Shown here in pieces: positions 1 to 64,000 of a DNA stretch of 64,000 nucleotides (position 1 is the first letter of the stretch; the number at the start of each line of letters is the position of its first letter). The notes beneath the pieces are model-generated. The model was not told the origin of the DNA. It did not search any database and saw only the letters and a program-made list of their open reading frames with translations. The stretch lies in the NCBI RefSeq assembly GCF_900142705.1, contig NZ_FRBV01000002.1, forward strand, positions 124,001-188,000, read 5' to 3'. The translations under genes were made by a program, and so were the position numbers. Source of the stretch: Nitrosospira sp. Nsp11. Its GTDB lineage: Bacteria > Pseudomonadota > Gammaproteobacteria > Burkholderiales > Nitrosomonadaceae.

Positions 1-258
1 GGGTAATCCTGGAATTCGGCAGTAGTTCAGCAGATTCAGCAGAAATGATGGGCTGTTGTGAAATTACCTGTCGGCATATTAGCCGCAGGAAGCCATTCCG
101 ACCGGAATGGGTATCTGTCAGGCGCGGTGTAGGGTCGTTCCAAGAACTTGATGGAAGAGGCAGCCATCGCAGAGCATGAATGAATGGAGGAATCTCGGCG
201 TTATTTAATGCAACCGTTGCTCTCCTGTAAACTCTGCTAAAGCCCGAAAACTCATGCC

Positions 259-747
259 CTAGGCCAAGGAAGCAGGTGAACCGGCTAAGGGTATGCTGGA
301 TCTCAGAGCAGGGCGAATGGCAGGCATTGTGGCTTTGGTAATCCCGGCCATGAGGCTCTGCGTATACTGCTGAAGCAGATAACGTAGCGGACTGCCGAGC
401 TCGAATTCTCTTCGGAGATTAGTTGCTTTAAGCCGATAGCCAAAACCGCCGCGCTGCACCACTGCCCGGGTTGGGGTGATTTTTCGGCCCATAAGCATGG
501 AAATGCCGAATACACCTTCGTTGCCGATAACGGCAATTTTCACGGGGTCTTCATTATCGATGATCTTGAGCAGGGAAATAATACCGGTGGTGGGGAAATA
601 CACAAGGTCTAATTCGCCACCGTTTTCGTAGACCGCCCATCCTTGAGGCAGGGATACAAGCTCAAGGCAGGATTGCAGCCGCTCGTAATCCTTCTCGGGG
701 AGAGCGGCCAAAAAAAGATTTTGCTTAGGTGTGTGTAGATATGACAT
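259..747 (-). pseudogene. Crp/Fnr-type cyclic-nucleotide-binding regulator, truncated and frameshifted
   Basis: The first ~130 residues read as the cNMP-binding beta-roll of a Crp/Fnr regulator lacking the cAMP-binding signature, with motifs such as VYFPTTGIISLL and AVIGNEGVFGISMLMG. The family continues into a long helix and a helix-turn-helix domain for about 230 residues in all. Here the reading frame turns to unrelated residues after ~138 (MAGITKATMPAI...) and stops at 162. An alternative frame downstream gives a weak cysteine-containing stretch resembling the next family segment, then decays. I conclude that the DNA-binding domain has been lost by frameshift. A functional one-domain protein is possible but unlikely. 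Confidence 0.65.
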
Positions 748-1069
748 TACGTTCCTCTCTATTCGTCTGTCTCGACGAAAACAGTATATGGCCGGCTGAT
801 AAGTGCATCAGCGCACGGGGTCTTACGCGCAATTGAAGGATATATACAAACTAAACGATCGTATGTGCGGTGGCCGACAGACGGGTATTACGGAAAGGAA
901 TACAAAGGTCTAGCAGGATAATATGCGAGTAGCAATTTTGAGTTGGAATTGAGTGAGAATGTTGCACCGGCACCTTTTTTTTGCAATGTTCTCGTAAGAG
1001 ACAGATCAAAGCAGCGATCTGTAGAATAGATACAAATAGTATAACCTATCAACTTGCCTGGAGGATGTT
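748..1069. other. Intergenic region, no gene seen
   Basis: About 320 bases between the divergent Crp/Fnr remnant and the YqjD-like gene. I see no convincing reading frame. It must hold the promoter of the plus-strand gene, but I cannot place -35/-10 boxes with confidence. Confidence 0.5.
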
Positions 1070-1384
1070 ATGGCCAAAACCGCCAAAGAAACAAAAGAAA
1101 AACTCATTAAAGACTTTCGGTCCGTTATTGCCGATACTGAGGAATTAATGAAATTCGTAAGCAACGAAGGCGGCGGAAAGGCGCAGGCGTTGCGCGACAA
1201 GATCGACGACAATCTGAGGGGCGCCAAGGAATATCTGCAAAATATTGAAGGCGCTGTAGTCGACAAATCCAAGGTTGCGGCACGGGTAACCGATGACTAT
1301 GTACATGAAAATGCCTGGCGGACTATCGGACTGGCGGTTGGGGTTGGTGTTCTCATCGGGCTCTTGATGAGAGACCGGGAATAA
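1070..1384 (+). CDS. DUF883 / ElaB-YqjD family inner-membrane protein
   Basis: A 104-residue protein with the layout of the ElaB/YqjD/DUF883 family: a charged amphipathic helical N-terminal two thirds (residues 1-80) and one C-terminal hydrophobic segment (about 85-100, IGLAVGVGVLIGLLM) followed by a short basic/acidic tail. E. coli members are tail-anchored inner-membrane proteins that bind ribosomes in stationary phase; whether this copy does so is inference. A clear ribosome-binding site (GGAGG, 1061-1065) precedes the ATG. It stands alone, with the next gene on the same strand 130 bases away. Function is assigned at family level only. Confidence 0.85.
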   Translation: MAKTAKETKEKLIKDFRSVIADTEELMKFVSNEGGGKAQALRDKIDDNLRGAKEYLQNIEGAVVDKSKVAARVTDDYVHENAWRTIGLAVGVGVLIGLLMRDRE

Positions 1385-1521
1385 TCCTCCTTCGTGAAGC
1401 CGAATGCTCATGAGGAAGAGCGGATGGTCAAGCCGGAAGCGCAAAGAGAGTTTTGATATTCCGAGTCAGCAGTAGCCTTGACTATCCAGTTGTCTGGCAC
1501 CATAGAATGGGAGAACTGATC

Positions 1522-2580
1522 ATGAAAATACGGGTGGCTCTTGCCACATTTTCTGTCTTGCTTTTTACGGGAGGTAGCGCTTGGGCAGCCACCTTCAGTA
1601 GCTTATATACGTTTGGAGACAGTCTTTCGGATATTGGAGACAGCCCCTCTGCTGCTACGAGCATTTATAAACTCCTCGGTGGCAATTGCGACCCTTCTCA
1701 TCCCTGCGGTCCTTATTTTCATGGCCGCTTATCGAATGGACCCGTTGCTACGGAATATCTGGCAGGCTCACTTTTTCCCGGCGGAGTGAACAATACCAAT
1801 TTCCGCAGCTACTCCGTCGGTGGCGCTACATCGGGTGTGGGAAACATCGGGGACGGAGGCAGTGCAACCAAAGAGGGAGGCTTTGACGTACTGGGCGTAG
1901 GGTTAAAGCCGTTGCCGGGCATGCAGCGGGAGTTGGAACGTTACTTGGGTGATTCGGGAGGCGTAGCCGACCCCAACGCTTTGTATGTCGTATGGGGCGG
2001 CGGGGGTGACTATCTGACACACAATTCTCCCGTTGCCGCAGCGCAAAATATCGGCTCATATGTGGGCACGCTGGCGGCGGCAGGGGCAAGGAATTTTCTT
2101 GTCCCGAATAGTGGGGATCTGGGACACACCCCCGAGGCCAGAACCCATGACGATGTAACGCAGGCTCATGCTTACTCGATTGTTTTCAATAATGAGCTGG
2201 CAACTCAACTGGGGGACGTGCATTCAGCTTTTCCCGCGGCGGATATTCATCAATTCGATACTTATTCTTTTCTGAATAATATCATTCAGGATCCGGCGGC
2301 TTTCGGATTTACCAATGTAACGAATGCGTGCGTCTCCTTGCTTATTCTTTCCTGTGATAATCCTGAGACGCATCTTTATTGGGATAGCGTTCATCCTACA
2401 ACCTTAGCTCATTCCCTTCTGGGGGCGGCGTTCGCCACCACGGTAACCAGCGCGGTGCCAGAGCCTGAAATTTTCTCAATGTTGGTTGCGGGGCTATTCT
2501 TGCTGGGTATCGGCGGGTACAGGCGGTCGGGCCGAGTTGAGCCGGCCAGCGGGGTTTTCCATCGGGAATCTGCCGCCTGA
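1522..2580 (+). CDS. Secreted GDSL-family lipase/esterase with PEP-CTERM anchor
   Basis: SGNH/GDSL hydrolase. A signal peptide (residues ~1-23, ending SAWAA) is followed at once by block I, FGDSLSD, with nucleophile Ser34. Block V, DSVHPT, near residue 292 supplies the catalytic Asp and His. The C-terminus carries a PEP-CTERM sorting signal: VPEPE, a hydrophobic helix and a basic tail GGYRRSGR. It is therefore predicted to be processed by an exosortase system. The likely substrate is an ester, lipid or acylated polysaccharide; it cannot be named. I chose the start at 1522 because GGGAGAA lies six bases upstream; an in-frame start at 1453 would bury the signal peptide. Length 352 residues. Confidence 0.85.
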   Translation: MKIRVALATFSVLLFTGGSAWAATFSSLYTFGDSLSDIGDSPSAATSIYKLLGGNCDPSHPCGPYFHGRLSNGPVATEYLAGSLFPGGVNNTNFRSYSVGGATSGVGNIGDGGSATKEGGFDVLGVGLKPLPGMQRELERYLGDSGGVADPNALYVVWGGGGDYLTHNSPVAAAQNIGSYVGTLAAAGARNFLVPNSGDLGHTPEARTHDDVTQAHAYSIVFNNELATQLGDVHSAFPAADIHQFDTYSFLNNIIQDPAAFGFTNVTNACVSLLILSCDNPETHLYWDSVHPTTLAHSLLGAAFATTVTSAVPEPEIFSMLVAGLFLLGIGGYRRSGRVEPASGVFHRESAA

Positions 2581-2638
2581 ACAGCGTAACTAGACCGAGC
2601 CATTCGAAACGGCTGCGACGAGGCGAGGGTGGTCTCAT

Positions 2639-2956
2639 ATGCTGGTAACATTCAAGAGCGATGCGTATGCGGATATAATGATGTTTGGAGATGCAGCGCA
2701 TCGCCTATTGAAAATGATGGGGCATAGCGGAACGGTGCCCAGTGCGATATTGGCCGATGATGTTCCGGCCGCGCTCGATCGCTTGAAGCGTGCTATTGAA
2801 GAGGGAAAATCGGGATCGCAGGAACCGGGCACGGAGTCGGGAGACACGGAACCGGATGACCAAATTATAAGCCTGACTTATCGAGCGATACCTCTGATTG
2901 AATTACTCACCGCAGCCGCAAAAAAGCACTGTGATGTAATGTGGGATAAAGTTTAA
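2639..2956 (+). CDS. DUF1840 domain protein
   Basis: A 105-residue soluble protein of the DUF1840 family, recognised by its N-terminus (MLVTFKSDAYADIMMFGDAA) and by the central acidic linker before a conserved C-terminal helix ending near LLTAAAKK. The family is widespread in beta- and gammaproteobacteria and has no established function. The first half resembles a small alpha/beta fold; residues ~55-80 are rich in Glu, Gly and Asp and probably disordered. It follows the GDSL esterase by 58 bases on the same strand, but I see no functional link. Confidence 0.8.
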   Translation: MLVTFKSDAYADIMMFGDAAHRLLKMMGHSGTVPSAILADDVPAALDRLKRAIEEGKSGSQEPGTESGDTEPDDQIISLTYRAIPLIELLTAAAKKHCDVMWDKV

Positions 2957-3123
2957 GCTTTTGGCTTACGGTCCTCTTACGGACCAGTCACATGGGCTGG
3001 TTTCTCAAGATACAAATCGCCGGTGTCGATACTTTTCTTCCCTTGAGTAGGCATTCCAACCGGCCCCAGTTATCGTTTTTTTCGATACTGAAGCGGATGC
3101 AGCGCATTATCAATATCTTCCGG

Positions 3124-5214
3124 CTATGGTAAATTTTGCTCGTCGGTTGGTCTTCTTCTGACTAGATTGCTGATAGCCGTGATCAATTCAACCGGGTCGA
3201 CAGGCTTGGGAAGATGATTCTCATAGCCCGCACTCATTGCCCTCGCTCTATCATCCGCTCGAGCGAACGCTGTAAGCGCAATGGCGGGGGTATTGCCGCC
3301 CTCTTTCTCAGGAAGATCTCTCACCTCGGCAATAAATTGATACCCGTTTTTTTCTGGCATGCTGATGTCGCTGATAATCACGTCCGGTCGCTCGATCTTT
3401 AGAAGTTTCAGGCCTTCAGCAGCACTGGCGGCACTGATCACATTGGCCTTGCATTGAGTCAACATTCGCTTGATGAGTTCACATGCGTCGAATTCGTCAT
3501 CGACTACCAGCACTTTCAGCCCTGTTAGCGGGGGATTTTTTTCATCGAAGTACTCTCGTAGCGTGGGTGCCGGTTCATTTTTCACATTATCCGCAACAGA
3601 GAGCGGCAAATGCACGACAAACGACGACCCTTGTGCGGCCCCTGCGCTTTCTGCCCGAACTGCACCGCCGTGAAGTTCCACTAATTGTTTGACAATGGCC
3701 AAGCCCAGGCCAAGGCCGCCGTACTGTCGAGTAAGCGAAGCATCGCCCTGCCTGAAGCGATCGAAAACATAAGGCATGAATTCCGGCGCGATGCCTAGAC
3801 CCGAGTCGTTGATCCTGATCTCAAGAAAGGAACTTGACTGTTCAACGACAACCTCTATCTTTCCTCCTTTTGGCGTGAATTTCAGCGAATTGGAAAGCAA
3901 ATTCCAAAAGATCTGCTGGAGACGATTAGGGTCTCCTATGATCGGGCTGATGCGCGGAGCGATTTTTTTTTGCAGAGCCACTCCTTTAGCTTGCGCCGTT
4001 GGCTTGACCGACTCAATTGCTGCCTCAATCAAACTGACAACGTCCAGTTGCTGCATATCGAGCCTTACTTTTCCGGAAATTATGCTGCTCATTTCGAGAA
4101 GATCTTCTATAAGCTTATTCTGAGCGCGAGCATTTCGTTCGATCGTTTCAAGGCCCCGATGAATATCCTCGTTCTTCATATTCCCGCTCAGGATAAGTTG
4201 CGACCAGCCCAGGATCGCGTTAAGCGGGGTCCGCAATTCGTGGGAAAGGGTTGCCAGAAACTCATCCTTGAGCTGGCTGGCCCGCTCAGCTTCATTTCTG
4301 GCAACGCGTTCATTCTCGAGAAGCCGTTGTTTTTCTGCGTCCGCCAACGCTAATGCTTCAGCCAGTTTCGCGACTTCATGACTTGTGGCTTTGCCATAAC
4401 GGCTAGGACGAATACCTCGGGTGACACCGGCCACCTGACGACCGAGTTCCGCCAGAGGTTGCAGTATGCCGAGCCGGGTGTAAAAAACGATTCCCGTCGT
4501 AGCAAGGAGAGCGATGAAGATGAGCGTCATTTCAAACATGATCTGGCGCTCGAGCCTGGCAAATCCGAGGTTCGTTTGGGTTTGCATACGTCCGCTGAAT
4601 AAATCTATGAACTGCTGAATCGGCTGCGCAACCGCTGCTTTTCCGGCAATAAAACGTTCGCTGTACAGCAACCGAATGGCAAATTCCCGGTCTGGCTTAC
4701 GGCGTTTCGTGAAATTACCCTTGCCGTCATCATATAAGCCCTCAAGGGCAGCAAATGCCTGCTTTTCCAGAATGACCAGCTTTTCGGAATGCTCCAGCGC
4801 TTCCTCCAGCAAGGCATATTCCTCATTATTGAAGCCTACCCTGCGAAACATTTCCAGCAAGGGAACGGCCTCGCCTTGTTCGACTGCGGGAGCCCGATGC
4901 GCCGCCACAAGATGCCAATAGGTGCTTGAATAATTAAGCGGGCGCGGACGTATTCCGTTGCGGATATCCCATATCTCCATGAAGTAGCGCTTAAAAGCCG
5001 GGTCCCCGGTAACCACGTAAGTCCGCGCCATCGTGGTAAGGTCGTCAGAGCTCTGGAGAAGCTCATGGGCAAGCAGAAGCGCCTGAAATTGGTGGCGCTC
5101 GCTCTTGTTGAGTTCTTCGCGGATGCTCAGCGAATGGAATACGAGCGCGCCAATACCCGTCAGTAGCAGCACAAGGGCAATGTTGGAAAAACTGGTAAAG
5201 TTTCGGATATTCAC
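3124..5214 (-). CDS. Hybrid sensor histidine kinase / response regulator
   Basis: A 696-residue inner-membrane hybrid kinase. A TM helix at residues ~10-30 and another at ~228-246 flank a periplasmic helical sensor domain (CHASE3-like in look, with [11 protein letters not shown]). A HAMP-like linker (~250-300) leads to a HisKA dimerisation domain with phospho-acceptor His325 in [10 protein letters not shown]. The HATPase domain has N-box [10 protein letters not shown]1 NDSGLGI and G2 [11 protein letters not shown]-terminal receiver domain has phospho-acceptor Asp616 in ISDISMP and acidic pair VDD at 571-573. No partner regulator is adjacent, so output is likely through an unlinked protein or the attached receiver. 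The signal is unknown. It is divergent from the sulfate-binding protein gene. Confidence 0.93.
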
Positions 5215-5460
5215 GGGGAGTCTTCTGTCGTTCTCATCAATATCTACGGTTAAATTTTATACGTCGTGATCCCCAACCTGCCATTTGTTTAAAAGGTATA
5301 CGGAAATAAGAGTTTATCGTTTCCTGGCTTGCATCCGCCACTATTTCATTCCCCGATCAAAATCTTCAAGCTACTCAATTTCTTCATTTTTATGCAACGC
5401 GACTGAAATAAACGAATGTTAAATTCTCTCCTGTGTTTATTACACTAGAGGAAATAAAAG

Positions 5461-6492
5461 ATGTATTCATATCGCGCCCGTTTTATTTTTGCCGTTTTCG
5501 CAATCCTGCTCAGTTTGGGCGTAGCAATCGCTGCGCTGCATGATTTCTCCGAGATTAACACTGCTGACTCTACACAAAAAATGTACGAGGATTTCAACAA
5601 GGCTTTCTTCAACCACTGGAGAGCACGAACTGGTGTCGAAGTTACGGTTAAACAAGCCCGGAGCAAATCGGGAGTACCGATACGCGCTGTCGTGGACGGG
5701 CTTGATGTTGTATCACTAGCATTGTCCTATGATCCGGTGGCGCTGCAAAAAAGCAGCAAATTCATGTTGCCCCATTGGGTGAAGCCCGTACCGCAAAATA
5801 CACCCTTTACTTCTACTATCGTATTTCTTGTACGAAAGGGTAATCCGAAGGGATTAAGAGATTGGGGCGACCTCACGCGATCGACGGTCGAGGTAATCAC
5901 ATCCGATCCAAAAAATTCCAGCAGTGCTCGCTGGAATTACCTGGCGGCGTGGGGCTATGCGTTCAGGCAGTCGGGCGGAAGCAATACGGCAGCGCTCGAG
6001 TTTGTAAGGAAGTTGTTTGCTAACGTCAAGGTGATGGATTCGGGAACGCGAGGTTCAGTCAATACTTTCGCCGAGCGCGGCGTTGGTGATGTGCTGCTGG
6101 CCTGGGAGAACGAAGCTCATCTGCTTGCCAAAGAAGGAAATGGAGATAAATTTGAGGTCGTTACGCCATCTCTCTCCATCCTGGCTGAACCTACGGTCAG
6201 CGTGATCAATGATGTGCCCGATCAGGCCGGGGCGCACGAGATGACCAAGGCTTACATTGATTACCTCTATTCAACGAAAGCCCAGGATATCGCAGCAAAA
6301 CACTGCTATCGTCCACGTGATGAGAAGGTGATCGCCAAGTATGCGATGCAATTCCCGCAAATAGAGCTTTTCACTGTCGACGAAGTCTTTGGCGGTTGGA
6401 AGGAAGCCCAGAATGTCCATTTCTCCAATGGCGGAGCATTCGATCAGATGCAAGGATCCAGGGCTGATCCTGTCACCGGTGAGGCTGGATAA
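5461..6492 (+). CDS. sbp: Periplasmic sulfate-binding protein (ABC transporter substrate-binding)
   Basis: Type-II periplasmic binding protein of the Sbp/CysP family, 343 residues with an N-terminal signal peptide or anchor (1-25). Typical family stretches are DGLDVVSLALSYD, FLVRKGNPKG, DPKNSSSARWNYLAAWGYA and LAWENEAHLL; the serine cluster in SSSAR is the usual oxyanion-binding loop. The family delivers sulfate or thiosulfate to CysTWA. No permease or ATPase gene is next to it, so it is an orphan that must use a transporter encoded elsewhere or serve another purpose. A run of four ACAACC repeats lies 16 bases after the stop codon. Confidence 0.92.
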   Translation: MYSYRARFIFAVFAILLSLGVAIAALHDFSEINTADSTQKMYEDFNKAFFNHWRARTGVEVTVKQARSKSGVPIRAVVDGLDVVSLALSYDPVALQKSSKFMLPHWVKPVPQNTPFTSTIVFLVRKGNPKGLRDWGDLTRSTVEVITSDPKNSSSARWNYLAAWGYAFRQSGGSNTAALEFVRKLFANVKVMDSGTRGSVNTFAERGVGDVLLAWENEAHLLAKEGNGDKFEVVTPSLSILAEPTVSVINDVPDQAGAHEMTKAYIDYLYSTKAQDIAAKHCYRPRDEKVIAKYAMQFPQIELFTVDEVFGGWKEAQNVHFSNGGAFDQMQGSRADPVTGEAG

Positions 6493-6953
6493 CGGAAAGC
6501 TGGTGAATACAACCACAACCACAACCACAACCGCGCGACCTTATCAAGAGGCGGTTAGCCTGGCCGGGAAATTAGGCCTATGACTCAACCCTAGCCATAA
6601 TGGGCATTGGCGGATATCCTAGAGCCCTGCCAAAGTTCTCCCGAGTCCTATTCAATTCATTCCGAGCTCCGGTGCGCATTCAGGCGAGAACCTTCGTGCG
6701 CAGGTTGCCTTGTCGCTTCATCATCATTCCGTCTGTCATTTCAGTTTTCAAGCCGGGCAAATCGTAGTTGCTCAAATTCAGCAGGAAAAAGATTTCCAAT
6801 TTATGTGCGGCAGCGCACTGAGCTATTGTCGGTGAAGCGTGATGATAGCAACCGAAGGCAGCCAATGTGAAGCATGTGGAGCAAAGTATGCATCACCTTT
6901 AGCTGCGAGCCATTGGCAACCTTTTATTGAAATCTACTCTGGAGAAAAACAGC
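6493..6953. other. Intergenic region with a short hexamer repeat
   Basis: About 460 bases before the BON-domain gene. Open frames here have no recognisable domain and look like chance. The only structure seen is four perfect tandem copies of ACAACC at 6509-6532. Confidence 0.5.
6509..6532 (+). repeat. Tandem hexamer repeat, four copies of ACAACC
   Basis: Four perfect head-to-tail copies of ACAACC just downstream of the sulfate-binding protein stop codon. Such a tract is prone to slippage. No role is apparent. Confidence 0.9.
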
Positions 6954-7556
6954 ATGAATATTCAAAATAAATTAGTAGTTCTGACCATAACGCTCATCGG
7001 TGCATTATCCATTGCTGGCTGCGGCAAAACAGAGGACAAAGGGCCCAAGCCAGCGACAGCACCCGAGTCGACGGCAGCGCCCGAGGCTAAAACCACGGTG
7101 GGGACAGACATTGACGACGGCACCATAACGACAAAAGTGAAATCCGCGCTCCTCGCCGATGCGGATGTCAAGGGTTTCGATATCAAAGTTGAGACCCGCA
7201 AGGGTGAGGTTCAGCTTAGCGGCTTTGTAGACAATCAGAGCCAGATCGACCGCGCGATAACCATTACGCGGGGGGTCGAGGGTGTCAAAAACGTGGACAA
7301 TAAGATGAGCCTGAAGATGACCGACACAACCGTGGGCGAAAAAATAGATGATGGAATCATCACTACCAAGGTCAAAGCCGAGTTAATCGCTGAGCCCGGG
7401 CTTAACAGCACGGACATTTCTACAGTGACACGCGACGGCGTAGTTCAGCTTAGCGGTTTTGTGGACAACCAGGCTCAAATTGATCGGGCTGGCGAGATCG
7501 CGCGGGGAGTCGAAGGAGTGAAGAGCGTCGTCAATGAGCTGAGCATCAAGAAATAA
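6954..7556 (+). CDS. Lipoprotein with two BON domains
   Basis: A 200-residue secreted lipoprotein. The signal peptide ends in lipobox SIAGC (lipidated Cys near residue 22). A Pro/Ala/Thr-rich linker follows, then two tandem BON domains (about 50-120 and 125-200). The two share long identical stretches, for example VQLSGFVDNQ and RGVEGVK, so they arose by internal duplication. BON domains bind phospholipid or surface components; OsmY and DolP are known relatives that respond to envelope stress. The start at 6954 follows GGAGAAAAAC; an upstream in-frame ATG at 6927 would lengthen the N-terminus and weaken the signal peptide. It heads a run of three small stress-type genes. Confidence 0.9.
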   Translation: MNIQNKLVVLTITLIGALSIAGCGKTEDKGPKPATAPESTAAPEAKTTVGTDIDDGTITTKVKSALLADADVKGFDIKVETRKGEVQLSGFVDNQSQIDRAITITRGVEGVKNVDNKMSLKMTDTTVGEKIDDGIITTKVKAELIAEPGLNSTDISTVTRDGVVQLSGFVDNQAQIDRAGEIARGVEGVKSVVNELSIKK

Positions 7557-7605
7557 AGCAAGTACCTGTATTCTTTATCGACGTTGGCACATAAGGAGCA
7601 TTAAT

Positions 7606-7818
7606 ATGAACTGGGATCAGGTTGAGGGAAATTGGAAGCAATTCAAGGGTAAGGTCAAAGAACAATGGGGCAAGCTTACCGATGACCATCTTGACAGAAT
7701 CGCCGGCCGCCGTGACCAGCTTGCGGGCAGGATCCAGGAATCCTATGGAATTACCAAGGAAGAAGCGGAGAAGCAAATCTCCGAATGGGAAAAGAATCAG
7801 AAGGATAGTACCTACTAA
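7606..7818 (+). CDS. CsbD-family stress protein
   Basis: A 70-residue CsbD-like protein. It opens MNWDQVEGNWKQFKG, the family signature, and continues with KEQWGKLTDDHLDRIAGRR. The fold is a small helical bundle, highly charged and probably cytosolic. In Bacillus CsbD is part of the general stress response; proteobacterial relatives are often induced by stress, but the biochemical role is unknown. It lies 49 bases after the BON lipoprotein with its own ribosome-binding site (AAGGAG, 7591-7596) and may be co-transcribed with it. Confidence 0.92.
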   Translation: MNWDQVEGNWKQFKGKVKEQWGKLTDDHLDRIAGRRDQLAGRIQESYGITKEEAEKQISEWEKNQKDSTY

Positions 7819-8037
7819 AGCAGGGAGGGCGGGGTGTCACGTCACGAACAGGCATCCCGCATCGTTGTCAGCATTGAGCGGTTGACGAATCAAGGAAAGC
7901 AAAAGCCGCGCTCAAGCCACTGCAAAAGCCGATGCCAAGAAAGGGAATAAGCGTCACCCGGTCCGTGTGTCTAACCAGGGAAATAACGGTGGCATAACCA
8001 GGCCGGTGATAAATTCATTAAAAAGGAAGAAATTATC

Positions 8038-8187
8038 ATGCTCTATACAATCGCAGTTGTTCTGATTATCTTGTGGCTGCTGGGATTGGTTAGCTCGTAT
8101 ACGATGGGTGGATTCATCCATATTCTCTTGGTAATCGCCATCGTAGTTATCCTCCTTAGGATTATTAACGGGCGCAAGCCGCTTTAA
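8038..8187 (+). CDS. Small two-helix membrane protein (Lmo0937 / DUF5670-like)
   Basis: A 49-residue gene with start ATG at 8038, stop TAA at 8185-8187 and ribosome-binding site AAAAGGAAG upstream. The protein starts MLYTIAVVLIILWLLGL, turns at SSYTMGGF, forms a second hydrophobic helix (IHILLVIAIVVILLRII) and ends NGRKPL. This is the pattern of the lmo0937-family membrane peptides, which often sit beside CsbD or BON genes in proteobacteria. Function is unknown. The preceding 220 bases after csbD show no other gene. Confidence 0.8.
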   Translation: MLYTIAVVLIILWLLGLVSSYTMGGFIHILLVIAIVVILLRIINGRKPL

Positions 8188-8315
8188 TTACGCTATACAC
8201 CATGGGCCGGTACTTTAGTAAGGAGACTGGTATGCCGGCGGTGAGCGGTGATGAGCCCGGACGTGCGACCAGAGCCTCATGCCATAGCGAAAAGATACTA
8301 GGTTCCTTTAAAGGC

Positions 8316-9878
8316 TCACTCCCACTCGATCGTCGCGGGTGGTTTGCCCGAGATGTCGTAGACCACGCGGTTGATCCCGTGTACTTCGTTGACGATACGA
8401 TTGGATATCCTGGCTAGCAGGGTGTATGGAAGTTCCGCCCAGTGTGCGGTCATAAAATCTTCGGTTTGAACTGCTCTCAGCGCCACTACGTATTCATAAG
8501 TGCGCCCGTCGCCCATAACCCCTACGGATTTTACCGGCAGAAACACGGCAAACGCCTGAGAGGTTTTCTCATACCAGCCGGAAATACGTAATTCTTCAAT
8601 AAAGATCGCATCGGCACGGCGCAATAATTCAGCGTATTCTCGCTTTACCTCGCCGAGTATGCGAACTCCGAGTCCCGGCCCGGGAAAGGGATGGCGAAAG
8701 ACCATGTCGTGCGGAAGTCCCAGCGCCACTCCAAGTTCGCGTACTTCGTCCTTGAATAATTCTCGCAAGGGTTCCAGAAGTTTTAAATGCAGCGTATCGG
8801 GCAGGCCGCCCACATTGTGATGCGATTTGATGGTCTGCGCTTTTTTCGTTTTTCCGCCTGCGGATTCGATTACGTCCGGGTAGATCGTACCTTGAGCGAG
8901 CCAATGCGCGTTGGGAATTTTCGCGGCTTCGCGCTGAAACACTTCGACGAATTCCCGACCAATGACGCGGCGCTTGGTTTCAGGATCGCCGACGCCTTGC
9001 AGGGACCTAAGAAATTCTCCGCTGGCGTCTATGTGGATGACTTTTACGCCAAGATTTCTGCTGAAGGTATCCATTACCTGTTCGGCTTCGTTCATCCGCA
9101 GCAGGCCGTTATCCACGAATACACAGGTAAGCTGTTTGCCAATGGCGCGATGAATGAGTGCTGCGGCTACCGATGAATCGACGCCACCGGACAGGCCCAG
9201 GATAACCTCGTCCGCTCCTACCTTGGAACGGATTCTGCCGATCGCTTCTTCTATGTAGTCCGGCATGTTCCAGTCATGCCCGGCCCCGCAAATTTCGTGC
9301 ACGAACCGCGCGATAATGGCCCCGCCCTGCGGGGTGTGAGTAACTTCCGGATGGAATTGTATGCCATAGAATTTTCGCGCCTCATCCGCTATGGCGGCCA
9401 GCGGCGTGGAGGCATTGCTGGCCATGGCTTCAAAGCCGGGAGGAAGCGTGGTGACAGCATCACCATGGCTCATCCACACGTCGAGAGTCTGTTTGCCTGC
9501 GGTATCGGTACGGTCGTAAATGTCTCGCAGCAGAGCAATTCCGTTTTTCGCCTGTACTTCAGCGTAACCGAATTCGCGCACCCTGGAATTTTCAACCGCG
9601 CCGCCTAGTTGCGCGGCCATGGTCTGCATGCCGTAACAAATTCCCAGCACCGGGACACCCAGTTCAAAAACGATCTGCGGAGCCCGTGGCGTTTCAAACC
9701 CTGCTACAGAAGCCGGACCGCCCGAAAGAATAATACCTTTCGGCGCAAAATCCCTGATGAATTCAGAACTTACGTCGTATGCATGGATTTCGCAATAGAC
9801 GTTGCTTTCCCGGACTCGGCGAGCAATCAGCTGGGTATATTGGGAACCGAAATCAAGAATGAGTATTTTTTGATGCAT
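8316..9878 (-). CDS. guaA: GMP synthase (glutamine-hydrolysing)
   Basis: Converts XMP, ATP and glutamine to GMP, the last step of guanine nucleotide synthesis; cytosolic. At 520 residues it has the usual bacterial length. The N-terminal class I glutamine amidotransferase domain has nucleophile Cys81 in GICYGMQ and the His-Glu pair in QFHPEVTH. The ATP pyrophosphatase domain has the P-loop [10 protein letters not shown]. The C-terminal dimerisation domain ends in the typical PPATIEWE. It lies 195 bases downstream of guaB on the same strand, so a guaBA transcription unit is likely. Confidence 0.98.
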
Positions 9879-10073
9879 GGCCTGATAGGGTGTGCCGGAT
9901 ATCCGGCAGCTTCAAGTAGAGCGTGAATGCAAAGTTAAAAATGACGTGATAGGAAGCGCGCAGGGTGCGAAATCGCATACGCTTATCCACTCGCAAGGAA
10001 AGACAGCCGGCGTGAGCACAATTTGACCAATCAAGCAGCGGTATTTTGAAACTTACTTCGCTACATTAGCAGC

Positions 10074-11534
10074 TTATTCCACGCGATAGTTTGGTGCTTC
10101 CTTGGTGATCTGCACGTTGTGGACGTGAGATTCGCGAATGCCGGCAGAGGTAATCTCGATAAACTCGGCTTTGGCGTGCATGTCGTCAATTGTTTCACAA
10201 CCGAGATAACCCATACCAGAGCGTAGCCCCCCTATAAGCTGATGGATTACGGCGATAACACTGCCTTTGAAGGGAACACGACCCTCTACGCCTTCCGGTA
10301 CCAGCTTTTCGGCATTCTGCTCGGCTTGCTGGAAATAGCGATCGCTCGAACCTTGCTGCATGGCAGAAAGTGATCCCATGCCACGGTAGGTTTTATAAGA
10401 CCGCCCCTGGAATAGCTCGATTTCGCCCGGCGCTTCGCTGGTGCCCGCGAATAGTCCGCCCAACATCACAGAGTTGGCCCCTGCGGCAATGGCCTTGGCG
10501 ATATCGCCGGAATAGCGGATGCCGCCGTCGGCAATCAGAGGTACGCCAGTGTTTGCCAGCGCATCGGATACGTTCTTGATTGCGGTGATTTGCGGCACCC
10601 CGACTCCTGCAACAATTCGTGTCGTGCAGATTGAGCCAGGGCCTATTCCGACTTTTACAGCATCAGCCCCTTGGTCAACCAGGGCTTTGGCGGCAGCAGC
10701 GGTTGCGATATTCCCGCCGATAACCTGGATTTGCGGAAACCTTTTCTTTACCCACTGTACCCGGTCAAGTACGCTCTGTGAATGTCCATGCGCGGTATCC
10801 ACCACGATCACGTCCACGCCTGCTTCGGCTAATGCCTCCGCGCGTTCTTCACTGCCTTCGCCAACGCCAATAGCCGCGCCTACGCGCAGACGCCCAAGGT
10901 CGTCCTTGCATGCGTTGGGGTGTTCGGATGTCTTGATTATGTCCTTTACGGTAATCAGTCCACGCAACTCAAAGTTACTATTCACCACCAGAACCCGCTC
11001 CAGGCGGTGCTTGTGGAGCAACTTCATTGCCTCCTCGCGGCCGGTGCCTTCGTTTACCGTCACCAGACGTTCTTTCAATGTCATGATGTTCTTGATGGGC
11101 TGATCAAGGTTGGTTTCAAAACGAAGATCCCGGTTGGTGACGATACCGACGACTTTTGACCCTTCCACTACCGGTAAGCCGGATATTTTGTATTTCCGGA
11201 TAAGGTTGAGTACCTCACGCACGGTCATATCCGGCGGGATGGTAATGGGATCTTTCACTATCCCGCTTTCGAATCGCTTGACATTGGCTACATGGGCTGC
11301 CTGGGACTCCGCCGACATATTCTTGTGAATAATGCCGATGCCGCCCTCCTGCGCAAGCGCAATAGCAAGCGGGGCCTCGGTCACCGTATCCATGGCGGCC
11401 GAAACCAGCGGTATGTTGAGAAAAATTTCGCGGCTAAGACGCGTAGCCAGGTTAACGTTGCGTGGTAAAACCACGGAGTGGGCGGGAAGCAGCAAAACAT
11501 CATCGAAGGTTAGAGCTTTCTCAACCAGTCTCAT
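10074..11534 (-). CDS. guaB: IMP dehydrogenase
   Basis: NAD-dependent oxidation of IMP to XMP, the rate-limiting step towards GMP. At 486 residues the (beta/alpha)8 barrel is interrupted by two CBS domains (~95-205). Catalytic Cys303 lies in [10 protein letters not shown], and the flap contains [10 protein letters not shown]. The N-terminal [11 protein letters not shown] motif is typical. It is followed by guaA. In many betaproteobacteria guaB lies directly after rnfH; here four unrelated genes intervene. Confidence 0.98.
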
Positions 11535-11840
11535 GGCATTGATCCTTCACAAAGCGGCATTATAACGAACCCGGTGGATTGTGGCGAATGAACTATATCA
11601 AGATGGACGAGCCAGTGTGTCCAAAGCAGCATGCTCGGCCTGTTTGGTACGCGTACGGGGCCAAAATCTTCTATCCGGAAGTTTTTTGCGGACGCATGCA
11701 AGAGCCACTCCTTGACGAGGTGCGTTAATCGATCTATAAAGCAAGCAGGCCAATGTTGGCACCAGCGTCAATTTTCTAAGCCTGTTCAGTTCCAGGTGTC
11801 CTCAACACCATGTCAACAGCACGTTTTCTCGGGAGCGGTT
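11535..11840. other. Divergent intergenic region between guaB and a cupin gene
   Basis: About 306 bases that should hold the guaB promoter (minus) and the cupin promoter (plus). An in-frame extension of the cupin frame runs back to 11631 but has no domain and no ribosome-binding site. No operator or riboswitch recognised. Confidence 0.45.
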
Positions 11841-12173
11841 ATGGCGATACATCACGCATCGTCGGGCGAGTTGATCGATATTCGTCCGCTGAAAGACAGC
11901 CTCAAAACCACCATCTCAAATGCATTATTCAAGTCCAACCATCTCGAAGTTTCGCGTATGGTTCTTCTTGCGGGCAAGGAGGTGCCTCCCCATCAAATGG
12001 CGGGGGAGATGACAATTCAATGCCTGGAGGGATCCGTTGAGCTTATGGTTGCCGGAATGACTCGATCCATGCGGGCGGGCGACCTGGTTTGTCTTGCAGG
12101 CTGCGAGACATATGCGCTGAGAGCGGTTGAAGATTCCTCCCTTCTGGTCACGATGCTTCTGCACGTCGCCTAG
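11841..12173 (+). CDS. Small cupin-domain protein
   Basis: A 110-residue single-domain cupin. Residues ~40-95 form the beta-barrel core, with KEVPPHQMAGEMTIQCLEGS as the first cupin motif (His and Glu available as metal ligands) and a weak second motif around RAGDLVCLAG. The second motif lacks the usual His, so the metal site may be incomplete; many such proteins are sugar- or phenolic-compound binders, or regulators. The start at 11841 follows GGGAGCGG. The substrate is unknown. It is followed 165 bases later by a DUF2945 gene on the same strand. Confidence 0.75.
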   Translation: MAIHHASSGELIDIRPLKDSLKTTISNALFKSNHLEVSRMVLLAGKEVPPHQMAGEMTIQCLEGSVELMVAGMTRSMRAGDLVCLAGCETYALRAVEDSSLLVTMLLHVA

Positions 12174-12338
12174 CGTTTTCTATGCCCATTCCTTCCACAC
12201 AAGAGGTGACGTAACCTGTCAAAGCCGCTTACATCCCTGAGATACACCTCGACAGACAGCTTTCAAGAAGGGGGAGAAAGATTGGAATCAGTGGTCCTAC
12301 GTTTTAATCGCGAGTATTAGCCTAAGGAGCCGAATATC

Positions 12339-12554
12339 ATGGTAAGCAAATTCAAAGTCGGCGATCACGTCACCTGGAACTCGGAAGCCGGACACGTCAG
12401 CGGAAAGATTATCAAAGTGCATACGAAAGACATCGACTACAAGGGCTATACGCATCATGCAAGCGAGGATGAGCCGCAATATGAGATCAAGAGCGACAAG
12501 ACCGACCACATCGCAATGCATAAAGGGTCGGCGTTAAAAAAGATAAACAGTTGA
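12339..12554 (+). CDS. DUF2945 / HVA1-type small protein
   Basis: A 71-residue basic protein of the DUF2945 family, recognised by FKVGDHVTWNSEAGHVSG and the C-terminal PQYEIKSDKTDHIAMHKG. The fold should be a small SH3-like beta-barrel resembling a hypervirulence-associated or KOW-like domain. Function is not established. A strong ribosome-binding site (AAGGAG, 12323-12328) precedes the ATG. Its neighbours, a cupin and a DNA glycosylase, give no clear link. Confidence 0.85.
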   Translation: MVSKFKVGDHVTWNSEAGHVSGKIIKVHTKDIDYKGYTHHASEDEPQYEIKSDKTDHIAMHKGSALKKINS

Positions 12555-12717
12555 GAGACTACTGGTAGTTTCACCGCAAGCTCTTCCTTATCAGTAACAA
12601 GGATACAGCAGACGCTAATAAGCTTGGGCGTCCGACGTTCTCGTACCTAATGTGAGAAACAAAATATCCTGCCCTTGAACCTGAATCCAGCAGTTGACCA
12701 TGTGTGAATCAGGTTGC

Positions 12718-13635
12718 CTATGGTCTCTCGAACGACGCACGGCCGATCTCACCGCGGGATTCCAGGCGGGCGAGCAGTAGATAAAAGTACAGCATCCCCC
12801 GCTGTTGGCCAAGCGTATCCAAAACGCTCTTCGCATCGTACGGCGCAGTGCCGGAGACGAGCGCAATATTACTCGCCACGCTGGTGTCGTTGGCGGGAAA
12901 CACATCCAGTCGCCCCAAGCCGCGCAGCAAAATGACCGTTGCCGTCCACGGGCCGATTCCTTTTATCTGACAAAGGATGGCTGCCGCATTCAGGCTCTTG
13001 CATTGCTCCAGTTTAGCCTTATCGATCCTGCCGGATGTGAGCGCTTCGGCCACGCGCCGCAATGTTGCGATTTTACTGGCGCTAAGCCCGGTTTCGCGCA
13101 GAAGATCGTCGGTTGCACGCAAAAAGCTTTCTACAGCTGGAAATACATACAATGGCACGGGTATGGCCTCAACTTTCACTGATTCTCCCAAGGCAACAAT
13201 CAAGCGACGCATAATCGCAATGGCGGCTTGCAGGCTTAACTGCTGAAACACGATTGCGTTAACGCAGGCTTCCCAGAGGGTGGGATAGCGAGGCGGTTTT
13301 ACACCCTGCATGCGTTGGACCAAAGGCGCCAGCCATGGGATGGCCTTAGCGGAATGCTCGAAGTCCACGAGGTCATGATCGCAGCCGAGCATCTCCCGGA
13401 CGAGCCCGAGCAGCTCAGCCTCGTTATTAGTATCACCTTCGATGACGGCAGACAATGAGTTTTGCCGGTTCTGCATGATGCGAACAATCACAGGCTCTGG
13501 CGAACCCGCGAGTGCACGTACGTATTGTCCTTCTGGCGTGAGTAGATCAACGATATTTGTCGATAGCCGTCGGAGGACGCTTACCGTAAGATCAAGCCGG
13601 TAGGGCGCTACGACGGGAATCTCGTACATTTTCAT
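12718..13635 (-). CDS. AlkA-type DNA-3-methyladenine glycosylase
   Basis: HhH-GPD superfamily DNA glycosylase, 305 residues, excising alkylated bases. The C-terminal half carries the helix-hairpin-helix IKGIGPWTATVILL, followed by FPANDTSV, whose Asp is the expected catalytic residue. EACVNAIVFQQLSLQAA matches the AlkA core. The first ~110 residues form an AlkA-like N-terminal domain. No Ada-type methyltransferase domain is fused. It is one of two AlkA-like genes in the window (the other at 48306-48995), and with ada and alkB makes a notable alkylation-repair set. It is on the minus strand downstream of the DUF6607 lipoprotein gene, separated by a perfect 16-bp inverted repeat. Confidence 0.85.
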   Translation of the reverse strand: MKMYEIPVVAPYRLDLTVSVLRRLSTNIVDLLTPEGQYVRALAGSPEPVIVRIMQNRQNSLSAVIEGDTNNEAELLGLVREMLGCDHDLVDFEHSAKAIPWLAPLVQRMQGVKPPRYPTLWEACVNAIVFQQLSLQAAIAIMRRLIVALGESVKVEAIPVPLYVFPAVESFLRATDDLLRETGLSASKIATLRRVAEALTSGRIDKAKLEQCKSLNAAAILCQIKGIGPWTATVILLRGLGRLDVFPANDTSVASNIALVSGTAPYDAKSVLDTLGQQRGMLYFYLLLARLESRGEIGRASFERP

Positions 13636-13727
13636 TGGTATCCCGTCCGGGAAGAAAAAAGAAAGGGAAGCCTGTTCTCTGATCTTGCCGCTTTAAGACC
13701 ATCATCCAGTGGAAGCGCGTCTAATGA

Positions 13728-13761
13728 TCTGGGCTAAGCTTCCTTGGAAGCTTAGCCCAGA
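13728..13761. terminator. Perfect 16-bp inverted repeat, terminator-like hairpin
   Basis: Arms 13728-13743 and 13746-13761 are perfect reverse complements separated by TT. The element lies between the end of the DUF6607 lipoprotein gene and the start of the AlkA-like gene. No T-run follows on either strand, so a simple intrinsic terminator is uncertain; it could stabilise the upstream mRNA or partly uncouple the two genes. Confidence 0.5.
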
Positions 13762-13815
13762 ATCTGCGTTTGCTTGCCTGGCAGCGTACGGCTTCACAGC
13801 CGGCGGAGCGTATGC

Positions 13816-14844
13816 TCAGGGCTTGATGATTGGCGCAGGTGTACCCACCTTGACGAATTTGCTGAAAGCGTCGTCAAGCTGCTTCCGGTATAAATTTAAT
13901 TGGGGGTTTTTCATGTATGCGTCCCCAAGGTCGAGCAGCGTCTTGTTAAAGCTCTCGTCCCCCGTTTGAAGAGACAGGGTTATCGATCCGTTCGTAGCGA
14001 GCCGGCTATCCCAGCGTGCGCGCACCTCTGACCAGAAATCGGATGTTCCCTTCCAATAGGCCAATGCGGGCCCGAAGTCGTAGCCTTCAATGCGTCGATA
14101 GTCGTTGAAACCGAATTCACGGACCAACGGTATATCTTTGCCATCTTGCATGCGCATGACTTTGGTATTGTCTTGCTCGTGCGCCCAGCCTTGCGGCGTA
14201 ATCGTTTGGCGATTTTCGGCATTGATCAGCTGATAATCGCTGCGCTTGGTGTATTCGCGCCGGGGTAGCGGCCGCCAGGTGCGCCCGGAGGTCCAGGTCG
14301 ATATTCCGTATTTGTGATTCCATTTTCCGCTACCGGCATACCGGGGGCCATCGTTTACTTCATAAACCAGTTGCGTCCAGGTGCCAGGTATATCGGCGGC
14401 ATTGCGCTCCCGCTCCTCGAAGCGTTGATCGCCGACAAATACCCAGTGCTTTGGCGATTCATATATCCAGTCCTGACGCCAGTGTTTGGTAAGGGCACCG
14501 CCACCCATAACAAGAATATGCTGGAGCGAGATTCGTCTGCCAGCATCTTCGACCAGCACGACGGACTCAAAACCCATGCTGCGCTTGGGCTGTTTACGCT
14601 CATAGCCTGGCTTCAGCACCACCGTCTCCTCAAACCTGAACTGGACTTCATATCCGCCCAGCATTGCAAGAATGGCACGGCGATCGCAGTTGAAAGGGTT
14701 TTCACCAGCAGCACAGCCGGCAACCGGACGTTCTACTGTCCGGTACTGCGATGAGTCAGATTTTGCCAAACGGGGTTGACCTGCGCATGCAGTGAGGAGC
14801 GAAAGCGTGAGCAAGCATATTGCAAATGAAAACGAGCGTGTCAT
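13816..14844 (-). CDS. DUF6607 family lipoprotein
   Basis: A 342-residue exported lipoprotein. Signal peptide 1-19 ends in lipobox LLTAC (Cys20). The body is beta-rich with many aromatic residues, for example WRQDWIYESPKHWVF and WNHKYGISTWTSGRTWRPL, and matches the DUF6607 family, whose function is unknown. The aromatic, conserved motifs suggest a ligand-binding barrel. The start codon gives a good signal peptide. It lies in the block that separates rnfH from guaB. Confidence 0.8.
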   Translation of the reverse strand: MTRSFSFAICLLTLSLLTACAGQPRLAKSDSSQYRTVERPVAGCAAGENPFNCDRRAILAMLGGYEVQFRFEETVVLKPGYERKQPKRSMGFESVVLVEDAGRRISLQHILVMGGGALTKHWRQDWIYESPKHWVFVGDQRFEERERNAADIPGTWTQLVYEVNDGPRYAGSGKWNHKYGISTWTSGRTWRPLPRREYTKRSDYQLINAENRQTITPQGWAHEQDNTKVMRMQDGKDIPLVREFGFNDYRRIEGYDFGPALAYWKGTSDFWSEVRARWDSRLATNGSITLSLQTGDESFNKTLLDLGDAYMKNPQLNLYRKQLDDAFSKFVKVGTPAPIIKP

Positions 14845-15158
14845 GAGTTCTCCATACTGGGCCCTGTTTGTCCCATTCTCGATTTGATCCTTTTTTCCGC
14901 CGTGGTATCTTTTTACAACATCTGGCGTCAGATACCCGGCCTGATCAGGCTGGCCGTGCCCACAAATCAGGATTTTTCGGCAATAACAGTGTCGGTGATG
15001 ATAATGATAATAATAATCACTGTCAATAAGATGGGAAGTGGCTCTGGGAGCGGACCCGAAAGCAGCAGGGGCCTCTCTTGCTGCTTCATCTTTTTAAGAC
15101 GTGGTAAGACGAGGTGGGAGTTATCTTTTTGTGATAAAACGGCGAAGAGTTTTTCCGC
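14845..15158. other. Intergenic region, no gene seen
   Basis: About 314 bases between DUF6607 and rnfH. It has an AT-rich stretch of ATA/ATG triplets near 14997-15019. A plus-strand open frame here has no domain and overlaps rnfH antisense; I regard it as chance. Confidence 0.45.
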
Positions 15159-15473
15159 TTATGTTTCCGCCTTTCGGATTGATTTGAACTCTTTCGCCCG
15201 TCTTCTGCGACTCTCTTTCGGATCCACCATCAAGGGCCGGTAGATCTCCACGCGGTCGCCCTCACAAAGAATGGTTCCATGCTGGACCAGCCTGCCGAAT
15301 ATGCCAAGTTTGTTGTGGGCCAGGTCTATTTCCGGGAAGAGATCGATGATTGCGGAAAGCTCCACAGCCTGTCTCGCTGTTGTTCCGGGCGGCACACTTA
15401 TGCGCCGCATAATCTGGTTCTCCGGTAAAGCGTAGACGACTTCGATCTCGATCTTGTGTTCACGAACTCCCAT
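15159..15473 (-). CDS. rnfH: RnfH-family ubiquitin-like protein
   Basis: A 104-residue RnfH (UPF0125) protein with a ubiquitin-like beta-grasp fold: IEIEVVYALPE at the start, a central LVQHGTILCEGDRVEIYRPL motif and a basic C-terminal tail DPKESRRRRAKEF. It is nearly always found with ratA, as here: its start overlaps the ratA stop by 14 bases. It is thought to accompany RatA or the Rnf complex, but its molecular role is not settled. The start at 15473 (GVREHKIEIEV) fits family length. Confidence 0.9.
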   Translation of the reverse strand: MGVREHKIEIEVVYALPENQIMRRISVPPGTTARQAVELSAIIDLFPEIDLAHNKLGIFGRLVQHGTILCEGDRVEIYRPLMVDPKESRRRRAKEFKSIRKAET

Positions 15474-15897
15474 AAACTTCTTCCGCACGCTCGATGAATG
15501 CGTCCACAAGATTATTGGCAATGATAAAAAATACCGGGCCCACCAGTTTTTCGAGAATCATGTGCGCAAACGTATAATGCAAACGAAATTCGATCTTGCA
15601 CGCGTTCTCTGCCAAAGGCGTAAAACGCCAGTGACCGTCGAGGTTCTGGAAAGGGCCGTTCAGCAGCGTCATGGTGATCAATTCCGGCGGATGCCTGATA
15701 TTCTTGGTAGTGAAGCTATGCTTGATGTGGTGATAATTGATCTGGACCGTCGCATGCGTAATCGAATCATTTTGTGGAGTGACAGATGAACCGCCACACC
15801 ACGGCAAAAACTTGGGATAGTCTTCCACTGCATCCACCAATGCAAACATCTGGCTCGCAGAATGCCCTATCAGTACTGACTTTTCGATTTCAGCCAT
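15460..15897 (-). CDS. ratA: RatA-family START-like protein (coenzyme Q-binding / ribosome-associated)
   Basis: A 145-residue START/polyketide-cyclase fold protein of the RatA/Coq10 family. Motifs include ALVDAVEDYPKFLPWC, the C-terminal helix with VGPVFFIIANNLVDAF and ERAEEVYG. E. coli RatA inhibits 70S assembly; mitochondrial Coq10 binds ubiquinone; either role could apply. It is divergent from smpB with about 90 bases between, the standard proteobacterial smpB-ratA-rnfH arrangement. The start at 15897 matches family N-termini (MAEIEKSVLI); an in-frame ATG lies six codons upstream. Confidence 0.92.
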   Translation of the reverse strand: MAEIEKSVLIGHSASQMFALVDAVEDYPKFLPWCGGSSVTPQNDSITHATVQINYHHIKHSFTTKNIRHPPELITMTLLNGPFQNLDGHWRFTPLAENACKIEFRLHYTFAHMILEKLVGPVFFIIANNLVDAFIERAEEVYGSS

Positions 15898-15987
15898 AAG
15901 ATAAACTGCCCGCATCGAACGAGACAGTATTGAAAGCTGTTAAAATACACGAAACCCGCGCGGAACTCACCCTTTTTCTTCCAATAC

Positions 15988-16431
15988 ATGAGCATTATTC
16001 AGAATAAAAAAGCTTTTCATGATTATTTTATCGAAGAGAAGCATGAAACCGGCGTAGTTTTCGAAGGTTGGGAGGTCAAGGCGATCCGCGCGGGACGGGT
16101 TCAGTTAAAAGAAGCTTACGTCGTCATCCGTAATAGCGAACTGTTCCTGATCGGTTGTCATATAAGCCCCTTGCTGGCAGCTTCCACCCATATCCAGCCG
16201 GATCCGGTTCGTACCCGCAAACTGCTGCTGCATGCCGAAGAAATTAAACGGCTTATCGGTAAGGTTGAGCGTGCGGGATACACATTGGTGCCGCTGGATA
16301 TGCATTATAAGGCGGGCAAAATCAAGCTTGAAATCGGCTTGGCCAAAGGCAAGAAGCAGCATGACAAACGTGAATCCGAGAAACAGAAAGAGTGGGTGCG
16401 CGACAAACAACGTCTAATGCGCGCGAAATAA
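15988..16431 (+). CDS. smpB: SsrA-binding protein SmpB
   Basis: The 147-residue RNA-binding partner of tmRNA in trans-translation, rescuing stalled ribosomes. The OB-fold body starts [17 protein letters not shown] and contains [19 protein letters not shown]. The basic C-terminal tail [15 protein letters not shown] ends with RQRLMRAK-like residues that enter the mRNA channel. No ssrA gene is adjacent. It is divergent from ratA. Confidence 0.98.
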
Positions 16432-16524
16432 ATCCTCGAATCCCCAGGCTTAAAAAATCTTTAGGCGGCGCGTTTCATTCGCCATCGTTAATTTCTGCAT
16501 ATATAGTTAACTTCCAATTTTATC

Positions 16525-17544
16525 ATGCATAAACCCATTGCTATCTGGTTGCTTGTTTGCTGCGCTCTGGTATTTGCCATGGTGGTGGTCGGTGGTGTTA
16601 CCCGGCTCACCCATTCCGGACTGTCCATTGTCGAATGGCAGCCCATCGTCGGCACCATGCCCCCGCTCGGCCAAAGTGATTGGGACGAACTTTTCGAAAA
16701 GTACCATCAGACGCCTCAGTATAAAAAAATCAATGTCGGCATGAGCCTGGAAGAATTCAAAGGCATTTTCTGGTGGGAATATTTTCACCGCCTGTTGGGG
16801 CGAGTCATTGGATTGGCTTTTTTTGTGCCTTTCGTATATTTCATTGCAAGAAAAGCAATTGACAAGCCATTGGGTCTCAAGCTGGCCGGGATTTTTCTTC
16901 TGGGGGGGTTGCAGGGCGGGATGGGTTGGTACATGGTAAAGAGCGGATTGGTGGATAATCCGCATGTAAGCCAATATCGGCTGACAGCCCATCTGGGGCT
17001 GGCTTTCGCCATCTATGCCGCTATGTTCTGGGTGGCGCTAGGGCTGCTTTATCCGGTTGGCACATCGTTAACCAGCACCGGATTAGGCGGTTTACGCCGT
17101 TTCTCGAATGCGCTGACTACCCTGATATTCATAATGATTTTATCGGGAGGTTTCGTGGCGGGTATCCAGGCAGGTTTTGCCTATAATACTTTTCCCTTGA
17201 TGAACGGCCACATCATTCCACCCGAATTATTCATACTGGAACCATGGTACCGAAATTTCTTTGACAACATGGCAACGGTTCAATTCGACCACCGCCTGAT
17301 TGCCTGGATGCTCGCAATCCTTATTCCAATTTTCTGGTTTAAATCCCGAAAATTACCACTTTCAGGTTCGGCTCGCCTCGCATGCACGCTGCTAATGGTT
17401 ATGCTTGGCATACAGATAAGCCTGGGAATCTCCACATTATTGCTTGTCGTCCCTCTGCCGCTGGCGGCAGCTCATCAAGCGGGAGCGGTGCTGTTGTTAA
17501 CTGCAGCACTCTGGGTAAATTACCAGTTACGCGTTAACCAATAG
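16525..17544 (+). CDS. ctaA: Heme A synthase (COX15/CtaA family)
   Basis: A 339-residue integral membrane protein with about eight TM helices that oxidises the C8 methyl of heme O to a formyl group to make heme A for aa3-type oxidases. Conserved heme-ligand histidines lie in [47 protein letters not shown] and [11 protein letters not shown], the expected pairs of the duplicated four-helix bundle. The cytochrome oxidase and ctaB genes are not in the window, so it is separated from its usual partners. It is close to the cytochrome c maturation operon but on the opposite strand. Confidence 0.93.
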
Positions 17545-17853
17545 ATACCAATAGATGTTGCAATTGGCGGCCGCGTTTGGGTTGCTGCGGACGATAGAGA
17601 ATCAATGCCGAACGTCAAGGGAGCGATGGCGCCTTGGCTTGGGAAGCTTCACGGCAAAGATGGCTGGGGGTAAACGGCCATTTTCTCATGCGAGAAAACA
17701 GTGTAAAACTGGCAGATATGGCGGCAATAGCGAATTGCTTCGTTATTGCCGCCATAAAACACTTTATGTAACCTTACATTTAGATGTTCTGCATCCAGCA
17801 GGGCAGACGGAGACCCGGGAACTCACCCCTTGGTTGAACAGATGCTATCCTGA
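17545..17853. other. Convergent intergenic region between heme A synthase and ccmI
   Basis: About 309 bases where the two transcripts converge. The one clear structure is the inverted repeat at 17718-17755. A plus-strand open frame (17555-17857) has no recognisable domain and is probably chance. Confidence 0.5.
17718..17755. terminator. Hairpin between convergent ctaA and ccmI, likely bidirectional transcription end
   Basis: A 17-bp inverted repeat with a 4-base loop (17718-17734 and 17739-17755, one mismatch that becomes a G-U pair). It lies between the 3' ends of ctaA (plus) and ccmI (minus), the expected place of a bidirectional terminator. There is no strong T-run on either side, so factor-dependent ending or mRNA 3' protection is possible. 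Confidence 0.55.
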
Positions 17854-19161
17854 CTAGGGTAGTTGCTGATCAATTACCACATTGATACCCTTGTCACCTA
17901 TCCTGACTGGTTGACTGAAACCTTGCAGATCGCCACTTTGTGGCATAGGTGAGCCGGATTTTGAGATTCTGGCGCCTACCACCATCTCATCCGCAAAACT
18001 GGAGAGCTGCACGCCGGATCTGGCCATCGCATCGCTCAGTGAAAAAGTCGCTGGTAAATCCTTGACCTCCATGCGCAGGGTCGCCAGCGGCGCCTTTGGC
18101 CCCACTTTAGCGCGAGCGAATATATAAAGGCTATCATTGGGAGAACTTTTGCCAGCCAGTGCGGGACTCAACGTCACTTTACCGGAAAGTGTGCCCGACG
18201 AGGTCGAGGCTGCGGCGCCCGCAACCGACTCGGGCTTATTAGCAGGAGGAGGAGTCCGGTTGCTGGATGGCTGATCCTGCGCTCCTGCCATTAAACTACC
18301 TTTTCCTGAAGCCAGGGATTTCGCTTCCGCAATACTGTTCCTGACTGATTGCGCCAGCTCTGACTCAGAAGGTGGAATAAGGGCGAGTAGTTTTTCCCAG
18401 TAGGCGGCAGCATCCTTGAACCTTCTCCGCTCAAATTCAGCCGTGCCTGCCAGCGCCAATGCCTTGGGGTTGCCGGGATCGAGGCGCAGTGCTTTATTGA
18501 TCAGCTCGAGAGGTTCCCCCAACAGGCTGCCGTTATTCGTCATTGCCAAGATGTCAGCATAATCCGTAATGACCTGGGAGTTGTCCGGGCTCAGGGCAAG
18601 CGTTTTCTCATAAGCATCCTTTGCTTCGTCGAAGCGCTGCATCATTGCATAGGTTCGTCCCAGCATGAGCCAGCCTTCCGGGTCATCAGGCTGGTTTTTG
18701 AGCCGCTCTATGAGGTTTTCCAGCACCGCTGAAAAATTAGGATGGCCTTCCTCCGCGGACATGGCGGCCTGTTCAACCGGCGGCTGTGGTAATAAAGCTT
18801 TTGTATTGCCCAGCCAGAGATAAAGCGAAACTGCCAGCAGCGGCACGGCGAGTGTTGTTAGTGTGATGGTTGCAACATTGCGGTTTCCGCCCGTTGCTGC
18901 CGCCTCCATAACCTCTCCATCGGGAATATCCTGCAACATCCGTTGCTGTAATTCCCGTTTGCTTTGTTCGTATTGCTCATGAGTCAGAATATCGTTGCGC
19001 AAGTCGCTATCGAGTTCGGCCAGTTGATCCCGATAAATACTGACATTGGTCGCGTCGCGCGCCACACCAGCTTGGCGATCTCTTTTACTCCACAGCGTAG
19101 GAAGAACGAACAGCAAGGCACCGACAATAAAGATGCCGGCGACAACCCAAAATGACGTCAT
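17854..19161 (-). CDS. ccmI: Cytochrome c maturation protein CcmI (CycH)
   Basis: A 435-residue bitopic membrane protein that binds apocytochrome c and hands it to the CcmF/H heme lyase. N-terminal TM helix 1-21, a cytoplasmic coiled loop (RDQLAELDSDLRNDILTHEQ) and a second TM near 95-115. TPR repeats at ~145-285 include WLMLGRTYAMMQRFDEAKDA. The C-terminal periplasmic domain (~325-435) is the extended CcmI part. Its start overlaps the ccmH stop by four bases, the last gene of the ccm operon. Confidence 0.93.
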   Translation of the reverse strand: MTSFWVVAGIFIVGALLFVLPTLWSKRDRQAGVARDATNVSIYRDQLAELDSDLRNDILTHEQYEQSKRELQQRMLQDIPDGEVMEAAATGGNRNVATITLTTLAVPLLAVSLYLWLGNTKALLPQPPVEQAAMSAEEGHPNFSAVLENLIERLKNQPDDPEGWLMLGRTYAMMQRFDEAKDAYEKTLALSPDNSQVITDYADILAMTNNGSLLGEPLELINKALRLDPGNPKALALAGTAEFERRRFKDAAAYWEKLLALIPPSESELAQSVRNSIAEAKSLASGKGSLMAGAQDQPSSNRTPPPANKPESVAGAAASTSSGTLSGKVTLSPALAGKSSPNDSLYIFARAKVGPKAPLATLRMEVKDLPATFSLSDAMARSGVQLSSFADEMVVGARISKSGSPMPQSGDLQGFSQPVRIGDKGINVVIDQQLP

Positions 19162-19643
19162 GCGTTATTACCCTTGCTTCCCTTTAGCAGGGACTCAGCC
19201 TGCTTGCGTTGTTGTTCGGATAGCATTGGTTCTTCAATCTGATTTCGGCGGCGCTTGAGATAAACGACCAGCAGTACCGCCCCAATCAGAAGAAAGATAA
19301 ATGGACCGAACCATAAGAACATGGTCGAAGACTTGACCGGAGGACGATAGAGTACGAAATCGCCATACCTCGCCACGAGAAAGTCGACAATCTCCTTATC
19401 GCTTTTGTTTGCGTGCATCTGTTCGCGGATTTCGCGCCGCAGGTCATTGGCGAAATCAGCCCGTGAGCCCGCCAGTGATTCATTTTGGCATACGAGGCAG
19501 CGTAAATCTTCGGACAAGGCGATCATGCGCCTCTCGATCTCGGGATCTTCAGCCACCGGCGCTGCTTCCTTGGCCCAGCCGTAAGGTACCAGGAGCATCA
19601 GGGCGAGCAGCAAGGCAAGTTTTTTCATGTTGACAAAACTCAT
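19158..19643 (-). CDS. ccmH: Cytochrome c maturation protein CcmH (CcmL-type)
   Basis: A 161-residue membrane-anchored thiol protein that reduces or presents the apocytochrome CXXCH cysteines. Signal peptide ~1-24. The redox motif LRCLVCQ (Cys49 and Cys52) sits in the three-helix CcmH domain, with DFLVARYGDFVLYRPP conserved. A C-terminal TM helix (~104-124) is followed by a cytoplasmic tail. It lacks the fused TPR part of E. coli CcmH, which is supplied by the separate ccmI. It overlaps ccmG by four bases (19640-19643), supporting this start. Confidence 0.95.
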   Translation of the reverse strand: MSFVNMKKLALLLALMLLVPYGWAKEAAPVAEDPEIERRMIALSEDLRCLVCQNESLAGSRADFANDLRREIREQMHANKSDKEIVDFLVARYGDFVLYRPPVKSSTMFLWFGPFIFLLIGAVLLVVYLKRRRNQIEEPMLSEQQRKQAESLLKGSKGNNA

Positions 19644-20164
19644 CCCTGCAACTCCTTTACCAGCGGTAGAATTTTCGTTTCAAGTGCTTCCACCGTTACC
19701 GGACCAATTTGTTTGTAACGGATGACTCCGTTTTTATCGATGACATAAGTTTCCGGAACACCATATACACCATAGTCTATGCCCGTCCTGCCTTCCGGAT
19801 CTCTGGCGCTTGCAGTGTAGGGATCACCGAATTGCCTGAGCCACTGCAAGGCCAGATCGCGTTCGTCCTTGTAGTTGAGGCCGTAGACCGGGACTATTCC
19901 CGACCTGGCCAGATCAACCAATACTGGATGTTCCTCGCGGCATGAGACACACCACGACGCCCATACGTTCAGAAGCCAGACCTTGCCAAGATTATCTTTG
20001 GAGGTCAGCATCTTTTCCGAATCGTGTAATTGCTCCAGCCGGAATTCAGGGGCCGGTTTTCCGATTAATGGCGAGGGAACCTGCCGGGGATTGAGATTCA
20101 GGCCAATAAGCAGAAACACAACAAGGACAATGAATGCCGCCAGCGGCAGCAGGAAACGCATCAT
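19640..20164 (-). CDS. ccmG: Periplasmic thiol:disulfide oxidoreductase CcmG/DsbE
   Basis: A 174-residue thioredoxin-fold protein with one N-terminal TM anchor (residues 4-22). The active site is WASWCVSCREEHP (Cys72, Cys75). It keeps apocytochrome c or CcmH cysteines reduced for heme attachment. GVPETYVIDKNGVIRYKQIG is the cis-Pro segment. It overlaps both ccmF (four bases) and ccmH (four bases), showing tight translational coupling. Confidence 0.95.
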   Translation of the reverse strand: MMRFLLPLAAFIVLVVFLLIGLNLNPRQVPSPLIGKPAPEFRLEQLHDSEKMLTSKDNLGKVWLLNVWASWCVSCREEHPVLVDLARSGIVPVYGLNYKDERDLALQWLRQFGDPYTASARDPEGRTGIDYGVYGVPETYVIDKNGVIRYKQIGPVTVEALETKILPLVKELQG

Positions 20165-22206
20165 GCCTTTCCGCTCCTGGTAATCAAAGGCGCCGCAGGA
20201 ACTGTTCCAACCTTGCCAGGCTTGCCGGCTTTGCCTACCGTTTTTTTGTCGTCAACAGGTTCGCGTTGTTTGCGTGGAGAGAGACGATAACGCCGATCGG
20301 TCACAGCCAGGGCGCCGCCAAATGCCATCAGCAGGCATCCAAACCAGATCCAGTCGACAAACGGTTTATGATAAACACGCACTACCCATGCTCCGTTTTC
20401 CAGAGGTTCGCCCAGAGCAACATAGAGATCACGCCAAATGCCGGTATCTATCGCTGCTTCGGTCATAGCCATTCCCGATGCGTTGTAAACGCGTTTTTCC
20501 GGTTCCATGACGCCCACTTTTTTACCGTCACGCAACACATCCATATTGCCGATATCCGCTACGTAATTCGGGCCCGGTCCCTTCTTTGCACCGTTGAAAT
20601 GGAATGTATAGCCTCCTACTTCGACGGTATCGCCGACTTCCATACGCACGTCTTTCTCGGTTTCATAACCACCAACCAGCGTTACGCCGATAACGAACAC
20701 CGCTATGCCCAGATGTGCGGCATGCATGCCGTAATAGCTACGTGACTGTGCGGCAAGTTTCGCGAACAAACCCTTCCTGCTACTGCTTTGCAGGCGATGT
20801 ATGAGGCTGACGCCTATGCTGGCAATGACCCAGAAAGCCATCAGCAGACCGAAACTTACGAAAGGTTTCCATTCGCCCATGACGAGCGGCATCAGGAGGG
20901 CGGTCACCAGACTGATAGCGAAGGCCCAGCGCAGACGTACCGCGAGTTCAGGCAGGCTTGCCTGTTTCCAGCGCGCGAGCGGGCCCAGGCCTATCAGAAA
21001 AATCGCGGGTGTCATCAGGGGGACAAATACAGTCTCGAAGTAGGGTGGTCCGACCGATAATTTACCGAGCTCAAGCGCATCCATGATCAGTGGGTAAAGC
21101 GTGCCCAGCAGGATGCTGCCTGCCGCCACCATGAGCAATAGATTGTTGGCGAGCAGCATGGATTCTCTCGACACCAAGTCAAACTTGCCGCCCAATCCGA
21201 TCTTTGGCGCACGCCAGGCAAAAAGCAGCAGTGAACTTCCGATGACGATAACCAGAAAAGCCAAAATGAAAATGCCTCGTTTGGGATCGGTTGCGAACGC
21301 ATGAACGGAGGTCAGCACGCCCGAACGGACCAGGAATGTACCGAGCAGGCTCAAGGAAAACGCGCATATAGCCAGCAGTACGGTCCAGCTTTTGAAGCTC
21401 CCGCGTTTTTCCGTTACCGCCAGGGAATGAACCAGCGCCGTGCCGACCAGCCATGGCATGAAAGAAGCGTTCTCCACCGGGTCCCAGAACCACCAACCGC
21501 CCCAACCAAGCTCATAATAGGCCCACCAGCTTCCGAGCATGATGCCGATAGTAAGAAACAGCCAGGCGACTGTAGTCCATGGGCGCGACCAACGCGCCCA
21601 GGTTGCATCCATTTGCCCGCTAAGCAGCGCGGAAATAGCGAAAGCAAACGCGACCGAGAAGCCTACGTAACCCATATAGAGCATGGGGGGATGAACGACC
21701 ATGCCCGGGTCCTGCAGCAGGGGATTGAGATCGCTTCCCTCCATGGCGCCCGGCAACATCCGGTCGAAGGGGTTCGAGGTGAAAAGCATGAATAACAGAA
21801 AACCTACGCTCACCAGGCCCATGACGCCCAGTACCCGCGCTACCATCTCATTCGGGAGGTGACGGCTGAACACGCTGACCGCGATCGACCAGGTCGCCAG
21901 CATTAATGTCCACAGCAACAAGGACCCTTCATGCGAACCCCATGTTGCGGCAAACCGATATTCCACCGGCAGTTTCGAATTCGAATTCTGAGCGACATTT
22001 ATAACCGTGAAGTCGCTGTTGACGAATGAATAGGCGAGGCAGAAAAATGCGATGAGGACAAACACAAACTGTCCCTGAACCACCGGACGGGCCAGCGCAA
22101 TCCATGAGGGAATGGCACGGGCTGCCCCGATAATGGGAAGGGTACCTTGTATAAGCGCTAGCAGCAGGGCGAGGATCAGAGCGAAGTTACCAAGTTCTGG
22201 AATCAT
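20161..22206 (-). CDS. ccmF: Cytochrome c heme lyase subunit CcmF
   Basis: A 681-residue polytopic membrane protein, the core of the CcmF/H/I complex that ligates heme from holo-CcmE to apocytochrome c. It has about 15 TM helices, early conserved WGSHEGSLLLW, and the tryptophan-rich WWD heme-handling segment GWGGWWFWDPVENASF near residue 230. The C-terminal periplasmic region carries DVRMEVGDTVEVGGYTF. Length is normal. It is separated from ccmE by a 106-base gap that holds a perfect 23-bp inverted repeat, the main break inside this otherwise tight operon. Confidence 0.97.
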   Translation of the reverse strand: MIPELGNFALILALLLALIQGTLPIIGAARAIPSWIALARPVVQGQFVFVLIAFFCLAYSFVNSDFTVINVAQNSNSKLPVEYRFAATWGSHEGSLLLWTLMLATWSIAVSVFSRHLPNEMVARVLGVMGLVSVGFLLFMLFTSNPFDRMLPGAMEGSDLNPLLQDPGMVVHPPMLYMGYVGFSVAFAFAISALLSGQMDATWARWSRPWTTVAWLFLTIGIMLGSWWAYYELGWGGWWFWDPVENASFMPWLVGTALVHSLAVTEKRGSFKSWTVLLAICAFSLSLLGTFLVRSGVLTSVHAFATDPKRGIFILAFLVIVIGSSLLLFAWRAPKIGLGGKFDLVSRESMLLANNLLLMVAAGSILLGTLYPLIMDALELGKLSVGPPYFETVFVPLMTPAIFLIGLGPLARWKQASLPELAVRLRWAFAISLVTALLMPLVMGEWKPFVSFGLLMAFWVIASIGVSLIHRLQSSSRKGLFAKLAAQSRSYYGMHAAHLGIAVFVIGVTLVGGYETEKDVRMEVGDTVEVGGYTFHFNGAKKGPGPNYVADIGNMDVLRDGKKVGVMEPEKRVYNASGMAMTEAAIDTGIWRDLYVALGEPLENGAWVVRVYHKPFVDWIWFGCLLMAFGGALAVTDRRYRLSPRKQREPVDDKKTVGKAGKPGKVGTVPAAPLITRSGKA

Positions 22207-22250
22207 GGCTAAGGTTATCGGTTAGGTTATGGATTTGGAATCGGAACTGA

Positions 22251-22298
22251 GGCCATGCTGGAAGTTCAGGAAAGTTTTCCTGAACTTCCAGCATGGCC
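22251..22298. promoter_or_regulatory. Perfect 23-bp inverted repeat between ccmE and ccmF
   Basis: Arms 22251-22273 and 22276-22298 are exact reverse complements with a 2-base centre (GT). It begins 15 bases beyond the ccmE stop and ends 45 bases before the ccmF start. It is GC-balanced with no following T-run on the minus strand, so it is more likely an mRNA processing or stability hairpin, or an attenuator, than a full terminator, since the essential ccmFGHI genes lie beyond it. Confidence 0.8.
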
Positions 22299-22312
22299 TT
22301 GCGCTATTTGTG

Positions 22313-22762
22313 TTATTGCATCAGCACGGTTTTACGTGCCTTGTCGGCCTGATCGAGCGCGCTGGCGGCTTCCGGCGGCATGTAATTTTCATCGTGTTTC
22401 GCAAGCACCTCATCTGCGCGAAAAACGCCATTCTGAGCGAGCTTTCCTTGAGCAACCACGCCCTTGCCTTCCTTGAACAGATCGGGAAGAATGCCCGTGT
22501 ATACGACAGGGATAACCTTTGCGGTATCCGTCACCACGAAGTTCACCGTCACGCCATCGTGCTGCCGCTTGACGCTTCCTTCCTCCACGAGCCCGCCGAT
22601 ACGAAAGCTCTTGCCCACGGGCGCTTCGTTGTTTGCCACCTGGGTGGGGCTGAAGAAGAAGACCAGATTGCTCTGGAATGCATTCAAAACCAGTATTGAA
22701 GCAACGCCTAATGCAGTCACGCTTGAAGCGATAATTGCCAGTTTTTTATGACGTGGTTTCAT
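22313..22762 (-). CDS. ccmE: Heme chaperone CcmE
   Basis: A 149-residue periplasmic heme chaperone with one N-terminal TM anchor (~9-29) and an OB-fold. It binds heme covalently through His123 in [10 protein letters not shown], then passes it to Ccm[13 protein letters not shown] and [19 protein letters not shown] are strongly conserved family segments. The start overlaps the end of ccmD by 17 bases. Confidence 0.96.
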
Positions 22763-22943
22763 TTCCCTTCTCTTGTTTAGTTGACTGATGAATCAGACTG
22801 AGATGTCTGAGCAAAGTTCGCTTGCGGTTAAAAACCAGAACAATTTCTCCAACAATGCAGAGAAGCGACACCAGATAGGATCCCCATACGTAAAATCCAT
22901 ATCCACCCATATCGAGAAAATCGGCCACGCTTGTCCAGTTCAC
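22746..22943 (-). CDS. ccmD: Heme exporter subunit CcmD (GTG start)
   Basis: A 65-residue protein with one TM helix ([18 protein letters not shown] and on) and a basic cytoplasmic tail, the usual CcmD pattern. It stabilises the CcmABC-CcmE complex and helps release holo-CcmE. The start is a GTG at 22943 (frame [16 protein letters not shown]), which overlaps the ccmC stop as GTGA. No ATG is available upstream in a sensible place; the next ATG (11 codons on) would remove conserved residues. It ends inside the ccmE start region. Confidence 0.88.
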
Positions 22944-23689
22944 GAAGCCACCCCTACCCCTTCTTGTAACTCGCCTACCCACGCCGTGTGACGCTCTCGT
23001 TCCAGAATAATTGTCCGCGTGCGGATCAGTACCACTGCGATCGCATACATCCAGCACGCGATGGACATGATGAGCATGCCGGTCAGCATAGTGGTAGCCA
23101 TTTTCGGCGATTGCGTCACGCTGACGGAGGCACCTTGATGCAAGGTATTCCACCATTTTACGGAGAAATAGATAATCGGTACGTTCACCACCCCCACCAG
23201 CGCAATCATTGCGCCGGCTTTGTCGGCACGGCGCGGGTCGTCTATTGCAGCCTGCAACGACATGAAGCCGATATAGAGAAACAGCAGGATCAATTCGGAC
23301 GTAAGCCGCGCATCCCATACCCACCAGGCTCCCCACATGGGTTTGCCCCACAGTGCGCCGGTCCACAAGGCGAGAAAAGTAAACATTGCCCCTGTCGGGG
23401 CGATCGCGGTGGCTACCATGGAAGACAGGCGCGTATTGAATGCAAGGCCGATACCGGACCACATCGCCATTACCACATACAGGAACATGGACATCCAGGC
23501 GGCAGGGACGTGAATGAAGATGATGCGATAAGCTTCACCTTGCTGAAAATCGGTCGGTGCGACGAAAAACCCGATATAAAGCCCCACCGCGAACAATACA
23601 ATCGCGGCAACGGAAAAAAGCGGGATCATTTTGCCGGCAAGAAAATAGAAACTCGCCGGAGAGGAATATTTGAACCAGTTAATCGCCAT
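22940..23689 (-). CDS. ccmC: Heme exporter subunit CcmC
   Basis: A 249-residue six-TM protein that loads heme onto CcmE. The WWD motif GAWWVWDARLTSELILL lies near residue 120, flanked by conserved histidines, for example in IFIHVPAAWMSM. It has the usual length. It follows ccmB after a 94-base gap and runs into ccmD with a four-base overlap. Confidence 0.96.
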   Translation of the reverse strand: MAINWFKYSSPASFYFLAGKMIPLFSVAAIVLFAVGLYIGFFVAPTDFQQGEAYRIIFIHVPAAWMSMFLYVVMAMWSGIGLAFNTRLSSMVATAIAPTGAMFTFLALWTGALWGKPMWGAWWVWDARLTSELILLFLYIGFMSLQAAIDDPRRADKAGAMIALVGVVNVPIIYFSVKWWNTLHQGASVSVTQSPKMATTMLTGMLIMSIACWMYAIAVVLIRTRTIILERERHTAWVGELQEGVGVAS

Positions 23690-23783
23690 GTCAAAAAATA
23701 CTGAACTCCATATTCGAGGTTTTGCGCCTCAATTGCTTAGCTTTAAATTTTAACCTAAAAACCTTAAATTCCGAATTGGTTTT

Positions 23784-24443
23784 TTATTCCATCGAAATCC
23801 GCAACGACACGGCCGCGGTCCATGGCGCCAGGGCCAGAGACGCCAGCAGAAAAGCGCCCAGCAGCGACATATGTGCCGCAGCTCCCAAGCCCGCTACGCT
23901 AGATTCCACTGCGCCCGCGCCAAATATCAATACCGGAATATATAGCGGCAGCACCAGCAGTGACACCAATACACCCCCCCCTCTCAATCCCAAAGTCAGC
24001 GCCGCACCGATGGCGCCTATCAGACTTAAAACCGGCGTTCCCAGCAATAATGAAGCCGTCAGCACCTGCAGCGCGTCCGCCGACAAATCATATTGGATAC
24101 CCAGCACCGGCGCCATCAGCACAAGGGGCACGCCTGTCACCAGCCAGTGAGACAGCGCCTTGCCCAGCACCAGCATGGATAGTGACTGTGGCGACAGCAG
24201 CATCTGTTCCAATGTGCCGTCCAGGTAATCGCTGGAGAACATCCGCCCCAATGACAACATCGAAGCGAGAAGTGCGGCAACCCAGACGACGCCCGGCGCC
24301 ATGGTTCGGAGCATACTCATCTCCGGGCCCACACCGAGGGGGAAAAGGCTCACCACGATGATGAAAAAAAACAATGTGGTCAAAACGTCTGACCGCCTTC
24401 GCATCGCGAGCAGAAGGTCGCGCTGGATTATCCGGAAAAACAT
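23784..24443 (-). CDS. ccmB: Heme exporter ABC permease CcmB
   Basis: A 219-residue, six-TM ABC permease that works with CcmA to release holo-CcmE from CcmC. Typical features are the N-terminal RDLLLAMRRRSDVLTTLFFF, GVVWVAALLASMLSLGRMF and EQMLLSPQSL. It starts one base after the ccmA stop, so the two are translationally coupled. A C-terminal hydrophobic repeat region ends at LRISME. Confidence 0.95.
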   Translation of the reverse strand: MFFRIIQRDLLLAMRRRSDVLTTLFFFIIVVSLFPLGVGPEMSMLRTMAPGVVWVAALLASMLSLGRMFSSDYLDGTLEQMLLSPQSLSMLVLGKALSHWLVTGVPLVLMAPVLGIQYDLSADALQVLTASLLLGTPVLSLIGAIGAALTLGLRGGGVLVSLLVLPLYIPVLIFGAGAVESSVAGLGAAAHMSLLGAFLLASLALAPWTAAVSLRISME

Positions 24444-24444
24444 G

Positions 24445-25065
24445 TCAGGCGAGTTGCAACCGCTGGATCGCAGAGGCAGTAATGTCGATCTCCTGGTGCG
24501 TCGTCATCACTATCATACCGCCGTGTTCCAGGTGCCGCTCCATTAAACGCTGTATCAGCTTCACTGCGGCAGTATCAAGCGCCGTCAAAGGTTCGTCCAG
24601 TATCCATAACACGGTCTTGCATACCATCAGCCGCGCCAGCGTTACCCTGCGCCGCTGCCCTTGCGACAATACCTTGGCCGGCAATAACTCGCGTCCCCCT
24701 AATCCCATGTGTTGCAGCGCTTCATGGGCTTTATGTTCATCAATCTCCGCACCTGCCAGTGCGCTGGAAATACGCAGGTTCTCGATGGCCGTCAAGTCGT
24801 CCTTTACGCCGCTTAAATGGCCGAGATAGGTCATCGCGCCATAATAATCTCCGCCAAGTGAACGAATTTCGGCGCCATTCCAGTGAATTTCACCTTGAGC
24901 AGGTAGCGCCAGACCGCACAGCATGCGTAGAAGACTCGTTTTGCCGCTCCCGTTGGGGCCTTGAACCTGCATCAATCCACCTGATTCGAGGGAGAAATTG
25001 ATATCCCTGAATAATCGGCGGTCACCGCGCACGCACGTCAGGTTGTGTCCTTGCAACGTTGGCAT
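24445..25065 (-). CDS. ccmA: Heme exporter ABC ATPase CcmA
   Basis: A 206-residue ABC ATPase, first gene of the ccmABCDEFGHI operon. Walker A GPNGSGKTSLLRM, signature LSQGQRRRVTLARL, Walker B LWILDEPLTALD and the H-loop in MTTHQEID are all present. It drives release of holo-CcmE from the CcmCD complex. Its promoter should lie in the 490-base region upstream, where no other gene is seen. Confidence 0.96.
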   Translation of the reverse strand: MPTLQGHNLTCVRGDRRLFRDINFSLESGGLMQVQGPNGSGKTSLLRMLCGLALPAQGEIHWNGAEIRSLGGDYYGAMTYLGHLSGVKDDLTAIENLRISSALAGAEIDEHKAHEALQHMGLGGRELLPAKVLSQGQRRRVTLARLMVCKTVLWILDEPLTALDTAAVKLIQRLMERHLEHGGMIVMTTHQEIDITASAIQRLQLA

Positions 25066-25558
25066 TGTCGAAGCAAAAGACCGGCATTATAGCCTATCGA
25101 CGTGAACTTACGCGATTACGACCGCAATGAAGAGATGCGAATGTCTCTTTGCTTCCGAATAAAGGCTCAATAGGGGAGCTTCGCGGTTCGCAACCGAGGC
25201 AGCAACGCGCAGGGTCGCCAGTAAGCGAGGGGAGTTGCACCCTATGTCTTGATAAGTTCGAGGTGGCAGTTCGATGGTTCAATGGAGATGCTCTCGCAAA
25301 ACCAGCCGAACAGCATATGTGAAGGGATGACTTGCGTATCGGACTGCAGCGGTGAGTTGGTTTCCAGGAGATTCGGACGGCGCAATGCGCATTGCGTTTG
25401 GTACCGCCACCTGTTAACTCCAACTAACTCTGTCCCACCAAAATGCGGAAAGCAAATATGCAACTCGGCCTTGTCGACGGTGCTTTGCAACGGACGCGCA
25501 CCTCCGTCGGCATCAGCATAGGCCACGTTCCGCGTACCTATTGCCCATACCGTTCAAG
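25066..25558. other. Intergenic region upstream of ccmA, no gene supported
   Basis: About 490 bases between ccmA and the VOC gene. Several overlapping open frames exist (for example 25242-25526 minus), but none has a recognisable domain or ribosome-binding site. This should contain the ccm promoter; I cannot place it. Confidence 0.5.
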
Positions 25559-26038
25559 CTAGGTGTCGGCGCCGCCTTGCTTGAACATCGCCGCAGCACG
25601 CTGCTTGATTTCATCCAGGGAGAGATCTTCCTTATGAGTCGCGATAAACCAGATATGCCCGAAGGGATCTTCCAGCCCCCCGGTCCGGTCACCGTAAAAC
25701 TGATCCTGGACGGGTCTGATGACCTCGGCGCCGGCACTTGTGGCCTGGGCAAACATTGCGTCCACATCCTTGACATATAAATGAAGACCCACCGGCGAAC
25801 CAGCTCCGGATTGCGAACTACGAAATATGCGTTCGCCGCCGAAGTCGTCAGCCAGCATAATTCGGGAATCGCCGATTTGAATTTCGGCATGTCCGATTTT
25901 CCCGCCAGGTGTATCCATTCTGAATAATTCCACTGCGTTAAACGCCCGCGTGTAAAATTCAATGGCCTTGGCCGCGCCGTTAATCATCAGGTATGGCGTT
26001 AATGTGTGGTAACCATCGGGTATGGGTTTGGTTGTCAT
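25559..26038 (-). CDS. VOC/glyoxalase-superfamily protein (PhnB-like)
   Basis: A 159-residue VOC-fold protein similar to PhnB / YciI-type glyoxalase-like proteins. It has two beta-alpha-beta-beta-beta modules, N-terminal GYHTLTPYLMINGAAKAIEF and later DPFGHIWFIATHKEDL, both family hallmarks. Metal ligands seem partial (His at GHAEI and the C-terminal Glu region), so enzymatic activity is uncertain. The start at 26038 follows GGGAGTGCAGAT; an ATG ten codons upstream is less likely. The substrate cannot be named. Confidence 0.88.
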   Translation of the reverse strand: MTTKPIPDGYHTLTPYLMINGAAKAIEFYTRAFNAVELFRMDTPGGKIGHAEIQIGDSRIMLADDFGGERIFRSSQSGAGSPVGLHLYVKDVDAMFAQATSAGAEVIRPVQDQFYGDRTGGLEDPFGHIWFIATHKEDLSLDEIKQRAAAMFKQGGADT

Positions 26039-26227
26039 ATCTGCACTCCCTTTTTTCCAGGGCTCCAAATTGTGGCCGGCGTAAAATATTCTGGTGCTTT
26101 ATTTCTGTGCCGCCACTCATCGGATAACCGTTAAAATCATCAAATAACCGATAAATTACTTGGTTAGCTTCAGGTGTAGAAAGGTATAGAAAATTTATCA
26201 TCGCTGCGTCCACCGTCGTGTTTCCGA

Positions 26228-27166
26228 TCACGTGGACGGGATGTTGCGTTCCAGCGCCAACCGGTCCCAGTGCGCCAGGGTGGCGGCAGCATCGTAAGTG
26301 GTCTGAAGAAATGAGAGCAGTGCCTGTGTCGGGTGGTCAGCTGTTCGCACAGCTTCATAAGGAAGAATGAATTCCCCAAGCTTGTCGTGGAAATACGCAG
26401 CTTCCGGCTGAACGGGATATTTATCGAAACCAGCAGGGGTGGGATAAGCATAGGCGTAAAAGGCAGCTTCGCCCAAGCCCGTCCCGGGCCAAAAGCCCGC
26501 GCTCGACACCTCATGAGAGTAGGCCTCTTCCATTATCCGCTTAGCAACATTGGGTGCCCCGCCCGGATGCTTCGGTGCGGTTCGCCCGGAAAACCGGGTC
26601 ACAGCGAGATCGAATCCGCCCCAGAATAAATGCACCGGGCTCACCTTGCCGATGAAGCGGGCGCGGAAATCCTTGAAAACGTTATCCGCATGCACGAGCG
26701 CGTGCCAAAATCGTGAAACGGCATCGGCATCATAGCTCGCATGTTGGGTATCTTCCTCGAATGGTATTGCTACTTCCACCTCAACCGGCCGGGCGAAAAT
26801 CTTGACCTCGATACCCAACTGGGCAAGTGCTTCCATTGCCTTGCGGTAGAAGCCCGCGACCGGCATGGGCTCCAGCATAAATGCGCGATCAGTGCCTTGC
26901 GAGGTGGTGATGCGCAGTACGTGGGCAATAAAGTCGAAGTCGATGGCAAACGTAAACTTTCCGTAAGGGATGGGTGAGGTCGTAAGGCCGCGCGTCGTGA
27001 TATAGAGGGTAGAACCCCAACCGTGATTGATATTCGGAGAGAGAGCCAATCGAATTTTGCCGATAATCTGAGTCCACATGTGCAGCGTAGTGCAAGTGTC
27101 CTGCCAGTCCTCCAGTGCGGGCAACCTGGGCCAATCGTTAGAGTCGGCGATATAATTCGAAGTCAT
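26228..27166 (-). CDS. DUF5996 family protein
   Basis: A 312-residue cytosolic protein of the DUF5996 family, recognised by WPRLPALEDWQDTCTTLHMW, the central VSPVHLFWGGFDLAVTRFSG and the C-terminal LGEFILPYEAVRTADHP. The pattern of conserved His, Trp and Asp in the middle suggests a ligand or metal site, but the family has no assigned reaction. A ribosome-binding site (AAGGA) lies upstream of the ATG at 27166. It is followed on the same strand by the VOC gene after a 190-base gap. Confidence 0.85.
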   Translation of the reverse strand: MTSNYIADSNDWPRLPALEDWQDTCTTLHMWTQIIGKIRLALSPNINHGWGSTLYITTRGLTTSPIPYGKFTFAIDFDFIAHVLRITTSQGTDRAFMLEPMPVAGFYRKAMEALAQLGIEVKIFARPVEVEVAIPFEEDTQHASYDADAVSRFWHALVHADNVFKDFRARFIGKVSPVHLFWGGFDLAVTRFSGRTAPKHPGGAPNVAKRIMEEAYSHEVSSAGFWPGTGLGEAAFYAYAYPTPAGFDKYPVQPEAAYFHDKLGEFILPYEAVRTADHPTQALLSFLQTTYDAAATLAHWDRLALERNIPST

Positions 27167-27189
27167 GGTCGTATCCTTTTATGCCGGTG

Positions 27190-27534
27190 CTAAAGATTCA
27201 CTGCAGGGCAAGGGCCGCACGTTCCAGCCTCGTGATCGTAGCATCCACATTCTCCGGTTTCTTCGTTACACACCACCGTAATCACGAAAGGACCGTCGGC
27301 TCCCGCCGCGCCGGATGACGATATCCGAAATTTTGTCCAGGGCACAGGCGTGCCATGCAAGCGATTCATTATCGTACTCATCTCCTGCACGTTACCGGTG
27401 ATTTTTTCAAATAATCGAGCCATACGGACTCGATCTTGACCCTTGAGGGGCTTCAATTTTTTTTGCGCGGATTGATCAGATTGAGCAGATTGCGCCGGTT
27501 GTGCAGATTTCGTGGACTTTGTGGATTTAGGCAT
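27190..27534 (-). CDS. Hypothetical protein with low-complexity N-terminus and Cys-rich C-terminus
   Basis: I do not recognise this 114-residue protein. Residues 1-30 are a low-complexity Lys/Ser/Ala/Gln run built on AQ and SAQ units. Residues ~35-80 are a plain folded segment with FEKITGNVQEMSTIMNRLHG. The C-terminus has five cysteines in CNEETGECGCYDHEAGTCGP and on, which could bind a metal. The start at 27534 is preferred because AGGAG sits six bases upstream; an ATG two codons earlier touches that site. The gene ends 23 bases before DUF5996 begins on the same strand, suggesting co-transcription. Confidence 0.6.
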   Translation of the reverse strand: MPKSTKSTKSAQPAQSAQSDQSAQKKLKPLKGQDRVRMARLFEKITGNVQEMSTIMNRLHGTPVPWTKFRISSSGAAGADGPFVITVVCNEETGECGCYDHEAGTCGPCPAVNL

Positions 27535-27755
27535 ATTCATCTCCTGAAAGGTTATTGAAAGTTTACCGAGACCGCTTAATCAACTAACGCTATTATTTTC
27601 ATAGACCATATTGCTTCAAATAGCAAAAAACCCTCGTAAGCCGCCTCTTCTATTACAATTACATAATGCCCAGCATGCATTACAAGTAGTACGATATGAG
27701 ATATAAAGTTGCATTCTTACCTATCAAGAATTTTTTACGGTAGCCTGAAACGTGA

Positions 27756-28249
<494 letters not shown>

Positions 28250-28250
<1 letters not shown>

Positions 28251-28729
28251 TGAAAATTGTAATTAGTATTCCATCACAAGAGCTTGATCTATGGGATGAG
28301 AATCATAATATCATCCGGAAATATCAAATTTCTTCAGCCGGAAATGGAGTAGGGCAGGAGTACGGCAGCTTTTGCACCCCGCTCGGTAAGCACATCATTC
28401 GCGCCAAAATCGGGACGAGCCAGCCGATCAATACAGTATTTATCAGACGCCGGCCCACTGGTGAAATATATACCCCTGAACTGGGCGCGAGGTATCCAGG
28501 CCGTGACTGGATTCTCACCCGTATTCTCTGGCTTTCCGGCTGTGAACCGGGCTTTAACCGTATGGGTAAAGTCGATACCATGCGCCGCTACATTTATATC
28601 CATGGGAGCCCGGATAGCACTGAGATGGGCAAGCCCGGTTCCATCGGTTGCATCCGCATGTATAACCGAGACTTACTTCAATTATTCGACCTGGTGACTA
28701 CTGGAACAGAGGTTGATATCAAAGACTGA
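28250..28729 (+). CDS. L,D-transpeptidase (YkuD domain)
   Basis: A 159-residue YkuD-type enzyme that could form L,D cross-links in peptidoglycan or attach proteins to it. The catalytic segment is IHGSPD (His118), then SIGCIRM with Cys134 and Arg136. The usual SHGC is SIGC here, a variant also met in proteobacterial members. No signal peptide or TM helix is seen, so either export is unusual or it acts in the cytoplasm; that is odd for the family. The start ATG overlaps the tadA stop (TGATG). Confidence 0.85.
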
Positions 28730-28988
28730 CATCTGGATTGGATCTGGAGCGTGTGTGAGGGCGCCGCATCGAAGGTATCCTGAAAGGAACGTCGTGCATT
28801 CCGAACCACTGGCAAAGTTGCTGCGCCTCTGCTTTTTACTCCAGATAAATCAAATTCGGCCGTTGACACACGTGCTGTAATAAAGAGCGCGTTTAATTAC
28901 ACCGCCGAGTTATCGAACTGTTTTTCCGTCAAAAACCGCTTTACCATTGTCTTCAATTTGTTCGAATGGACCTTTTCCGGTATCATAA

Positions 28989-30689
<1,701 letters not shown>

Positions 30690-30888
30690 ATTCGGTCTTG
30701 TTGAACCTGATCCGGGACAACTTTTGTCCCATTGAACCCCACGTGATGTAAATCAAAATAAAAAATTGGAACCGGCCGATATTCGGGTTCAAGCAATTAA
30801 GTCAGCAATGACTTGATTTCCTCCCGTCCATCGTTCGGCAAAGCTGAATACCTAGCAAAACAGTTTTCGATAACTTATAAATAAATGA

Positions 30889-32187
<1,299 letters not shown>

Positions 32188-32257
32188 TGGCTATCCAGGT
32201 TTCGGTATCGGGGTTCAACCAAGCACGGACATTGATTTAGCTTATTCTGGAATTGAG

Positions 32258-32289
32258 GGCGGCGCTCATGCAAGAAAAAGGGCGCCGCC
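32258..32289 (+). terminator. GC-rich hairpin after eno
   Basis: Arms 32258-32265 (GGCGGCGC) and 32282-32289 pair perfectly over 8 bp with a 16-base loop. It lies about 70 bases after the eno stop and just before the ftsB ribosome-binding region. There is no clear U-run, so termination would be partial at best. Confidence 0.4.
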
Positions 32290-32326
32290 GCCTTTGCGAT
32301 AAAGGATGGTCTTTAGGGGTATCCGG

Positions 32327-32653
32327 GTGAAAATACTGGGCTTAATATTCGCTGCCCTGATTGCTCTGATGCAATACCCGCTATGGCTGGGCAAGGGTAG
32401 CTGGCTTAAAGTATGGGAAGTGGATCAGCAGGTCATCACGCAACATGAAATCAACCAGAAACTGAAAATGCGCAATGCTGCCTTGGACGCGGAAGTACGC
32501 GACCTCAAGCAAGGATACGACGCCATTGAAGAGCGCGCCCGCAGCGAACTGGGCATGATCAAGCAGGATGAGACTTTTTTTCACATACTGGAAGATAACA
32601 ACAAAAATACTTACGCCGATGGCAAGGCCGGGGAAGGATACCCTGAGCAGTAA
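32327..32653 (+). CDS. ftsB: Cell division protein FtsB
   Basis: A bitopic divisome protein of the FtsB/DivIC family, 108 residues, that forms the FtsQBL complex. One TM helix at ~2-22, then a periplasmic coiled coil ([20 protein letters not shown] and on) with the short conserved tail [10 protein letters not shown]. The start is a GTG at 32327 with AGGGGT six bases upstream; an ATG seven codons earlier (32306) has poorer spacing. Position after eno is the standard proteobacterial order. A long acidic/Gly-rich tail follows the coiled coil. Confidence 0.93.
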
Positions 32654-32845
32654 ACGTCGCCGGAAAAATAAAGTCCAGATTTCCAAAGACCTGGCTCTTG
32701 AGGTGGTGGAAGAGGCGTTTCTATTGGTAATACCAATCTTCGCGGATTTAAGAAGGATGACCTCGCGCTGCAAGCGGACTCGGAATTGACCGGCTTGCGC
32801 TGGTTGCCGGATAATCTCAAGGTGAAGCCAAGCCCTGAGATCTAA

Positions 32846-32886
32846 AGAAAAAGAACTGCAAATCTTTATTTTAAGGTTTGCAGTTC
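32846..32886 (-). terminator. Intrinsic terminator closing the propeller-SCO operon
   Basis: On the minus strand, a 14-bp stem (32873-32886 with 32853-32866, one mismatch, 6-base loop) is followed by TTTTTCTTT. It lies about 60 bases beyond the stop codon of the 208-residue secreted protein gene, so it is a well-placed rho-independent terminator for the operon read from 35818 down to 32944. Confidence 0.75.
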
Positions 32887-32943
32887 CAGGATTTGCGGCC
32901 TGCCTTTTTTACCCGCAGATGCCGGGAAATAGAGAAGAGAAAA

Positions 32944-33570
32944 TCACTGACTTGATCGCAGCCGTTGTGGCGTGCAAAGTTTGTTGAGCAGGGTAACAGC
33001 GGAGAATATGTGGCGTCCATCGCGGCCTTTTCCTGCCTGATCGTATATCTCAGTGATCTCTACAATATTCCCTTGCATGTGTGCCTTGACCGTATAAGCA
33101 TCGAAACCAAAATCTTCACCAAAATTGACCCAGTCGACAGGCAGAACAAACTCTGCTCCATTGACTATGCGCTTGGCATTCAAATCTACAGGCACGGTAT
33201 TTCCACGCGACATTTCCAATGCCTGGGGCAATACCGCGCTGTCATGCTGCAGCACGCTTTCATACATTAGAACCTTATCGCCATCTTCTTGATTTATCGG
33301 AATGAGGAAACCATAAGTTTTCACATTCAGTATACGCAGCAGGAGGTGATCCCCAGCTTCCCCATTTGTCCGTTCTCCCCTGGTCTTGACTTGAAACACG
33401 AGATGATTATCCGCGGAAATATCGGTTGCCACGGATAGAATGTCGAGCTCCGGAGAAAGCGATTTATCCATGAACGATACGATGACACGGGGATCGGCAT
33501 CGATCTGCATCGCAGATGCGGTGAGAGAGACGATTATCAGCATTGGAATGAGTACGACAGGCCAAATCAT
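32944..33570 (-). CDS. Secreted protein of unknown function, SCO-linked
   Basis: A 208-residue protein with an N-terminal signal peptide (~1-20, VLIPMLIIVSLTASAMQ). The mature part looks beta-rich and soluble, with alternating hydrophobic residues (for example LVFQVKTRGERTNGEAG and LLLRILNVKTYGFLIPINQE) suggestive of an immunoglobulin-like or beta-sandwich domain. I do not recognise a family. Its start overlaps the stop of the SCO gene by four bases, so the two are translationally coupled. A single Cys near the C-terminus (NKLCTPQ) is too little for a redox role. As third gene of the propeller operon it is presumably a periplasmic partner. Confidence 0.7.
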   Translation of the reverse strand: MIWPVVLIPMLIIVSLTASAMQIDADPRVIVSFMDKSLSPELDILSVATDISADNHLVFQVKTRGERTNGEAGDHLLLRILNVKTYGFLIPINQEDGDKVLMYESVLQHDSAVLPQALEMSRGNTVPVDLNAKRIVNGAEFVLPVDWVNFGEDFGFDAYTVKAHMQGNIVEITEIYDQAGKGRDGRHIFSAVTLLNKLCTPQRLRSSQ

Positions 33571-34187
33571 GACTCGAACAGGGCCTTATTCTCACGAAAT
33601 ATCTGCTCCATTTGAGCTGCATCCTTCAGCGCATCAAATATCACCCTGATATTTCCTCTGGAGTCGATTAGAAATGCGGTAGTACTATGATCTACCTGAT
33701 AATTCTGCATATTTCCTGAATTTTTTGTGTAAAAAGCGGTCTCGACGCTGAAAGCGGCCTTGAACTGCTCCAGCGCTTCACCTTCAAAACGCAAATAGGC
33801 AAGATCCGACCCGAAGGCTTTGATGTAGCGTGAAAGAATAGCGTTAGTATCCCTGTCTGGGTCCACCGTGACGAAGATTCCGTTCAGCTTGATCTTCTCA
33901 GCCGCGGCTGCATTGACGAGCATGGATAGATTGGCGAGAGACGTTGGGCAGACATCCTTGCAATGCGTAAAACCGAAAACAACCAGTTGCCACGGCGTAT
34001 CCTTGTCCGCCTGTGCTTGTTTCAGTTGACCGATGATTTCCGGTCGCAAGGGTATCGGAGAGGTTGGAATGACAGTCGCGGCTTCGATGCCGGCGTGGGC
34101 AAACAGGAGAAATGCTGTCAGCACAGCCGGAAAATAACGCTTCAGGAATGCCCTTGGTTGGATTTCTTTTATATATTTCAGTTTCAT
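33567..34187 (-). CDS. SCO1/SenC-family copper chaperone-like thioredoxin protein
   Basis: A 206-residue SCO-family protein with an N-terminal TM anchor or signal (~18-36). The copper-binding motif is FTHCKDVCPTS (Cys76, Cys80), with the third ligand His167 in QVDHSTTAFL. VTVDPDRDT is the conserved SCO loop. SCO proteins deliver copper to oxidase CuA sites or act as thiol reductants. No oxidase subunit is adjacent; instead it sits between a beta-propeller gene and an unknown secreted protein, so its client may be the propeller. It overlaps the downstream gene by four bases. Confidence 0.92.
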   Translation of the reverse strand: MKLKYIKEIQPRAFLKRYFPAVLTAFLLFAHAGIEAATVIPTSPIPLRPEIIGQLKQAQADKDTPWQLVVFGFTHCKDVCPTSLANLSMLVNAAAAEKIKLNGIFVTVDPDRDTNAILSRYIKAFGSDLAYLRFEGEALEQFKAAFSVETAFYTKNSGNMQNYQVDHSTTAFLIDSRGNIRVIFDALKDAAQMEQIFRENKALFES

Positions 34188-34223
34188 ATCAATTCGCGAT
34201 TATCTTGGTTGCGATCAGAAGGG

Positions 34224-34272
34224 GGCTCATCTTGTTCAGCCCAGGATAAATCCCGGGAAAAAAAGATGAGCC
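34224..34272 (-). promoter_or_regulatory. Nested hairpin between propeller and SCO genes
   Basis: Outer arms 34224-34233 and 34263-34272 pair perfectly (10 bp). Between them an inner ~8-bp imperfect stem (CCCAGGAT with ATCCCGGG) can form. It sits in the 110-base gap after the propeller stop codon and before the SCO start. It may be an mRNA-processing or partial termination element that sets the ratio of the two products. Confidence 0.55.
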
Positions 34273-34297
34273 GAGTATAAAGCGGGATAACCGGAAA

Positions 34298-35818
34298 TTA
34301 GCGAAGGCCTCCTGCGGCAAATATGCCGTGTGGCTTCACCAGACCGTCACTCGGTCCCCAAACCTTGGTGACGGTATCAGTTTCTGTATCAATCTTCAGC
34401 ACATAGCCCGAAACCCAGCTTGCCACCAGCAAATGTCGATGGTCTGGCGTTGGGCTGATCGTGTGGGCGACGGCGTATCCCTTCGGTAGTTCAAAGCCGG
34501 GTCGAAGCCGCTTGATGAACCGCGGTTTTTCTCGATCGGTTAAATCGAACACAGAAATGTAACCATCGTTTCCGAACGTGTAATCAAGAGTATCTTCCTC
34601 TGCGATATAGAGTTTTCCATTCACCACCGCAATATCGGATGCAGAACGAAACACGCCATGACCATTCGCATGATTGGTGTACTTGACTATTTCCTTTGCG
34701 GTTCCCTCCTGAGTATCAAGCAGCCACACGCTAGGCGGAATGATATCTTTCGTGGTTGAAGGAGTCAGGGAAGTTTTGTCCAGTTGCATGGAAGCGGTGA
34801 CAGCGTAGCGCTCATCCAGCCAGTAGACGAAATGGGTGAAAGCCGCATGCTTTTTCTCGTTGCCCAGCATGATCTGACCTACCGTCTGCAGTTCACCGGT
34901 TTCCCTGTTGGGTCTGTATATATCGATGATGCTATTGTCAAAAAAGTATCCTGTCCCAAGACCAATGGTTCCAGACCTGTTGAAATTTACCCCATGCGTC
35001 TGCTCGGTGTAGCCAGGTATGACGATAGGATCAAAACTCACAAACTCGTTCGTTTTGTAATTGATCACACGTATCCTGTCCGACGTAAATTCCGTAAAGT
35101 AGAGGAAATCGGAGTAGGGGAGCAGCGTGGGACCATGAATCTGGGTTCCCCTGCCTATCAGCCAGTTGGGAATGGCTTGGACCTTGTTGACTGGTGTGAC
35201 AAATGGCAACTCGGAGGGATTATTTGGGGAATCAGCTGCCAAAACCGCATTCACGGTTAACGAGGCCAAGCGTGTATCCCAATTGATCTCGTTCACGCTC
35301 AATGCGATGATATAGGAGGGATGGTCCTTCGTATTGTCGGAAGTGATATAAATCCTCTTCCCTTCGGGCATCACGACTGTGTGCTGCAAGGGAACGTTTC
35401 CAGGCCAACCGGGGAGCGTGGTCGGGTCTATGATTATCAACTTGTCGTTTTCGTAGTTGAAGAGATAGATCATTCCGTTGTGGTAGTCGATTGCGGTGGC
35501 GACGGGCTGTATTTGATCGTTATAAACATCAGGATGTTGACCGAGCGACAATGATTTCGGGCCATTTTTTCCGCGCCGGTGGTCACGTCCCTTATCCGCG
35601 TAATCGTCATCGTCGGCAAACACTTTGCCATTTTTTTCACGCAGACTGTCGACCCTTGTCCGCATCTTGCCGGCGTTGGTGCTCGAAAGGTCATTGCTTG
35701 GTGAATTGCCTTCTTTTAAGGGAGAGGTATGATCTGTTGCTTGGATTTCGCCGACCGATAGTGTCAATATGCATGAAGCTACCAGTGGAGCTAGAAATAT
35801 TTTTTTTTTTGAAGTCAT
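34298..35818 (-). CDS. Secreted seven-bladed beta-propeller protein, possible metal centre
   Basis: A 506-residue exported protein: signal peptide ~1-27, a charged linker (50-90, with ADDDDYADKGRDHRRGKNG), then repeating beta-strand blades from ~100 to 506. I see one histidine at the same type of position near the start of a hydrophobic strand in seven places: His146, 228 (IHGPT), 275 (THGVN), 324 or 329, 387 (GHGVF), 452 (AHTISP) and 497 (PHGIF). One His per blade could line the central channel, as the copper-site histidines of nitrous oxide reductase do. No cupredoxin domain or CXXCH is present. The following gene is a SCO copper chaperone. A plain YVTN/NHL-type propeller with a structural or carbohydrate role remains possible. 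The family is not recognised. Confidence 0.75.
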   Translation of the reverse strand: MTSKKKIFLAPLVASCILTLSVGEIQATDHTSPLKEGNSPSNDLSSTNAGKMRTRVDSLREKNGKVFADDDDYADKGRDHRRGKNGPKSLSLGQHPDVYNDQIQPVATAIDYHNGMIYLFNYENDKLIIIDPTTLPGWPGNVPLQHTVVMPEGKRIYITSDNTKDHPSYIIALSVNEINWDTRLASLTVNAVLAADSPNNPSELPFVTPVNKVQAIPNWLIGRGTQIHGPTLLPYSDFLYFTEFTSDRIRVINYKTNEFVSFDPIVIPGYTEQTHGVNFNRSGTIGLGTGYFFDNSIIDIYRPNRETGELQTVGQIMLGNEKKHAAFTHFVYWLDERYAVTASMQLDKTSLTPSTTKDIIPPSVWLLDTQEGTAKEIVKYTNHANGHGVFRSASDIAVVNGKLYIAEEDTLDYTFGNDGYISVFDLTDREKPRFIKRLRPGFELPKGYAVAHTISPTPDHRHLLVASWVSGYVLKIDTETDTVTKVWGPSDGLVKPHGIFAAGGLR

Positions 35819-36276
35819 TTGAATCCCTTATACGATTTGATAAATGATGATCTGGAATGACGCTGTTCCCTTTATTAAGGAATCCGGATTGCAAAAACAG
35901 CTTCTTCCGTTTTTATGCAGCCCTTAGCAAGGCCGTTATTCAGCAGTTTGTTTTTTTGGATTATGGAATCGCTCGATATAGCTGAAGGATTTCTGGTCTG
36001 AAGCCCGTGTCCGATACAATATCGCGCGATCGGTCAACTCCAGGTTGGGCTGGAAGCCCGGAGTGGATAAGTATTGAAGACCTCCTGTCAGTAAAAACGG
36101 ATCCAAAAGCAGCCAACCAGATACCTCCTGGTGGCGCAGGTCACTCTAATGCATTAAACAAAAAGTTGAGATGGGAGAAGGGGCTGTTTTATGTGTCTTC
36201 TTTTTATTGACTACTCAATAAAAATATCGTAATCCCATTGAATTGGGCGTACATGCGCTGGCGTAGGAAGTAGGTT
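35819..36276. other. Gene-poor region upstream of the propeller operon
   Basis: About 460 bases. It must hold the promoter of the propeller operon near 35820-35900. A short plus-strand open frame (36007-36210) has no domain and I treat it as chance. Confidence 0.45.
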
Positions 36277-36369
36277 TTATGTCCCCAACAGCCCGTATAC
36301 GTGTTTTAGCGGAGTGTCTTTTTCCAAGGCATCCATGAAAACAAGATGACCATTTACACTGAGCTTCAT
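36277..36369 (-). pseudogene. N-terminal scrap of a [2Fe-2S] oxidoreductase subunit
   Basis: A 30-residue frame, MKLSVNGHLVFMDALEKDTP and on to HVYGLLGT, matches the opening of isoquinoline 1-oxidoreductase / xanthine dehydrogenase-type [2Fe-2S] subunits (family pattern: VNG, then DTPLLWVLRD, then LGLTGT). It stops exactly where the cysteine-rich FGCG segment should begin. It is probably a fossil of a gene broken near the adjacent IS3-type element. The match is short, so confidence is moderate. Confidence 0.4.
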
Positions 36370-36424
36370 GTGCTTTGTCGCAGGCACGCGAATCAATATC
36401 AGTGCAATTGCCAGTTGCGATAAG

Positions 36425-37130
36425 AAGTGGTCCTGATTGTTTGAACAGCAACCTGCATTTTTTAAGTGGAATCTCTGCTGATTCTCACGCTGCCGGTTCA
36501 ACCGTCGGCGGCATCACGTCATAAGCCTCGTCAGGTGTTTTCTTACCCAGACTCGAATGTGGCCTGGATGTTCCAGGTGCAACTCGTCAATGCGGCGCAT
36601 GAGCGCCAGATCTACGGCACTGACTGGTTTGGGCAGAGAAATATACGCTGCCCCAGGATGATGCAGGCCAACTGGGCCTGGCAGCTGATTGAAAGTGCGT
36701 GGTGGACATCTATCATCGCTTTGCGCTCAACAATCCCACCGAGGGTTCGCGCGCCTTCTAAAAAATCATTCTCCAGCGTCAGTTGCCCAATCTTGGCGTG
36801 CAATACCCTCAAATCAACGGGTGGCTCCGCCGCAGTGCCTCCTCCGCCAAATAGGTCGACAGCCCGTTCGCTCAGTTGCCGTTTCCACCCGGTAATCTGG
36901 TTGAGGTGAACTTCAAACCGCTGTGCCAGTTCGGCCAGCGTCTTGTCACCAGCCAGTGCTGCCAGTGTGCCACTGTGGCTTTAAACACCGCTGAGTGCGT
37001 TCGTCTCATTCTTTTTGCCATTCTCCGCTCCATATCAAAGCCCTCGCGGGGCGCATTCATAGGCTCGTTCAGATTCTTGGGGCTCCTTCCCATAGTAGCG
37101 GCCTGACTTAAACCAACCAGCCTCCATGAA
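36425..37130 (-). mobile_element. Decayed IS3-family insertion sequence with internal deletion
   Basis: Minus-strand remains of both IS3 frames. orfA starts near 37019 (MRRTHSAVFKATV), is frameshifted once, and continues in another frame as TLAALAGDKTLAELAQRFEV, then LRVLHAKIGQLTLENDFLEG. orfB opens RKAMIDVHHALSIS and reaches ELHLEHP, then jumps straight to the C-terminal RPHSSLGKKTPDEAYDVM, ending at 36485. The whole DDE catalytic core is deleted and a further frameshift precedes it. It cannot encode a transposase. Ends are approximate: the outer left end near 37110-37130 contains CTGAACCGCCCC, the right end near 36425-36440; I cannot confirm inverted repeats or target duplications. Confidence 0.8.
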
Positions 37131-37228
37131 ATCCGGGGCGGTTCAGTTTTTCCAAATTAAGCCGTAGGGTAATATTTACATAGAAAAGATACTGCACCCC
37201 GAAGGAAACCACTAGAAGGATTCAACTC

Positions 37229-37369
37229 ATGCAGAAATTGGTATCCCCCACAATTTGCGAACTTATTGATGTTCAGCCTCCACATTTTGCCTTCAACGAT
37301 CTGACAGAGCTGAGTACTGTTTTCGTCAGAGATGCTTCTAACACCGAGCGGCAAGCTTGCCATGGGTAA
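37229..37369 (+). CDS. Possible 46-residue leader ORF upstream of the autotransporter
   Basis: An ATG at 37229 with AAGGA nine bases upstream opens a 46-residue frame (begins MQKLVSPTICELIDVQPPHF) that ends at TAA 37367-37369, eight bases past the autotransporter ATG at 37362. No domain is seen. The overlap could couple translation of the two, or it may be chance or the decayed end of an older gene. Confidence 0.25.
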   Translation: MQKLVSPTICELIDVQPPHFAFNDLTELSTVFVRDASNTERQACHG

Positions 37370-40300
37370 GAAATTTTTAGCGGTTGATAAATGCCAACCT
37401 GGCGCCAGGTTGGCAGCGGATCACAACGACTTGAAGAACCCTGTTCTATTAATTGCGGCAATCCTGGCAATGTTCGGTTCGGTGTACTCCCGCATTGCAT
37501 TTGCAGTTAACGAATGCGGCGTTATAGCTAGTCCCACGGCGCCCGCGACAATTCACTGTGATGGGCCCACTTATTCGCAAACTATAGAATACCGCCCTCA
37601 AACCGACCTTAACCTTATTGTCGCGCCGGATGTCGCGATTACGCCCCCTACGGATACATTTGGAATAGCAGTATGGGGGCCAGACGCAGGCAATCCGGCC
37701 GTAAACATTGACGTCAATGTTGAAGCAGCCACCATTACCACCAATGGTATCAGCGGTGATGGAATCGTGGTTCAGCAGGGGACATCTGGCGATCTCTCTA
37801 TTACAACTAGCGGCGTCAATATAACGACGAGTCATGGCACTAGCCCCGACGATGCTACAAGTACCGGAATTACCGGTGCTATCGATACTGCCGATGCTAC
37901 AGGAGATATCTCGATCAATGTCATGGGCGGTAATATCACGACTACTGGCGATACTTCCTACGGAGTGTATGCTGTTCATTTTGGACAAGGCGATGCCAAA
38001 ATAGTCACATCCTCAACGATTCTTACTAAGGGCTATAACACGGATGGGACAGATTCAGTAATTTTCAACAACGCGTCCACGGGCACGGCTTCGATTACTC
38101 AAACGGGCGGTACTATTACGACGGAAGGTGAAATTTCCTCCGGTCTATATGCTATCAGTCTCGGTACCGGCAATGTCAGCGCTGCGGCAGCCGGGACGAT
38201 CATAACCAGTGGAGCCGGTTCTAGCGGCATCAGCGTTCGTAGCAATAATGGGGCGGATACCTCACGAGCCACAGTTGATGTGGGAAGCACGGCGCTTATC
38301 CGCACTTCAGGGTCTGACGCGGCGGGCATATTCGCAAGTTCCAAGAACACCTCTCTTTCGGTCGTTGAGGTCATCACACAAGGCGATATCCAGACGACGG
38401 GAACAGGCAGTCACGGAATTTACGGTGAGGCTCTAACTATCGGAAACACCAATTCCGTTCGCCTCGTGCAAGACGTTGGTGGCAATATTGAAACTACCGG
38501 GGACAATAGCCAAGGCATGTATGCGAAGCATGATGGCGAAGGAAGTATTGACATGGAAAATGCTGCCGCCATCTCAACAAAAGGCGCCAACGCTAACGGC
38601 ATTAATGCGGTAATGACAAAAACCGACAATACAGCATCGATCTCCGTGATGCTACAGTCAGGTGCTATCAGTACTGAGGGCGACGGTTCCTCCGGCGTAT
38701 CACTTGTTAACCAAGGCATGGGCTTGACTATAGTTAATGGAATCGGTGGCGCAACCATTGACACTTATGGTGTCCAGAGTCACGGCATTGCATCACAGTC
38801 CAGGGCGGGGGGTGTCGATTTTCAGTTGGAGTCGATAACCATATCAACGCAGGGCGCAGAGGCAATTGGGATTCTGGTGTCTCCAATTATTGCTGGGGCG
38901 CCGACTTCAGCCGCAGTAACATCCGGTAAAATCACCACGAGAGGCGATGCCGCGCATGGCATTGTTGTCGGTGCCATCAATGAAGGCGCAGACACCACGG
39001 TCTTCGATACGACGAATGTGAATATCAAAGGATCTGTCACCACCAGCGGTCCGAACTCACTCGGTCTTGTGGCGGTTGCCGCGAACAGCACAACAGTGAA
39101 CGTGAACGCCGATGTGACTGCGACAGGTCGATTCGGTGCAGGCATGCTGGCCTCAAGCACAAGTGGTTCTACGAATATAGTTGTTGCGCAGGGGGCTACA
39201 GTCTTCGGGGGGTGGCAAGAACTGAGCAATGGCTCGTCCACTCAACGATTTGATACGCCGTCTGCAGGGGTTGTTCTGGGTGGCACGACAACGTTCCTGA
39301 CTAATCGTGGAAATATCGGGGCCTTGTCCGACCGGGCAATTGCAGCATCCGGCATATTTGCTCCGGTAGATGGCGACGTCACAATCGACAACTATGGCAC
39401 CATAACGGGTTATCTTTCCTTAACAGGCACCGGTTCCAATACCTTCAATAATTATTCGCCCAACTCTTTTGTAATGCGTCACTTCGCAGACGCTGATGGT
39501 GATGGCATACGTGACACGAAGCGAGTGGCGATAAGCGATTTTGGCGGGCCAAACTCCGTTTTCAACAACACCGTCGCTGGTGCTGTACGCTTTGCAGATG
39601 TGACGAACGCGGCATTTACGGATGACAGCGGCTTCTATCAACCAAAAACAGGTATTTCAGAGCAAATACTGGACCCGGTTTTCTATGATTTACATCGTAA
39701 CGGTGTCGTTCAAAGCCAGTTGGTCAATCTCTCTACATTCAACCATGCTGGCGTAATCGATTTGCGTGGTCCCGCGGTTGGTAACACCCTTGTCATCACC
39801 GATATATCCGATCCAAATTCAGGCGTGGGTACAAGCACGTTCGTCTCTGATGGCGGTCGGCTACTGCTTAACGCCAGGCTTGGCGCCGGCCCCGCTTCTG
39901 GCGGCACAACTGGATCAGAGGCCGACATGTTGATCGTCGACCGGACGCAGCGTGGATCTGGCGCCACGCAAGTCTATGTTTCTCAGGCCCCAGGTAGTTT
40001 GGGCGCGCCGACCGTTGCAAACGGTATTCAGCTAGTGGAAGTACGGGATGCAACGCACTCGGCGGACAGTGTATTCGTATTGGGGCAGCGAGTAGCAGGA
40101 GGCGCTTATGAATATGAACTCCGAAAAGGAGGTTCAGGCTTGGATGCCACTGACGGAAACTGGTACTTGCGCAGCGTTATCGAGAAAGATCCGACGACGC
40201 CGTCGTCACCCGCTATTCCCAATTATCGCCCTGAAGTACCAATTAATATGGCACTTCCGGCCCTAGGCACCCGGCTAGGATTATCAATGTTGGGAACTTA

Positions 40301-41222
40301 TCATGATCGGCAGGGACAGGACAGTCTCGTATCGTTCGGCGCTGATGCAGGAGGTCTCGGACCCAAGGCCTCCTGGGGGCGCATTATCGGCGAGCATGGT
40401 TCAGCAAGACCTGGTGGTGGCAATATTGAACAGTTCGAGAAATATGGTCCCGCCTATAAATTTAATTATGGCGGCTTCCAGGTAGGTGTCGATACTTACC
40501 GTGGTCAATCCAATAACGGCAAGAACTCTGACCAGGCTGGGCTTTATTTGGGTGTAGGGTATATTAATGCCAGTATTAGTGACTTTCGCGGTCATCGAGC
40601 AGGAAGTGCAACGATGGCCGGATATTCGGTTGGTGCGTACTGGACGCGAATTGTAAACTCAGGCAGTTACCTCGATACGGTGGGCCAATTTACCTATTAC
40701 GGAGAAGCCACAACGCGTTCCCGTTTGGGAGAGTCGTCCAAAACCAATGGTTGGGGATTTATAGCGTCAACAGAAGGTGGTCATGCTTTTAGCCTGGGCA
40801 GTAATTGGACACTCGAACCGCAAGCGCAAGTGTTGCTTCAACACATGGATCTTCGAGACACCGCAGATACTTTTGGAAAAATTCAGTTTGGCGACACCAC
40901 CAATGTGTCCGGTCGCTTAGGTGCTCGCTCGACCAAGCAATGGCAATCCAGAAGCGGACGACTTATCACCACATGGGCACGCGCCAATATATGGCAGACT
41001 TTTGGTTCACGAGCCAACACTACTTTCAGCAATTTGAACGGTGAAAATCCAGTAGCCTTGCACACGGCCCTGGGCGGCACAGTGGGTCAAGCCGGCGTAG
41101 GTATTTCCGGCGAGATAGCCAAGAACGCCTACATATTTGTTACGGCCAACTATAGCCATGCGTTGGTTAGGAATAATGGCAATAGCATCGCTGGACAAGC
41201 AGGAATTAAATACCGCTGGTAG
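37362..41222 (+). CDS. Large autotransporter (type Va) with repetitive passenger domain
   Basis: A 1286-residue type V secretion protein. The signal peptide is extended (basic N-region, hydrophobic core LLIAAILAMFGSVYS, cut near AFAVNECG). The passenger (~50-950) is beta-helix-like with at least 14 degenerate T-x-G-x-x-[SA]-x-G-hydrophobic units, for example TTGDTSYGVYA, TEGDGSSGVSL and TRGDAAHGIVV. One DADGDGIRD motif near residue 710 looks like a calcium-binding loop. The C-terminal ~280 residues form the 12-strand beta-barrel, ending in the aromatic YRW required for outer-membrane assembly. It is likely a surface adhesin. The start at 37362 was chosen for signal-peptide fit; an in-frame ATG at 37332 is possible. 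Confidence 0.9.
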   Translation: MGKKFLAVDKCQPGARLAADHNDLKNPVLLIAAILAMFGSVYSRIAFAVNECGVIASPTAPATIHCDGPTYSQTIEYRPQTDLNLIVAPDVAITPPTDTFGIAVWGPDAGNPAVNIDVNVEAATITTNGISGDGIVVQQGTSGDLSITTSGVNITTSHGTSPDDATSTGITGAIDTADATGDISINVMGGNITTTGDTSYGVYAVHFGQGDAKIVTSSTILTKGYNTDGTDSVIFNNASTGTASITQTGGTITTEGEISSGLYAISLGTGNVSAAAAGTIITSGAGSSGISVRSNNGADTSRATVDVGSTALIRTSGSDAAGIFASSKNTSLSVVEVITQGDIQTTGTGSHGIYGEALTIGNTNSVRLVQDVGGNIETTGDNSQGMYAKHDGEGSIDMENAAAISTKGANANGINAVMTKTDNTASISVMLQSGAISTEGDGSSGVSLVNQGMGLTIVNGIGGATIDTYGVQSHGIASQSRAGGVDFQLESITISTQGAEAIGILVSPIIAGAPTSAAVTSGKITTRGDAAHGIVVGAINEGADTTVFDTTNVNIKGSVTTSGPNSLGLVAVAANSTTVNVNADVTATGRFGAGMLASSTSGSTNIVVAQGATVFGGWQELSNGSSTQRFDTPSAGVVLGGTTTFLTNRGNIGALSDRAIAASGIFAPVDGDVTIDNYGTITGYLSLTGTGSNTFNNYSPNSFVMRHFADADGDGIRDTKRVAISDFGGPNSVFNNTVAGAVRFADVTNAAFTDDSGFYQPKTGISEQILDPVFYDLHRNGVVQSQLVNLSTFNHAGVIDLRGPAVGNTLVITDISDPNSGVGTSTFVSDGGRLLLNARLGAGPASGGTTGSEADMLIVDRTQRGSGATQVYVSQAPGSLGAPTVANGIQLVEVRDATHSADSVFVLGQRVAGGAYEYELRKGGSGLDATDGNWYLRSVIEKDPTTPSSPAIPNYRPEVPINMALPALGTRLGLSMLGTYHDRQGQDSLVSFGADAGGLGPKASWGRIIGEHGSARPGGGNIEQFEKYGPAYKFNYGGFQVGVDTYRGQSNNGKNSDQAGLYLGVGYINASISDFRGHRAGSATMAGYSVGAYWTRIVNSGSYLDTVGQFTYYGEATTRSRLGESSKTNGWGFIASTEGGHAFSLGSNWTLEPQAQVLLQHMDLRDTADTFGKIQFGDTTNVSGRLGARSTKQWQSRSGRLITTWARANIWQTFGSRANTTFSNLNGENPVALHTALGGTVGQAGVGISGEIAKNAYIFVTANYSHALVRNNGNSIAGQAGIKYRW

Positions 41223-41458
41223 CGTCCAGGGCAATCACTAAATGGTTTTATCACACAGGGAGTAACCAAATCCTCTGAATTTCCTGGGTTTGTTAGGAAT
41301 GTGCTCGCTGAGTTATGCTCAATGTTGTGTATGGCGGCTTAATCAGGCGGCGATTCGTTGATGATTTTCTTCTGCCTGGGTTGAGGCTGACTGAGACACA
41401 GAATTGACATCCAATTACGCTTCTCAAGTTTACTTGCCACAATGCTCGATTGAAGATT

Positions 41459-42010
41459 TCAAGCTGCTGGCAAGCTCTTCAGATTTACCAGCTCAAACAG
41501 CGTTGACTCAACTCCGTCGACCAGCCATATTTGTTTGTCCTGAATCGTGCAATTCAAACGCATGTTACGTTGCGCCTGCTTCGCGATGGCCTGGCTGGCT
41601 TCCCTTGGTAAATTGCTCACGGTCAGGTTCTTGATCTGTTCGAGCTTACCGCGGCATTGATTCCACCAAGTGTCGGCAATTCGCCCACCATATGTATAAA
41701 CGCATACCTGACTGGCACGACCACAGGCTCTGCGAATGAGTTTTTCATCCGGGAGGCCCACATCTATCCAGAGCTCGATAGCGCCGGTTAAATCCTTCTG
41801 CCAGAGATCGGGTTCATCACACGTGCTCAATCCATTACCAAACGATAGTGATTCATTGGCGTGCAGCAGAAAGGCCAGCAATCGCACCATCATGCGTTCA
41901 TCGGTTTCCGATGGGTGGCGGGCGAGGGTGAGCAAATGGTCGTGATAATAATTGCGATCCAGGTCCGCGATTCGCAGATCGGCCTTAAAAATGGTTGCTC
42001 CAAGAGCCAT
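41459..42010 (-). CDS. yaeQ: YaeQ family protein
   Basis: A 183-residue protein of the YaeQ family, matching the usual ~180 residues. It starts MALGATIFKADLRIADLDR and has the conserved RHPSETDERMMVRLLAFLLH and IELWIDVGLPDEKLIRRAC. The fold is related to PD-(D/E)XK nucleases; the Glu-Asp residues in SETDERM and ELWIDVG fit that core. E. coli YaeQ was found as a multicopy suppressor of RfaH loss, but no clear enzyme role is proven. The 42091 start would add a non-homologous extension, so I use 42010. Confidence 0.9.
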   Translation of the reverse strand: MALGATIFKADLRIADLDRNYYHDHLLTLARHPSETDERMMVRLLAFLLHANESLSFGNGLSTCDEPDLWQKDLTGAIELWIDVGLPDEKLIRRACGRASQVCVYTYGGRIADTWWNQCRGKLEQIKNLTVSNLPREASQAIAKQAQRNMRLNCTIQDKQIWLVDGVESTLFELVNLKSLPAA

Positions 42011-42149
42011 ATAGATATAAGTAGTTGTGTGATTGGTTGCCTGATGACCATTCTGAGTGGAACTCTCAGGAACGTAAAAAAGTTCGCCCAATCATATTAT
42101 TTCCATGCAAGGGGTGCGGCATGACAAGCTGCATCTTTTGCCGGTCGAG

Positions 42150-42614
42150 ATCGCACAAGGAGCTATTCTTCTGATTCCGTACCCTTCTGGCTGGGCTGAT
42201 GGTAGGCACTTTATGCGGCTTGATTGGCGTATACGTAATACTGCGCGGCGTGAGCTATATAGGTCATGGATTGTGGCATGCCCCAATTGACGGTGCAGTG
42301 CTTTCGATTCTCCTCACGCTTTCGATCATCGCATCCATGAACGTAGTCGGCGTCACCATGATTGCCGCCACGCTTATCGTGACCGCATTGACGGCTCGAG
42401 TGATGACGGACAGCTTCAGCCGCATGCTGATTTATTCGGTTCTGATCTGCTCCCCGACAGGGGTTATTGGAACTTACCTGAGTTATATCCTTAATTTGCC
42501 TCTGGCGCTGCCATTGTCTTGTTTAGCGCCTTACTGTTCTGCTTATCGCTGCTGCTTAAACCTGTCCGTAAAAAACGCATGTTGCGCATGGGCTTCCAGC
42601 ACAATAGCCATTAG
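42150..42614 (+). pseudogene. Broken metal-ion ABC transporter permease (ZnuB/MntB type)
   Basis: A stretch from ~42175 in one frame reads RTLLAGLMVGTLCGLIGVYV and VSYIGHGLWHAP, then VMTDSFSRMLIYSVLICSPTG; this is the permease family of Zn/Mn ABC importers. Near 42505 the frame changes and the C-terminus continues in another frame as IVLFSALLFCLSLLLKPVRK, ending at TAG 42612-42614. A stop (TGA 42172-42174) precedes the first part in its frame and the N-terminal TM is lost. No ATPase or binding-protein gene is beside it. It is a frameshifted, 5'-truncated fossil. Confidence 0.7.
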
Positions 42615-42658
42615 AAGCCCTTAAACCCAAGTCCGGCGGTTGGACCCTCTCCGCATCA

Positions 42659-43150
42659 TCAATAGGAGATCGTTCCGTCTGCCTCCATTTTTCCCTTGCC
42701 GGTCTTGATATCCTGGCTTCCCTGTAATTCCACGCTCCCGTTCGCTTTTGAAAACCGCCCCGTTCCGCCTGTGATCTGAAACGTTGCATTGGAAAAGGAA
42801 TATACCGGTACCGTATCTGTCGGAACAAGAGAACCGCTATAGTCACCGCTAATCTTATCGCCATTTGCCGCGGTGATCGTCAATTTGCCGATGAAAGCGT
42901 AATGCTTGTCGACCGGCGTAATGCAATCGTTTGCCGCAATCGAAATCTTGCCCATATGTGAGCTTTTACCTGTGCCGGTCGTTGTGCCGCCAAATCCGGA
43001 GGGGCAGTCTGGATTGAGCCCCGATTTCTCTTGCGTTACCGCGCTAATCTTCAAGGGCACGGTCGTCGGACCTGCCAGGGCTATTAGCGGTAGTGCGAAG
43101 CCTGCAACGGCAATGACAGAAGTTATGGTTCGTTTCGAGAACGGGGTCAT
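42659..43150 (-). CDS. Secreted small beta-barrel-like hypothetical protein
   Basis: A 163-residue exported protein: signal peptide ending FALPLIALAG, then a Gly/Ser/Thr-rich domain. Motifs ISGDYSGSLVPTDTVPVYSF and ATFQITGGTGRFSKANGSVE recall allene-oxide-cyclase-like lipocalin-type barrels, seen in many secreted bacterial proteins of unknown role. Two cysteines (NPDCPSGF and ANDCITP) could form a disulfide. A TTG two codons upstream (43156) has better spacing to GAGGAG than the ATG at 43150, so the true start may be either. Confidence 0.75.
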   Translation of the reverse strand: MTPFSKRTITSVIAVAGFALPLIALAGPTTVPLKISAVTQEKSGLNPDCPSGFGGTTTGTGKSSHMGKISIAANDCITPVDKHYAFIGKLTITAANGDKISGDYSGSLVPTDTVPVYSFSNATFQITGGTGRFSKANGSVELQGSQDIKTGKGKMEADGTISY

Positions 43151-43229
43151 GATCAATGTTGCTCCTCATTTCTAATTTGTAAGAGAAGGTTTATTTATGG
43201 AGTTAGCGGCTGATGCTATTTTAAGGGCG

Positions 43230-44921
43230 CTAGTCTAACATTGTCACTCGTCCTTCAAAGGGTTGCAATTGATGTGCCTCGCTTTGAAGGTGTGTCGAAA
43301 GCAGTATTCTGGAATGGTTTACCGGGTTTTTCTGCGCGTACTGTGACATATTCAGTACTACGCTGTATTTTTTTCCATTGAAAATGCGATTGTATGCGAG
43401 AATTTTTTTATTGCATAAATCATGCACAATCTCAAGACTTCCCGCATGTAACGCGGGCGTTTCCTTTCGAAGGTGAATCACTTTTTTATAAAAATTAAAC
43501 AGCGAATCGGAATCCGCTATCTGCCTGTCAACATTTATTTCCTTGAAATTTTCAGCGACGGGCAGCCAGGGCTTTACTGAATCGGCACAGAAACCTGCGT
43601 TCAGTTTTTCGTTCCATAGCATCGGTGTGCGGCACTCGTCGCGATTGAGAATTTCAGGGCTCTTATCCACCAGGAACTGTGGAATCCAGCTATGCTGTAT
43701 GGCTATAGCATCTTTTCCCTGTTTTAGCGGAATTCTTACTCTGGGTATGCCGATTTCATCCCCGAAATAGGTGAATGGAATGCCTCTGCACGTGAATTGA
43801 AACAGCGCCAGCAACTTCGCTTTTGCTACACTTCCACCCAAACGGCTGATGATTCGCGTGCGATCATGATTGGCAAAGACGAGCGTGGGTATCAGGGGTT
43901 CAGGAAAATGCTCTTCAAATGTTAACAGCATCTTGCGGTAATTTTCCGCTTTAAACGGTGTCGAAATAGCCTTGAAAAGGAAGATGGCGTTCAAGCCATT
44001 TTTGCCGTTGTTATAGCAAAACTGGTTGATCAGCGCTTCGTCACCATGCGATTCCCCTATCAAGACTCTTCTGGGATTAACGAACTCGTCCACTATGCTT
44101 CTTAACTCAGTTGCAAATTCAAAGCTTTTTTCATGGAGAAAATTGTTTTTCAGATTTTGAAAAAAAATGGACAAGGATTTGTCTGACGGGGTCAATCGAA
44201 AGCTGGGCGGATTACTGCGGAGTTCGGCGTCTTCGTAAATCGCGCTTATAATATCCAGCCGGAAGCCATCTACCCCTTTTTTTAGCCAGAATCTGACGAC
44301 ATCAAACATCGCTTGCTTGACTTCGGGATTGTGGTAGTTCAAGTCGGGCTGAAAAGGGAGAAAGGCCGTGTAATTGAACTGCTTCCGTTCAGGGTAATAT
44401 GTCCAGGCTTTGTTGCCGGCCATCGCGCGCCAGTTGTTGGGCGGCTTCATGCCATTCCTGCCTTTCCCGTTTTTCCAGATATACCAGTCCGCTTTCGGAT
44501 TGTCGCGTGAGCTTGCCGATTCCTTGAACCAGGCATGCTCATTAGAGGTATGGTTCAGTACCAGGTCGAATATGAGCTTCATTTTTCTACCATGCACCTC
44601 TTGCACCAGTTTTTCAAAAAGCGCCATATCGCCGTACTGTGGAGAAATAGAAAAATAGTCGCTGATATCGTAGCCGAAATCTCTTTGCGGACTCTGCGTA
44701 AAGGGAGAAATCCAGATCGTTTCGTAACCGAGGTCCTTAAGATAATCAAGTTTTTCTATGACGCCCGGTATATCTCCAATGCCGTCGCCATTGGTGTCTA
44801 AGAAGGAGCGCGGATAGATCTGGTAAACAGTGGTTTTTTTCCACCATTCGCCATCTGAATCATTAGGGAAGATGGAACCCATGGAACTGTCTGTCATAAC
44901 TGGCTGGAATAAACTTCCCAT
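43230..44921 (-). CDS. GH13 alpha-glucosidase / oligosaccharide hydrolase
   Basis: A 563-residue family GH13 enzyme of the oligo-1,6-glucosidase/alpha-glucosidase subfamily. The catalytic triad is nucleophile Asp223 (GFRLDI), acid/base Glu290 (LIGESHG) and Asp353 (ANHDRTR). The opening WWKKTTVYQIYPRSF and the calcium-type loop DTNGDGIGDIPGV are classic. No signal peptide, so it is cytoplasmic and probably hydrolyses or transfers alpha-glucosides from stored or compatible-solute sugars. Start choice is uncertain: no ribosome-binding site precedes the ATG at 44921, and later in-frame ATGs at 44897 and 44882 are possible. Confidence 0.93.
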   Translation of the reverse strand: MGSLFQPVMTDSSMGSIFPNDSDGEWWKKTTVYQIYPRSFLDTNGDGIGDIPGVIEKLDYLKDLGYETIWISPFTQSPQRDFGYDISDYFSISPQYGDMALFEKLVQEVHGRKMKLIFDLVLNHTSNEHAWFKESASSRDNPKADWYIWKNGKGRNGMKPPNNWRAMAGNKAWTYYPERKQFNYTAFLPFQPDLNYHNPEVKQAMFDVVRFWLKKGVDGFRLDIISAIYEDAELRSNPPSFRLTPSDKSLSIFFQNLKNNFLHEKSFEFATELRSIVDEFVNPRRVLIGESHGDEALINQFCYNNGKNGLNAIFLFKAISTPFKAENYRKMLLTFEEHFPEPLIPTLVFANHDRTRIISRLGGSVAKAKLLALFQFTCRGIPFTYFGDEIGIPRVRIPLKQGKDAIAIQHSWIPQFLVDKSPEILNRDECRTPMLWNEKLNAGFCADSVKPWLPVAENFKEINVDRQIADSDSLFNFYKKVIHLRKETPALHAGSLEIVHDLCNKKILAYNRIFNGKKYSVVLNMSQYAQKNPVNHSRILLSTHLQSEAHQLQPFEGRVTMLD

Positions 44922-45739
44922 AAGAATTATTTACGATTTGACGATACCCAGGGCCATCGGGAGCCGAAAGCCCTGGTTTGATCCAGTCGAAAGGAGCGGT
45001 ATATGAAAGAAGCGATATATATAAGGGGTGGATTTGCGGATTTCTGACCCTGCCGATGGATTCGGCCAAGGAAGAAAGAGGGGCGCAGTTTGAACGCTGG
45101 CCGAACGTTGATGAGCAGGGTTTTCACTCATCCGGCAGAGTCTTGTTTTATCCAAGAACTATAGGACTGCTAATAATCCGTCCGAGTTCAATGGCGACAG
45201 ATAGTTCTGCGGAAAACCCGTAGTTCTTGCGTTGGGTGAGAATGCTATGAAACGCGGTACACTCGGGTACGATTGAAGGATAGCAACTCTGGCGCTAATC
45301 TGGTACACAACGTCAGGAGAGCCTGGTAAAGGTAGCAATCGAAGATAATGCCAGGATTTGGCAGGTCAAGAGTTTCTGTCAGGCAAGCAGAAGTATTCAA
45401 CCCTGAGTATTGCTAAAGCTGACGTTCTGCCGCAAGGGTCGCCAGTCATTCAGTCATAAAAGCGCAGCTATGCCCAATTTTCCCAACCTTTCGGCGGCCG
45501 ATCGAATCGTGCAAAACGTCTCGTCATTTTGAGGCTATTATGAAACAAGGGGCAGTGTTTCACGATGATTTTCACCGCCACATTATCCTGCATTCTAGTA
45601 CCTTGGTCCGATGTTCAGATGATTAACGCGGGTAAATAATGTTTCTATTACGCAACGAAAATTACCGAGAATTCTGACTTTACTTTTCGCTTCCGTTTGC
45701 TTCGGATCGCAAGCGCCAATTTTATAAAATGAACGTCAT
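44922..45739. other. Long gene-poor region
   Basis: About 820 bases between the divergent glucosidase gene and a decayed PEP-CTERM gene. It holds an inverted repeat at 44948-44976 (CCAGGGC arms) and a tiny frame with a good ribosome-binding site at 45003-45047 that encodes 14 residues. Around 45640-45725 a signal-peptide-like frame is present (see the next entry). No other gene is seen. Confidence 0.5.
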
Positions 45740-46453
45740 ATGGAAAACTTGAGTACGGCGTTATCAGTGGTGGCGGTATTAGCGGAACCGTTGGGGGAAA
45801 ATGCTACGCTGATAGGTCCTGTTCATTATCAGTCCTTCGCGGCCAGCCGTTTTGCCCGCGCTTCATTCGCGTATTTTCATCTCGAAGATTTTGAGAACGG
45901 CATCCTTGATACTTTCAACGCCCTGGCGCCGCATGGAATGGTGTTGCAGCCTGCCGGCCAGGCCGTTCCGGCCGAAGCAGAAGAGGGCTCGACAGATAAT
46001 TCGCGCCCTTCGCATAATACATGGTATTCAGACGGCGACTCGATCCTGACATTCTCGTTCAGCAAGGAATTACTCGGCGAGTTGCCTACCGATGCCGGTT
46101 TGATATGGACTGACATGGGGCTTGCCAACATTCGAGACGGTTTTAAAAGCGTGCTTTTTGAAGCTTTCGATGCGTCAAATAATTTGCTGGGAACGATCGG
46201 CCCATCCGCTATGGGAGATGGTTTATTCGCAGGCCAGACGGCGGAAGATCGGTTTTTTGGCGTTAGTAGCGCCAATGGCGTCGGTTCAATACGAATAACT
46301 TCATTAAGCAGTACGGAGCAGGGAATGGATCAGCTGAGGTCCCCCTTCCCGGAATCCGTGCAATTCGACGCAAATTCCGAATCCGCCGCCCTTGCCCTGC
46401 TTGTGGTCGGGCATGGAGGAAGCGGCTTCAAACGGCGTCATTTGCAAAGCTGA
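45740..46453 (+). CDS. Probable remnant of a PEP-CTERM exported protein
   Basis: A 237-residue frame. Body motifs resemble secreted PEP-CTERM proteins, for example STDNSRPSHNTWYSDGDS and LLGTIGPSAMGDG. The C-terminal SESAALALLVVGHGGSGFKR is a sorting-signal-like tail in which the PEP itself has become SES. There is no N-terminal signal peptide in frame. One is visible just upstream in another frame (RILTLLFASVCFGSQA, about 45658-45715), ending in a stop. I infer that an exported protein has lost its signal peptide frame and its sorting motif, so it is likely non-functional. Confidence 0.45.
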   Translation: MENLSTALSVVAVLAEPLGENATLIGPVHYQSFAASRFARASFAYFHLEDFENGILDTFNALAPHGMVLQPAGQAVPAEAEEGSTDNSRPSHNTWYSDGDSILTFSFSKELLGELPTDAGLIWTDMGLANIRDGFKSVLFEAFDASNNLLGTIGPSAMGDGLFAGQTAEDRFFGVSSANGVGSIRITSLSSTEQGMDQLRSPFPESVQFDANSESAALALLVVGHGGSGFKRRHLQS

Positions 46454-46556
46454 AACGGTAATACCGGGATTCAGGCAGGATGAGGGGTTGCTCGACTTAG
46501 AGAAAAGCAGTTGCAGACGAATAGACCGCCAATTGGTTGAGGCGGATATACTCGCA

Positions 46557-48032
46557 TCAACCACTACCCGTCTGCTGTTTTCCCAAATGACTATGCTTAC
46601 GGGCATAAGCGAAATAAACGATGAGGCCGGTCAAGGCCCAGTACAGAAACAATCTTATCGTATTCCAGCCCAGGCTGATGAATAGCAGCGCGCATCCTGC
46701 CATGGCCAAAGGGCCGACAATCCAGATCATCGGCGTTTTGAACGGTCTGTGCCGGTCCGGTTCGCGGCGGCGCAGAATCATCACGCCCAGCGCCACCATG
46801 AAAAATGCGAAGAGGGTGCCGGAATTCGAGACGTCGGCCAGCATTCCGACCGGGAACATCGCAGCGAAGAAGGCTACCGCGATACCTGTAACCAGGGTGA
46901 CGACATGTGGGGTATGAAAACGCTTATGCACATGGGAGAAGAACTTCGGCATAAGCCCATCGTGCGACATCGTAAACAGAACGCGGGTTTGCCCATAAAT
47001 CATCATCAGCACCACAGAGGGCAGGGCGACGATAGCGGCAGAAGCTACCCAATTGCCGACCGCCGGGTAACCCACCTCACGTAACACAAAAGCCAGGGGT
47101 TCCTTGGATAAGGATAGCTCGGCACCTGGCTGGGCACCGACAGCGCCCACTGCAGCATACGCGACAACCAGGTAAAAAACAGTGCATATCGTCAATGAAC
47201 CAATGAGCCCAATAGGTACGTTACGGTTAGGATTGGTGGTTTCTTCCGCCGCCGTCGAGACGGCATCAAACCCGATATAGGCAAAAAAGATGGACGCGGC
47301 GGCGCCGAGCACGCCCACACCCGAAAGCGGGGTACCCCAGCCTTTGGGCAGCATAGGCTCAAAGTTGGCGGCATTGACGGCGGGCAGGGCGAGAATGATA
47401 AAGGCCGAGAGCGCGACTATTTTTACGATGACAAGAATAGCCGTGAATCTGGCACTCTTTGAAGTACCCATGATTAGAAGAAGTGTAACGAAAAGCGAGA
47501 TCAGGAATGCCAGTAGATTGAAACCGCCTGCGGTGGTTGTGCCCGCTGTTGTACCTGTTTCGGTTTCAGTTGTAAGAACAATAAAATCGTAAGGCCCCGC
47601 AGTCAAAGCCAGGGGCAGCCCATACCCTATCTCATGAAGGAAGCCATTAATATAGCCGGACCACCCGACGGCAACCGCGGCGGCTGCTACCGCATATTCC
47701 AGAATAAGCGCCCAACCCACCATCCATGCCGCCAACTCTCCAAATACCGCATAGGAATAGGTATATGCGGACCCCGCAACCGGTACCATCGCTGCAATCT
47801 CGGAATACACAAGCGCTGCCAGTGCGCAGACAAAACCGGCGATGACAAACGAAAACATCATGCCTGGTCCGGCTTTGTCCGCAGCAACCGATGTCAGCAC
47901 GAAAATGCCGGTGCCGATAATGGCGCCGATACCCAGCATGGTAAGGTCGAAGGCCCCAAGCTGGCGCTTGAGTCCCCTTGTGCGTGCTGACTCAAGTATA
48001 TGATCCAGGGACTTGACGCGCTCAAACAGCAT
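46557..48032 (-). CDS. APC-family amino acid permease
   Basis: A 491-residue APC superfamily transporter of the cationic amino acid transporter (CAT/YfnA) type with about 12-14 TM helices. It opens LKRQLGAFDLTMLGIGAIIG, the family's unwound TM1 motif, then IFVLTSVAADKAGPGMMF and ASIFFAYIGFDAVSTAAEE. Its exact substrate is not shown by the sequence. It stands alone, with a cytosolic N-terminal tail and a C-terminal YARKHSHLGKQQTGSG. A ribosome-binding site lies upstream. Confidence 0.9.
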   Translation of the reverse strand: MLFERVKSLDHILESARTRGLKRQLGAFDLTMLGIGAIIGTGIFVLTSVAADKAGPGMMFSFVIAGFVCALAALVYSEIAAMVPVAGSAYTYSYAVFGELAAWMVGWALILEYAVAAAAVAVGWSGYINGFLHEIGYGLPLALTAGPYDFIVLTTETETGTTAGTTTAGGFNLLAFLISLFVTLLLIMGTSKSARFTAILVIVKIVALSAFIILALPAVNAANFEPMLPKGWGTPLSGVGVLGAAASIFFAYIGFDAVSTAAEETTNPNRNVPIGLIGSLTICTVFYLVVAYAAVGAVGAQPGAELSLSKEPLAFVLREVGYPAVGNWVASAAIVALPSVVLMMIYGQTRVLFTMSHDGLMPKFFSHVHKRFHTPHVVTLVTGIAVAFFAAMFPVGMLADVSNSGTLFAFFMVALGVMILRRREPDRHRPFKTPMIWIVGPLAMAGCALLFISLGWNTIRLFLYWALTGLIVYFAYARKHSHLGKQQTGSG

Positions 48033-48305
48033 CTGTTTCTCCGGTTAAAAAGGGAGCAAAACGAATTTGCTCGCGCTCTGAAGTCAACGAGGGTTTAATA
48101 AGCCATCGGCAAGCGCATTGTGATCCGCCGGAGACGTACTCAGCGGTTCCTCGGGTCCAGTGGGGGTTTTCGCAAGGCGCATTCTAAACCAGCGGAGCGC
48201 GGCGTGATGGAAATGCTGCCTTGAATCGCGAAAATTGCCTTAAACACAGCGAGAAATCGGCATTAACCAGCTTAATCCGTCAAATTGCCCGGATATACAG
48301 GCTTG

Positions 48306-48995
48306 CTACCCCTTCTTGATCCTCTTCTTCATTTTTGTATAACCAGGCAGCGACGGGATGCGCCATAGATACCATGATGCTACCGTTCGATACGGGCTGC
48401 ATGGCATGCCAGCTGTTTCCATCGTTTTGCGACCGGGAATAGTATCAAGAGTTTTCAGGAACCGGTAGCCCTCGCGTACACCAAAATCATCGGCCGGCAA
48501 CACATCGATACGGTCGAGCGTGTAGATGAGCAGCATTTCGACCGTCCAGCGGCCAATACCCGGCAGCGCTACCAGGCGGGCAACGAGTTCATCGTTGGAC
48601 ATTTCGCCTGCGATATCGCGAGTCGGCACAAGGCCGCTCAATGCGCCCTCAGCAATACCTCTTATCGTACTGATCTTGCGTGTCGAAAAACCGCACGAAC
48701 GAAGATCTTCAAATTTGGACGCCAGTATTTGGGTCGGGTGGGGAAATGCGCCGTCGGGGTACAAATCCAGAAATCTGCCGATAATGGCGTCCGCCGCCCG
48801 AGCATGCAATTGCTGGTATGCCACCGCTCTCACCAGTGCTTCATAAGGCTCACGCGCTGGTTCTGGCTGATGCATGCATGGCCCCACCAATTTTATCAGT
48901 CGTGACCAATCCTCATCAATGAGAGAGACATGGCTGGCGGCAAGGCGATATATGTCGACCGGAGAACTCGCGCTCTTCATTGCGGTGTTTGGCAT
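48306..48995 (-). CDS. AlkA-like DNA-3-methyladenine glycosylase (single domain)
   Basis: A 229-residue HhH-GPD glycosylase without the AlkA N-terminal domain. The HhH is LPGIGRWTVEMLLIY and the catalytic Asp lies in VLPADDFGVREGY. ALVRAVAYQQLHARAADAI is the typical helix pair before it. It resembles the yeast Mag1 / AlkA2 type of 3-methyladenine excision enzymes. The C-terminus ends in a basic KMKKRIKKG tail. It is one of five alkylation-repair genes in the window. A 12-bp tandem repeat with CACGTG lies about 130 bases upstream (49126-49149). Confidence 0.88.
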   Translation of the reverse strand: MPNTAMKSASSPVDIYRLAASHVSLIDEDWSRLIKLVGPCMHQPEPAREPYEALVRAVAYQQLHARAADAIIGRFLDLYPDGAFPHPTQILASKFEDLRSCGFSTRKISTIRGIAEGALSGLVPTRDIAGEMSNDELVARLVALPGIGRWTVEMLLIYTLDRIDVLPADDFGVREGYRFLKTLDTIPGRKTMETAGMPCSPYRTVASWYLWRIPSLPGYTKMKKRIKKG

Positions 48996-49125
48996 TTATC
49001 CGATCCTTTATCTACTGTCCGGCCTGTTTATAGCGCCTTTGCGTGTACCGCGACACTGATTGTACTGGATGATGTGGCGATTTGATGATGTCGTGCGGCT
49101 CGAACTCTTCCACTGGATTTTTCAT

Positions 49126-49149
49126 CAGTTCACGTGACAGTTCACGTGA
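49126..49149. repeat. Tandem duplication of a 12-bp unit carrying palindrome TCACGTGA
   Basis: CAGTTCACGTGA occurs twice head to tail (49126-49137 and 49138-49149). Each copy holds the palindrome TCACGTGA. It lies between the norD stop (49189) and the start of the AlkA-like gene (48995), upstream of the latter. It could be a double operator site for a dimeric regulator, but no regulator gene is beside it. Confidence 0.7.
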
Positions 49150-49188
49150 ATGACAAAGCATATACGGAAAAAATACGGATTATTTTGT

Positions 49189-51198
49189 TTATGTCTTGAC
49201 TAGCTTCTTGAGAATATCTGCCAGAACGACTGGCAAGAATTGGGGGTGTTGCAGCACGGCGTAGTGTCCAGGACCAAATATACCAGCAAGATATTGAGGC
49301 GCATGTCGATCGACAGTGAGACAAAATGGATGCACTGACTGCAGCGTGGCTTCAGCCACGGCTCGCCTCATGTCTTCCACACCATAGGGGCCTTCATATA
49401 GATCGACATCGTTCGGTTTGCCATCGGATAATAAAATAAGTAAACGATGCAAGGCAGGGCGAGCGACGAGCAAGCTCGTTGTATGCCGAATAGCTGCGCC
49501 TGCGCGCGTATAGCGTTGAGGTTCCAGTCCGGCAATGCGGCGGTGTATGAGATTATTATCGCTTTCGTCGAAATCCTTTACAGGCCACAATGTCACGTTT
49601 TGCGCACTTTCGCCAGAAAACGCCAGGATGCAAAATGGATCGCTCAAGGCCATCAGCGCGTAGTTGACCAGCAGCAGTGCTTCCTTTTCGACATCGATGA
49701 TGCGCAAATCACCAGAAACCCAGCCATCTGTCGAGCCACTTATATCAATCAGCAATGCGATGGCGATATCACGTCGCGCAGGCCTTACGGATTGGTATAG
49801 GCGATCTTCCAGCGGTAACCCCATGTGTTGCTCGGCAAAGGCGTTCACGTAAGCGCTAATGTCGAGATCAGGGCCGTCTGCTTGGCGGTTTTGTCGGATA
49901 CGGCGCGGCCGCATGCCCTCGAAGCGGCGCCGGACCTGCTGCAGCAAGCCATAGCGCTTGGCCAGCACGGATTCAACCCATGCCGGGTCGCCGAGCGGCG
50001 ACGCCTGGAGCCGTACCACTGCACCCCGTTCCCGATAGCCTGGAATGCGGAAATCCCACTCGGGATATGAGATGCCTGCCCCAGCGGCTGTCAAACCCGG
50101 GGGTAGCACAGCTCGCTGGGCAGGGGGATCATCTGAAAGCAACACTTCCAGTGCCGGTCTGGGGTTAGAGATGAGGCATGCTTCGGGCAACTCGGAAAGC
50201 GAATCGGCGATATCACCCGCGTCTGCGTTCTCATCCCGGTCAGTAGGGCGCTGCATGCCCGCCGGGTCTTCCACGTGTTGCTGTGGATCATCCATTTGCA
50301 GCATCCACATGCCCTGCACGGCATCATCTTCATCCTCGCTTTTTTTCCGTACTTCGGGACGGCGTGACAGTCGCGCAGTACGCGGAGTTTGTGCGGGCGC
50401 ATCGGGCATATTTGCAGCATCGAGCTGCTTCTGATGCGCTGCGGCCACAGGTAGAGTCCTGCCAAGCCACAGGTCACTGCGCATGCCGCGATAGCGTATC
50501 TTCCCTGAATCGCACATCGCTGAGACTCCCCGCGCTGTTTCAATCGCCCAGGTTAGTGAATCTTTCGCGGCGGCTGCGGTGATATACGGAGAAGGAATAA
50601 GTGCCGGGTGAGCATTAAGCGCTTGACAATAAAAATCTTCAATTACGCGTTCGGGCGCGTTCAATAATGCGGGTTGCAACCGTTCCGACAACATGGCATG
50701 GCGCAGCGACAGAAGATCGTGCGTGAACCCGGGGAAATCGAGAGCGAGCATATGGTCGACCGCTAGCGCTTCGCTTAAATAAAACAAATCCTCTGCCAGC
50801 GCACTCGGCATCGCATCACCGAAAACAGCCCGTCGTTGCGCCCGCCCGGCCTGTTGCAGCGCGAGGACGCGGAACAGTTGCAGTGGAGCGGGCGACGCAA
50901 GCTGCGCCGGCAGGAAGATTTGTGCGCCGTCATTAGCAGGCAGCGCACGGGGCTCAACCATATGTCGAGGCCTGTTTCGAAACAGGCGAGACAATGCGGA
51001 TACGGGTGCGGGTTCCTGAGCAACATTAACACGAATGTCATAACCATGCACGGCCGCGAGCAGCAACTCCAGACGTTGCTTGTGTGCAGCAAGCGTGCAG
51101 GCATTATCCTGGCCCTGATTCGGGCGAGACCATAGGCGCGAAACAAATACGGTTGCGTGACGCGCGGCATCAATGATGATTTCTTCAGGTTCTGCCAT
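49189..51198 (-). CDS. norD: Nitric oxide reductase activation protein NorD (VWA domain)
   Basis: A 669-residue NorD-type protein with a C-terminal von Willebrand A domain, MIDAS motif DISGS in ALLIDISGSTDGWVSG. The N-terminal half is mostly helical. NorD works with the AAA+ ATPase NorQ to activate or insert cofactors into the NorCB complex. It is the last gene of norCBQD; a 35-base gap separates it from norQ. Its length is within the NorD range (about 610-680 residues). Confidence 0.93.
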   Translation of the reverse strand: MAEPEEIIIDAARHATVFVSRLWSRPNQGQDNACTLAAHKQRLELLLAAVHGYDIRVNVAQEPAPVSALSRLFRNRPRHMVEPRALPANDGAQIFLPAQLASPAPLQLFRVLALQQAGRAQRRAVFGDAMPSALAEDLFYLSEALAVDHMLALDFPGFTHDLLSLRHAMLSERLQPALLNAPERVIEDFYCQALNAHPALIPSPYITAAAAKDSLTWAIETARGVSAMCDSGKIRYRGMRSDLWLGRTLPVAAAHQKQLDAANMPDAPAQTPRTARLSRRPEVRKKSEDEDDAVQGMWMLQMDDPQQHVEDPAGMQRPTDRDENADAGDIADSLSELPEACLISNPRPALEVLLSDDPPAQRAVLPPGLTAAGAGISYPEWDFRIPGYRERGAVVRLQASPLGDPAWVESVLAKRYGLLQQVRRRFEGMRPRRIRQNRQADGPDLDISAYVNAFAEQHMGLPLEDRLYQSVRPARRDIAIALLIDISGSTDGWVSGDLRIIDVEKEALLLVNYALMALSDPFCILAFSGESAQNVTLWPVKDFDESDNNLIHRRIAGLEPQRYTRAGAAIRHTTSLLVARPALHRLLILLSDGKPNDVDLYEGPYGVEDMRRAVAEATLQSVHPFCLTVDRHAPQYLAGIFGPGHYAVLQHPQFLPVVLADILKKLVKT

Positions 51199-51233
51199 GA
51201 TGAATCGTCAAGAATGGTCAGTTGATGAGCAAG

Positions 51234-52079
51234 CTAATCCACTAGCACCGCGTCGATCAGGTCGTGCATGGCTGCGATCAGGTTGGGATCATCCGAGAGT
51301 GGGGAAACGAGCCCGACATTGCATGCCAATCGCGGGGGGATACCGTTGGCGATCAGGCGCGCGGTCGCAACCAGCAAGCGCGAGCTCGGCACTTCAGCGA
51401 GGCCCCGATCAGCCAGACCGCGGATTCGGCCGGCAAGCGCTACCAGATCATGCGCCAATCCCTGTTCTACGCCGCTTTCATGAATAATAATTTCGACCTC
51501 CCTGTCAGGCGAAGGGAAGTCGAAATCCAGCGCAACAAATCGTTGACGCGTACTTGGCTTCAGATCTTTTGACACGTGTTGATACCCGGGATTGTAAGAG
51601 ATTACCAGCTGGAATCCTGGCGCAGCTTCAACTAACTCTCCGGTTTTATCGATGGGCAGCACACGGCGGTAATCGGTTAGGGGGTGGATGACAACAACCG
51701 CGTCCTGTCTTGCTTCGACAACTTCATCCAGGTAACAGATCGCCCCTATTCGCACTGCTCGCGAAAGCGGTCCATCCTGCCATACGGTACCGTTGTCACG
51801 TATCAGAAAACGCCCGACCAGATCCGCCGCCGATAGATCGTCATGGCATGACACGGTTACAAGTGGCCGTTTGAGGCGCCATGCCATATGCTCGATAAAA
51901 CGTGTCTTGCCGCATCCCGTAGGACCCTTCAGCATTACCGCCAGGCTTCGCTGGTGACATTGGGTGAATACGTCGATTTCGTGGCCGAATGGCAGGTAAT
52001 AGGGCGCCTCGTCGCCGGGGTACCGGACGCCTTGATGCTCGCTTCCAGGATCACTGCTTTTGATTGACGAGCCCTCCAT
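51234..52079 (-). CDS. norQ: MoxR-type AAA+ ATPase NorQ
   Basis: A 281-residue AAA+ protein of the CbbQ/NorQ/GvpN group. Walker A is GPTGCGKT (residues 52-59), Walker B near GAICYLDEVVEA, and the C-terminal SRLLVATARLIANG belongs to the lid. With NorD it activates nitric oxide reductase, probably by inserting non-heme iron in NorB. The start overlaps the 3' end of norB by about 29 bases. Confidence 0.94.
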   Translation of the reverse strand: MEGSSIKSSDPGSEHQGVRYPGDEAPYYLPFGHEIDVFTQCHQRSLAVMLKGPTGCGKTRFIEHMAWRLKRPLVTVSCHDDLSAADLVGRFLIRDNGTVWQDGPLSRAVRIGAICYLDEVVEARQDAVVVIHPLTDYRRVLPIDKTGELVEAAPGFQLVISYNPGYQHVSKDLKPSTRQRFVALDFDFPSPDREVEIIIHESGVEQGLAHDLVALAGRIRGLADRGLAEVPSSRLLVATARLIANGIPPRLACNVGLVSPLSDDPNLIAAMHDLIDAVLVD

Positions 52080-53445
52080 CGTCCATGCCGGGTATTATGC
52101 GGTGTTGCGGAGCCACCAACACGTCAGCGGCCAATTTGGGTGGCGTCCGGAAAAAATTCCATATAAAAAGGCCGGCACCGACAGCAAATACGGACGCTGT
52201 TGCAAGCAGCATCAAAAAATGCACCTGAAGTTTGAGTTGCGTGTCCAGATAGCCCAAGCCTAAAATCCGCTCGAGATACACCTGACCGATGCCGGCTGTG
52301 CCGAAAGAGAGCGTCATGCCGAACATTCCCATTACCTGCATCCAGAATGCCCAGTAGCCAACGCTCGAGCCCTCCACTTTGCGATTAACCGTGAGATTCG
52401 GTAGCGCGTAGGTGATTATCGCCATGACGATCATGGCATAAGCGCCGTAAAAAGCGCCATGCCCGTGCATTGCCGTTACCAATGTGCCGTGTGTCCATTT
52501 GTTCACGCTGGGCCAAGTGTGGGCGAAGCCAAGCAGACCGGCGCCAAATACCGTAAATACCGCGCTGCCTATTGTCCAGTGCACTGCCAGCGAATTGGGG
52601 TGCGAAAGCCCCGAGCGGCGCATCGCGAAATATGCATACATTGCCATCCCGAGCAGAGCCAGGGGTTCCAATGCGCTGAAGAAGCCGCCGATAGGGAGCC
52701 AATACTGCGGAACCCCGACCCAATAGTAATGGTGGGCAGTACCCAGTATGCCAGCCAGGAAAACCAGTCCGACGATGACGTACAGCCATTTTTCCATTAC
52801 TTCACGATCGGCGCCGGACAAACGGATAAGGAGGTAGGCAAGAAGCCCGCCCTGTATCATTTCCCATACGCCTTCCACCCAGAGATGGATGGTCCACCAG
52901 CGGTAGAAAATGCTTACGGTGTAATTATCGTATTCAAGAAGTGCGGGTAAATATAACAACGCCGCCAATACAAGGCCCGCGACCAGCACGCCTTCTGTGA
53001 CAGTCCAGCGTCCGGCTTGCTTGATGGTCATCAAAATGTTGTATAGGAACATCAGCATGACAACGACAATCACGATTTTCAGCGGGAAAGGCTGCTCAAG
53101 CATTTTGTTGCCGGCGGTCCATCCAAACATATATCCCACGATGGCCGTCACACCCATTAATGTCCACGTGACCAGTTGCGCATATGCCAGCTTCACGCTG
53201 TAGATTTCACTGCGCGATTCTTCCGGCACCACATAGTACGTTGCCCCCATGAAGCCGGTCAGCACCCATACGATCAGTAGATTCGTATGGATGGCCTTGG
53301 TTTTGTCGAAGGGGAGGAAATCCAGTAGCGGGTCGGGTCCAAGATATTTGGTCGCACTCAGGAGTCCGAATACCAGTTGCAGACCGAACAGGCACATGGC
53401 AACGGCAAAATACCAATACGCAATAGACTGTGAGCGGTAACGCAT
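52051..53445 (-). CDS. norB: Nitric oxide reductase large subunit NorB
   Basis: The catalytic subunit of cNOR that reduces 2 NO to N2O in the membrane. At 464 residues it has 12 TM helices and the heme-copper-oxidase-like fold. Histidine ligands are seen in KAIHTNLLIVWVLTG, WWTIHLWVEGVWEMIQ, GTAHHYYWVGVPQYW, and HGTLVTAMHGHGAFYGA. The conserved glutamates lie in LWVEGVWE. It lacks the N-terminal extension of quinol-dependent qNOR, consistent with a NorC partner just upstream (8 bases apart). Confidence 0.97.
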   Translation of the reverse strand: MRYRSQSIAYWYFAVAMCLFGLQLVFGLLSATKYLGPDPLLDFLPFDKTKAIHTNLLIVWVLTGFMGATYYVVPEESRSEIYSVKLAYAQLVTWTLMGVTAIVGYMFGWTAGNKMLEQPFPLKIVIVVVMLMFLYNILMTIKQAGRWTVTEGVLVAGLVLAALLYLPALLEYDNYTVSIFYRWWTIHLWVEGVWEMIQGGLLAYLLIRLSGADREVMEKWLYVIVGLVFLAGILGTAHHYYWVGVPQYWLPIGGFFSALEPLALLGMAMYAYFAMRRSGLSHPNSLAVHWTIGSAVFTVFGAGLLGFAHTWPSVNKWTHGTLVTAMHGHGAFYGAYAMIVMAIITYALPNLTVNRKVEGSSVGYWAFWMQVMGMFGMTLSFGTAGIGQVYLERILGLGYLDTQLKLQVHFLMLLATASVFAVGAGLFIWNFFRTPPKLAADVLVAPQHRIIPGMDDGGLVNQKQ

Positions 53446-53453
53446 AGCGCCTC

Positions 53454-54272
53454 CTATTTCAAGGTTTCCATATAAGCAACAAGGCTGTCTATTTGCTCCG
53501 TATCGAGATCGGTAGCGAAATTGTCGGGCATGAAAGACTGTTTATTAGCGGAATACATCGGCCCCGGGACCAGGTATGCGCTCGGATGGGTAATGGATTC
53601 CCGAATGTAGTCAGCAGGTGTCTTGGCGGACCCCCGGTAGTCGGGGGAGGCAATAATGGCTGCGGCACGCGCTCCAATTCCTGCGAGCGTTGGCCCGGCC
53701 AGGTTCGCACCGGGTGCAACTGAATGGCAGGCATTACATGCTGGTGGCGCCGAACGGAACAGCGCCTCTCCGCGCGCGACCGGGTCTGACGATACCGACG
53801 CCTGAATCGCCGGTTGCCCGATGTCCGTGTCGGGGATCGTTGTGCCGGAGACGATGATCGGACGGGGTGGCCAGCCCTGGTTGTCTATATGGCTGACCCA
53901 ATCCAGAAACGCGATCACATCGCTGATTTCCGCATCCTTCAGGTTAGGGTTCGGCATCAGGCGCCTGTGCTGTTCTTCAGAGTAAAACTGGGAGGGGTCC
54001 TTGAGGAAAGCAGTCAGGTAAGGCGTGCCGCGCTGCTGCGTAATTTTCGTGAGGTCCGGCGCGTAGTAGGCTCCCTCGCCAAGTAGCGTATGACAGTTGA
54101 TGCAGTTGTTCGCATGCCAAATGTCTTTTCCGCTTATGACTGCGGGTGTAAGCTTTTCTTCATTGGTGAGTTCAGCAAAACGGGTATGGGTGTCGATGGT
54201 TAAGCCAATAAACACCGCGGCTGAAAGAAAAGTGCAAACAATGAAAAAAAGTCGTCCCTGTCGTTTTGTCAT
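53454..54272 (-). CDS. norC: Nitric oxide reductase cytochrome c subunit NorC, diheme
   Basis: A membrane-anchored cytochrome c (TM at ~8-27) that feeds electrons to NorB. At 272 residues it is much longer than the usual ~150. The extra length is a second cytochrome c domain: the first heme site is CINCH (Cys57-His61) with GEGAYYAPDL, the typical NorC segment; the second is CNACH (Cys179-His183) with a later Met in FMPDNF. So NorC is fused to a second class I cytochrome c, which may take electrons from a soluble donor. The ribosome-binding site AAGGAACCGGGA precedes the ATG. Confidence 0.95.
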   Translation of the reverse strand: MTKRQGRLFFIVCTFLSAAVFIGLTIDTHTRFAELTNEEKLTPAVISGKDIWHANNCINCHTLLGEGAYYAPDLTKITQQRGTPYLTAFLKDPSQFYSEEQHRRLMPNPNLKDAEISDVIAFLDWVSHIDNQGWPPRPIIVSGTTIPDTDIGQPAIQASVSSDPVARGEALFRSAPPACNACHSVAPGANLAGPTLAGIGARAAAIIASPDYRGSAKTPADYIRESITHPSAYLVPGPMYSANKQSFMPDNFATDLDTEQIDSLVAYMETLK

Positions 54273-54314
54273 TCCCGGTTCCTTGCAGATGTCGGACTCG
54301 TTGTATCAGCAACC

Positions 54315-54446
54315 CTACACGTTGATGCCGGGCCAGTTTTTGAGTGAAAGCACTGCAGCGTAGATAATCGCCGCCGCTATCAACAGGAGAACTATGATAC
54401 TGACGACCTTGAAGGGGGCGAAATAGCGTGAAGTACGACTCGACAT
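54315..54446 (-). CDS. 43-residue membrane protein upstream of norC
   Basis: An ATG at 54446 preceded by a strong ribosome-binding site (GGAGG, five bases before it) opens 43 residues ending at TAG 54315-54317. The protein begins MSSRTSRYFAPFKVV, has one TM helix (SIIVLLLIAAAIIYAAVLSL) and ends KNWPGINV. Its length and single helix resemble small accessory subunits of heme-copper oxidases, but I know no such subunit for cNOR. It ends 42 bases before norC on the same strand, so it should be the first gene of norCBQD. Confidence 0.75.
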   Translation of the reverse strand: MSSRTSRYFAPFKVVSIIVLLLIAAAIIYAAVLSLKNWPGINV

Positions 54447-54604
54447 GGATGCCTCCAATTGGACAGTGCGGTACTGGTTGGTTTATTCTTGCCAGGAAAG
54501 AAAAACAGCGATATCCCATAGGACAAAAAGCGGCAACAATGTTTTATTGTCAAGCAGGATGCGTAAGATTATTAATGCAGGGATTCAATCGAGGAGGGCA
54601 CGCA
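54447..54604. promoter_or_regulatory. Divergent promoter region between norC operon and alcohol dehydrogenase
   Basis: 158 bases carrying both promoters. An imperfect dyad at 54560-54579 (TGCGTAA, five bases, TTAATGCA) resembles half-sites of NO-responsive NsrR-type operators, but the match is weak. The -35/-10 boxes cannot be fixed by eye. Confidence 0.35.
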
Positions 54605-55618
54605 ATGGATATTCATGGATGGGCCGCGTACGGCGCAAAACAGGAATTGGAGCCGTTTTCCTACGATCCGGGTCCCTTGGCGCCCGAAGAAGTGGAGATC
54701 GCTGTGGAGTATTGTGGCCTTTGTCACTCCGATCTGTCAATCATCAATAATGATTGGGGCTTATCCCGATATCCGGTGGTACCGGGGCATGAAGCAGTGG
54801 GCCGAATCGTGGCGCTGGGCCAACATGCGAAAGGTTTGCGGATGGGTCAGCGAGTGGGCGTTGGCTGGAATAGCAGTAGTTGCATGCACTGTCACCAATG
54901 CATGACAGGCGATAACAATCTTTGCGGGGAAGCGGGGGCGACTATCATAGGGCACCATGGAGGCTTCGCGGAAAGAATTCGTTCGCATTGGGCCTGGGCA
55001 ATTCCTTTGCCTGATGCGCTCGATATCTCTTCCGCCGGTCCGCTGCTGTGCGGGGGGGTTACGGTGTTTGCGCCACTGGCAACTTACGGAGTCAAGCCAA
55101 CGGATCGAGTGGGAGTCGTAGGTATCGGTGGCCTCGGCCATATGGCCATACGGTTTGCCAATGCCTGGGGTTGCGAGGTCACGGCGTTCACCTCGAATTC
55201 ATCCAAGGTTGACGAGCTACGTAAGTTGGGCACCCATCGCGTGGTATCCAGCCGCGACAGCGCCGATATTCTCAAAGCGGCTAGTACGCTTGATTTTCTG
55301 CTTGTCACCGTCAACGTTTCGCTTGACTGGAGCGCTTTGCTAAAGACGCTGAAACCGAACGGCCGCATGCACGTCGTGGGCGCTGTGCTGGAACCGATGC
55401 CCATTCCGGCATTTGACCTGATCTTTGGCCAAAAAAGCGTTTCCGGGTCGCCAACGGGAGGTCCTGCGATAATGTCATCCATGCTGGATTTTGCCGCGCG
55501 GCACGATATCGCGCCACAAGTTGAACACTTTCCACTAAGTAAGGTGAATGATGCGATCAAACACCTTGCGGCTGGGAAAGCGCGCTATCGCATTGTCCTC
55601 GATTCTGATTTTCATTAA
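54605..55618 (+). CDS. Zinc-dependent alcohol dehydrogenase (CAD / YahK-like)
   Basis: A 337-residue medium-chain dehydrogenase of the cinnamyl-alcohol-type group. Catalytic zinc ligands lie in EYCGLCHSDLS and VPGHEAVGRI; the structural zinc site is CMHCHQCMTGDNNLC. The Rossmann motif is VGIGGLGHMAIR. It interconverts aldehydes and alcohols with NAD(P)H. The start at 54605 has GAGGAGG nine bases upstream; an in-frame start at 54428 has no support. It is divergent from the norC operon, which may reflect use of reactive aldehydes but is not proof. Confidence 0.93.
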   Translation: MDIHGWAAYGAKQELEPFSYDPGPLAPEEVEIAVEYCGLCHSDLSIINNDWGLSRYPVVPGHEAVGRIVALGQHAKGLRMGQRVGVGWNSSSCMHCHQCMTGDNNLCGEAGATIIGHHGGFAERIRSHWAWAIPLPDALDISSAGPLLCGGVTVFAPLATYGVKPTDRVGVVGIGGLGHMAIRFANAWGCEVTAFTSNSSKVDELRKLGTHRVVSSRDSADILKAASTLDFLLVTVNVSLDWSALLKTLKPNGRMHVVGAVLEPMPIPAFDLIFGQKSVSGSPTGGPAIMSSMLDFAARHDIAPQVEHFPLSKVNDAIKHLAAGKARYRIVLDSDFH

Positions 55619-56046
55619 GAAAGGCAATGCCGCTCAGGCGTGGAAGATCTCTTAACCTCTCCTGTTAAAAATATAAAGGGATCCGTAATCTTGTAATCAT
55701 ACGTAATCTTATCAAGATACCGGAATTCGCCCTGAATGAGATTGCCTAAACCACAGACCAGGCCTCTACATTCAAGATTTCTGATACTGCCCTCCGGGAA
55801 CCAGGCCGGGTGGCAGCAACCTTGGTCAATGCCTGCTCCAGCCGCAGTTCCTTCGCGACCTTCCCATTCCTGTATCGCTTTTGCAATGGCCCTGTATCTT
55901 ACATCTTGCTCTCGGATTGCTTTTGCCCACAGTGACAATTCAATGCATCTCAAAGTAGTCAAAGCCGTGGACAGGACGATGAGTAAAATGGAATTCAAAA
56001 GCAAGACTCGGGATGCGCCAGGGTGATCGACACGGTAAATTACCAA
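55615..56046 (-). CDS. Possible pilin-assembly-like (PilX-type) membrane protein, uncertain
   Basis: A 143-residue frame that starts only with TTG. A hydrophobic helix at about residues 13-30 (LLLNSILLIVLSTALT) is followed by an amphipathic stretch IREQDVRYRAIAKAIQEWE, which recalls the minor pseudopilin/PilX N-terminal layout, but no prepilin cleavage site is present. No pilus genes surround it. Cysteines in RNLECRGLVCGLG are odd. It overlaps the 5' region of ada on the other strand, so it could be chance. I list it because the helix pattern is plausible. Confidence 0.25.
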   Translation of the reverse strand: MVIYRVDHPGASRVLLLNSILLIVLSTALTTLRCIELSLWAKAIREQDVRYRAIAKAIQEWEGREGTAAGAGIDQGCCHPAWFPEGSIRNLECRGLVCGLGNLIQGEFRYLDKITYDYKITDPFIFLTGEVKRSSTPERHCLS

Positions 56047-56085
56047 TCGTTATCGAGATCATCCGATTGTCGACAGGAGCACAAC

Positions 56086-57189
56086 ATGAACGCGTTAACG
56101 AAAAAGGCGCAGCTCGCCGCTGAAACAGTCAGTGATCCCCGTTGGGCTGCGGTCATCGCGCGTAGCACCGAAGCGGATGGCACATTTTATTACGGCGTCA
56201 CGAGCACGGGCGTGTATTGCCGCGCTTCCTGCGCTGCTCGTCTGGCGAGGCCGGAGAATGTCCGCTTCTACGCCACGCGCGAAGAAGCCGAGAAGGCCGG
56301 TTTCAGGCCCTGCAAGCGCTGCCAGCCGGACAGGCCCCCGCGGGCCGAGCAATGTGCAGCCAAGGTAACGCGGGCCTGCCGTATTATCGAAGAAGCGGAA
56401 ACGGCCCCAGCCCTGGAAAAACTGGCAGCGCAGGTTGGCATGAGCCCCTATCACTTTCATCGCACGTTCAAACAGGTCACCGGGTTGACACCAAGGCAAT
56501 ATGCAGCCGCGCAGCGCGAGAAAAAGGTACGCGATGAGCTTGGCCGTGGCGGTGCAGTAACGGATGCCATTTTTGACGCGGGCTACAAATCCAGCAGCCG
56601 CTTCTACGAAAAATCCGGCAAAGTGCTGGGAATGACGCCGAGCAACTATCGCGCTGGCGGCACGGAGATCGAAATTCGCTTTGCCGTTGGGGAATGTTCA
56701 CTCGGATCGATATTGGTGGGTCAAAGCAGCCGTGGCATTTGCGCCATTCTCCTGGGTGATGATCCCGATAAGCTGGTACACGATCTGCAGGATGGTTTTC
56801 CGCATGCCAACCTCATCGGCTGCGATGCCGATTTTGAAGAACTTGTCGCAAAGGTAGTCGGTTTTATCGAGGCGCCGGGTATCGGTCTGGATCTTCCGCT
56901 GGATGTACGCGGGACCGCGTTTCAGCAACGGGTGTGGCAGGCGCTGCGCGAAATTCCAGTGGGAGAAACCGCAAGTTACACCGATATCGCCAAGCGGATC
57001 GGCGTGCCGAAATCGGTGCGAGCCGTGGCGCAGGCATGCGCGACAAACAAACTGGCAGTCGCGATTCCGTGTCATCGGGTGGTGCGTAACGACGGAGCGC
57101 TGGCAGGTTACCGCTGGGGCGTGGAGCGCAAGCAAAGCCTTCTTGAGAAAGAGGCGGAGGTGAAGGCGAAGTCGAAAGTACAAGCATGA
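56086..57189 (+). CDS. ada: Bifunctional Ada: DNA methyltransferase and transcriptional activator
   Basis: A 367-residue Ada-type protein. The N-terminal zinc domain (Cys45, Cys49, Cys76, Cys79) takes methyl groups from phosphotriesters. An AraC-type helix-turn-helix spans ~90-170 (MSPYHFHRTFKQVTGLTP). The C-terminal O6-methylguanine transferase has active Cys329 in AIPCHRVVRN. On methylation Ada turns into an activator of its own operon. The ribosome-binding site ACAGGAG supports the start at 56086. Its stop codon overlaps an ATG at 57186, and the 2OG oxygenase and alkB genes follow on the same strand: an adaptive-response operon. Confidence 0.97.
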   Translation: MNALTKKAQLAAETVSDPRWAAVIARSTEADGTFYYGVTSTGVYCRASCAARLARPENVRFYATREEAEKAGFRPCKRCQPDRPPRAEQCAAKVTRACRIIEEAETAPALEKLAAQVGMSPYHFHRTFKQVTGLTPRQYAAAQREKKVRDELGRGGAVTDAIFDAGYKSSSRFYEKSGKVLGMTPSNYRAGGTEIEIRFAVGECSLGSILVGQSSRGICAILLGDDPDKLVHDLQDGFPHANLIGCDADFEELVAKVVGFIEAPGIGLDLPLDVRGTAFQQRVWQALREIPVGETASYTDIAKRIGVPKSVRAVAQACATNKLAVAIPCHRVVRNDGALAGYRWGVERKQSLLEKEAEVKAKSKVQA

Positions 57190-57276
57190 ATACGTCGGCA
57201 AGCGAATCGTGGAGTATTGCTCCTGCGCGGAACATAGCACGCCGGGTGGATACGTTGGATTGGGTGCGAATATCGA

Positions 57277-57930
57277 ATGATCTGGACGCACAGGGCTGTG
57301 ATCGAACGATTTGTTTCTCCTGAAGAATGCGGCGCTCTTGCCAGATTATATGTGCGAGATGACATTTTCAGAAGCCGGGTCGTAATGGCGCGCCACGGTT
57401 TCGGGCGCGGGGAATACAAGTATTTCAGCTATCCGTTGCCCGGTATCATTTCCGAACTGCGTGCCTTGATATATCCAAAGCTGGTGGCGATTGGTAACCG
57501 CTGGAACGAAGCAATGGGCATAGCGGTGCGCTACCCCGAGAAGCTCGCTGATTTCATCAAGCGCTGCCACGCAGCGGGTCAGCTTCGCCCGACCCCTTTG
57601 TTGTTGCAATATGACCCGGGTGATTATAATTGCCTGCATCAAGACTTGTACGGAGAGCATGTATTTCCGATCCAGGTCACGATTTTGCTATCCGAACCGG
57701 GGCGGGATTTCACGGGCGGCGAATTTGTGCTGACCGAGCAGCGGCCGCGCATGCAATCACGTCCCGAGGTCGTGCCCTTGAGGCAGGGAGACGCAGTGGC
57801 TTTTGCCGTGCATCAACGGCCTGTGCAAGGCACACGGGGAGTATATCGGGTCAACTTGCGCCACGGTGTCAGCCGCATCCGCTCGGGCCGCCGTCACACC
57901 GCAGGTATCATTTTTCACGATGCAATTTGA
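57277..57930 (+). CDS. 2OG-Fe(II) oxygenase, probably with a frameshifted N-terminus
   Basis: A 217-residue 2-oxoglutarate/Fe(II) dioxygenase of a prolyl-hydroxylase-like group often encoded beside ada and alkB. The Fe ligands are His121 and Asp123 (LHQDLYG), and probably His179 (FAVHQRPV); the terminal VNLRHGVSRIRSG is the family end. The frame before 57277, starting at ATG 57186 (which overlaps the ada stop), encodes RVDTLDWVRISNDLDAQGC. That fits the missing family N-terminus but lies in a different frame, so the gene is probably split by a one-base-type frameshift near 57295. Whether a shorter product from 57277 is made is unknown. Confidence 0.8.
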   Translation: MIWTHRAVIERFVSPEECGALARLYVRDDIFRSRVVMARHGFGRGEYKYFSYPLPGIISELRALIYPKLVAIGNRWNEAMGIAVRYPEKLADFIKRCHAAGQLRPTPLLLQYDPGDYNCLHQDLYGEHVFPIQVTILLSEPGRDFTGGEFVLTEQRPRMQSRPEVVPLRQGDAVAFAVHQRPVQGTRGVYRVNLRHGVSRIRSGRRHTAGIIFHDAI

Positions 57931-57948
57931 GAACCAAAAGGGATAAAC

Positions 57949-58602
57949 ATGACGTTCAACCTGTTTGAAGGCATGATGCAATGTCAGGCCCAGCGGGAGG
58001 AGCTATGCCCCGGTGCAACCGTGCTTCGGGGCTTTGCGACACGGGATGAAGCGGCCATTTTTGCACAACTGCCTGAGGTCACAACCGCTGCGCCATTTCG
58101 CCATATGGTGACGCCGGGCGGTTTCCGAATGTCGGTTGCGATAACGAATTGTGGTAGTTATGGCTGGGTAACGGATCGCACCGGCTATCGCTATGATAAG
58201 GTAAACCCGGAAAGTGGCAAGCCATGGCCTTCCATGCCCAGCATATTCCTGAGGCTGGCGCAAGACGCCGCGGCGAGTGCCGGCTTCCCGAATTACGCGC
58301 CAGATGCATGCCTTGTCAATCGCTACGAGCCGGGAGCGCGGCTATCGTTGCATCAGGACAAGAACGAGCGAGACTTCGACGCGCCTATTGTTTCCGTGTC
58401 ACTGGGGATTTCAACTGTGTTTTTATGGGGCGGCCTCCGGCGCGGGGATAAACCGATGCGTGTACAATTGACACATGGTGACGTGATGGTGTGGGGCGGA
58501 CCGGCGAGACTGCATTACCATGGCGTGCTTACGCTTAAGGATGGGTATCATCCCCTAGCGGGTGCGTGCCAGATAAACCTGACCTTTCGTAAAGCGGCCT
58601 GA
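57949..58602 (+). CDS. alkB: Alkylated DNA repair dioxygenase AlkB
   Basis: A 217-residue 2OG-Fe(II) dioxygenase that oxidatively removes methyl groups from 1-methyladenine and 3-methylcytosine. Fe ligands are His135, Asp137 (LSLHQDKNE) and His191 (LHYHGV), and Arg214 in NLTFRK binds 2-oxoglutarate. Substrate residues MPSIFLRLAQDAA and NRYEPGARLS match E. coli AlkB. It lies 18 bases after the 2OG oxygenase, the third gene of the ada operon. Confidence 0.97.
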   Translation: MTFNLFEGMMQCQAQREELCPGATVLRGFATRDEAAIFAQLPEVTTAAPFRHMVTPGGFRMSVAITNCGSYGWVTDRTGYRYDKVNPESGKPWPSMPSIFLRLAQDAAASAGFPNYAPDACLVNRYEPGARLSLHQDKNERDFDAPIVSVSLGISTVFLWGGLRRGDKPMRVQLTHGDVMVWGGPARLHYHGVLTLKDGYHPLAGACQINLTFRKAA

Positions 58603-58761
58603 AGGTTTTCTGAAAATCGCGCATTTCCGGCTTAATTGAAGTCGAAAGCAAGCGTAAAGTTCCTTGGAGCCCAGTTCCCATATGTTTTTGAGGGTAAATG
58701 TGGGATGCCGCCGTTGGCTGTTGCGTTCCTCACGATATGAACGAAGACAAAGAGAGACAGT

Positions 58762-59436
58762 GTGAATTTGCCTGAACGAAATTTATTGGTGGCATTCGGT
58801 TTGGCATTCGGCATCATGATGTCATTCGAGCCGGCCGCCCTTGCGCAGCAGGGCGAGGTTATCTCTGGCGGTACAGCGAGCCTTTACCGTCCTGATAATC
58901 AGGCAAAACAGAAAGAAGCCTTCACCGGCGGTACATGCGTCATCGAAACCGGCGCATTTCCGATCGGCTTCAATGCTTACGTGGTACCGGATGGCGATCA
59001 TCCTTCTTACCCTCCATTTTGCTCTCCCGTGCCGGCAGGACCCCTGAATCTGGTGATGGATATACTGGTGTCGGAGGTTCGCGAAATGCCGCTGATCGTA
59101 CGGTTGGTGAAAATAGAAGGTGGGGAAGCACGTGAGGTAGTGTCGATGCCTGCTCAAGCATACACGTCCGGCAATATCCCGCTTGCCGTCAACCTGGAAC
59201 CGCTTGCCAAGTACGAGGTGCTGCTGATAGGCGATGACGGCAGCGGCAATGTTGCCAATCTGGTCAGCATCCCCTTTGATGTAAGAAGAGCGGGCGATTT
59301 TGTAAATACGGGTACAGGCATGGGGATGGGATTCCTGATTCTGGTGTTAGGTATCGCCGGGTTTACCGGCGGCTTGATCCATTTCTGGCGCCCCAAACCG
59401 TCGACGACGAACAACTCCGTCAACCGCACCCTCTAG
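58762..59436 (+). CDS. Exported membrane-anchored hypothetical protein (GTG start)
   Basis: A 224-residue protein with an N-terminal signal peptide (cut near PAALAQ), a periplasmic beta-rich domain with two cysteines (GGTCVIE and PPFCSPVP), and a C-terminal TM helix (MGMGFLILVLGIAGFTGGLI). The layout fits a membrane-anchored sensor or assembly factor. No family is recognised. The GTG start has a weak ribosome-binding site (AGAGAGA). It stands alone 160 bases after alkB. Confidence 0.7.
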   Translation: MNLPERNLLVAFGLAFGIMMSFEPAALAQQGEVISGGTASLYRPDNQAKQKEAFTGGTCVIETGAFPIGFNAYVVPDGDHPSYPPFCSPVPAGPLNLVMDILVSEVREMPLIVRLVKIEGGEAREVVSMPAQAYTSGNIPLAVNLEPLAKYEVLLIGDDGSGNVANLVSIPFDVRRAGDFVNTGTGMGMGFLILVLGIAGFTGGLIHFWRPKPSTTNNSVNRTL

Positions 59437-59719
59437 CGACCCGAAAGGCTGCGCCGGTGCTTACCTCAGGCAGGGTATCCTCTATATTAAGGACTCGGCT
59501 TGAGCGGTGCAAAGCCAGGCCGTGTGCGGAAATCAGCTGTCAGTTATCCACGAGCGGTATCTACGATGTACGATGCCAGAATTGCCGGATCAACAACGAT
59601 GAGCTGCCGTTAAACGCGGTCACGACCTTATCGGCGGGAACACTAAACGCCAACCATTCAAGCCATTCAAATTCATGTTGGATTAACGCATTTCACAAAC
59701 AATACGGAGACAGCATGTC

Positions 59720-60127
59720 ATGAATCACGTCAATCTCTTTGTAGCTTTTTTTGCGCTCACTGCCGCATTCACGGCAAATGCGGGCATACTGGAAAATGGG
59801 AGCTGGTCCGCTAGTGGATGCGGCGTCATGCCGGAAACACCGGTTATCGACTCGAGTAGCGCAGATGCTTTCAATCGAAGTGTCGGTGCAATTAACGCCT
59901 GGCAAAAACAAATGCAGGTCTACCATGACTGCATGATCAAGGAAGCAAATGCGGACAGCCTAACTATTAATCAAGCTGCAACGGCAGGGCAGGGACGGAT
60001 AAACGAGATAGTGGAAAAGATAAACGCAGAAGTCGCGGCGGGAAAGCAGAAGGTGGAGCAGAGCCAAAGCGCTTCTCCTTCTTTATCTCCTCCACCCGGA
60101 GCAGCCCCTGGCAGCCTGACGTATTAA
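59720..60127 (+). CDS. Small secreted helical hypothetical protein
   Basis: A 135-residue exported protein: signal peptide (1-21, ending TANAG), then a two-Cys domain (SASGCGVMP and YHDCMIKE), a helical coiled segment INEIVEKINAEVAAGKQ and a Ser/Pro-rich tail. Not recognised. Start at 59720, after GGAGACAGC. The Cys pair may form a disulfide. It lies 170 bases before the TonB receptor, with no clear link. Confidence 0.65.
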   Translation: MNHVNLFVAFFALTAAFTANAGILENGSWSASGCGVMPETPVIDSSSADAFNRSVGAINAWQKQMQVYHDCMIKEANADSLTINQAATAGQGRINEIVEKINAEVAAGKQKVEQSQSASPSLSPPPGAAPGSLTY

Positions 60128-60298
60128 ATGGAAGTCTTTGGGCTCATGGCGGCAAGGACGCTATATATGTCGATTATGCCGATGCCCGCTTCAATCAACA
60201 GCTGAACAATTCAAAATATTGGGAACAGCCTGGTCTGTACCTTCTTCATTTTGGAATGTATCGGCAACAAGTCAAAATCATTGAAGAAGTTAAATCCG

Positions 60299-62512
60299 AT
60301 GCCGGCTCCTGCGGTAATCGTATTGCTCATTCTGGCATCGGCATCAGGTTCCTTGTTGGCACAGCCGGATGCTGAGCCGGATACTCAACTGCCGGTTCGG
60401 CCAGTCGCCCAGCCAAGCGCCTCATCGTCAAGGGCTCCATCCACCCTCCATCCGGTCGTCATTACGGGTACTCGCATAGAACAATCGAGTTTCTCGTTGC
60501 CTATGTCCATAGACGTGGTGGAAGGGCTGGTGATCCAGGACTCCCAGCCCCGCGTCAATCTCTCTGAAGCGCTCTCTCGTGTTCCCGGCCTGGTCATTCA
60601 AAACCGCCAAAATTATGCCCAGGACCTGCAGGTATCCAGCCGCGGTTTTGGCGCACGCTCCACTTTCGGCATTCGCGGCATACGAATGATTGTTGACGAC
60701 ATCCCTGCCTCCATGCCCGACGGGCAAGGTCAAGCTGCCAATATCAACCTGGGTTCGACCAAGCGCATTGAAGTGCTGCGCGGCCCCTTCTCTGCTATCT
60801 ATGGCAATGCCTCCGGCGGCGTGATACAGGCATTCACCGAAGATGGTCCGGCGGAACACATGATATCCGGCACGCTGCTGGGGGGCAGCTATGGCACGAC
60901 GCGCGGTGAAATCAAGCTTGGCGGCACACTGGGTGGGACAGGTGCGGGAGGTACAGCAGGCGCGGTAGCGGGTCCGTTCAACTATATGGTCGATATTTCG
61001 CGTTTTCAGACGGACGGTTACCGCGACCACAGCGCCGCTACGCGCTACCAGGCGAGTGCAAAGCTTACCTATCGGGTCAATCAGGACGCCACGCTCACCC
61101 TGATAGCAAACGAGCTGCACCAGGGCAATACGCAGGATCCGCTCGGGCTCACGCGCTCTCAAGTGAGCGTTAACCCGCGCCAGGCGGATATAAGCGCTAC
61201 TACCTTCAATACCCGCAAGAGCATCGACAATACCCAGGGGGGCCTCGTCTATACGCATAAATTTTCTTCCGCGAACACTATCAAGCTGATAGGTTATACG
61301 GGGACCCGGCAAATTGAGCAGTTTCTCGCCGTCTCGCGCGGCGCGCAAATTCCGGCCACGAGCTCGGGAGGTGTTGTCGACCTGGATCGCGAATTTGGCG
61401 GACTCGGTTTAAGATGGATGCATCGCAGCGGGGGGGAGCGTCCTCTGACGGTCACTGCGAGCATCGATTATGAGATTTCCAAAGAAAGGCGCAAGGGATT
61501 CGAGAACTTCTCGGGGATGGCGTTGGGTGTACGCGGAGATATGCGTCGCAACGAGGACGATACGGTTTCCAGCTTCAGCCAATATGTGCAAGCCGAGTGG
61601 CAGTTTGCACCAGCGTGGATACTTTCTGCTGGAGTGCGCCATACGGAAGTGAAATTCAGGTCGGAGGATTTTTTTATCCGGTCTGATAACACTAATGACA
61701 GCGGCAGCCTGACTTTCCGCAATGTTATTCCGATACTGGGGCTGCTGTATAAGGCCACGCCCACGCTCAATCTATACGTCAGCGGGGGGGAAGGTTTTGA
61801 GACACCGACTTTTGCCGAGCTTGCCTACAGGCCGGACGGTGCAACAGGTCTCAATTTTGCGCTTCGGCCGAGCAAGAGCCGGAATGTCGAAGCAGGGGTC
61901 AAGTGGCTGGCAACGAGCAATACACGCGTCAATCTGGCACTTTTTGAAACGCTGGTTAGCGGTGAAATATTGCCTGCGACGAATTCCGGAGGCCGAACCA
62001 CTTTTCAGAATGCGGCTGACACGAGGCGCCGTGGTGTCGAGTTTTCAGCCGACTCCCGTTTTGGCGCTGATCTCTCCGCCTATTTATCTTATACCTATCT
62101 CGATGCTGAATTCCAGGATTCATATACCTACCTCCGACCGGGAGGGCTTTCCACAACCGTAGCCAATGGTAACCTTCTGCCTGGCGTGCCCCGCAATACC
62201 GCTTACATGGAGTTGGCATGGCGCCGCGGCTTGCCAGGTTTCTCGGCAGTAGCTGAAGCAATCTATCGTGACAAGGTTTTCGCAAACGATACCAATACCG
62301 AAGCCGCTAAACGATATGGCATCGCAAATATCCGGTTCTCCTATTCGCATCAGATCGGCGGCTGGAAGCTCAGCGAATTCTTGCGGTTGGACAATATCAC
62401 CGATACGCAATATGTGGGCTCGGTAATCGTAAACGAAGGGAACAGCCGCTTTTACGAACCTGCGCCGGGGAGGAACGTAATAGTGGGGATGAGCGCAAGG
62501 TACACATTTTAG
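60299..62512 (+). CDS. TonB-dependent outer-membrane receptor
   Basis: An outer-membrane TonB-gated receptor of about 737 residues. After a signal peptide (VIVLLILASASGSLLAQ) comes a TonB-box-like HPVVITGTRIE. The plug domain has LSEALSRVPGLVIQNRQNYA and TKRIEVLRGPFSAIYGNASG. A 22-strand barrel with Ton-dependent features ends MSARYTF. The ligand is unknown; FecA/CirA-like siderophore receptors and other substrate types share this layout. The start is uncertain: ATG 60299 is preferred, but TTG 60281 or 60251 in frame would add a basic N-region. Confidence 0.93.
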   Translation: MPAPAVIVLLILASASGSLLAQPDAEPDTQLPVRPVAQPSASSSRAPSTLHPVVITGTRIEQSSFSLPMSIDVVEGLVIQDSQPRVNLSEALSRVPGLVIQNRQNYAQDLQVSSRGFGARSTFGIRGIRMIVDDIPASMPDGQGQAANINLGSTKRIEVLRGPFSAIYGNASGGVIQAFTEDGPAEHMISGTLLGGSYGTTRGEIKLGGTLGGTGAGGTAGAVAGPFNYMVDISRFQTDGYRDHSAATRYQASAKLTYRVNQDATLTLIANELHQGNTQDPLGLTRSQVSVNPRQADISATTFNTRKSIDNTQGGLVYTHKFSSANTIKLIGYTGTRQIEQFLAVSRGAQIPATSSGGVVDLDREFGGLGLRWMHRSGGERPLTVTASIDYEISKERRKGFENFSGMALGVRGDMRRNEDDTVSSFSQYVQAEWQFAPAWILSAGVRHTEVKFRSEDFFIRSDNTNDSGSLTFRNVIPILGLLYKATPTLNLYVSGGEGFETPTFAELAYRPDGATGLNFALRPSKSRNVEAGVKWLATSNTRVNLALFETLVSGEILPATNSGGRTTFQNAADTRRRGVEFSADSRFGADLSAYLSYTYLDAEFQDSYTYLRPGGLSTTVANGNLLPGVPRNTAYMELAWRRGLPGFSAVAEAIYRDKVFANDTNTEAAKRYGIANIRFSYSHQIGGWKLSEFLRLDNITDTQYVGSVIVNEGNSRFYEPAPGRNVIVGMSARYTF

Positions 62513-62579
62513 CCAGCGGTTGTTTATACCTTGTGCGCTACCGTACCGAAACGTGCGGCAGTATCCCTATAATAAAAAA

Positions 62580-62617
62580 TTGGGATATGAAGGAGATATT
62601 GGGATATGAAGGAGATA
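62580..62617 (+). repeat. Tandem 19-bp duplication that copies a ribosome-binding site
   Basis: Two perfect copies (62580-62598 and 62599-62617) each contain GGATATGAAGGAG. They place a second ribosome-binding site and an in-frame ATG (62587) before the ATG at 62620 of the DUF1264 gene. Confidence 0.9.
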
Positions 62618-62619
62618 AT

Positions 62620-63441
62620 ATGGACGGGCTGCGTTTAAATTTCCGCATTATTTTATGTGTTGCTTTACTACCCGCCGCAATACCAACTGCCTCTGCAGCA
62701 GGCTCCCTCACGCAAATGGCGCAAGCAAGCTCGCTGCCTGACACGATACCCGCCGGGGAGGAAAAGACGGCCAAAACACGGGCGCTGGAGTTGGGTGCAA
62801 AACTTCTTCAAGGCAAGTCTCCATTAAAACCGTTTGACATCTATCTTGTCGGTTTTCATCCGATGAAGGATTCTCCGGAAGACCAGATGGAGGCACATCA
62901 TTACTGTCATCAGGTAAATGAGGATTTTGCACAGTGCGTATTATTTGATGACAACACGGAGGAAGCGAACCTGAATGGCATCGAATACATTATTTCCGAA
63001 AAGCTTTTTGCTGCCTTGCCGGAAGCCGAAAGAAAATACTGGCATCCTCACAATGGTGAAATTCTTACCGGGCAGCTAGTTGCCCCGGGTATTCCGAAAG
63101 CCGCGGAAAAAGAGTTGATGAAGGGGAAGATGAACAGCTATGGCAAAACCTGGCACGTCTGGAATACGGGTTATGAAGGAAACCCCGGCGATAAGATGCC
63201 ATTGGGTGCGCCGATGCTTGGCTGGTCTTTCAATCGCGATGGAGAAGCGATCCCTGGCTTGGTCGAAAAGCGGGATAAGAGGCTGAAGCTGAACAGTTCA
63301 GAAGAGCGCCGGCGGCGTGCAGACCTGGAACAGTTCGCCAGGCCTCAATCAGGCGTTGATGATCTCAAGGGGAAGTTCGCCCGGCCCACCAAAGATATCC
63401 CAGCCGTCATAGATCGGAAGAGCGCTGGCAAGGTTGACTAG
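62620..63441 (+). CDS. DUF1264 (OBAP-like) exported protein
   Basis: A 273-residue DUF1264-family protein, here with a signal peptide (ALLPAAIPTASAAG) that directs export. Key conserved segments are FHPMKDSPEDQMEAHHYCHQ, VLFDDNTEEANLNGIEYIIS and KYWHPHNGEILTGQLVAPG; the clustered His and Glu suggest a metal or ligand site. The family is known from plant oil-body-associated proteins and bacterial homologues of unknown function. The start at 62620 follows GGAGATAAT. An upstream in-frame ATG at 62587 is also served by a duplicated ribosome-binding site. Confidence 0.85.
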   Translation: MDGLRLNFRIILCVALLPAAIPTASAAGSLTQMAQASSLPDTIPAGEEKTAKTRALELGAKLLQGKSPLKPFDIYLVGFHPMKDSPEDQMEAHHYCHQVNEDFAQCVLFDDNTEEANLNGIEYIISEKLFAALPEAERKYWHPHNGEILTGQLVAPGIPKAAEKELMKGKMNSYGKTWHVWNTGYEGNPGDKMPLGAPMLGWSFNRDGEAIPGLVEKRDKRLKLNSSEERRRRADLEQFARPQSGVDDLKGKFARPTKDIPAVIDRKSAGKVD

Positions 63442-63561
63442 ACAGTGGTTCCAGCTTTACCGGCTCCGCGCCAATTACTTGGGATATTTTTCCAATCTGA
63501 TTCCCGAGCTGCCAATGCAAGTCGGCTATTCCCAATCATCATATCTTTCATGGCACCGGTT

Positions 63562-63870
63562 TCATTCGAGCCCTGCTCCGCACCGCCAACATAATTGAAA
63601 ATTACGCGGGTTTTCCTCTGTGCACACCCGGCAGAAAACCACACGTGTTTCAACCGGGGTTTTTTCGAAAGCCCTGACAATTACCTGGCCTCTTGCAAGA
63701 TCATTGTCGTCAACCACCCAAACCTCTGGATAAGCATGGGTAAAAGGGATGTCTCCGAGGCCGCCCTGCGCATGTTCATTAAACAGCCGTGCGTCTATGT
63801 TGGCGTGCCCGAGGAGATCGAGCTTGATTTGCGCTTCCATGAGATTGGCGGCGGTACAGAGTTTTTTCAT
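63562..63870 (-). CDS. DUF2007 protein with C-terminal zinc ribbon
   Basis: A 102-residue protein: a DUF2007 / putative signal-transducing fold (KKLCTAANLMEAQIKLDLLG and VWVVDDNDLARGQVIV) followed by a zinc-ribbon-like tail FCRVCTEENPRNFQLCWRC. The family has been suggested to be a signalling module, but no activity is shown. The start at 63870 is used since an ATG six codons earlier lacks a ribosome-binding site, whereas AGGAAATT precedes 63870. Confidence 0.85.
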   Translation of the reverse strand: MKKLCTAANLMEAQIKLDLLGHANIDARLFNEHAQGGLGDIPFTHAYPEVWVVDDNDLARGQVIVRAFEKTPVETRVVFCRVCTEENPRNFQLCWRCGAGLE

Positions 63871-63962
63871 ATTCGAAATTTCCTGCACGGTTATTCGCCA
63901 AGCTTATCAAAAAATACTCCGCAATAATTTTCTTCAGGGACATCGCAGATAGATTGACTCGC

Positions 63963-64000
63963 ATGAGCGCTATTGATCAGGATAGCATAGAAAAAATACC
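63963..64000 (+). CDS. Start of a gene cut by the window edge (uncertain)
   Basis: An ATG at 63963 opens MSAIDQDSIEKI before the window ends. It could be the N-terminus of a real gene running out of the window; too little is present to name it. No strong ribosome-binding site is seen. Confidence 0.3.
   Translation, partial: MSAIDQDSIEKI

Follow-up and report, generated by a model that had tools for sequence, protein, structure and literature searches.

Organization of the locus

The window, that is, the whole stretch of 64,000 nucleotides that was analysed, belongs to a genome of 3.2 Mb from the family of the ammonia oxidisers. Three genes on its minus strand, followed by an intrinsic terminator, make up the operon considered here, with the following features:

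34298..35818, minus strand: propeller gene, an ORF of 506 aa
34188..34297, minus strand: propeller-SCO intergenic gap, 110 bases
33567..34187, minus strand: SCO1/SenC-type copper chaperone gene, 206 aa, with Cys76, Cys80 and His167
32944..33570, minus strand: third gene, 208 aa, its start inside the SCO stop, with a signal peptide read by eye
32848..32886, minus strand: intrinsic terminator, stem GAACTGCAAA/TTTGCAGTTC, then a T-run

The SCO and third genes overlap by the four bases ATGA (33567-33570), and the ORFs at these coordinates, with lengths of 506, 206 and 208 aa, confirm the three-gene minus-strand layout with a 4-base overlap that had been read in the initial annotation. The terminator claimed there for the operon end is likewise borne out by the hairpin and T-run: the hairpin fold of -16 kcal/mol (z -4.65) was equalled in 0 of 200 shuffles, and the terminator pattern gave one match across the window vs. 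none in 100 shuffles, whereas the general terminator scan, confined to loops of 3-8 bases, left this hairpin out. Plasmid carriage was rejected, since the plasmid collection gave no match. Nothing in the literature searched was recognised as describing a propeller-SCO-third gene operon in ammonia oxidisers.

Conserved residues and export of the propeller

The conservation of the propeller was assessed in 35 non-redundant homologues, obtained from 49 matches in the fetched loci after removal of the copies with identical last 150 residues and of the sequences shorter than 300 aa; this set includes the homologues from Moorena (43%, best segment) and from a Burkholderiaceae MAG (38%), which have identities of 37-43%. 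The closest named relatives, from Nitrosovibrio Nv6 and Nv4, share 88-89% protein identity with the propeller, and the homologue in a genome of the same genus (L021) is 98% identical to it.

A seven-blade protein with one histidine per blade (146, 228, 275, 324/329, 387, 452, 497) had been proposed initially. All these histidines exist, and exactly six of them, 146, 228, 275, 329, 452 and 497, are invariant (35/35), but of the 35 homologues 29 retain H324 and 8 retain H387, and the seventh position belongs to Asp395. Because this aspartate, also invariant (35/35), occupies in the blade listing the matching place of the blade that has no such histidine, the residue set consists of six histidines and one aspartate, the seven being common to one register within the blade repeat. 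Their invariance supports a metal site, although not the seven-histidine set of NosZ. Arg506, the C-terminal residue, is invariant as well (35/35), a double-His motif is absent, every homologue having Gln or Glu at position 145 (35/35), and no cysteine is found among the positions conserved in the 35 sequences. The propeller copy of G108, which stands outside this set and has 42% identity, retains the six histidines, Asp395 and Arg506 by eye. Single blade histidines are not rare, since in the generic-propeller control (14 repeats from 4 ORFs after the removal of duplicates) a histidine was found at position -5 in 3 and at position -6 in 1 of the 14 repeats, a small sample that gives a hint at most.

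An N-terminal export signal without twin arginine was read by eye in the propeller; among 33 propeller N-termini inspected in the same way none carries a canonical twin-arginine motif, and an RR pair occurs in two.

Predicted fold of the propeller

The AlphaFold model of the propeller (15 sequences) has a mean pLDDT of 73.3 and a pTM of 0.75, with pLDDT below 50 at residues 1-98 and 410-413. Each of the six histidines and Asp395 lies at most two residues from a strand start assigned by DSSP (144, 226, 277, 328, 393, 452, 496), and with the strand at 106 there are eight candidate inner strands for seven blades; strands 106-130 and 496-501 must, in the model, share the closing blade. The strand 496-501 is taken as the inner one of this predicted blade, because the fold alignments start near residues 103-104 and because thiocyanate dehydrogenase (TcDH) has the C-terminal active-site residues His528 and Arg544. 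As DSSP alone does not decide among eight strands for seven blades, H497, on an inner or an outer strand, is the least certain member of the set. From the shared register we infer that the seven residues would converge in the channel of the modelled propeller.

The top fold match of the model is a generic propeller, 1l0q (Z 31.9), and the fold itself is therefore no evidence of copper. The model was also matched to SBP56 (2ece, Z 28.2, rmsd 3.4, 340 residues aligned, to residue 506), to NosZ (5i5j, Z 27.5, rmsd 3.4, 306 aligned, to residue 503) and to TcDH (8q9x, Z 27.7, rmsd 2.7, 321 aligned; 5f75_C, Z 26.6, rmsd 2.7, 320 aligned, residues 103-506 of the model on 94-544 of the chain), the TcDH chains overall giving Z 26.6-27.7 with 320-322 residues aligned, and generic propellers scoring alike or higher. 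At the end of the range aligned with 5f75_C, Arg506 stands opposite TcDH residue 544. By sequence, no Pfam family was matched at E 1 or better, neither a cupredoxin domain nor nos_propeller (PF18764) nor PF05694, and the PDB profile search at E up to 10 gave 13 matches, none of them a chain of TcDH, NosZ or SBP56.

The SCO protein and the third protein

The product of the second gene matches PF02630 with E 2.8e-30 (105.5 bits vs. a cut-off of 22.8), and Cys76, Cys80 and His167 are invariant in 30/30 non-redundant sequences, a count restricted to operon SCOs, with L055, L058, L059 and L060 left out; its earlier assignment as an SCO protein with these three residues thus stands. Three other SCO homologues with 26-34% identity, each a member of PF02630, are encoded in the genome, where their genes adjoin those of a UbiA-family prenyltransferase, a Caa3_CtaG protein and a COX1-family protein (L116), respectively. 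Since these three are present, the operon SCO is an extra one and looks dedicated to the propeller.

For the third protein, no match with an E of 1 or lower was obtained in Pfam or NCBIfam. Neither cysteine nor histidine is conserved in this protein, which AlphaFold (mean pLDDT 77.3) predicts to be a beta-sandwich. Its best fold match is the gamma subunit of ethylbenzene dehydrogenase (2ivf_C, Z 8.2, rmsd 4.1, 142 residues aligned), and Foldseek gave no match at E 0.001 or better. The third protein is, judging by the model, possibly DOMON-like, which is only a hint, because antibody folds score level (Z 8.1).

Distribution and gene linkage

The propeller profile matches 41/125 Nitrosomonadaceae genomes, or 38/99 among the good ones; two of the 41 (G010 and G011), in which only short stop-riddled relics were found, were dropped, leaving 39 whose propeller gene is substantial. 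In the third protein the propeller has a conserved partner: the gene of this protein was found by profile in 36/125 genomes, all within the 41 propeller-positive ones and in 0/84 propeller-negative Nitrosomonadaceae genomes, and it stands on the same contig within 3 kb of the propeller in 34/39. The five genomes that lack it within this distance are G103, G108, G046, where the contig ends after the SCO gene, G053, with the propeller at a contig edge and a third-gene fragment on another contig, and G059, with the third gene on another contig. The synteny of the SCO gene, which had been named at the outset as a point to check, holds in 33 of 36 genomes (the 39 without G061, G059 and G057), the exceptions being G103, G108 and, at its contig edge, G053. 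Neither an SCO nor a third-gene match was found within the 11-14 kb fetched around the propellers of G103, a near-complete genome, and G108, whose copy is divergent. N. europaea ATCC 25978 (L007) is among the carriers of the operon.

In the samples searched, few genomes outside the Nitrosomonadaceae have the propeller. Besides G000 and G075, two short matches only were obtained in 369 genomes of the class and none in 398 genomes of the phylum, whereas among 388 genomes of the class of one Moorena genome and 245 genomes of the family of the Burkholderiaceae MAG the propeller was found in that Moorena genome and in that MAG only. Scanning the genome contigs with a pattern, a method that detects close relatives, yielded 14 loci, of which 11 belong to ammonia oxidisers, two to Moorena and one to the MAG. 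In Moorena and the MAG a third-gene-like protein is encoded about 4 kb or less from the propeller, a pairing which is only a suggestion, because the identity is 16-22%; no SCO match was found there in the fetched flanks.

The propeller is patchy among the ammonia oxidisers and therefore accessory, so that a universal role in oxidising ammonia is excluded. A core function of this kind, such as an NO-oxidising step, was rejected as the general role on the same genome counts.

Comparison with known systems

To our knowledge, copper in the channel is a feature of few described propeller enzymes, namely NosZ, TcDH and methanethiol oxidase (MTO). Each of the three takes part in nitrogen or sulfur cycling, TcDH being a thiocyanate-oxidising enzyme with trinuclear copper.

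In NosZ, the CuZ site has a seven-histidine ligand set. The retrieved NosZ sequences resemble the operon propeller in having, by eye, histidines at the blade starts, and the folds match (5i5j). However, the operon propeller has six histidines and Asp395 instead of the CuZ set, lacks in its 506 aa the cupredoxin CuA domain, and has neither the twin-arginine signal (SRRDFL in a retrieved NosZ) nor the adjacent His pair present in a retrieved NosZ. The global and local hhalign comparisons with a NosZ profile gave a probability of 0.9% or less, with shallow profiles of 4-7 sequences. With no cupredoxin match, no nos_propeller match and no profile similarity, identity with NosZ was rejected, as the first reading of this DNA had already held.

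The active site of the Tat-exported TcDH is listed, in the available part of its description, as Lys103, His135, His136, Gln156, His206, Glu288, Asp314, His381, His437, His482, His528, Asp529 and Arg544 (PMC6504805). On this partial account, the two proteins are alike in that the propeller is matched over its whole domain, in the mixed histidine/carboxylate site, a putative one in the operon propeller, and in the position of Arg506 opposite the active-site Arg544 at the alignment end. They differ in that the operon propeller has no adjacent His pair comparable to His135-His136, carries its carboxylate at another place in the residue order and lacks the Tat signal, and in that Cop or Cus genes are described at the TcDH loci, whereas an SCO gene is found at the propeller operon.

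A precedent for the combination of a propeller with an SCO protein is given by the mtoX operons, which, according to the text available from the source, contain an SCO1/SenC gene and mauG (PMC5739008). The MtoX/SBP56 proteins are copper propellers with SCO1/SenC in the operon and with a fold match in 2ece; SELENBP1 is described, in the excerpt at hand, as a copper thiol oxidase (PMC10362175), and the His-His motif of MTO, His89-His90, is reported in the same partial texts (PMC5739008; the motif also in PMC10362175). In contrast, the operon propeller has neither a PF05694 match nor this motif, and the part of the mtoX account consulted mentions mauG but nothing that corresponds to the third gene. 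The global and local hhalign comparisons with an SBP56 profile gave a probability below 6%, the profiles being again shallow (4-7 sequences). In the mnxG operon of P. putida GB-1, as far as the available account goes, a YVTN propeller gene is accompanied by two SCO genes (PMC11409713). The two operons, likened here by description only, share a YVTN-type propeller gene adjoining SCO1/SenC genes, but in GB-1 the Mn oxidase gene mnxG comes first in the operon, which also has a cytochrome c-domain gene.

The norSY-senC-orf1 operon of ammonia-oxidising bacteria likewise contains an SCO-type gene. Identity with it was rejected, however, because the SCO gene studied here adjoins the propeller and it is another SCO gene of the genome that adjoins the COX1-family gene (L116). 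Judged by sequence, the propeller family is placed outside NosZ, SBP56 and TcDH, with the logic of the copper-propeller systems shared.

Candidate function and alternatives

The combination of an exported propeller, an SCO protein and a third partner looks like a new copper enzyme. The operon is best explained, with somewhat more confidence than doubt, as encoding an exported copper propeller oxidoreductase that is loaded by its own SCO protein and works like NosZ, TcDH or MTO. The propeller would be exported by its Sec-type signal, as read by eye, and hence would be loaded with metal in the periplasm, where SCO works. Each blade would contribute one residue of the set, a histidine or Asp395, where its inner strand begins, and together the seven would encircle one opening of the central channel and bind a small copper cluster, the invariant Arg506 being close by; we infer copper as the metal because of the dedicated SCO, which would deliver it in the periplasm. 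The probable reaction is the oxidation of a small compound of sulfur or nitrogen, in which Arg506 may help to bind an anionic substrate, and the electrons would pass, as in TcDH, to a periplasmic cytochrome c, perhaps via the third protein. This exported protein, a predicted beta-sandwich that is perhaps DOMON-like, may otherwise help in assembly. The further-reaching proposal of a new copper enzyme class, defined by an exported propeller with a six-His plus Asp cluster, its own SCO and an exported partner, and enabling a subset of ammonia oxidisers to carry out one more periplasmic step that oxidises nitrogen or sulfur (or handles NO) and feeds cytochrome c, is tentative and inclines to the doubtful side.

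It is rather unlikely that the His/Asp ring binds another metal, such as zinc, calcium, iron or a haem-type cofactor, the SCO being a thiol-disulfide redox protein or a sensor. The Foldseek matches of the propeller do include the haem d1 propellers NirN, NirF and cd1, the operon SCO has a thioredoxin-like match that is weak and falls below the cut-off (E 0.035), and another senC, that of N. europaea, is called an NO/low-oxygen sensor in the available text of the source (PMC6967387). However, all three metal-ligand residues of the SCO are invariant, and the propeller is devoid of the conserved cysteine that a thiol-redox client would need.

A non-enzymatic periplasmic propeller for binding, scaffolding or sensing, with a ligand or a stray metal bound by the histidines of its channel and with an SCO neighbour that serves general copper handling, is an unlikely explanation. 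Generic YVTN and lactonase-type propellers give the best structural scores, YncE-type sequence matches were found, and a YVTN repeat model matches the propeller (P0001) with E 3.5e-8; yet seven invariant residues at equivalent blade positions together with Arg506 are not what a plain scaffold usually has, no histidine was seen by eye at the blade register of L046, a generic YVTN propeller found by profile, and three further SCO genes are available for the general duties. It is very improbable that the propeller is a divergent TcDH or MTO itself: the similar mixed site in the partial TcDH account (PMC6504805), the same fold to the last residue and the SCO neighbour known from the mtoX excerpt are set against Gln/Glu at position 145 where the available texts give His135-His136 for TcDH and His89-His90 for MTO and where a retrieved NosZ sequence has an adjacent pair, against the lack of sequence similarity in the PDB search and in the hhalign comparison with SBP56 (shallow profiles), and against the lack of the twin-arginine signal described for TcDH.

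If the copper oxidoreductase reading is true, a further copper propeller family occurs mainly in ammonia oxidisers, which would imply an unrecognised periplasmic reaction in nitrifiers. The apparent Sec export and the linked SCO would make the periplasmic copper loading of the propeller testable.

As to the other neighbours of the operon, ORFs with two CxxCH motifs are present in 7 fetched loci, L001 not being among them, and in those inspected a dnaJ-like gene was recognised by eye in the vicinity. Two relatives have a porin-like gene in the interval from the propeller gene to the SCO gene.

Variation among relatives

A gene for a porin-like protein is found within or close to the propeller operon of several relatives and, in two of them, sits between the propeller gene and the gene of the copper chaperone SCO. 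The copies at the other four loci listed resemble that of L005 by eye.

Porin-like genes at loci of relatives (coordinates of each locus)
L005, 7541-8860: weak, sub-cut-off match to NCBIfam porin_ExtI
L074, 6021-7295: by eye
L075, 4136-5482: by eye
L008, 9246-10592: by eye
L010, 11903-13264: by eye

In Moorena (locus L013, 4288-7092), the propeller makes up the C-terminal portion of a protein of 934 aa, which also matches CHRD, dockerin-like and, weakly, Ig-like domains, and whose gene is adjoined by one of the AurF family. The proteins resembling the third operon product outside the ammonia oxidisers carry an insert with the motifs HPDFDDTPL and HxH, which is absent from the ammonia-oxidiser third proteins.

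Third-gene-like proteins with the insert
L013, 10897-11649
L015, 4169-4885

The genomes G010 and G011 retain the propeller gene only as short remnants interrupted by many stops, which suggests its loss in some lineages. A second, distant propeller group of the class, resembling the methanethiol oxidase family SBP56 (about 150-170 bits to PF05694), is represented by the loci L057-L063, with SCO matches at L058, L059 and L060 and an apparent SCO-di-haem fusion at L057.

Neighbouring genes in the window

Upstream of the propeller operon, on the opposite strand, lies the gene of a 1296-aa autotransporter with a PF03797 beta-domain (37332-41222). A COX1-family protein is encoded at 52051-53445, within a minus-strand cluster (49189-54272) which, from the gene sizes, we take to be perhaps the NO reductase cluster norCBQD.
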